Of a DNA stretch of 36,371 nucleotides, positions 1-36,371 are shown in pieces. This stretch comes from Scenedesmus sp. ARA3 (Eukaryota > Chlorophyta > Chlorophyceae > Sphaeropleales > Scenedesmaceae): NCBI GenBank assembly GCA_004335835.1, contig RWJK01000786.1:1-36371 (forward strand), written 5' to 3'. Within the stretch, counting starts at the first letter, position 1; each line of letters starts with the position of its first letter. The translations under genes and the position numbers were made by a program. The notes under the pieces were generated by a model, which made no database searches, was not told the origin of the DNA, and saw only the letters and a program-made list of their open reading frames with translations.

Positions 1-1895
1 CCCGGCTGCGCCTGACAAATCGCAAGGTGCTGCAGGAGCTGCCAGCTAGCCTGAACCTGACTCAGGGCATCACCGACCGGCTGGACGCACACACCTCCCT
101 GCTAGGCAAGGCAGATGGTGCCGCTGCTGCTGTAATTGCAACTGGTGGGATGAATGGGATTGATGCGGAGTTCACGGCCAATGTTGTCACCGTGGGGCCC
201 TTGACCTGCCCCAGTGGCACCTCGGCCACTCTGGGCGTCAAGACCACGAACACCAACTCCTCTCCGGACAAGTGGTTTTCGACGCAGGGCGTGGCCGCGG
301 CCGATGTGGCGAGCTATACCGCCGAGAATAAGCCCAAGCTGAACGAAGCCACGGTGTTTCACAGCGAACTCACCCATTTGGGTCTAGGGACGGCCTGGAC
401 GATGAAGATCGGCCGCGGCGGCCAAATCTACTCCCTTTCTACCCCCGAGCTCGGGGAGCTGATCCCCAAGCAGCGTGTGACCGTCGGTCAATGGATGGAT
501 GAGGTCTTTCAGCACGTCCTGTGGATGCCGCCCCAAAAGCTTGGGGGGATTTCGACCTCCGAGATCGTTGATGGCGACATTCACCAGGCCGGCATGTACG
601 TGACGAGCGACGTCACGCACCAACCGCTCCTCCCCCACAGCGTCTACTCTCCCCTCTTTGCCTACCAGCACAACCCCTGCGAAAACAAGGTGGACTACAA
701 CACCTGGCCGCTCCACGCACATCTCCCCCGCTACGCAGCGGCCACGACCATCACCGTCAATCGTCCAGTGGTGAAGCCCACGAGCGGCGCGACGTCGGAT
801 TATGCCAAGACCTGCACGGTACAGAAGAGGACCACTGATCCCTCGCCTTGGGAGACCTGCACGCAGAGTCCCTGCAACGTCACCTATGATCCGAACAGTT
901 ACCGCCAGAATCTCGTGCTGATGCACCAAACCACCTCCGATCTGGATAACGGGGTCATTCAAATTGATCTGGAAATCAATAAGTGGGGTGGATCCGTCCA
1001 CGAGGGGCTGCAGGGCCCCTGGGCCGCCTTCCGCACCAGCACTGTCCCGGTGATGATCCTGAGCAAGGCCGACGGCACCTACGAGCAGGTGGTAACGGGC
1101 GCCGACGATTCCAATTGCCCCTACTTGAGTAACGGCACGGTCGGCAACTGGGTTGCCTTGATGAACAAAAACAGCCCCGCGGGCAAGGGCATCGGCCTCG
1201 TCTTCGGCAGCGCCTCAAGCTTCTCCCCGGCCGTTGCGCCCGACTTTCTCTTGTGGATAATCTATAGCAAGGACGATCTCAGCGGCACCGTGCTCAACGT
1301 CGGCCGCAAGATTTACCTCGTGGCTGGGGAGAGCCTCTGGCTCCGCTACTTCCTCGTCCTCGGAGATATCGCCCACATCCAGGCGGAGGCCAAGGCGCTC
1401 CGCCCCTGCAATCTCATCACCAAGCAGAAGCGGAACACGGACGTAATCGAGAAGTCGGGAGCGTTGCTCGTCTGCTTTGACAAGAAGACCTTTCGCCCTG
1501 TCCGCTGCCGGCCCTCCGATACGACGCTCCAGCCGATCTTCAAGGCCTTCCGGGATTATGTCTCAGGAGCCAAGCCGCTCTTTATGTTGGCGGATAGGAC
1601 CCGCAGACGATACGTCGTCACCACCAATCCCTACTTCGTCAGCTACGATCCCACCGATAACAAGACCGCCTATCAGGATTTTCTCGGCTGGGCCCTTCCC
1701 TCCGCCAGGGCCACTTACTATTGCAATAAGATGAAGGATCCGAACTGCGCGCAGGATCTGACGACCGCCTTCGGCGCGATGACCAGCAAACCCATCATCA
1801 ACGTTGCCGCCAACCTGCGCGTGTTGACCCTCACCTCCAAGGCCGTGCCCTCGGACAGCTCGGCCTTCACCCCCGCAGCCTGCATCCCCCTCTAG
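1..1895 (+). CDS. Intronless gene of unknown function, 5' end outside window
   Basis: The reading frame is open from the left edge (R-L-R-L-T-N-R-K precedes V-L-Q-E-L-P) to TAG at 1893-1895, so the start lies upstream; the GTG at 27 is not a credible eukaryotic start. About 630 codons are visible without an intron, microsatellite or poly-Q/A tract, unlike every other long gene here except the subtilase. The protein is rich in beta-type segments, Thr, Asn and paired Cys (for example C-T-Q-S-P-C). A hydrophobic aromatic stretch lies near residues 405-445 (F-L-L-W-I-I-Y-S-K-D-D and L-W-L-R-Y-F-L-V-L-G-D). I do not recognise the family. The look is of a secreted beta-sandwich, perhaps carbohydrate-related, but that is weak inference. 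Lack of introns, more mixed codon choice and an AATAAA just after the stop make transfer or a retrocopy possible. Confidence 0.75.
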   Translation, partial: RLRLTNRKVLQELPASLNLTQGITDRLDAHTSLLGKADGAAAAVIATGGMNGIDAEFTANVVTVGPLTCPSGTSATLGVKTTNTNSSPDKWFSTQGVAAADVASYTAENKPKLNEATVFHSELTHLGLGTAWTMKIGRGGQIYSLSTPELGELIPKQRVTVGQWMDEVFQHVLWMPPQKLGGISTSEIVDGDIHQAGMYVTSDVTHQPLLPHSVYSPLFAYQHNPCENKVDYNTWPLHAHLPRYAAATTITVNRPVVKPTSGATSDYAKTCTVQKRTTDPSPWETCTQSPCNVTYDPNSYRQNLVLMHQTTSDLDNGVIQIDLEINKWGGSVHEGLQGPWAAFRTSTVPVMILSKADGTYEQVVTGADDSNCPYLSNGTVGNWVALMNKNSPAGKGIGLVFGSASSFSPAVAPDFLLWIIYSKDDLSGTVLNVGRKIYLVAGESLWLRYFLVLGDIAHIQAEAKALRPCNLITKQKRNTDVIEKSGALLVCFDKKTFRPVRCRPSDTTLQPIFKAFRDYVSGAKPLFMLADRTRRRYVVTTNPYFVSYDPTDNKTAYQDFLGWALPSARATYYCNKMKDPNCAQDLTTAFGAMTSKPIINVAANLRVLTLTSKAVPSDSSAFTPAACIPL

Positions 1896-1899
1896 GTCA

Positions 1900-1905
1900 A
1901 ATAAA
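1900..1905 (+). promoter_or_regulatory. AATAAA element just after the stop codon
   Basis: A perfect AATAAA starts five bases after the TAG stop. Chlorophyte nuclear genes normally use TGTAA as the poly(A) signal, so this is either chance or a sign that the upstream gene is not typical of its host. Its position is too close to the stop for an ordinary 3' UTR. Confidence 0.3.
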
Positions 1906-2145
1906 GCCCCGTTCCCCCGAGTTCTCAAGATGGCCAAGATCAGTGCAATCAACCTAAGAGAAGGGAGAGCGCTGCAAAGGGCAGGGAGAGCTACTAGCTA
2001 GCATAGTATGCCAAAGCCAGACTGGCTGCCCAGGTGAGCGCCACCTGGATGATGCAGAAAATAGAGCTGTTGTTGCTCAGTGTGCACCATAATGACGCGC
2101 GCTGCACTTGCCGCATGTTCGATATGTCTATTCAACGGTGCTAAC

Positions 2146-2222
2146 GGCAGCGGCAGCGTTGTGCCCAGCTGCCTGTGCAGATTCTAGCATGCGTATATTT
2201 TAGTGGCAGGCACAGCTGTGCC
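2146..2222 (+). repeat. Copy 1 of a diverged segmental repeat (partner 2653-2736)
   Basis: The block runs from GGCAGCGGCAGCGTTGT through AGATTCTAGCATG to GGCAGGCACAGCTGTGCC. It is matched in order by GGCAGCAGCAGCGTTGT, AGATTCCAGCATG and AGCAGGCACAGTTGCACC at 2653-2736. Both blocks lie upstream of a pyrimidine-containing stretch ending in a possible CAG acceptor (2288-2290 and 2802-2804). The unit therefore looks like a duplicated intron 3' end plus the start of the following exon, about 510 bases apart. Confidence 0.6.
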
Positions 2223-2652
2223 ATGTGTCTGGATGTTCACCTTTCCAGGTTTACCTTGACTGCTTGCTTCGTGTCCGTTTCAATCCGCAGGCTGCTGCTG
2301 ATGTTGCGCCTGAAGCTGATGCTGATCAAGAGCCTAGGCTGTTGGTGATGCTGGTGCTATTGATGGCATGCCTGCGCTGGTAGCTGCAGCAATCAGCCCA
2401 CCTACATCGCCTTCGGAGGTGAGAGCACTGTGCAGATTAGTCCGAACTGGACAGGCAAAGACGTGCTGAAGTGCCATCACAGTTTGTCATGCTCTGACCT
2501 TCGTTACGGCAACGACTTTGGCACCGCCTGCAGCATCGAGGCAGCAGTTGCACAGCGCAACAAGCTGCACTCCCCAAAGATGCCCAGGGCTGGCATCCGC
2601 AGCGGCAGTCGCATGCTTGTTTCCACTTTCTGTAGCAACACCATGTTGAAGA

Positions 2653-2736
2653 TGGCAGCAGCAGCGTTGTACCCAGCTCCTGCTTTGCTGCAGATTCCAG
2701 CATGCACTTTCAGTAGGAGCAGGCACAGTTGCACCA
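2653..2736 (+). repeat. Copy 2 of the diverged segmental repeat (partner 2146-2222)
   Basis: Same order of matching blocks as at 2146-2222, with scattered substitutions and small insertions. It sits inside the probable intron directly before the coiled-coil exon at 2805, which makes the pair another example of exon/intron boundary duplication in this window. Confidence 0.6.
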
Positions 2737-2804
2737 CGCTTCTGTCGGTCACGTCCTTAGGCATTAATCACGTTTTGCTTTGTGTGCTTTTCTACCCGCT
2801 GCAG

Positions 2805-3043
2805 CAACAGATGATGCATCAGGAGACAGTGTCCCAGCTGCAGCTGCAGCTGCAGGCCTCGAGGGTGAAAAATGCTCGAGGCTGAATGCCAACCAGGCTC
2901 TGAAGGCAGAGGACCAGGGCTTGAAGGCAGAAAACCAGCGGCTACAGCATAGCATCGCACAGGCACATGGGCACCTGTCAGAGCTGGCGCAGGCACTGTC
3001 AGCGGCGCGGCAGGTGCCAGCTCAGCAGCCACCTGCACACTAA
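2805..3043 (+). CDS. Probable terminal exon of a coiled-coil protein
   Basis: A CAG acceptor at 2802-2804 opens a frame (T-D-D-A-S-G-D-S-V-P then Ala-rich) that runs to TAA at 3041-3043. From about 2860 the peptide is strongly heptad-like: A-N-Q-A-L-K-A-E-D-Q-G-L-K-A-E-N-Q followed by L-Q-H-S-I and L-S-E-L-A-Q-A-L, typical of a C-terminal coiled coil. A possible upstream exon lies near 2335-2418 (A-V-G-D-A-G-A-I-D-G-M-P-A-L-V) and ends in GAG before GTGAGAG. Its phase does not join cleanly to this frame, so the 5' structure is unresolved. The product is unknown. Confidence 0.4.
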
Positions 3044-3883
3044 GAGGGTTGCGCTGGCATGTACAATTGATATGGACAGCATAAACAACTGATCTGATAT
3101 GATGGTATTTTATTCACAATCAGTCGACTGCCAGTGACTTGTTCTATGCACGTGTGTCCGCCTGGCGTTGTCTAGCAAATGCAAGTGATGTACTTGCTTG
3201 CAGGGCCATTGAGACCTCACCTCATGTTCCTTGTTGTTGGCAGAGAGTTTGCATGCAAGCATTCTGATCACATTCTGTCAAAGTAGGTGTCGAAACCATC
3301 TAGCGTGTTGTGTCAACATAGTGATTGTAGAGGTTGCATGCATGCGGACTGGCGCCCATCCCTGGTGAACATATCCCACGGGGTGATGGTATGAGCGGCA
3401 TACTTTTGCAATGGATCACGATCTATTTCGTTTGCCACCAGCCTAGCAGTGTGGCACAATGTGCTGTAGTCATGCCTGGCCTGGGCCAGTAACATCAATG
3501 GCATGTGGTGATGGTTTTCTGTATTGCTAGGGCTCAGTAACTGATTTCACCGGTGCACAACAGAGCTGATTCGATCCGCTGTTGAGTCCACAAAAAAAAG
3601 CGCGCCTAAAAGCGCGGGAGACACTTGATCAGCAAAGTTACCCTAACCTTCACAGCCTGCAACCGCAACTGCACCGCGCCACGCGGACAGTGTTCAAGGC
3701 TTCAGACTATGAACACACACAAACCATTGCTCCGCCCTGCAAACTATTAAAAAAAGTCCGTTTGCGAGTGATGTTCCTGATGAGGTAGCAAAGAAAGTGC
3801 GCCCAATGCAGCCTATCTCTGGCAATGAGCTCAAATTGCTAACGACTAGCATTGCTACCAGCACCAGCTACAATGAGCACCCG
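3044..3883. other. Intergenic, no supported gene
   Basis: No frame with coding character or paired splice sites is seen. A small GCGCG-CCTAAAA-GCGCG hairpin lies near 3601-3618 and several A runs are present. Transcripts from the gene at 2805-3043 and the opposite-strand gene ending at 3884 would converge here, but no TGTAA was found on either strand close to the stops. Confidence 0.5.
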
Positions 3884-5091
3884 CTAGCACTTCTGGGCAG
3901 CGAGCGCCTTCTGCGCAGCTGCCAGGTTGAGCCGTGCCGGCTGGGCCGCGCCCTGCGGCCGGCTGCTGAGCAGCGCAGCCCGCACCTGGTCTGCGCTGCA
4001 GCCAGGGAACGCACTCCACAGCCGCGCTGCCGCCCCTGCTACCAGCGCTGCGGCTGCTGCGCTGCCCTCCCATGCCTTGGTGGCTGCTGTTCTGCTGCCA
4101 TCCCTACGCACGTCTTGCACGATGATGTTCTTGCCAGGGGCAAGGATGTCTGGCTGCTGCTTGGCGCCGCTGCCGTAGCTGCTGCGCAGCGGGCTGCCCT
4201 CACAGTCAAACCCGCCCACAGCCAGCACCTGTGGGAACGCTGCTGGGAACGCCACACCGCTGAAGCTATCGCCAGCTGGCGCCACCATCAGCACATCCGG
4301 CGAGCCGCCGTCGACAGTGCGCCCAGTTGCTGTCGCCAGCCAGTCTGCCTCACTAATTCTAAAGCCGCTCGATCCCACCGGCGCTGTGGGCCACTGCGCC
4401 GCCACGTCCACCAGCACCACCATGCGCCAGCGCAGCGGCGGCGCGTACAGCCCGTAGTCGCGCGCCTGCAGGCCCCGTAGGTGCCCCTCGCACGCAGTAT
4501 ACGCGCGGATCCTGCTGCTGCCGCCTGTTGCCTCAGGGCTGGAGGTGAGGCTGCCGCTGTCAGGGTTCACTGGCACCACATACACGTCAGCGCCATCCGG
4601 CAGCAGCCCCCGCACGCGTGCATCCAGCCCTCTGCCCGCCCCCGAGCCTGCTAGCACACTTGCCAGGAACGTGCCGCGCTGCTTCCAGTTGCCCTTATTG
4701 TCTAGCGGCGAGTCCCAGCGTAGGGTACAGCCGCCGGGGTCCAGCGGGTGCTGCGCCACGCAGCCGTCCCAGGAGCCGCTGCTGCGCTGTGCCAGGTAGG
4801 GGCTGCTGACTGCCACACCGCTGCTGATGAGGCACAGCAGCACCTGCTCCGACTTGGTTGGTAGCTTGCTGGCGCTGGCGCCGATTGCTGACAGGGCCCA
4901 GGAGCCGCCGCCAGGCGGCTGCACGGAACACAAGTTAGCTTTGCTGCTGCTGCTGTTGCTGTTGCTGCTAGCAGGTACGGCCCTGACGGAGCTTGTGTTG
5001 GTTGTCAGCGGGGCTGCTGCTGGTGGTGCAGCCAGCAGTTGCCGGTGCAACAGCAGCCGCTGCTTCCGGCTTGTTCTCAGGAAGCTGCTGC

Positions 5092-5124
<33 letters not shown>

Positions 5125-5221
5125 GTTTGCTGTGTGTGCTGCAGCCTGCAGATGCCGCACACTTGATGGCTGCAGCATCTGGCAGCTGCAGCAGCAGCTG
5201 CTGTTCAGCACCTGCAGACAT
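3884..5221 (-). CDS. Subtilisin-fold (S8) protein lacking all catalytic residues
   Basis: A single exon of 445 aa starts at ATG 5221 and ends at TAG 3884-3886. The C-terminal two thirds follow an algal S8 subtilase: C-L-I-S-S-G-V at 130-136, R-G-T-F-L-A-S-V-L-A-G at 182-192, V-A-P-A-G-D-S at 313-319, F-P-Q-V-L-A-V-G-G at 329-337 and G-S-A-A-A-A-A-L-V-A-G at 386-396, then L-W-S-A-F-P-G-C-S-A-D-Q-V. Compared with the family motifs D-[ST]-G, H-G-T-H, A-G-N and G-T-S-M-A-A-P, the Asp is Ser133, the His is Arg182, the oxyanion Asn is Asp318 and the nucleophile Ser is Ala388. The fold is kept and catalysis is not expected. Residues 1-100 are low complexity with a Ser run from an AGC tract, and no signal peptide is visible. 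Lack of introns suggests a retrocopy or transfer. An upstream exon cannot be excluded. Confidence 0.8.
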
Positions 5222-5961
5222 AGTGGTGGCGACACTCTGTTAAGGCGAGCTGTGCCTGCACGTGTGCAGTATGTCAGGCAAGCATTACGCAAAAGTGCAA
5301 GCATATGCCTAGCTGGGTGAGCATGTCATGAAGAGACACAAAGGAATCCTCTACACTGGGTACTCAGCAAGTGTGACTGCCTAGCCACTCACCTGAGCAC
5401 CCATATAGGAAGCATGAAACGATGAGTACTGCCAGGGCTTGTACGCTGCGGTTCATGGCTGCCAGCTGAAGCTTTGATCACTGCTGATGGCACCATATTG
5501 GGGCAGGTCACTCAGGTGCTGGGCAGCTTCTGCTGGAACTGCTCCATGCTAGGTCAACCTCCAGCAGCAGGCGAAACAACGATGTTTGACAATGAAACAG
5601 AAAAAAGTACCTAAGTATCCAACGAAAGCACCACTGCACTACGGGACTCTGTTGCTGCTGCTACCTGTGTGCTGCCGAGAGCGGCTTGTGAACGGTCTGA
5701 ACTTGGAACGGCGTACTTCGTTGGAGCAAAAGCAAACATAACGGTTTATCTAGGTGTTTGTGTTACATGTCAGCAATTCGCTGTTCAGTTGGGTGCCACC
5801 TGTACCAGCACATGGATTCTCCAAGATGGTGCCCAAGCTTTGCCTCCGCTACCTGCTCGGAACTATAAGTGGTTCACACAAGTGTTAAAGCCCCTCCTCG
5901 TCTGCCCTGTCACTGACACCTGCTGCTGTTTCGACGAAGCTTACAGAGCCCACTGGCGCCC
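5222..5961. promoter_or_regulatory. Divergent intergenic region between subtilase and phosphatase genes
   Basis: The region separates the ATG at 5221 on the minus strand from the ATG at 5962 on the plus strand, so it must hold both promoters and 5' UTRs. I see no clear TATA box or known element. The plus-strand frame from 5669 is open but reads as low-quality Cys-rich sequence and is not preferred. Confidence 0.4.
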
Positions 5962-6482
5962 ATGCTGCACAGCAGCAGGCCCGCCGGTGGCCTGTGTGCA
6001 CTCGGAAGACACAAATCTCGGCCGATCAAGCAGCGGTTGGTGGCTGTCGCTTACACGAGCGGGCAAGCAAAGCAGGACCCAGCACTGGTACTGCAGCAGC
6101 AGCAACAGCAGGCTCCTGCAAGCCAGCATGGAGTGCTTGCAGCAGCTGAGCGGCTGGACTTGGACGAGGTCTGGGTTCCTTACCGCTGGCCGGGGCAGCT
6201 GGGCGGCGAGGACGTGTATATCTCAGGTGAGGCAGCTGCAGCATGCAGTGGAAAGCGGCGCCCCTTCTGCTGACCGCAGCACGCCAGTGGGGCTAGCAAG
6301 CAGCTGGCACCTTCATGACAAAATATGTTGTACAAGGTCATTCCTCAGTATTATGCTGTATTATAGGTTAGATTCCTGCAAAGCTTGGACACCGCCCGCA
6401 GCTGAAAGTCAACTTTTCATATGCACTTGCAGCGGCGTCATACTGCCATGCTGTACTGCAGCGCTTCTGCAGCAAGCTCTGA

Positions 6483-6513
<31 letters not shown>

Positions 6514-8160
6514 ACTCTATGGACTTCTGCTCACGGTTTCTCACTGCAGGCAGCTGGTGCGAGTGGAAGGAGCGGCACGTGAGCCTGCGCCACTGCAGCG
6601 CCAGTGCCAGCTACCCGGGCGACTGGGTGGCGCTGTTCAAGATGAAGACGGGCCAGCACGAGTACAAGTTCAACGTGGACGGCGGCTGGCGCGTGGCGCC
6701 CGGCGACCCGCTGGTCATGGACCCTGAGGTGGGTGGCGACTGGGGTTTTTGCAGCACAGCAGCGCTAAGGCTTATGTCACAGCAATAGCAGCACGCTGCC
6801 TTTGCCTCAGCAGCAGCACTTGCAGCAGTGTATGCCTGGTGACCCGCTGGTCATGGACCCGAAGGTGCGTGGCTGGGTGATGAGGCCATGCAGGCCAGGG
6901 GTGGGAGCAGAGCCTCTGCCGCAGCAGCAGCACTTGCAGCAGTACAGAGGCCTGTCAGCACGAGGCCAGGCTACCCGCTGGCCATGGACGAATAGGGGGG
7001 CGACTGGGGGTGGAAGGGGGCAGGGCCTGAGCCATGGCAGCAGCATCACGCCTGTGCCGCAGCAGCAGTACAGAGGCACGGAGGACTGTCAGCAACGCAG
7101 CCTGCACCGAGGCGGGTAATCGACCTCAAGGCAATTGGCGGGCCGCACAGCAGCAGGCAGAGAACCAGCTGCAGCAGCCCTGGCAGGAATTCGGCACAGC
7201 GCCAGCAGCAGCAGCAGCGCTGGCAGCACGCCAGTCACCATCCGCCAACCAGGTGCTTGGCAGTAGTGCACCGCATTGCAGCACCTGATGGTTGTTGCTG
7301 GTTGCTACAGGGCTGCCAAGGCGCGATGCATGGGACTTTCTTACAGCAGCCAGCGCCAGGATTGTTCTTAAGCAGCAGTATCTGCAGCGGAAGAGGGCCT
7401 GTCAGCCTGGTACCCTCCATAGAGGGTGCTTGCGGAGACGGGCTTGGCAAGGTGGCTGCAAAGCATGAGGCTGGCTCGCAGCAGCTGCGCTACACATGCT
7501 CATGTTCTAGGAGCAGCAGGATCACGCAACCTTGCAATTGGCTCAAGCGCCAGCATTGCGCTGGTAGGCAGCAGATTCTGCTGCGAAGCCGGGACGTGCC
7601 CAGCCACTTGCGTGGCTCTTATCCCTGCATGATTCCTTGCTGCTGCTGCTCTGCTGGCCTTGTGCCTTTGCTGCGGCCAGGGCAACATCAACAACAAGCG
7701 GCTGTGCGTGAAGAACTGCCACATCGAGTTCTGCTTCAAGTCCAACAGCCCGGTGGCGCGGTCGCCTCGCACAGTCATCAGCGTGATTGGCTCGTGGAGC
7801 AACTGGAGGGTGAGCGGGCGTGGCTGGCGTGCAGGGGGCTGCAGCAGCATGCACAGCTGGCAGGGCACGTCTTGATGCAGCAGCAGCTGGCAGGGGCCTT
7901 CTTGGTGCAGCAGCCGCTGGCAGCAGCCTCACTGCAGCTGCAAAGGCAACATGAAGCACATGACAGTGGCTGGCATGCATGGCGGCGCGGCATGAGCAGG
8001 CCTGTTCATACGTGCCACAAGCAACTGAAGCGCCTGCCTGTATCTCTGCTGCTGCGGCACTTGCGTCTGCACCTGCTGCTGCCCCTTGCAGATTGCTACG
8101 CCCCTGCAGAAGGAGGGCAGCAACAAGTGGTTCACTGAGCTCAGCCTGCCGGTGAGTGGC

Positions 8161-8195
<35 letters not shown>

Positions 8196-11100
8196 TTGGC
8201 CCGGCAGTGCAGCTGGTGCCAGAGGCCTGTATCAGCAATAACACGTGCAGCAGTTTCATTGCATCGGTCAGTTGTGCCAACAGTGTGCTGGCGCTGCCAT
8301 GTAACGGTAAGTTGCAGCGGCAGTTGACTGCTGTTGGTCCTCCATGCCAGCGCTGCTGCCACGTCCCTGGCTTGCTGCACTCCTGCATCCTGCATCTTAG
8401 ATTTCCTCGCCCTGTCTGCGCGCCTGCCTCCTGCAACCTGCAACACCGCCTGGCCCTCCCTTTCCCCCCTCTCCACCCAGCCTGGCGAGTACAGCTTCCG
8501 CTTCATGGTGGGCGACTCCACCGACCTGCACCCGGTCATGGCGGTCAGCGACAAGTATGAGCGCCAGGAGGTGGTCAACAGGGACGGCCAGCGCGTGATG
8601 TGCAACAAGGTGCGCGGTGCGGGCATGATGGGTGCTTGCAGGGCAGCCTGCTGCTTGGCCCTGGCACGGCAGCCTTTTTCCTGCAAGCTGCAGTATGTTG
8701 ATGGTAGTGCCAGGCCTGCTAGGAGGTGAATGCATCTGGCAAGGCTTGCTGCAAACTGCTCATTGTGAGACGTGCTGTTTGCCAACATGTGCGTGCTGCT
8801 CTCATGGCCTGTGCTGCAGATCCGCGTGGACGTGGCGCCCGCCTTCTACCTGTTCTATGCAACCGGCTGGCGCCAGTGCACGCTGATGTACAAGATGCTC
8901 AAGGACGGCAACGTGAGCGGCAGCAACGCTGTGTTGTTTTCGAGCAGAGACAGAAGTGGCAGGGGACGCTGTGTGCTCCTTGGGCAGGCTGTGTGTGGGA
9001 GGGCACCTGCAGCTTGTGTTCCTGCCCTGTTGTGCAGCGCCATGCTCCCGCTGCTTAGGCATCTAAGGAGTGTTCGTGTGTGCGGGTGGTGACGTGCTGG
9101 GCAACTTGAAGATCTGTGCGCTGATCTTGCCGCAGCAGCTAGCGTGCTCAGTTTGCCCCACTGCATCCTTCCTCTCCTCTTCTTCCTCTTGTCCAGCCGC
9201 TGACGGCGGCGTGGCAGGTGGCGGCCATGGACGACAGCCCCAGCCGGGCAGAGCCGTGCGGTGAGAACAGCCGCTGGAAGCAGGCCATCATCGCGCTGCC
9301 TGCGGGCGTGGACGCCAGCGATAGGGACCGCTACAGCATGCAGTTCTTCATCCAGGTGCGGCTGGCAGCAGCAGCAGCAGCAGAAGGATTGGTGCAGCAG
9401 GAGCAGCAGCAGCAGCATCAGCAGCTGTGATCATACAACACTGTTCATTGCACTGTTCTTCACACTTTGATCGCTCACTGAAAACTGGAAAAGGTTCTTT
9501 TCTATAGACGTGCTGAGGGTAGTTACATATAATTTGCCGCCAGAACAGTGCACTGACTTGTCTGCTGCAACTGTGGTGCACCGCAACTGCAGGGGCCCCG
9601 GCTGGGCGACAGCAGCGACGAAGACAACCCAGGCGGCAGCAAGGACAGCAGCAGGCGCCGCTCCAGCGTGCGCGCCAACAACGGCAACGGCAACGGCGCG
9701 CAGCAGTCGGCCGAGGACGCTGCCGCTGCGCGCTGGTTTGCACCGCTGCCTGATGATGGCGTGCCTGGTGACCTGCGCAGCCAGGTCAAGGTAGACACGC
9801 CCGACAAGCAGAGCGCCAGCGCCTGCTACCAGCTGCGCTGGCCGGGCGGCTGGAAGCTGCAGCGCGGCACCATCACCAAGTTTCCCTGCGTGACCAAGCC
9901 GCCCGTGCTGCTGGTGAGCTGGGGGCGGAGTGTGGGGCGCTGGCGGCTGTCTGCGCAGTGGCTGCTGCTACCTGGGCTGTGTAGTGACTTAGTGTTGTGG
10001 TGTGCGTGATGTTGGTAGCAACCTTGCTTTGGGGCCACTATCCTGCAGGACGCTAACACAGCAGCTTCTTGTGGTGCTGCGATGCCTTCAGCTACATGTA
10101 TGCAGGCAGCTACTCAAGTGTGTCATCTGCGTCACCCCGTGCCGCACATTGCGCTGTTTGACACCGTTTATGTGTGTTGTCACTTTTGTTTGCCGCCGCG
10201 CAGTGCGCGGACATTGACGGCACCATGGTCAACGAGCACTCTGACAAGAAGGAGCAGTTCTGGATGGACGCCCGTACCAAGGAATTCCAGGAGTACTGGT
10301 GAGCGCAGGCAGCGGCCGTGCTGCCAGCAGTACAGCTGGGCATGAGCACAGCAGCGCTGACGGCGGCAGGAAGCGTGCAATGCGCTTGTTGCTGTCATGT
10401 CATGTTCTGTAACTCAGCAGCAGCTGGTGAGCCCTAGCAGTGGCGCTGCCTGCAGGGATGTAAGGCAACAGCACACGTAGAGCAGGAATTACAGTAGTGT
10501 GTTTGTTGGTTGTCATGTCAGCACTGAGCATGGTGTGCAGTGCAGCACGGCTGCAATGCTGCTGCACATGCGCGGCAGGCAACATGCATTTGCGCCTGCT
10601 GTGGTTATGTCGAGTATTGCACTTGCGTCAGCAGCGGCTGGTGCATGTTCTCAGCGGCGCTGCCAGCAGGTCAGCAGCGCAGCAGCGCCTGCTGCAGCAG
10701 GCACAGGCAACTTGTGCCTGTAGATCATCATCGTTGCAGCAGCTGGTTACTCGGCTGACCTGTGTCCTGTGTGCTGCCTGCCCATGCTGCCGCCTGCTGT
10801 CTATAGGGAGAGCAATGCTGCGCTGGCTCGCAGCGTGCTGGTGTTCAACACGGGCCGCTCCAAGGGCCAGCTCATCTGGCTGCTCAAGGAGAAGCCCATG
10901 CTGGCGGTGCCGGACGTGCTCATCACAGCAGTGGGCACCAAGGTGCGCCCGGCACTGCTTTTGTGTACTTCGTGCTGCTGCTGCTGCTTGTTTGCCCAGC
11001 AAAAACGTTTGATGTCCTGATGCTTTCGGACTTAGTTATCAAGCTTATGCTGGCAGTGCCAGGCGTGCTCATTTGTGGGCACCAAGATGCGGTGCGCTGG

Positions 11101-13456
11101 CAGTGCTGCGTGTTGTGTGTCAGATGGCTGTGCTGCTGACTGGCTACAATCAAGTGTTGCTTGCAGCGTGTTGGTGCATGCATGCAGTGCGCAATGCAAC
11201 CTGCTGCCACTGCTCCTGCTGTTGCTCACTCGGTGCCCCTGCTGCGTCTGCTGCCACACCGCTCCCTCCCTCCACAGATCTGGTACCTGCCTGACGGCAT
11301 GCGCTGCTTCCAGGACCCCACCGAGGTGGAGTGGATCGAGGACAAGCTGTGGAGCAACAGGCTGGACGAGGGATGGGACCTACAGCAGGTGCGGGCCTGT
11401 GCGTGAAGGCGTGTGGTGTGGGCTTGGAGTGGGGTAGGGGTGGGGTGCAAGTGAGGTTGGTGTGGGGTGGGGCTGGACGACGGCTGGGACCTGCAGCAGG
11501 TGAGAAGGGAGCGGTGTTCGGCCGTGCACGGGTGGGGGCTGCCGGTGTGGCCGTGCGCGGGTGGGGTGGGGTTCGATGGGGTGGCTGAGTGGGTGTAGCT
11601 GGGGTGAAGTGGGGGTGGGTGGGCTGGGACGGCGAGGGGTATGCTGTGAAGGCACCAATTGTATGTCACTGCCGGGTGCACATTGTGTCTGAGAAACAGC
11701 TTGTCCGTACGTGTCAGAAGCGGTTCAGACTTGCGTGTCACGGCTGGCTGGCTGGCTGGCTGGCTGGCTGCCAAATGCAGCGCATATTTCGCATCCATAC
11801 CAGCCCCTTCAGCCCTGTCGCCTGGGTTGCCGTCACACTCCACCAGGTAGGTGCAGGCTCCGGCAGCTGTAATGGCTGCAGTGTGTTGCAGGTGCTGAAC
11901 TGCATGCATGCGAGGCCGCCTCCCCTTTCACCTGTGCTGCTCCTACACTCTACCTGCCACCCGCAGGCGCTGTCAGCTGCCGGGGAGATGTTCAAGCTGT
12001 TCAACCGCGACTCTGCGGAGCGCGTGAAGTGGCTGGACAAGGGCCAGGAGCACCCGCACAGGGTGGCGCTGCAGGTGAGGGTGCGAACGGCTGTGCGGCT
12101 GTGGCTTCGCGGCTGAAGGGGCAGGCTGCTGGCATGGGAGGCTGCTCAGCAGCATTCACAGTGCAGTGCTGCTCTGAGATGGCTCAATTTTCCGTGTTGC
12201 CTTGAACAACAATGCGTCTGTTCAGTTTGGCTCATCAGCACAGCATGCAGCAGCGGGGTGCTGCTTGACAGACTGGTGTTCAGGTGTCAGTTTGCCGGCC
12301 GGCTGCAAGCCCTGCTCATCTCGGCTGCTGCTGCTGCTGCTGCTGCCGTCATGTCGCAGGTGCACACTGCGGTGCTGGACGACCTCATCGAGCGGCTGCA
12401 GGAGGCCATCGACAAGCGCCAGCTGCAGGTGCGGCCAGGCAGCACAGGCAGCAAAGCTGGGAGCAGAACTTTTGGTTGCCAATCAGCCAGCTGCCATGCA
12501 GTACCACAGGCGCTGCTCCGGCTGTTCATTGACACACGCGTTAAACCTAAACCGGCACAATCCTGCAAGATTCCGGTCAACCTAATCACTGATTGCTGTG
12601 CTGTATGTACTGCTTGGCTCCGCCTTGTGCCCGCCCCCAGGCGCGCATCATCATGTCTGGCGCTGGCGACTGGCGCTACGTGGACGTGGTGCACCGCCTG
12701 GCGGGCAAGCTGGAGGCGCTGGAGTGGGTGAGGCAGGTGTACGGCGTGCCAGTGGAGGTAAGGGGCAGGCCCTCAGGCGATGGCAGTTGAAGGGTGGGAG
12801 GCAGGTGCAGTGTGTTGCTGCACCTCCTGCTTCAACAACGCGTGCTCAGCTGCTGTGTCGACGGTATCTGCTGCTGGCAAAGATGTATGTTCTGCTGCCG
12901 CAACTCAACCACTGCCTGTCATGTGCCGTTGTGCTGCTGCATCTCTTGAGCATGGGGCTAGGCAATGTTGCTGTCGCTGTGCAAGCTGTTAACATGGTGC
13001 TGGGTGCTGTGTGCTGTGTGCTGCAGCGCTGCGCCACCGCTGGTGACAGCTGCAACGACATCCTCATGCTGGACGGCAAGATGCCCGCCATCGTGGTGAG
13101 TCCATGTGTACGCAATTGATAACGGCGTGGATGGCTGCTTTGCAGCCCGCATGTTTAGCAGTGCTCAACTTAGCAGTTGAGCATTCACTGGCAGCATCTG
13201 GTGACTATTTGCCAGCGTGACAAAGAGGTTTTGTCAGCTATAACACGCCTTTCCTGCTGCATTGCTGGCGCTGAAACACTTGCTTGCTGTCTGTGTGGCT
13301 GGCACCTGCCGCTGCTGCCGCCGCCAGGTGGGCAACGCGCAGGAGGAGCTGGTGCGCTGGTACCACGAGCAGAACGACCACGGCCGCATCGTGCTCACAG
13401 ACAAGCCAGAGGCGGCAGGCGTGCTGGAGGGCTTGGCACGGCACGGCCTGTACTAG
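5962..13456 (+). CDS. Starch-binding-module / sucrose-6-phosphate phosphatase fusion
   Basis: Sixteen phase-consistent exons give 722 aa: 5962-6226, 6550-6728, 7681-7809, 8092-8151, 8481-8609, 8820-8912, 9197-9355, 9593-9913, 10204-10298, 10807-10942, 11278-11388, 11967-12074, 12360-12428, 12641-12757, 13027-13095, 13328-13456. Residues 1-35 are Ser/Arg/Ala-rich and transit-peptide-like (R-L-V-A-V-A-Y). A CBM48/AMPK-beta-like module spans about 72-155 (E-D-V-Y-I-S-G-S-W-C-E-W, H-E-Y-K-F-N-V-D-G-G-W, G-N-I-N-N). A second module lies at 175-254 (V-I-G-S-W-S-N-W, P-G-E-Y-S-F-R-F). A third, CBM25/53-like, lies at 255-338 (F-Y-A-T-G-W, R-W-K-Q-A-I-I-A-L-P). The C-terminal HAD domain matches plant and cyanobacterial S6PP: D448-I-D450-G-T, T492-G-R-S, K641 and G-D664-S-C-N-D668, then G-N-A-Q-E-E-L-V-R-W. 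All HAD catalytic residues are present. Predicted role: starch-surface sugar-phosphate phosphatase, probably plastidial; the substrate is inferred. Confidence 0.88.
6700..7012 (+). repeat. Exon 2 3' end plus donor, tandem copies running into intron 2
   Basis: The end of exon 2 with its donor (GACCCGCTGGTCATGGACCC, then GAG/GTGGGTGGC) is at about 6700-6746. It recurs at 6835-6880 (GACCCGCTGGTCATGGACCC, GAAGGTGCGTGGC) and more decayed at 6966-7012 (TACCCGCTGGCCATGGACGA, with CGACTGGGGG after it). Spacing is about 136 and 131 bases. The linker also repeats, as GCAGCAGCACTTGCAGCAGT near 6810 and 6922, with a shorter trace near 7055. Confidence 0.85.
8160..8194 (+). repeat. CAG tract just inside intron 4
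   Basis: An uninterrupted run of about eleven CAG/GCA units starts eight bases after the GTGAGT donor of exon 4. It is the one clear CAG-sense tract in an intron here; other introns tend to carry CTG-sense tracts near their 3' ends. Confidence 0.9.
11047..11106 (+). repeat. Decayed copy of exon 10 3' end inside intron 10
   Basis: ATGCTGGCAGTGCCAGGCGT, then GCTCATTTGTGGGCACCAAG, mirrors the last ~50 bases of exon 10 (ATGCTGGCGGTGCCGGACGT ... GTGGGCACCAAG, ending at 10942). The following ATGCGGTGCGCTGGCAGTGCT resembles the original donor flank GTGCGCCCGGCACTGCT. The copy lies about 150 bases downstream and has a small deletion. Confidence 0.8.
11401..11650 (+). other. G-rich intron segment
   Basis: Sense-strand intron 11 is dense in GGGG runs separated by one to seven bases, for example GGGGTAGGGGTGGGG near 11434 and GTGGGGTGGGGTTCGATGGGG near 11561. 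Runs of this kind can form quadruplexes in RNA or DNA. They surround the copied exon end at 11471-11505. Confidence 0.6.
11471..11505 (+). repeat. Copy of exon 11 3' end with intact donor inside intron 11
   Basis: GGCTGGACGACGGCTGGGAC followed by CTGCAGCAG/GTGAG repeats the end of exon 11 (GGCTGGACGAGGGATGGGAC, CTACAGCAG/GTGCG, ending at 11388) exactly 111 bases later. The peptide sense is almost unchanged (L-D-D-G-W-D-L-Q-Q), and the copied donor GTGAG is closer to consensus than the original GTGCG. Confidence 0.85.
11740..11770 (+). repeat. GGCT tetranucleotide microsatellite
   Basis: Seven tandem GGCT units lie in intron 11 between the G-rich stretch and the acceptor of exon 12. Confidence 0.9.
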
Positions 13457-13800
13457 CAACTTCATGCCCCCAGTGCTGCGGAGCGCGCACGCTAGTAGGC
13501 CCAGCCGTGGTGCGCGGTGTGTAGTGATGTATCACAAGCAGCGCTGAAGGGCGGGCGCGGCACGGGCTCTACTGAGCTCCTTGCTGGCAGCGGTGTGGCG
13601 TGTTTGGTCCAGTAGGTGCAGTGGTGGTGGCGCGTGGGTGGCGATGATCATCAGTTGAAGGGCCTGGCACGCCACGGCCTGTACTGAGGGGCTCCAAAGC
13701 GATGGTGTGGCCCACTTCGCCAGCAGGTGCAGTCATTGTGCACGGTGTGTAGCAATGCGTCACCAGCAGCGCTCGGAGGCGCGGCGCGGCCTGTATTGGG
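13413..13800 (+). repeat. Terminal exon 3' end and 3' UTR in four tandem copies
   Basis: The last coding bases of exon 16 (GGCTTGGCACGGCACGGCCT, GTACTAG, ending at 13456) recur as GGGCGCGGCACGGGCTCTACTGA ending at 13575 and GGCCTGGCACGCCACGGCCTGTACTGA ending at 13687. A shorter copy, CGCGGCGCGGCCTGTATTGG, ends near 13799. Spacing is 119, 112 and 112 bases. Linker blocks such as GGTGTGTAG followed by AGCAGCGCT also repeat. The first two copies keep an in-frame stop after Tyr; the third has lost it. Confidence 0.85.
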
Positions 13801-14589
13801 TGCATTGTTAGCATGTGAGCAGTGGTATGTGAAAATGCTGTGCACCCGCCAAATGCAGCCGGCAGCGCATTGTAGCAAGGCATGCTGGGCTTGCGGCATG
13901 ATGCATGAGGGTGCTGCTGCTGGCTTGTGGCCAGTGGGTGCAGCAGCCTGTCGCAGTCTGCATGCTGGTGGCAGATGTCACGTTTTGTGGTTGTGGCGTT
14001 CTCATGCTGTCCTGCAGCTGCCAATAAGGCAAGCATTTCAGGCGGCATTGTGTCTTCCCCTTTTTGTTTCTGGCATGGTTTGTCTGGTTTCTCAATTCCG
14101 TTCTGCTTGGTCACTTGCCTGGCCACTGCAGGCCGTGCATAACAATGCCTGTCACTGGCCTGACAGTGACCAAGTGGCAGATCCGGCAAATACGCCAACT
14201 TGTGTTCAATACCGAGAACAAATTCACGTGTGTTTTGGGAGTGGTCAGAGAGCCATGGCGTCGCCTGTTGAGGGTTTGTCACCTCTTGTGATTCTGCAGG
14301 CATGGTTTTTGGTGTGTGCACATTGTAGAGGATGGGGTGCAGGCTATGCAGTTTCATCTCTTGCTAGCAACAGTGCAGCGCTGCACATGTTGCGTCTTTG
14401 TTCTGTGTGTGACCCATGTACTTTTACGTTTGGTTTGTCTGCTGGGTTTCATGATGCAATGTGGGCTTTGCTGATGTTACTAGTCTCTCCACACGACCGT
14501 GCCGCAGCAGCATGCAGCAACTGATGTGGGGTTGTGTAGGTTGGCGGTCGTATGGCCCCAGTGCCTTGATGCCGTTGGTAGCTGTCATG
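13801..14589. other. Intergenic, no supported gene
   Basis: The AT content is somewhat higher here and no frame has paired splice sites or recognisable motifs. A plus-strand frame is open across 13727-14524 but shows no protein-like composition. Confidence 0.4.
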
Positions 14590-15180
14590 GCGGTGCTGCT
14601 GCAGCAACCAGCAATGCCGCAAACTTTGCCTTGACGGACATCAATGAGAAAAGGCACCTCTAGGACAAGCTGGAGTGGAGCCTCAAGGATGGGACTGATG
14701 TGTTATCAGGGAGGGCGGAAGCCGAGGAGTGGGACAAGCGCACACAACTTGTGTGCACGGTGCAGTGTGTCCACGGGCCTCACCCTGATGCTGGCGTGAT
14801 GCTGGCGTGTGTTGTGTAAGCGCGACGCTGGGGTATGTGCTCATACGGTGTGACTCACACATCGGATGTGGTGTACTGCGTGAATGCGCAGCGGCGCAAG
14901 TACCTGCCAGCGTTGTGCCGCATTATCAGGCATCAAGCATACCGTGTGCATGACGGTGACAGCGACTGGCTGACAGCTGTGGTCACAACTGTTGTCTGTT
15001 GCTACTGTAACACACATAAAGCCGATGCATTTCAGCTTTCTGTAGGCCACCAGGTGACCACAGAAGAATGGTTGCGGCTGAGCACCTCAAGCAATGAGAC
15101 CAGCAGCACCCTTGGGGGGTGCCGGCACCATGCATCAATTGGACGGGACAGCTCAGCAAATGCTTCATGGTATTGATGCG
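14590..15180 (+). pseudogene. Coding-like remnant, possibly a decayed gene or transposon
   Basis: At 14595-14819 a plus frame reads N-A-A-N-F-A-L-T-D-I-N-E-K-R, then an in-frame TAG, then D-K-L-E-W-S-L-K-D-G-T and A-E-E-W-D-K-R-T-Q before another stop. At 14835-15176 a second frame reads C-S-Y-G-V-T-H-T-S-D-V-V-Y-C-V-N and R-R-K-Y-L-P-A-L-C-R-I-I-R. Both look like real protein rather than repeat shadow. The stops, the frame change and the absence of splice sites point to a broken copy. The family is not recognised; a transposase or retroelement origin is only a guess. Confidence 0.3.
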
Positions 15181-16343
15181 TTTGCTGAGCTGTTATGTCA
15201 CAAAAGCTTGCACAGACAGCCCTACTGCAAATACACACTCAACCGCAAACACAACGTGCATCAGCTGTACACCTTGTGACTGCTGCTTGTGGCAAACAAT
15301 GATACGCAAATGTATGCTGCAAGCTGCACAATCTAGCAACCCCCAGCAGCTGAAGTGCTGACAACAACGCACGAACACAAGCAGAAATCTAGACATGGTG
15401 GCTCACACGAGTTGTGGATCATAGCCGCAAACCATGCAGCAAAACAGATAGGTGCATCTACAGACCTCTGCATGCGGGGGGAGTTCTGTGTCGAGGCTGT
15501 GCGCTAGCCAACCATGAGCAAGTGCAGGTTTGAACATGTCGATAAGCCTGCAGCACCTTATTCACATAGCTGTCACCAACAAACCATCAGCATATCCCCA
15601 CCCTGCCAACACTGTCGCTCGCATGTGCTGCATTGCCAACCAGCTGCCAAAAAGGCAACGCCAGTCAACCCCGGTCAACCACCAAAACAATAACACACCT
15701 GCAACAACCAGAGCACGTCATGCAGCAAAACAACCCAAACCGCATGGCACCACTGGCTGACCAAACATGTCTAGCTGCGGCATACATGTGCACACAGAAG
15801 CAGTGCTACTACCCATTTAGTGAGCTGGACCCTGACACAGCGTTACACATCTGAAGCAAGTCATGCACCGATAACAGCAAGCACGCTGAGCTGAGTGCGA
15901 CACAACATTGCAGGCCCTCAAATTAAACCCTTGTACCCCAGACAAGCCTGCTACACTTGATGAAGTGCCCACCCCAAACCCGCCCAAGTCACGCTACTGA
16001 CAGCGCTGAAACAGTGCCTTTGACACCCGAATTAATGAGTACAAGCGTCAGTCACACCACCATGGTGCACACGGATCCCAAAGCCGTTTCCGTGCATTTC
16101 ACAAGCAAGGCTAAAAATTTTGCTCTGGATAAACGAGCAAGTAGGCCTCTGCAAACTCTGCAAGTGCATCAACATGGAAGCAATACAAGACCTGCAAGAC
16201 GTACCGCACGCCTGTGTCATCATAAGTACCTATGTGCATGCACATGTGTTGTGCTGGCAGCAGCAATGGTTGCTGGCAGCGCTCAACACAGCACAACATC
16301 CTCCACCCGATCTATACAACTCGGCTGCGCGCGTGCTTCGTGC
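15181..16343. other. Intergenic / 3' flank of the P450 gene
   Basis: An AAC/CAA-rich stretch lies at about 15590-15740. No protein-like frame is seen. The 3' UTR of the minus-strand P450 gene probably covers the right half. Confidence 0.4.
15843..15847 (-). promoter_or_regulatory. Candidate TGTAA poly(A) signal of the P450 gene
   Basis: TTACA on the plus strand is TGTAA on the minus strand. It is the first such motif downstream of the P450 stop, about 500 bases away, a plausible 3' UTR length for a green alga. Confidence 0.4.
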
Positions 16344-19300
16344 TCAGCACAGCGGCTGCTGCTTGCGTGTGAGCAGCAGCGTGTCACTGCCGGGTGCTGG
16401 GCGCAGCCCCGGGAACACCTCCATGGTGCGCAGCACATCAGGGTCGGCGAAGGACCAGGCCAGGCCGCCCCGCAGCAGCACCGCCAGCAGCAGCTTGACC
16501 TCCGTCATCACCAGGTTCATGCCCAGGCAGCTGCAGCAAGGGGAAGAGGAGGCAGGTGGCAGCAGGCACGGCGCAGAGACAGCAAGCGGCGGCACATGGA
16601 TCAGCAAGAAACCAAGGCACAGTGAACCTTGATTGAAGGTGGCTGCAGGTACGTAAGCACACATGCACTGCCAACAGCACATTAGCTGCCTGCTGCGCAG
16701 GTTAGCCGCTGCCATAGTGATACTACAAGCAGTGGCAGTGACGCTGCCAGCACCCCTGGCAGCCTCCCCCTTCCCATCACACTCACAGGTGAGGACCGAA
16801 GCCGAACGTCAGCATGTGGCGCGGCCTGCTGGACGCGTCACCCAGCCAGCGCTCAGGCTGGAAGGCGCCAGCCAGGCCGCCCTTCCAGTCCATGTAGGGA
16901 GGCACAACACTGCCAGCCGGGATGCTGCCGGGGCCCTTCCACAGTGTGGGCTCCAGCGCATGCATGCAGTCCACGCTGCAGATCATGTAGGCGCTGCGCG
17001 GGATCTGGACTCCGCACAGGCTGATGTTGTTGGTGGCCTGGCGCATGACGACGCGCGAGGCTGGCAGCAGGCGCGTCACCTCGCGGATGCAGGCCTCCAG
17101 GCGCGGCATGTCACCCAGCACCGCCTGGCTGAGGGTGGGGCCGTGGGTGGACACCACCTGCACGGCAGTGCGAGACACGAAGAGAAGATGAGGTAAGGAA
17201 AGCAAAAGAGGGCCACGCTGGACAGAGCTCGGCCTGCCTGAGGGTGGGGCCGTGGCAGGAGGGGTGGAGGCCTGGGGGGCATGGGGAGGGCGGGGGCAGA
17301 AGATGCAGTTAGGCAGGCACACGCAGCACTAGCTGTGCTGATCTGGACAGACACAGATGCGCTCGCGTGACTCACCTCTACTAGCAAAGTGGTTGGGCGC
17401 ATGCCACAAGCCGCATCACTGCAAGCGGGGCCGCTGTGCTGTCACAACACACACGACTGCGCGGCTCTAGCTGCTACAGCAACGCTCCACTGTCTCAATC
17501 AACACAACATGCGATGACCGCAAGGCCTGCGGCGCCGGCCTGCCGCCCCGCCCACCTGCTGCTGCTCCTGCCTCAGCGCCTCCACCTGGTCAGGCAACTG
17601 CCCCAGGATGGCCAGCACAGCAAAGATCATGTAGCGCGTGGTGTCCACGGCACCAATCAGCGTGCCCAGCACCCGCATCGCAGCATTCTCCACGCTCAGC
17701 CGCTGCTGCGCGCGCAGCACCTCCAGCTGTGCCTCTGCCATGTTGGGAGGGGCCACGCTGCTGGCTGCTGCTGGCGCACCCAGCGCAGCCGCATGCGCAG
17801 TGAGCTGCACTGGAGCAGCGCCGCTGGTGCCCTTGCCACCAGTACCAATGCTTGCTGCTGCTGCTGCTGCTGCTTCGCGCTCTTTGAGCCGTGCCACGCA
17901 TGTCGCTGCTGCTGCCTGGTCCACCTGGAAGGCTGTGTCGCTGTGCAGCAGCTCATGCTTGCTGGCGCCATCGCCAGTCCTGAGCATCTTGGCAGCTGGC
18001 CCGACTAGTGCATCAGCGCCCGGCTCATTCTGCAGCATTGTGGTAACAGAGTCCTGCACGGAGACGCAGCATAAATATTTGGATTGGCTGCCTTTGTCCC
18101 TGACCACCAGCAAACTGAGATGTCAAGGCACTGAAATACACGTCAGCTGGTGGCTTTGCATGCTGGGCATGTCACGCCGTTGCAAGCTGGCACGACTGGA
18201 AGTGTATCTGTACACCAAACACGGGTTCACAACAACAATAGCATTCGCTCTTCAAAGTTGCACCACTGCTGCTCATGGTGTCTGTCCAACCACAAGCTGT
18301 CCTCTGTTCTGGTCCTGCTGTGCCCAGCCGCATCATCCCCATCAACTCACCTGCAGCTCCCTGCTGAGTGCTGCCAGCAGCTCCTGCTTGGCCGCCAGTG
18401 CCTTGCTGAAGGTGTTGCCTGGCAGCGCCAGCGGCAGCGCGTACAGCCCCGCCAGGTACTGCAGCATGCGGGCCTTGAACCAGGCGCGGTCGGTGTGCAC
18501 CAGCGGCACGCCCACCAGCACCTCAATGGCAAACTCCAGCGCCATCTCACCCGTCTGGCAAGATGAAGGGAAACATGCAGCGCAGGACAACACAGACACA
18601 AGCGAGCGTGAGCAGAGCCAATGACCACAACGTGAAGTGAGGTGGCAGCAGATGGCCCAGAGCCATCACCCAATTTGACAGACAGGAAGCGCAGGCAGGG
18701 ACGAACAGCGCAGATTCAAATCAACAGTAGATAGGAGCAGATTCAGTGAACAGGATGTGGACACGATGTGTTCCAAAACCTCGATGGCAAACTCCAGCGC
18801 CATCTCACCCGTCTAGACAAGCACATACACAAATGCACAGCACTGCAGCACATAACAGATGCATGCACATGTGAGCAAAATCCAGTGTCGCTTACTTTAC
18901 AGTGGGGTGGCGGCAGGAACAATGGCAGCTCGTCGCTGGTGGCACGTCTTGTACGCGCGACACATAAATGCACAACAGCTGTTGCATGCTGTACGCGCAT
19001 CATGATGCTCTGCGATGTGTTGGCGTGGATTATCATAAGGGCTGCCTGCAGGGGTGCACTGCTGCCCTTCTGCCCTGCACTGCTGCCCTTCTGCCCTGCA
19101 TTGCCGCCCTTCTGGCCTGCCCCACCTCATGCAGCAGGCTGGCGCTGCCACGCTGTGCCCAGCCGTCCACGGCAGCCTGGATGATGCCCGCCAGGCGTGG
19201 CACGCAGCCCTCGATGCTGGCGGGTGACAGGGCCGTGGTCACGGCCTTGCGCCAGAAGCTGCGTGCAGAATGCATATGCAGGGCGGCGCAGCAGGATTTT

Positions 19301-20393
19301 AATTTCATGTGTTTCGTTGCATGGGATGTCAGAACGTTCTCAACGCAGCATGCAGGCTGCAGGGATTTGCAGCGAACAAGTGGACTGTGAAGCGACACAA
19401 AACAACACAAAGCAGCAGCACATCATGGCACTTGTGCTGAGAGAAGCAGGGTACCATGCATGATGCCAGCTGTTGCAGCTCTCAACAACATCTGCTGTCG
19501 TATGCTGCCCATGCCGTGCAACTGCGCGAATGCTCTTCCCCCTCAACAGCTGCTTGATGCTCACTCATGCACGGGCTCGTCCACAATGTGGTCTTCTTGC
19601 TACCATGCATGCTGCCGACTGCTGCTGCTTTGAACATTAACACGCCCTTGCAGTGCAGCTCGCCACTCACTCGTGCACGGGCCCGTCCACCATGTGGTCC
19701 CAGTCCTCCAGCAGCGCATTGAAGGAGGCAAAGGGCACGCTGAAGGTGGTGCCAGCACCCCGCAGCACCTCACGCACCGCTGCAGGCTCCAGCACCACAT
19801 ACACCTGCATGCCCAGCATGCTGGTGCGATACACACCACCGTAGCGCAGGTAGCTGCAGGATCAGTGCAGGAGCAGCAGCAGCAGCAGCAGGGTCATTCA
19901 ACAGGCAAGCAGCAGCATGCTACGGAGCCGCAGCATGCTGGATCAGCTGGTGGTGACAAGAAGACAGAACCTCATGCATGAAGCAATCAACAGCCGCATG
20001 AAGCCAGCCTGTGGAGCTTATTGATGCTTGAACCAAGCTGAAGGCGTTACACAGCTGATGCTGTGTCTTCCTACAGTTTGTGTGCAGTGCGATCCGGGGA
20101 AACTGCTGCTGCCAGCAGCAGTGCTGCTGCGGCAATATGGCAACATCCCAGATGCAAGTGTTCGTGAATGCCTGCTGTCCTCACCTGCGCACAAAGTAGC
20201 CACATGGGTCGTTCTTCACAGCCAGCGTGTCTCCGATGAACGGCAGCAGCAGCTTAGGCCCAGGCTGCCGCTTCTTGCCTAGTGCCAGCAGCAGTGCTGT
20301 GAGCAGCACCACAGCCAAGCCAAGCACTGCCGCGCCGGAGAGCTGATCTAGAGGCCATGCTAACGCGTTGGGAACATCCACCACGGACTGCAT
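16344..20393 (-). CDS. Cytochrome P450, membrane-anchored
   Basis: Seven phase-consistent exons (20185-20393, 19671-19853, 19126-19258, 18351-18554, 17556-18053, 16787-17157, 16344-16530) give 594 aa. The chosen start ATG at 20393 leads directly to an N-terminal anchor (residues 18-39, Ala/Leu/Val-rich), a basic K-K-R and a Pro-containing L-P-F-I-G-D-T-L turn. Later come the I-helix G-A-V-D-T-T (377-382), the ExxR pair E435/R438, P-E-R-W (510-513) and the heme loop F-G-F-G-P-H-L-C-L-G with Cys534; the usual Arg two before the Cys is His532. The layout resembles the CYP85-clan type (CYP26/CYP120-like), so sterol, carotenoid or other lipid oxidation is possible but not shown. An unusual ~110-residue Ala-rich insertion (about 250-360) precedes the I-helix. 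A monooxygenase on the ER or a plastid membrane is expected. Confidence 0.9.
18778..18816 (-). repeat. Copy of P450 exon 4 5' end with AG acceptor, inside intron 3
   Basis: On the minus strand GTCTAG/ACGGGTGAGATGG then CGCTGGAGTTTGCCATCGAG repeats the acceptor and first ~33 bases of exon 4 (TGCCAG/ACGGGTGAGATGG, starting at 18554) 258 bases upstream. The AG is retained, so it could act as a decoy acceptor. Confidence 0.85.
19055..19117 (-). repeat. Three 21-bp minisatellite units beside the exon 3 donor
   Basis: Plus-strand unit TGCACTGCTGCCCTTCTGCCC is present twice exactly and a third time with three changes. The array ends about nine bases from the donor of P450 exon 3 (exon end at 19126). 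Confidence 0.9.
19565..19597 (-). repeat. Copy of P450 exon 2 3' end with donor, inside intron 2
   Basis: Minus-strand GACCACATTGTGGACGAGCC then CGTGCATGA/GTGAGC repeats the end of exon 2 (GACCACATGGTGGACGGGCC, CGTGCACGA/GTGAGT, ending at 19671) 106 bases further into the intron. The 5' splice site is preserved. Confidence 0.85.
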
Positions 20394-20680
20394 TGCTTGA
20401 TTGTAAGACGCAAGCGCACGCGCAAGCACCTGGAGCAGCAATGCATTCCCCGCGCAACTGCAAGCTCCGCGGCGCAGTGTCCCTCAATGATCGATGATCT
20501 AACTACGTAAACGACGTTATGTGTTTGAAAGAGCAGCTCGTCATTGATGACAATCAGCAACTGGGGTTTGCGCGCTCGAGGCATGTGGGGCTCTGCTGCA
20601 ATTTGGCATTGTCGAAGGGAGCTAAGCTGTTTTCCGTTTGTTAAACGCTGCCACAGGCTTTCGTGTAGTGTGCTGTAGCC
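20394..20680. promoter_or_regulatory. Compact divergent promoter region
   Basis: Only 287 bases separate the P450 start codon (minus, 20393) from the start codon of the next gene (plus, 20681), so both promoters must overlap. An AT-richer patch with ACGTAAACGACGTTATGTG near 20504-20522 contains paired ACGT cores. These could be bZIP-type sites, but this is only a motif match. Confidence 0.4.
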
Positions 20681-22151
20681 ATGCAAGTCCGTTCGCAGAG
20701 CCCTTCTTGCTCTTCCCGTCAACACAGCAGCACCGTTTGCAGCAGCTACAGCAGCACGAGCAGCAGTGCAGGTATACAATGCAGCTACAGCATCCGTTTC
20801 GTTTTTGGAGGCAGCAGTAGCACTAGCAGCAGGCGGAGGACTAGCAGCAGTAGCAGCAGCAGCAGCAGCAGGAGTAGCAGCGATTCTGGCTGCAGTGGCA
20901 GCAGATCAAGGACAGTGCTGGTGTCAGCTGCACCGCTAGACAATACAGCGGCTGATAAACAAACAAGATGGGTAAGTGGGTAAGCAGAGCCACCGCAACA
21001 CTGTGCCAGCATGTGGCGCACTCAGTGCAGTGACTGCACAGCGTTGACTGTTATGCAGACGTTGATGGATTGCTGCTGTTGTCTGCATGGCTGTTGCTAA
21101 TGCAGCGCGAAGGTTGAAAACTTAGCTAATACTTGTGTAAAACTGTGGCATGCGGCATTATAGTGGCAAGTCAACACTTCCTTGATGCTGCGTGTGTGCA
21201 GTGATGCTGTTGCATTCCTGTGTTGCATCGACAAGCATGCAGCTGAGCGCTGCTGTTTCTTGGCGAACTTGGCTCTCACTCCATGTGATGAACCTGGCGT
21301 AATGTTAACAGGCCTCTACCGGATTACCAGCGCTGCTGTGGCTACTTGCATTGCAGGCCTTGCCACCAGCAGCATGGGTCAGTGCAGTCGCAGCAGATGT
21401 GCCATCAGTGGATGTGGACAGCATGCCAGCATACAGCCACCTGCTGCAGGAGAGCCTCATCCTGCAGCCCAGCCTGCTCATGCAGCCGCCACAACAAGCA
21501 GCTGCCAGTGTGGTCGTGCTTGAGCGGTGCCTGCGGCTCAGTGCAGTGTGGCTAGGACCAAGTGCCGTGTCGCAGCTGCTGGCGAGTTACAGCCCGGCCA
21601 GCTTGGCCAGCCATTTGTCAGATCTGCTAGGGGTATGGCTCGGTGCTGGGCAGGTGCCGCATTCTTTTGGGCAGCTGTGGCTAGAGGCGCCTGCTGCTCT
21701 TCTGGACTGGGATGGACCTTCGTTTCAGCGGCACTTGGCAGACTTGCAGCAGCAGCTGCCTGACATGCCCATTGGGCGGCTGCTTGCCAGCAGCAGCAGC
21801 CTCGCGGGCATGCTGCTGTCACTGCATGACGTGTCGCAGTTGGATAGCTGTGTGCTGAAGCATGGCGGCTTCCTTTTCATTGCACCTGATTTTTGCAACA
21901 TCAGCGTGAAGGAGGAAGTAGACGAGGTTGAGGGGGGCGGCTCTGCAGATATTGGCGGAACACAGCAGGGCACTTTGGTTTACCATGTGTATGGCTGCGC
22001 CAAAGGATTAAAACACTCTGCGCAGTCTGTCAGCACCCGACATAGCGGCGACTTTCAACAACCTGTGTTGTTGATGCGGCTGGATGCAAGGTCGCCCAGT
22101 GATGTTGGCTTGATGCCTATTGCCATACTTCCACCGCGCCTGCTGGGGTGA
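20681..22151 (+). CDS. Two-exon gene, unknown function, Ser-rich N-terminus
   Basis: Exon 1 runs from ATG 20681 to 20971, with donor GTAAGT right after a Trp codon. Exon 2 starts at 21357 after TTGCAG and ends at TGA 22149-22151. Phases match (0/0), giving about 361 aa. Residues 1-95 are Ser/Arg-rich from AGC and AGT tracts and could be a targeting or disordered region. The remainder is Leu/Ala-rich and helical, with a conserved-looking core (F-G-Q-L-W-L-E-A-P, H-L-S-D-L-L-G-V-W-L, L-K-H-G-G-F-L-F-I-A-P-D-F-C), an acidic patch near V-K-E-E-V-D-E-V-E and a C-terminal P-I-A-I-L-P-P-R-L-L-G. I do not recognise the family. An additional small exon between the two cannot be excluded. Confidence 0.6.
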
Positions 22152-22727
22152 TGCATGCTACAATGCACATTGGAAGCGTGCTGAGCATGTGCTGCACGGT
22201 CTTTTGTAGCAGTGGTTGTCAATGTCAGTGTCGTTTGCTGCCGTGAGTGTGCAGATGAACAGGCAAACCGGCTTCTATGAAGCAGTTGGATGTTTGAGTT
22301 TTCAGAGGTTGCCTTTGGTTCTGTCTGCAGCCTTGGCGCGCTACCTCAGATGGTGCCTTTCGATTCTGGTCAAAGCAGCAGAAGCACCTGGCGTTCCTGG
22401 GTGGTGGTAGCGCTGATGGCTTTTCCCCACGTGACTGAAGCACCACCATGTGTGCAGCCTGGCATCTGATGCTCAGCAGCAGCTTGCAGGTGAGGGCAAC
22501 TGCTTCAGCTGCAGCCAGCACGGGTCCTTGGTGGCTGCTCATACCTAGCTATGCCATGCTACTGCAGGGTGCTCTGTAGATAATGGCGCAAGTGCACAAC
22601 TTTGGTGTTCCTGGCTCGGCAGCTACAAGCCATAGTGTTGCTAACTGCAGCGACAGCTCGCAAACGCACTTGAGGTTCTTCAGCTGGGCCTCGTGCGGGG
22701 GACATTTGCGTGATGCCTTGCTGCATG

Positions 22728-22820
<93 letters not shown>

Positions 22821-23182
22821 AGGCAGCTGGGTCTGTCAGGGGATGCGCGGCCGCTGGCGCTGACAGTTTGGAGAGTGTGTGCTGATGGTGGGTGCAGCTG
22901 GCCAGGTAGAGTGAGAGGGCAGGGCTGCTCTGCACAGCTAATCTATATGGCTCTGTCCATTTCCTTGCATGGCGTACCGACAGCGTGCTGCTGCTTTATG
23001 GCTGCGTTTGGCCAGTTATGCCCGTGCTTCCTGCAGCCTGTTTGATGTCCCCTGCTTCCTGCGTCACTGCACAGCTGACAGCTTAGTGTTGCTGACACAT
23101 CATACACCTGCTGGATGCGCAATGCATTTTGCTGTGCAAACCTGCTTGCAGCTGCCACGCCATCTGCCCTGTATTCCTGCAG
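22152..23182. other. Unresolved region with few coding hints
   Basis: Short open stretches exist (for example L-G-L-S-G-D-A-R-P-L-A-L-T-V-W after the CAG at 22821), but no consistent chain of exons could be assembled. The main feature is the long CTG tract at 22730-22820. Confidence 0.4.
22730..22820 (+). repeat. Perfect (CTG)30 microsatellite
   Basis: About thirty uninterrupted CTG units are followed immediately by CAG/GCAGCTGGG. It is the longest pure trinucleotide tract in the window. Open frames through it (poly-Leu, poly-Cys, poly-Ala, or poly-Ser on the other strand) are repeat artefacts. Confidence 0.98.
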
Positions 23183-23422
23183 GCATCAACTGAGACAGCC
23201 ACCACAGACGCGGGCACCCGTGCGGTATACTACACCACAAACGCGGGCGCTTCTGTGGCAGCGCAGGTGGAGCGCTTCAGCCGGCAGCTTCAGCCGCGGC
23301 CACTGCTGTCAGCACCCCGGGAGTGTTCAGCCCAGCCGGCAGCAACCAGCAGGGCTGCTGCTGCTGCTTTCGTACCCTGTCCCATCCAGTGGTGCTGCTG
23401 CTGTGCTGCTGGCCCTGTTTGA
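23183..23422 (+). CDS. Exon-like block, gene unassigned
   Basis: After the acceptor TTCCTGCAG a frame reads A-S-T-E-T-A-T-T-D-A-G-T-R-A-V-Y-Y, then N-A-G-A-S-V-A-A-Q-V-E-R-F-S-R-Q-L, and continues to a TGA at 23420-23422. A likely donor is CAG/GTGGAG after 23265. The first half has good amino-acid diversity. The second half degenerates into CTG/GCT-driven Ala and Cys runs, so the exon probably ends earlier. No family recognised. Confidence 0.3.
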   Translation, partial: ASTETATTDAGTRAVYYTTNAGASVAAQVERFSRQLQPRPLLSAPRECSAQPAATSRAAAAAFVPCPIQWCCCCAAGPV

Positions 23423-23781
23423 AGGCTGCGAGGCAGCAGGGAATTTGCAGCGGTCTCAAGAAAGCAGCAGGCCGTGAAGGGAGCCAGAGGCGGCAACAGC
23501 AGCAGCAGCAGCACCAGCAGTATGCTTGATGACTCTGCAGATGTGCGTCAGGAGCTGTCTGTGGTAATTGCGACGAGATGCGCCAGGTGCACTGACTGTT
23601 AACTTGAACACCTGTTGCCAATCACATTCCAGCAAATGTTTGTGGTGGAGCCTGTGTGAGTGGTGCACAGTGACGCAACTGTGTGAGCTGGCATCACCAC
23701 TGTATTTCATCTGCATGTTAGTGGTTGGTGTGGTTCTGTGGTTGCTTGTACGATCTTCCTTGATTGCTCGCTCTGCCCCAG

Positions 23782-23912
23782 GTGCTTTTGCTGGTCATTT
23801 TGCACATGCTGGTTTGTTTGTGCCCCGGGCTTCGCTGTGGGCGGTGTCAAGGGCTGCGCTGCACACACAGTGGACGTATGTCTTTCACTATGAGCTTCGC
23901 CAACAGTTGAAG
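23782..23912 (+). CDS. Exon-like block, gene unassigned
   Basis: Between CTGCCCCAG and AAG/GTGGACAGG the frame reads G-A-F-A-G-H-F-A-H-A-G-L-F-V-P, then L-W-A-V-S-R-A-A-L-H-T-Q-W-T-Y-V-F-H-Y-E-L and R-Q-Q-L-K. This is well mixed and protein-like, with both splice sites present. It may belong to the same gene as the repeat protein downstream (24364-25748), but the linking exons were not found. Confidence 0.4.
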
Positions 23913-24363
23913 GTGGACAGGTGTTGGCGTTTTGGTGATGATGACGCCTGTGCTATACGTTGACGCGACTGTTTTATTCCTGTCATACATGTAGCTTTGG
24001 CCTGAGCTTTGTCCTGAGAATTCAAAGCAGAGCCCTAGCAAGGAAACCCGATGCACACATAACATTGCAGGCGTCTGGCCCAATAAAGCCTTATGCGTGA
24101 CGGATAAACCAAAGTATTAGCTTTGCACGATGATGTTGTGGATGCACTGCCGACCTTCCCCATGCCGTTCTGCGCATGGACACTCATTTCTTTGATAGGA
24201 GCATGTAGTTTAGTAGGAACCCTTATTTTCGGAGCAGTGAGAAGAGTACCTACCGAGCCAGGCTGTTTGGTCGTGTTCACCTTGACCGTGCTGACCGCAT
24301 CGTGGCAGCTCAGCCTCAAGGTCTGCTGCGACTGTTGTACACTTAACTCGTTTGCTTCTGGTT
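23913..24363. other. Possible exon remnants before the repeat-protein gene
   Basis: At about 24212-24344 a plus frame reads F-R-S-S-E-K-S-T-Y-R-A-R-L-F-G-R-V-H-L-D-R, then A-D-R-I-V-A-A-Q-P-Q-G-L-L-R-L, before TAA. It is convincingly protein-like but lacks a clear donor. A frame change separates it from the block starting at 24364. Confidence 0.25.
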
Positions 24364-25748
24364 ATGCCTGTGCAACATGACCCTGACGACGCTGACGAAT
24401 TCAAAGTCATGCAGAGCAGTAGAGCCATCTTTTTGAAGGTCTTTCAACATGAAAGATGCAGCTTTTTGAACGGCTTACCGGTTGTTGTGTGTTTTGCAGG
24501 CCAACAATCAGTCTATCTCAATTAACCATGGATACATTATCCCTGCATCAGCGCCCATGCTTGAAGCTGGGTCGCAATGGAAGCCAGCTGACACAGCAGT
24601 TGCTGCGACTGCGGTTACAGCCAATGAATCAGCAGCAGCAACTGGTAAAAGGCCCAACTGGCCAGTACAGCAGCATTCGCTCATGAGTGCAGGCGGAAAC
24701 CCGGCAGCACAACCCTATCCAGACTTGGAAGAACCAGCAGAGCACAAGCGTCAGGTGGGGCATCAACAGCTGCCCATTGAAGGGCTGTGATCCTGCTGGT
24801 CATGTCCTAATCATGCAATCTTGACCTGGTTGCTGTGTTGTGATGTGCTTTACAGCTGGTTCAGTTACGCAAGTGCTTATTGTGCTTACTGCCTTGCCGA
24901 TTTGCCGGCTGCGCTCCCTGCAGCTGGACAAGGCCGCTCCCAATGCTGCCAATCTCCCAGCCAGTCATGGCAAACACGTCGCTGGTGCAGCTGAGTACAC
25001 GGCCGGCTATGGCAAGCTGCTCATCGACTCAGCTGGGCAGCCAGCACAGCAGGCGGCTGTGGCAGCAGTGCTGGAAGTGCAGCCAGGCCCTTCAACAACA
25101 GATGCAGATCTGCTCAAAGCTGGCTATGGCAAGCTGCTAGATGGCACTGCTGAGCAGCAGGCACAGCAGGCGGTTTCAGCAGCTGTGCCAGAAGTGCAGC
25201 CAGACTCTGAAACAGCAGATGCAGCTCAGCTTAAAGCTGGCTGTGGCAAGCCGCTAAATGGCACTGCTGAGCAGCAGGCACAGAAGGCGGTGTCAGCAGC
25301 CGTGCCTGAAGTGCAGCCAGGCACTCCAACAACAGATGCAGGTTTGCTCAAAGCTGGCTGTGGCAAGCTGCTAGATGGCACTGCTGAGCAGCAGGCACAG
25401 CATGCGATTGTGGCAGCAGTGCTGGAAGCACAGCCAGGCCCTCCAACAGCATATGCAGCTCAGCTCAAAGCTGGCTATGGCAAGCTGTTAGATGGAACAG
25501 CTGAGCAGCAGGCACAGCAGGCGGGTGCGGCAGGTGCAACAGCAAACACGCCAGTAGCCACTTCAACAGCAAATGCAGCTGAGCTTAAAGCTGGCTATAA
25601 CAAGCTGCTTGTCAACTCAGCTGAGCAGCAGGCACAACATGTGGTTGTAGCAGCAGTGCTGCATAGCAGATATAGACCTCAGTGCAAGCTCTGGATGCAA
25701 GTGCTCCTCAACGATGCACACCAAAATCTGGCAGGCATCCAAGGCTAA
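24364..25748 (+). CDS. Protein with six tandem 39-residue repeats
   Basis: Three phase-0 exons are proposed: 24364-24438 (M-P-V-Q-H-D-P-D-D-A-D-E-F-K), 24500-24754 (after TTTTGCAG, ending CAG/GTGGGG) and 24924-25748 (after CCCTGCAG, ending TAA), about 384 aa. The first exon has a poor donor (GTCTTT) and a 61-base intron, so the true start may be upstream. The last exon carries six copies of L-K-A-G-Y-G-K-L-L-D-G-T-A-E-Q-Q-A-Q-Q-A plus a V-x-A-A-V-x-E-V-Q-P linker. The repeat is helical and Ala/Gln-rich, with an invariant G-x-K-x-L and A-E-Q-Q-A-Q. A TGTAA lies 166 bases after the stop. The family is not recognised; a scaffold or low-complexity repeat protein is possible. Confidence 0.55.
24996..25680 (+). 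repeat. Coding minisatellite, 117-bp unit, six copies
   Basis: Unit starts (CTCAAAGCTGGC or CTTAAAGCTGGC) fall at 25113, 25230, 25347, 25464 and 25584, preceded by a diverged unit at about 24996. Four intervals are 117 bases and one is 120, so the reading frame is always kept. Central units are nearly identical and edge units more diverged, as expected from unequal exchange. Confidence 0.95.
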
Positions 25749-25913
25749 AAGCCTTAGCCTTAGCAGCAAGCACTGCAGCTTGACTGCTTACCTTTCAGCC
25801 CAGATCTGCTTAGTCCAGCAATTGCTGCTGCTGCTCCTCCTAGCTGATCACAGACGGCTCGCCGCAGCTGCTGCTGCTCAAGCTGCTGCCAAGACTGGTT
25901 GATCGATGTCAGC

Positions 25914-25918
25914 TGTAA
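25914..25918 (+). promoter_or_regulatory. TGTAA poly(A) signal of the repeat-protein gene
   Basis: This is the canonical green-algal TGTAA, 166 bases after the TAA stop at 25748 and in the right orientation. It supports both the gene model and the chlorophyte assignment. Confidence 0.6.
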
Positions 25919-27624
25919 TTGCAATATGCCTGAACGCTGTCTCGGGGTCATCATGTGGCCACGAGACAGCTCAGCTGTGCTAGCAGCTGCAGGGTGATGG
26001 TTGCTGCTGATGCAGACGGGTTGCACTGATGATCTTCAACCAACGCAAAGAAAAACTTATATTAACTTCACTTCACTTAACTGAAGCAGGCTGTCGCACA
26101 TCAGCATTTTCGCGGCTGTGTCCAAGGTCTTGCGTAGAGCATCTGGCATGTGCGCACGTGGTGTCGTACAACTGCACAGGAAGTAAACAGACGTGAGCTA
26201 AAGTTGATTATAATCATCTCCATCGACTTAAAATTGATCTTAATATTGGTTTGTCGGCTGGCAGCACGATGGCCACCGAGTACTGCCCTTTGAAGGTCAG
26301 TACACGTGGACATGCATGTGCACATGGCACAGAGCATGCATGCTATGTTAAAATGGTCTGCAATAATACCCTGGAGTACACAGGCTGCAGGAACATCCAG
26401 CAGCATCAGCACTTCCATATCTGGCAGGCACATGACAAATCCGTACATGACAATCATGAGCACTAGCACATGCAAGCGGGAACTTGCTGCACCCAAGTGA
26501 TTTTACAGTACAATACAACTCATGTACAAAGGCGGTGCACACATCACCAGCCATTTCAACTACACGTACACCGAAACAGAGCCTCTGTTTGACTGAGTCA
26601 AAAAAGGTCCAGCTGTGACTGCTTGCTGTGGCACCTGGTGCTCAGGCACCTTCACACACTTCACACACTTCCCAGCAGCAAAGGAACAGGCATAACAGCA
26701 GAAAACAACCAAACCAAGGGCACTGAGATGTACAACGTTCAGCCAGCCACATACACAACAACACGCACTGTGGCAACAGAAACAACATAAACAGCTGATC
26801 CTATCCTGAACGACTGCGTAACATAACAAACGACTGCGTGCAAAACTTCAACAACCGCAGCCTGCAACACCCCCTAAGTAACCTGCTGGCGAGGCAAGTG
26901 TGGCTCTCTAAACCTGTCACACGGTGCAGCAAGTGTGTTGCTGCTGTGCCTGGCCCCGGCGCTGGTACAAAAGAGCCCATGTGGTGGTGAGGCTGCACCA
27001 CTAGCAGGTTAGTGCTGCTGAGTAGGCGTCATGCCTTTGTCAACAGAGTTATCATACAAGGTTGCATGCAAGCAGGCTAGCGAGAACCGCTGATTGGACA
27101 TAACCCACTGCATACTGGTAAAACCACCATCGGTGTGCAAAGTAGCAGCCAGGCTGACAGGGGCTGCTGCACAGCCTTGCAGGCACTGCAGCTGTGTCAA
27201 CGCAGTGCGCCGCACGCAACTGCTGGCAGTTGGCATGCACAGCCATGCACTCCTCAAAAGATGGATAGCACACAAAAAAGCACTGACAATGTGTCTCCCC
27301 TACGGTGCACTCTGACCTGCAACGACACTCGAACTTGCATGTCATGTGGTGAACATGTACATGCAGATCGCCAACTACTGCAATAACCTTCAACGCCAGT
27401 ATCCACTTCATACGCAGGGCTCCGGCCACTACGCAAGCTGAACTCCTGGCAACCACCTGTCGCACTTGATGATACAACAAACCCTCTGTCAGCCCACGGC
27501 ACAAACAATTATTCGGCAATGCCAGCCTCAACCAAGTGCATCAGCATAAGCCGCGTACCCATCCTGCTGCTGCTCCTCCTGCTGCTGCTCCTGCAAGTCC
27601 TAGCCCTCTACCGTGCTGACCATC

Positions 27625-27660
<36 letters not shown>

Positions 27661-27704
27661 ATTGCTCCTGCAGGTCCACACTCTCCGCGTCCAGCCAACA
27701 ATCG
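25919..27704. other. Intergenic, no supported gene
   Basis: The stretch lies between two convergent genes. It is comparatively AT-rich near 26040-26240 (for example ATTATAATCATC and TTAAAATTGATCTTAATATTGG) and has CTG tracts at 27561-27660. Open frames exist on both strands, but none has splice sites or recognisable composition. The 3' UTR of the minus-strand gene must lie in its right part. Confidence 0.5.
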
Positions 27705-28953
27705 CTACACTCCATCCTGCTGCTGCTGCTGCAGGTCCTCCCCCTCCACCCTGTGCCAGCCGTCACTGCTGCTGCTGTCATCGCCCTCCTGCCAGCCCCC
27801 ATCAGAGCTAAGTGACAGTGCAGCCAGCTCTGATGCTGCTGCCAGCACCTCAGCCAGGCTGCTGCAGGAGCCAGCAGCAGCAGCAGCAGCAGCAGCAGCA
27901 TCACCAGTGGTGCTGCTGCCTGACTGCGCCAGCAGCACAGCAGCTGGCACCTCTGACAGCGGGACGCCATGAGGATCGGCAAAAGGTCTTGCGTTCTCCA
28001 GATCCAGGTAATCAACTGTGTCCTCCAGTGCTTCTGCACTAGACTCGCTGGCAGCTGAGCCTGCTGCTGCCCCAGCTGCACCGACAGCTGGGCCTGCTGC
28101 TGCCTCAGCCGCAGCCAGTGCAGCTGGGCTGCTAGCCTCCAGCATCTCAAGCGACACAGCAGAGCCACTGCCGCTGAGACCACCCTGCTCCTCACTAAAA
28201 ACACTACCGCTGAGCCCATCTGCAGCAAGCAGCTGAGCTGCCAGCAAGCCACCAGCTGTGTGCCCACCAGCCTGTGAGTCAGCTACAGCAGCCTGCACTG
28301 GTGCAGCAAGCAGCTCAAAAGGGCCTGGCAGCTGGGGTCCAGCAGCTGCAGCTGCTGCCCCTTCTGCTGCACTGACAACTACAGCCTCTGCTGCTGCATC
28401 AAGCACTGAAGGGCTGTAGGGCTGCTGCTCAGCAGCCCTTGGCAAGCTAGCAATTGCACAGCCAGTGCCCTCACCACCACCCTGCTGCTGCTGCTGCATC
28501 CTGGCAGTAGGTGTGCTGGCAGCGCTGCTGCTGCCAATGCGCACGCTGTCAGCCAGTGCTGCGATGGCTGCTGTGGCGGTGCGCGCAGACTGCAGCTGCG
28601 CAGCCAGCAGCAGCTGCGTAGCTGGCTGAATGCCGCCACCTCCTGCCACACCAGCGCTGCTGCTGCCATAAGCTGCACCCTCCCCGTCAGCAGCAGACTC
28701 CATAACAGTGCCCCTGCTGCTACCTCCTGCAGCATCACCAGCCCCGTCTGCCTCCTCGTTCTGCTGCTGCTGCTGCCAGGCTGCTGCTGCCGCTGAGAGG
28801 CTCAGCAGCTCCTGCAGCAGGCCGTTGGTGGACCTGCCCTGACGCACCAGCAGCTCAGACAGCTGCAGCAGCACACCCCCGCTGCTGCTGCTGCTGCTGC
28901 TGCCCACCTCCCTGCTGACACCTGCTGCCGGCTGCTGCTGGCTGGCTGGCCCA

Positions 28954-28990
<37 letters not shown>

Positions 28991-31537
28991 CAAAGCGCCC
29001 CTCAAGGCTATCCAGCTGTGCCTGCAGGCAGGCCAGCGCCTCAGCAGTAGACGCCTCGTGGCGGCGCAGCGCAGCGGATGACTCAGCAAGGCCAGCCCGC
29101 AGCCCGCCAGCCTCAGCATGCAGGCAGCCCACCAGCGCTGCCAGCTGGGCGTTGTCCAGCCGCAGCTGCTCAACCATGGCAGCGGGCGCGGCGGCGGCGC
29201 TGCTGCTGCTGCTGCTGGTGGTGGTGGTGCTGCTGCTGGTGCTGGCCGCGGCAGCGGTGGTGACTGTGGGATCCATCACAACGTCAGTACCTGCTGCAGC
29301 TGTGAAGTAAGGTTGTGCATCGTCCAGTAACAGAGAATCCACCGTTACGTCGGCGGCAGCGCTGCTGCTGCTGGCGTTGCCAGTGCTGGCGGGGTTGGTG
29401 GTAGGCGCATCGTCATCAGCTGCTGCAGATGTGTTTGAAACAGTAGCTGCCACTGCCGAAGGTGCTGCAGAGGCGGGAAGCGCTTGAGGCTCTGCTGCCG
29501 CCTCTGCTGCTGCTGCTGCTGCCCCCTCTGCTGCTGCTGCCGCTGCCCCCTCTGCTGCTGCTGCTGCCTCTGTTGCAGCGCCTGCTGCTGATGCCGCTGC
29601 TGATGCCGCTGCTGATGCCGCGCCTGCTGCTGCCTCAGCCTGCCGCAGCTCCTGCAGTGAAGCATCGTCTGCTGCTGGCACCTGCCCCTCCCCTGGCAGC
29701 AGCAGCGCCTCCACGTCACCCAGGCTGACGCCAAAGGCAGCAGCAACGCGCGCCTTGAAGGCCTCCACGCGCTCCTGCAAGGCGGAGCAGATGGCACAGC
29801 GGACAGCAGTGTCAGGGGAGGGCATGCAGTGGTGTGCAAATAGAGGCAGCCACACGCGCCTTGAAGGCCTCCACGCGCTCCTGCACGCGGCAATAAAGAG
29901 CAGAGCAGGTTGCACAGCTGGAAGGCAAGCAGTGTCAGGGGAGGGCATGTACTGGTGTGCCGGGGGCAGCAACCACACGTGTATTGAAGGCCTGCACGCG
30001 CTCCGGCAGAGCAGAGCAGGTTGCACAGAAGGAAGGCAAGCAGAGTCAGGCCATACGTTGGTGTACAGAGAGCAGCAGCCACATGCGCCTTGAAGGCCTC
30101 CACGCGCTCCTGCAGGCGGCAGGGTGAGGCAGGGTGGTGGCATTGCGGGCAGTGTCAGTGCATGCACAGTGGGCAGCGAGGCATAGGGAGGTGCTGGATG
30201 CTTGGCAGCAGCCACACGCGCCTTGAAGGCCTCCACGCGCTCCTGCAGGCGGCATTTGGGAAAGAGCGGATGGCACAGCGGAAAGCAGTGTCAGGGGAGG
30301 GCATGCAGTGGTGTGCAGATAGAGGCAGCAACACGTGCCTTGAAGGCCTCCACACGCTCCTGCAAAGCAAATGACACAGCAGAGCAGGCCACATCAATGC
30401 ATGCTGTGGTAGGCAGACAGCAGCATGGAGGGCTGGGTGCTTGGCCACAAAGGCAGCAGCCAGGCGCCTTAAAGGCTGCCACGCGCTCCTGCAAAGCAAA
30501 TGGCACAGCAGAGCGGGTCAGGTCAAGGCATGCATTGGAAAGCAGACAGCAACAGTGGAGCGCTAAATGATTGGGCACATGCGCCTTGAAGGCCTCCACG
30601 AGCTCCTACAGGCGGCAGAGTGCGGCAGGGTCAGGCAGAGCAAGCCATGTCAAGGCTGGGGGTAGAATGGCATTTGTGTGGCTGGCCATGGATCCAGTAT
30701 GCCTGCACATCTGCAGCAGCCAGCGCACGAAGGCAGCGATGTTGGCAGCCTGCCTGTCTTGTAGGCTGGCCCTGCAGCTGCACATGTAAGGGCATGTCTA
30801 TAGCTGGCCATGCAGTATACAAGCTGCCACACAATGCACAAGGCGGCTGTCTGCGGCCCGCAGTCACCAGCAGTGCATTGATGTGCCCCAACAGCAGCAG
30901 CAGCAGACACACTCACCCTTGGCTCAGCAGCTAGACATGCAAGTATGGACTGCATATGTATGGCTGGCCATGCATTGAATAAGTTGGCACACGCTGCACA
31001 AGCCAGCAGTGCATCAATGCGCCACAGCAGTAGACGCACTCACCCCTGGCTCTGCAGTGCAGACGGGTGAGGGCATGTAAATACTGCTTGTGCTTTCAAC
31101 AAAAAGCTAGCACACAATGCACAAGGCAGCGCTGGCTGCGACCCGCAGCATTGTATTAGAGTGCCTCACAGCGGCAGTGCGCTCACCCCTGGCTCTGCAG
31201 TGAACACACGTGAGGGCACGTGTACAGCTCGTGCTTTCAAAAAGCTAGCACACAATGCACAAGACAGTGCTGGCCCGACACGCAGCATTGCGCTAGAGTA
31301 CCTCAGCAGCAGCAGCAGCAGCAGACTCACCCCTGGCTCCGCAGTGAAGATGTGCACAGCGCTGGCATCGTGCTCGCAGCACACCTCCACACGCAGCAGC
31401 CCAGCGCCAGCACTGCTGCTGGCACCGCCGCTGCTGGTGCTGCTGCTGCTGGCTGCTGCTGCCGCCGCATGCGCCTCTGGGGTGCCGCTGGCCTGAGCGC
31501 CTGGTGGTGCCGCTGCAAGCCCATCTGCTTTTGCTGG

Positions 31538-31570
<33 letters not shown>

Positions 31571-32476
31571 CAGTGCTGGTGGTGGTGCTGCCGTGGGGTG
31601 TGCTGCTGCTGTGCTGCGGGCCCAAGCAGCAGCACATGTCCGGACGTGGCCCAAGCACCATTCAGCAGTACGTAAACTTACCAACAATACTGGTATGAGA
31701 ATAAGCAACATATGCATTCCAAAGATGGTCGGTGTTGTCTTGCTGCTGCTGCTGCTGCTGCTGGTGCTGCTGCTGCTGCTGCTAGCTGATCCCGTTGCAA
31801 GCCCGCTGGCGTGCTTGCAGCCACGCCTCCTTGCTGCTGCACTGGCACAAGCTGATGCTGCTGTGTCCGCTGCTGCTGCTGCTGCTGTTGGTGGTGCAGC
31901 TGGGTGCAGTGTGCGCAGCTGGCGCGAGACACAGGCCGCCCCTTCCTGCTCAGCTGCCAGCACCACTCGTGACAGCAGCTGCTGCAGCCGCTGCTGCAGA
32001 GGGCTGGCAGGGCAAGCATACCACGGCAGCGCCGGGTTGCTGGCACAAGCTGCTGCATCAGCCTGCTGCTGCTGCTGCTGCTGCTGCTGGGCATGTGTGC
32101 GGCTGCGGCAGTGGCCGTGCTGCTGCTGCTGCTGCTGGCGCCTCTCTGCGCGGCGCTGCTCCCGCTGCTCCCGGCGCACTTGGCGTGGATGCTGCTGCGG
32201 GCCCATCACTGGAGGCGATGCAGCAGCATCTCCCTGCCCATGGACCCAGGCACCATCAAAATCCTGCTGGGGCTGCTGCCCCTGGGCCTTGCTGCTGCTG
32301 CTGCTGCTGCTGCTGGGTGGCAGGGGTGTGAGTGGGGTGAGTGTCACTGCTTGGCCGTCATGGCAGGCGAACCACAGGTGGGTGGGACTGCTGGTGTTGA
32401 GGCGGGCGCGCCAGTAGGCTGCGTCGTACAGCAGCACTGCATGGTTGATGGGGCTGCAGCAGCAGCAGCAGCAGCA

Positions 32477-32515
<39 letters not shown>

Positions 32516-33200
32516 AGGTCTGAGGCTGCGAAGACTAGACACGATCATTGTCAGGCCACGCAGCACGTGCATGTCAGCCGACTGCGCAAGTCTGTCATGC
32601 CACTGCTGCTTACACAAAACGGGGGTATGGCGTAATCCGCTGCCACTGCTAGATGCTGCTGCCCACCTGCCCCTCAGCTGCTCTTCAGAGGCCTCCAGCA
32701 GCTGCAGCAGCTCCTGGCACTGGCTGGTCACAGCAGACTCGCAGTACTGCAGTGCACACGGGACATATGCGCAGCGGTCAAGCAAGGCTCAGTCAAGGGA
32801 GGTCCTACCATGTGAACAGCAAGCTGCAGGGACAGCAGCTCACCTGGGCATGCATGCATTGCAGATCCCAGTGCACAGTGCGCAGCCAAAATCCGCCGAG
32901 CACCTTTTCAAACGGCTGTTTGGTATTAAGCAGATGCAAGCGGGGCATCGGACCGCGTTGTTTGCAACCTCGTAAGACAGTGCTTGCCGGGTGCAGCAAA
33001 TCCCAGCCTAGGGTGAGGCCGTGCCGCTTGCGGAAGCCTACATGCAGCAGTTATAAGTAACACACCCCAAGTACGTAAGAATTGAGCTTAGTCCTGCGCT
33101 CCAGCTCCCGTGCCGTGAAGATTGCTCGCTCCACGGCTGCCTGTGCTGCTACAGCGCATGCCAACAGCGCGATCAATGCGACATGAATACCCCTCCTCAT
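27705..33200 (-). CDS. Signal-peptide protein with candidate ubiquitin-like domain and coiled coil
   Basis: Proposed exons (33075-33200, 32844-33026, 32667-32746, 31331-32453, 27705-29774) keep phase and give 1193 aa; the first junction uses weak sites. Residues 1-20 (M-R-R-G-I-H-V-A-L-I-A-L-L-A-C-A-V-A-A-Q) are a classical signal peptide. A conserved-looking N-terminal region follows (C-E-S-A-V-T-S-Q-C-Q-E-L-L, N-H-A-V-L-L-Y-D-A-A-Y-W-R-A-R). A hydrophobic segment M-L-L-I-L-I-P-V-L-L-V may span a membrane. Across the last splice junction V-E-V-C-C-E-H-D-A-S-A-V-H-I-F-T-A-E-P-G joins E-R-V-E-A-F-K-A-R-V-A-A-A-F-G, then V-E-A-L-L-L-P-G-E-G. Pattern and spacing resemble a ubiquitin beta-grasp. 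The 689-aa last exon is Ala/Ser/Gln low complexity with a coiled coil (V-E-Q-L-R-L-D-N-A-Q-L-A-A-L). Function unknown. Confidence 0.55.
29741..30612 (-). repeat. Eight tandem copies of acceptor plus exon start in one intron
   Basis: The true acceptor and exon start (TTGCAG/GAGCGCGTGGAGGCC then TTCAAGGCGCG) is at 29774. Copies begin (minus strand) at 29880, 30003, 30109, 30242, 30359, 30488 and 30605, with spacing of 106-133 bases. AG is kept in all but the 30003 copy (CTGCCG). The intronic linkers also repeat, for example GGGAGGGCATGCAGTGGTGTGC on the plus strand near 29817 and 30296. Spacings are not all multiples of three, so the copies are not one reading frame. Confidence 0.95.
30800..31345 (-). 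repeat. Four tandem copies of exon end plus donor in the same intron
   Basis: The true exon end (TTCACTGCGGAGCCAGGG/GTGAGT) is at 31331. Copies end at 31187 (TTCACTGCAGAGCCAGGG/GTGAGC), 31044 (CACTGCAGAGCCAGGG/GTGAGT) and 30917 (GCTGAGCCAAGG/GTGAGT), spaced 144, 143 and 127 bases. Linkers repeat too: plus-strand CACACAATGCACAAGGC near 30829 and 31112, and CACACAATGCACAAGAC near 31249. Every copy keeps a strong 5' splice site. Confidence 0.95.
32454..32512 (-). repeat. CTG-sense tract directly at a 3' splice site
   Basis: On the gene's sense strand a run of CTG units with one CTC interruption leads straight into the CAG acceptor at 32454. A second, shorter example is in the F-box gene at 35229-35261. 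Confidence 0.85.
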
Positions 33201-34115
33201 TGGTGCTAGCGTTTTGGACGATGCTGTGCTCTGCAGGTGTGGCAGCAGCAACTAGTGCTCAAATCTTGACAAGGCAGGACTCGAAAAAACTCTGCAGGGT
33301 CCAGCTGCAACAGATTTGTAGTCACCAGGCCATTGCAACGCGTGTACGAGCTCTCAGCATGGACATGTCGGGTAACCACTAGTGTCGACAATGTGGCGAC
33401 GACTACACGAGAGGGTCACTCTCAGATGTTGAACCCTACTAGGCTAGTGAGCCCTTCATCACCTGCCACTGACAATCGGCAAGCAAGCTGCATTGCTTGT
33501 AATTGAAATGTTTCTGTGAACTTTCTTTATCGATCTGTGAACACATGCCAGGCAGAGGCAGATATGTAGCCCAAGGGCATGGTCGTGCGCTTCGTGGCAG
33601 ATCAGTGCACCGTGCAGAAGGGTGTTCACAGGTACTGGCAGTCCGTGGGGCTGATTGAAATACCAACAATGCCCTTCATTTGTTCAGGTGCATCAACCCG
33701 CACGCCGCGCTGCACCATATGCACTGTCTGACTGGTCAGCTGACTTTGTCAACAGCACCATGCTCCAGTGTGAATTGACTGCATCCCCCTTTTGGAATAG
33801 CCTAATACTCCGTGTAGCTGCTGACTTTTAACTCAAAACGGGATGTACCAGCTGGTTCCTGCAGCATTTCTTGCTCACGTGGGTGCCTGGTGTGTGAGGG
33901 TGTTACAACCCTAGCCACTGGTCCAGGGTCCAGAGGGTGGAGCCACTAGAGCGCAGTATAACGCAACCCGCTTTGCTGCTGTTTAAGAGAAATGCGATGT
34001 AGTTAAACCTAGAATCGTATATGTGACTTTGCATGAGAGCAGGCACACGTACATGTAGCAGCTTCTCTGTTCGTCACACCAAGCTATCGTTGTGTAGATT
34101 GGACGTATCGCCAGC
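33201..34115. promoter_or_regulatory. Divergent intergenic region
   Basis: It separates the start codons of the ubiquitin-like-domain gene (minus, 33200) and the F-box gene (plus, 34116). No known element is recognised. Composition is more AT-rich than the flanking genes and free of CAG tracts. Confidence 0.4.
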
Positions 34116-35222
34116 ATGTCGCTGACGTTCGACTTCCCAAATTGGCATGTGGGCATAGGAGAGCAGCAGCAACAGTCTGATGGGCAGCAGCAGCAGCGGC
34201 TAGAGCATCTACAGCAGCAGCAGCAGCAGTGGGCAGATGACTTGCAGGTGAGTGCCATGCTTCGTGCATGCTCATGCATGTGCTTTGTTTGCTCAAGTTG
34301 AAGTTTGATGATCTGAAACTTGCCATTTTCTCTCTGCTGTTGCCACTCTGCTGTTACCACCAGGAGCTGTCAGGGGATGAAGTTGAGCAGGAAGGGGAGC
34401 AGCAGCAGCAGCAGCAGCAGCAGGCACAGCAGCATGCAGCACATGCGGAGCAGCAGGGGCCTGCTGTCAGTGCCACAGAAGGCGCTGCTAAACGTGCACG
34501 TACTGACGCAGGTGTGTATGCTGGCAACATCACCAAGGAGGCATAGAGGGCTGCTCAGCATTGGATGCACTGCCGACTGGACAGCAGCTGTCTCCAACTT
34601 CATGTGCAGCGCCATCACGGCAGCTGCTGCAGCAGCATGGTCCAACTCGCCGCATAACCAAACAGAAACTGCTGCTACAGGACACGCCTGAACTTGCTCA
34701 GCTGCCTCAGCAGGCTCTTGAGTTCTCCCATGCTCACTTAACTGGCTGCAGCAAGCGACTCACACTGCTGCGCTGTGGCCTGCCTGCCTGTCTATTTCCT
34801 GCAGAGCGTCCCTCTCCTGCAGGCAGCGGCGGCGCAGTGCTGCCTGACGCGCTGCTGCTGCTGCTGGCAGGCCGGCTGAGCCTGCCCGACACAGCAGCGC
34901 TGGCCTGCTCCTGCAGGGCCTTCAGGGACTGCCTGGCTGCTGCGGGGCACATCTGGCAGCAGCAGCACACACAGCTGCTGGGTGAGGGGGAGGCAGCCTG
35001 TGTGGTTGCGGCCCTGCTTGAGTGCTGCAGCGTTGTGGTCTTTTTCATTGATCGTGCGCTTGGTGTCAACAGCATATATCATCTCTGCCACAACCTCTGC
35101 ACTGCAATGGGCCTTTGCATGCTGTGCACACCTTTGCCGTGTGTGGCAAAACCTTTGTCAGGCACTGCTGCATCAGCTCAGTGCTGCTGCGGCCGCTGAA
35201 TGTGCCCTGCCCTGCCCCGCTG

Positions 35223-35259
<37 letters not shown>

Positions 35260-35691
35260 AGGTGGTGGCTGGCCGTGGCCGCCGTTTGTGGGCTCGCGCC
35301 CTGCCGCCCTGCCGGCCAGCCTCGGCAGCAGCCCACAGCTGCGCCTCAAGGCCACCCTGGCTGCCAGCAAGGTGCGCGGCGGCAGCAGCAGCAGCCGTAA
35401 GAGGGGCTGGGGATGGTGCAATCAGAGGGCAGGCACAGCAGGCACAGCAGGCCTTGCCACCAGCAGCTGCTCTGCCTGTGCACCGCGGATCAGGCTGGTG
35501 CAGCTGCATGTGTCTGCTTGCGCCAGCAGCACTACCGGCTGCCTTGGCAGGGCATCGCTCTAGGGCAGGCTTCGTTCTGATCCTTTTGACTTTGTTTGCT
35601 GTCGCAGGTGGCGCTGCGGCTGTTTGTGATGCGCAAGGGCTACGAGTTCCTGCTGGAGGGCTGGGAGGCGCTGTGGGCAGCAGCAGCAGGC

Positions 35692-35726
<35 letters not shown>

Positions 35727-36012
35727 TGGTGGTGGTGGTGGTGGTGATAATGGTGAAGGCATTGCTCATCCCGCTGGCGCTGGCACTGCATGCTGCAGCT
35801 TCAGCAGCACACCTGCTGGTGCTGGCGCTGCTGCTGCTGCTGCTGCTGCTGGAAGCAGCCCTGCCTGCAGCAGCCAACAGCCACGTGCAGCAGGCGCTGC
35901 AGGTTCACAGGTTGAAGCGGCTGGAACACGGGCACCGGGCTCTGGCCGTGGGCGAGTGACGCACGTTGATGAGCTGTGGCAGGAGCAGGGCGGCAGCAGC
36001 AGCAGCCTGCAG
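34116..36012 (+). CDS. F-box protein, 3' end outside window
   Basis: Five phase-consistent exons (34116-34247, 34364-34511, 34559-34981, 35262-35371, 35608-36012) give 406 aa so far; exon 5 ends CAG/GTGAGG and the gene continues. Residues 1-93 are Gln-rich with two CAG-encoded runs and end in a basic K-R-A-R-T-D. The F-box is at about 187-232: V-L-P-D-A-L-L-L-L-L-A-G-R-L-S-L-P, then A-L-A-C-S-C-R-A-F-R-D-C-L-A-A-A and H-I-W-Q-Q. It matches the L-P-[DE]-x-L/L-x-x-[FL]/L-[SP]-x-x-D/C-[RK]-x-[FW] pattern of SCF adaptor subunits. After it come W-P-W-P-P-F and L-R-L-F-V-M-R-K-G-Y-E-F-L-L-E-G-W, then Ala/Gly low complexity. It probably recruits an unknown substrate to an SCF ubiquitin ligase. Exon 3 shows no internal splice sites and was kept whole. 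Confidence 0.75.
35229..35261 (+). repeat. CTG tract forming the intron 3 acceptor of the F-box gene
   Basis: Eleven CTG-type units run without a gap into the CAG acceptor at 35259-35261, replacing an ordinary polypyrimidine tract. Confidence 0.9.
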
Positions 36013-36134
36013 GTGAGGCGCTGGCAGATGTAGTGTGCAGTATCGCAGCATTGCAGCGGTGCCAGCGAAATGCAGCAGCAGCAATCCTTGCAGGACTTGT
36101 AGCATAGCACTTGGTCTGCCAACTGTGGCTTCTG

Positions 36135-36171
36135 TTGCGTCATAGCAGCATGACCTGCTGCTATGACGCAA
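36135..36171. repeat. Perfect 16-bp inverted repeat with 5-base loop
   Basis: Left arm TTGCGTCATAGCAGCA (36135-36150), loop TGACC, right arm TGCTGCTATGACGCAA (36156-36171). Every base pairs. It lies in the intron after exon 5 of the F-box gene. Each arm contains TGACG/CGTCA, the core of bZIP/CREB-type sites. Confidence 0.95.
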
Positions 36172-36300
36172 TGATGTCGGTGGCAAGCCTGAGGCGGCTG
36201 GCTTGCAGTGCTCAGTGTAGGCATCAGCAGCAGCATCCAGCTCAGCGCAGTAAGCCGCTTGTCAGCGAGCATCATTATCAACTACTTGTGTGCTTCGCTG

Positions 36301-36308
36301 CCTACCTA

Positions 36309-36371
<63 letters not shown>
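36301..36371 (+). repeat. CCTG/CCTA tetranucleotide microsatellite at window end
   Basis: Two CCTA units lead into an unbroken CCTG array of about fifteen units that runs off the right edge, in the intron after exon 5 of the F-box gene. The full length is not visible. Confidence 0.95.

Follow-up and report, generated by a model that had tools for sequence, protein, structure and literature searches.

Serial copies of exon edges fill both ends of long introns in a scenedesmacean green alga and suggest growth by tandem duplication across splice junctions

The predicted intron at 29775-31330 (minus strand) of the DNA stretch studied here (the window, 36,371 nucleotides from Scenedesmus sp. ARA3) contains, in its 5' part, extra copies of the upstream exon end with the donor site, and in its 3' part, extra copies of the acceptor site with the start of the downstream exon. 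The original prediction described such dual arrays for this single intron. We found that this is how long introns are usually built in the four genes that we tested from this genome, where each of the 22 introns with at least 400 bases had copies. In our interpretation the window intron grew by repeated tandem duplication of segments of ~100-150 bases straddling both splice junctions, the same process likely made most long introns of the genome, and many of the copies are exon edges of a diverged haplotype that were demoted into the intron. We assign a probability of roughly 0.75 to this reading. For the genome-wide part, four genes were analysed directly and the likely extension to the other genes is an extrapolation from them.

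The window intron is 1,556 bases long, has the boundaries GTGAGT...TTGCAG, and interrupts the frame in phase 0 (CCA GGG / GAG CGC) within a junction peptide, HIFTAEPG/ERVEAFKARV, that is open in frame. Three donor-type and seven acceptor-type extra copies had been claimed, and reading the minus strand of 29300-31900 showed all of them in place. On the donor side the presumed working edge is the upstream exon end at 31331-31350, whose last exon base is 31331. It is followed into the intron by copies at 31187-31204 (exon part of 18 nt, then GTGAGC), 31044-31063 (20 nt, then GTGAGT) and 30917-30930 (14 nt with 13/18 identity, then GTGAGT), with their last exon bases at 31187, 31044 and 30917. All four units continue with GTGAG, and they are spaced by 144, 143 and 127 bases. 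The presumed working acceptor edge is the downstream exon start at 29736-29774. Counted from there, the acceptor-side copies lie at 29846-29880 (GTGCAG), 29965-30003 (CTGCCG), 30072-30109 (CTGCAG), 30204-30242 (CTGCAG), 30325-30359 (TTGCAG), 30464-30488 (TTGCAG) and 30581-30605 (CTGTAG), all, like the donor units, on the minus strand. The first exon bases of the eight acceptor units (29774, 29880, 30003, 30109, 30242, 30359, 30488 and 30605) are separated by 106, 123, 106, 133, 117, 129 and 117 bases. The splice AG is kept in six of the seven extra copies and is lost at 30003, where the sequence reads CCG, so that the intron has, as predicted, four donors and seven AG-bearing acceptor sites, or eight with the CCG copy. 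At 31038-31348, Tandem Repeats Finder (TRF) called a tandem repeat with a 138-base unit and 2.2 copies.

The chance level for these arrays was taken from totals over 300 dinucleotide shuffles. With 18-base edges, 3 donor and 7 acceptor copies compared with shuffle totals of 19 and 31; with 26-base edges the counts were 2 and 7 against totals of 10 and 2, and edges of 30 bases gave 1 and 7, the shuffles totalling 3 and 0. The acceptor array is far above chance expectation. The donor array also exceeds chance, but copy by copy it is weaker, its exon parts being only 14-20 bases long. A 27-base piece of the downstream exon start occurs exactly three times in the 87.3-Mb assembly (1,567 contigs), each time in the window array.

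For the gene containing this intron, one protein search (words from residues 85-330 of a low-complexity query) gave no homologue among the candidates listed. Neither of the flanking open frames had a Pfam domain at E 0.01, nor did the peptide joined across the junction at E 5; the intron/exon structure at this locus is therefore predicted. The ubiquitin-like domain that had been proposed at the junction was thus not recovered by Pfam. A plasmid search gave no match. CAG/GCA triplet tracts, common across the window (e.g. 29492-29633), defeat ab initio gene finding; the output of an ab initio gene finder was discarded because, in such CAG-rich low complexity, what it had learned as an acceptor was the CAG repeat.

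Introns with better-defined borders were surveyed in the chaperonin genes CCT1, CCT5, CCT7 and CCT8 of this genome, with exons derived from spliced alignment to homologous proteins. The CCT5 models were guided by the Chlamydomonas and Chromochloris proteins and agree intron by intron; CCT1 and CCT7 were modelled from vertebrate fragments, and CCT8 from vertebrate fragments and then from three algal proteins, the tail intron 1335-7055 of its first model having been discarded and later replaced. A search for DEAD helicases brought matches that yielded no loci, and these did not enter the survey. In an anchored scan the 30 exon bases flanking each junction were sought in the cognate intron, with at least 21/30 matching. 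Copies were found in 23 of 33 introns, 68 in total (39 donor-side and 29 acceptor-side), and the GT was kept in 36/39 of the former, the AG in 27/29 of the latter. All 22 introns of at least 400 bases carried copies, compared with one of the 11 shorter ones. Wherever an intron had both kinds (12 introns) the donor copies preceded the acceptor copies, none lying downstream of one. Copy number correlated with intron length (Spearman 0.85 over the 33 introns), at about 136 bases per copy. Shuffling the first 22 introns gave 0 matches in 220 shuffles, and among non-cognate edge-intron pairs 12 of 1,056 matched, 11 of the 12 between different chaperonin genes, presumably due to paralogy.

It must be noted that the 400-base rule was drawn from the first 22 introns; in the 11 CCT8 introns added afterwards, copies were present in 7/7 long and 1/4 short introns. 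The four genes belong to one family, and CCT1, CCT5 and, slightly, CCT8 had shown overlapping family matches before they were chosen. CCT7, the only locus picked blind, had copies in one of its four introns, the sole one longer than 400 bases. On unselected contigs 44 open frames passed filtering, 40 went to Pfam and 13 had a match; a flanking copy was found beside 4/13 exons with any Pfam match, compared with 2/84 control pairs. Ten of the 13 were tested first, including GATase_2, which was just under the cut-off, and one of the three remaining weak ones had a copy beside it. Above the cut-off copies occurred at 2/9 exons, both in one XRN gene (contig L016) that was kept out of the modelled set because a full-length homologue to guide a model was lacking. 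The yield on unselected contigs is likely a lower bound, because the matched parts need not extend to the exon edge, but it is also the least favourable figure. Other local repeats in the window and in sampled contigs resembled these by eye. In about ten of 19 repeat families inspected, an exon edge recurred close by together with its splice site; others, such as a histone-like coding repeat in L017 and a repeat in L022, showed no such echo. Two arrays seen by eye are in the window: at 6698-7094 (plus strand) an exon end with GT is repeated downstream at a 136-base offset, likely a donor-side echo in another gene, and at 18515-18916 (minus strand) CAG with an exon start is echoed, 258 bases further upstream in its gene, by a copy with TAG, likely on the acceptor side. 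A motif test free of gene models, in which the donor motif was kept in 12/46 local repeat families compared with 4 for the reversed motif, is weak, as the reversed motif occurs only half as often to begin with (156 vs 323) and the acceptor control was invalid.

Over 536 residues the predicted CCT5 protein is identical to a UniRef entry of Tetradesmus obliquus, except for a 15-residue insertion in the entry, thus the genome is likely that of T. obliquus. The mean intron length given for T. obliquus in Table 1 of PMC5966456 is 462 bp, while four other green algae have means of 230, 302, 284 and 270 bp, and this tabulated mean is in line with lengthening driven by copies.

The copies are fragments of exons: in 61 of them the exon part measured 23-100 bases (mean 59), and at the inner ends AG or GT was not consistently seen by eye, so they are not complete exons. 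The spacing was 90-148 bases for 46 of 61 intervals, 164-183 for 8 and 235-260 for 7, partly in multiples, and inner break points were often common to the copies within one array. The array in CCT5 intron 11 has six units with a period of ~107 bases and has retained its linkers. By gapped alignment the linkers of 24/45 copies matched some other unit in their array better than the 99% null of unrelated linkers, and those of 21/45 did not. In an ungapped profile donor-side identity falls to background level 6 bases into the intron, and the copies had accordingly been taken to lack their linkers; the gapped alignments overturned that reading. The alignable linkers diverge about twice as fast as the exon parts (0.169 vs 0.087 for exon-copy pairs, CCT5 intron 11 excluded), a comparison biased by the copies having been found through their exon parts. 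The 90-148-base spacing and the alignable linkers argue for recurrent tandem duplication across the splice junctions. The 21 copies without linker homology speak against plain tandem duplication alone, unless linkers turn over fast. With each duplication the intron would gain a linker and a partial exon edge, further expansion proceeding by unequal exchange or slippage between the repeats. Judging from the sequence, splicing would continue to use the outermost donor and acceptor, leaving the protein unchanged.

The differences between copies and exons fall mostly on synonymous sites. In the 61 copies, which are not independent of each other, 182 differences fell on 766 synonymous and 70 on 2,375 non-synonymous sites, i.e. 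0.238 and 0.029 per site, a ratio of about 0.12; if neutral copies lay beside a synonymously drifting exon, about 282 non-synonymous differences would be expected instead of 70. In two of the copies all changes, 9 and 10 respectively, are synonymous. Several of the rate counts omit CCT5 intron 11, whose array shows no synonymous bias (private changes N3 S2, partial N1 S1). When, with this intron excluded, events were polarised in arrays with at least two copies, the excess was milder (S 66, N 42). This event count and the CCT5 intron 11 array softened an earlier view that every copy is under protein-level constraint. The splice motifs are also conserved: again excluding CCT5 intron 11, true edge and copy are identical at donor positions +1, +2 and +5 in 80/84 cases vs 32/112 at +6 to +9, and at acceptor positions -1 to -3 in 77/81 vs 55/108 at -6 to -9. 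Between adjacent copies the values are 39/42 vs 26/56 for the donor and 30/33 vs 17/44 for the acceptor motif.

There are two readings of the synonymous bias: the copies may be in use now or have been until lately, or unequal crossing-over in the array may have carried in the exon edges of other haplotypes. In the first case inner sites might be spliced first, in nested or recursive fashion, or serve as alternative exon ends, with selection holding both motif and coding sense. The motifs, conserved also between adjacent copies, and the low non-synonymous to synonymous ratio are what such use would predict, yet we consider it unlikely. The recent-looking 107-base array of CCT5 intron 11 is free of synonymous bias, and the inner ends, inconsistent by eye, indicate that the copies are not whole exons. 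Moreover, the window intron allows 32 donor-acceptor pairs (4 of them via the CCG site), of which only 4, including the canonical one, are in frame without a stop over the stretch checked, leaving 3 of 31 alternative pairs, which also tells against the splice variants suggested originally. A broader version, in which Tetradesmus introns lengthen as their splice junctions are serially duplicated and the buried copies stay splice-competent under selection, so that long introns would be removed in nested fashion via inner junctions and could exchange edges with the exon by recombination, is doubtful to us, though conceivable. We prefer the haplotype reading over use because the copies are partial exons, most window joins break the frame or meet a stop, and the youngest-looking array decays freely. 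Many copies would then be former working edges of a diverged haplotype, demoted into the intron by unequal crossing-over, an origin suggested by their mostly synonymous differences and retained splice motifs. Haplotype capture would require a synonymous divergence of ~0.2 between haplotypes, which is a high value. In the whole assembly CCT5 exon 10 matches only its own locus, a pair of copies in the adjoining intron of the same gene and, briefly, a paralogue; a second haplotype of this exon was not found there, so this step is hypothetical.

As an alternative, diverged haplotypes, or repeats covered by short reads, could have been joined serially during assembly. Two haplotypes would indeed show synonymous-only differences, 101-base reads were used in one T. 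obliquus assembly (PMC5255914), and the assembly of another strain is almost twice the size (PMC5552973). An artefact is nevertheless highly improbable: the order of the units is fixed in arrays with as many as seven extra ones, none of the 22 long introns tested is without copies, and two public T. obliquus records, one for CCT5, which differs from our sequence, and one for CCT8, each read an intronic copy. Somewhat less improbable, but still quite unlikely, is that a polymerase, by template switching, inserted exon edges into the intron without linkers, in the manner of the serial template switching first put forward for the window intron. Many copies do match up to the splice motif and then stop in the ungapped alignment. 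What counts against it is the fairly regular, partly multiple spacing, the break points common within arrays, and the homologous linkers of 24 of 45 copies, all of which are features of tandem duplication. Taken as a whole, the original prediction is partly supported.

The two protein records deserve description. The T. obliquus CCT5 record P0001 contains an extra NMVRVEQYAMRAFAD. P0001 reads NMVRVEQYAMRAFA where copy 8310 in intron 11 of our gene reads NMVRVEQYAMQAFA. With DNMVRVEQYAMQAFAG, this copy has two private changes in common with P0001 and one further difference from it, hence P0001 rests on a differing sequence. The CCT8 record P0121 has an extra KQLGYEDLLAL, of which a near twin (ending in LLAP) is encoded by an acceptor-side copy in the intron 1953-2471; the peptide is absent from P0122, a record with a transcript-style name, and from the Chlamydomonas, Monoraphidium and Chlorella proteins. 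The UniRef records thus contain 15- and 11-residue tandem duplications matching intronic exon-edge copies. Either the echoes likely misled the annotation or these are exons in rare use, and other T. obliquus records may carry similar duplications. As two public records read such copies, the arrays are likely not private to the present assembly.

It is instructive to compare the arrays with known systems. In the potato RdRp case an intron was gained by tandem genomic duplication (PMC4974935). That case likewise links a tandem duplication within a gene to altered intron structure; the difference is that a new intron was gained in potato, whereas here serial duplications across the junctions would have lengthened existing introns from both sides. 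The duplicated segments contain splice signals in our genes too (GT in 36/39, AG in 27/29), but a new intron in formerly exonic sequence was not seen: the copies lie within introns, and the CCT5 and CCT8 exons align to their homologues without them. The arrays also resemble intronic minisatellites, or variable-number tandem repeats, whose units are tandem and fairly regularly spaced. The units counted here, however, include an exon edge and mostly a splice motif, with donor units in the 5' and acceptor units in the 3' part, and the linkers matched above the 99% null for 24 of 45 copies and not for 21. Introner elements, which form dispersed families, are likewise splice-site-bearing repeats in algal introns; the copies tested here are local to their own intron, and neither of the two edges tested, CCT5 exon 10 and the window 27-mer, occurred at many unrelated sites. 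In tandem exon duplication, as in mutually exclusive exons, exon sequence is repeated in tandem with its splice sites, but the copies described here are partial, with one splice site: in 61 of them the exon part was 23-100 nt, and by eye the inner ends were not consistently AG or GT. Tandem duplication, as the likely mechanism, is ordinary. For its product, long introns filled with echoes of the junctions at both ends, searches of a paper library on the arrays and on the organism listed no description; in this the statement of the original prediction that no such class was known agrees with ours, and the matched arrays it reported are real.

It has long been asked how introns grow longer when transposons are not involved. 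In the arrays the steps of lengthening are legible as exon edges, from which one could infer how fast, in what order and in which direction they occurred. Were the process general, much of the additional intron length in T. obliquus would be due to it, and it would explain the duplicated peptides in its public CCT5 and CCT8 records. The window intron offers the spliceosome up to eight near-identical acceptor units.

A few further repeats were observed. At 13423-13813 (plus strand) of the window a coding end with its stop codon (..ARHGLY*) is, by eye, repeated about three times downstream; the habit of forming echoes may extend to the border of stop codon and 3' UTR. At 24958-25669 there is an in-frame minisatellite with a 117-base (39-codon) unit and ~5.6 copies inside an open frame, possibly an exon-internal counterpart of the same duplication process. 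In CCT5 intron 7 (L033, ~5100-5170) a piece of ~70 bases matches 21 other contigs with 73-100% identity and is likely a dispersed repeat within the intron. Contig L006 (424-788, minus strand) contains an exon start, which we take to be UGGT-like, with a nearby 117-base copy of 90.6% identity, differing, by hand count, in ~10 synonymous positions and one non-synonymous position.
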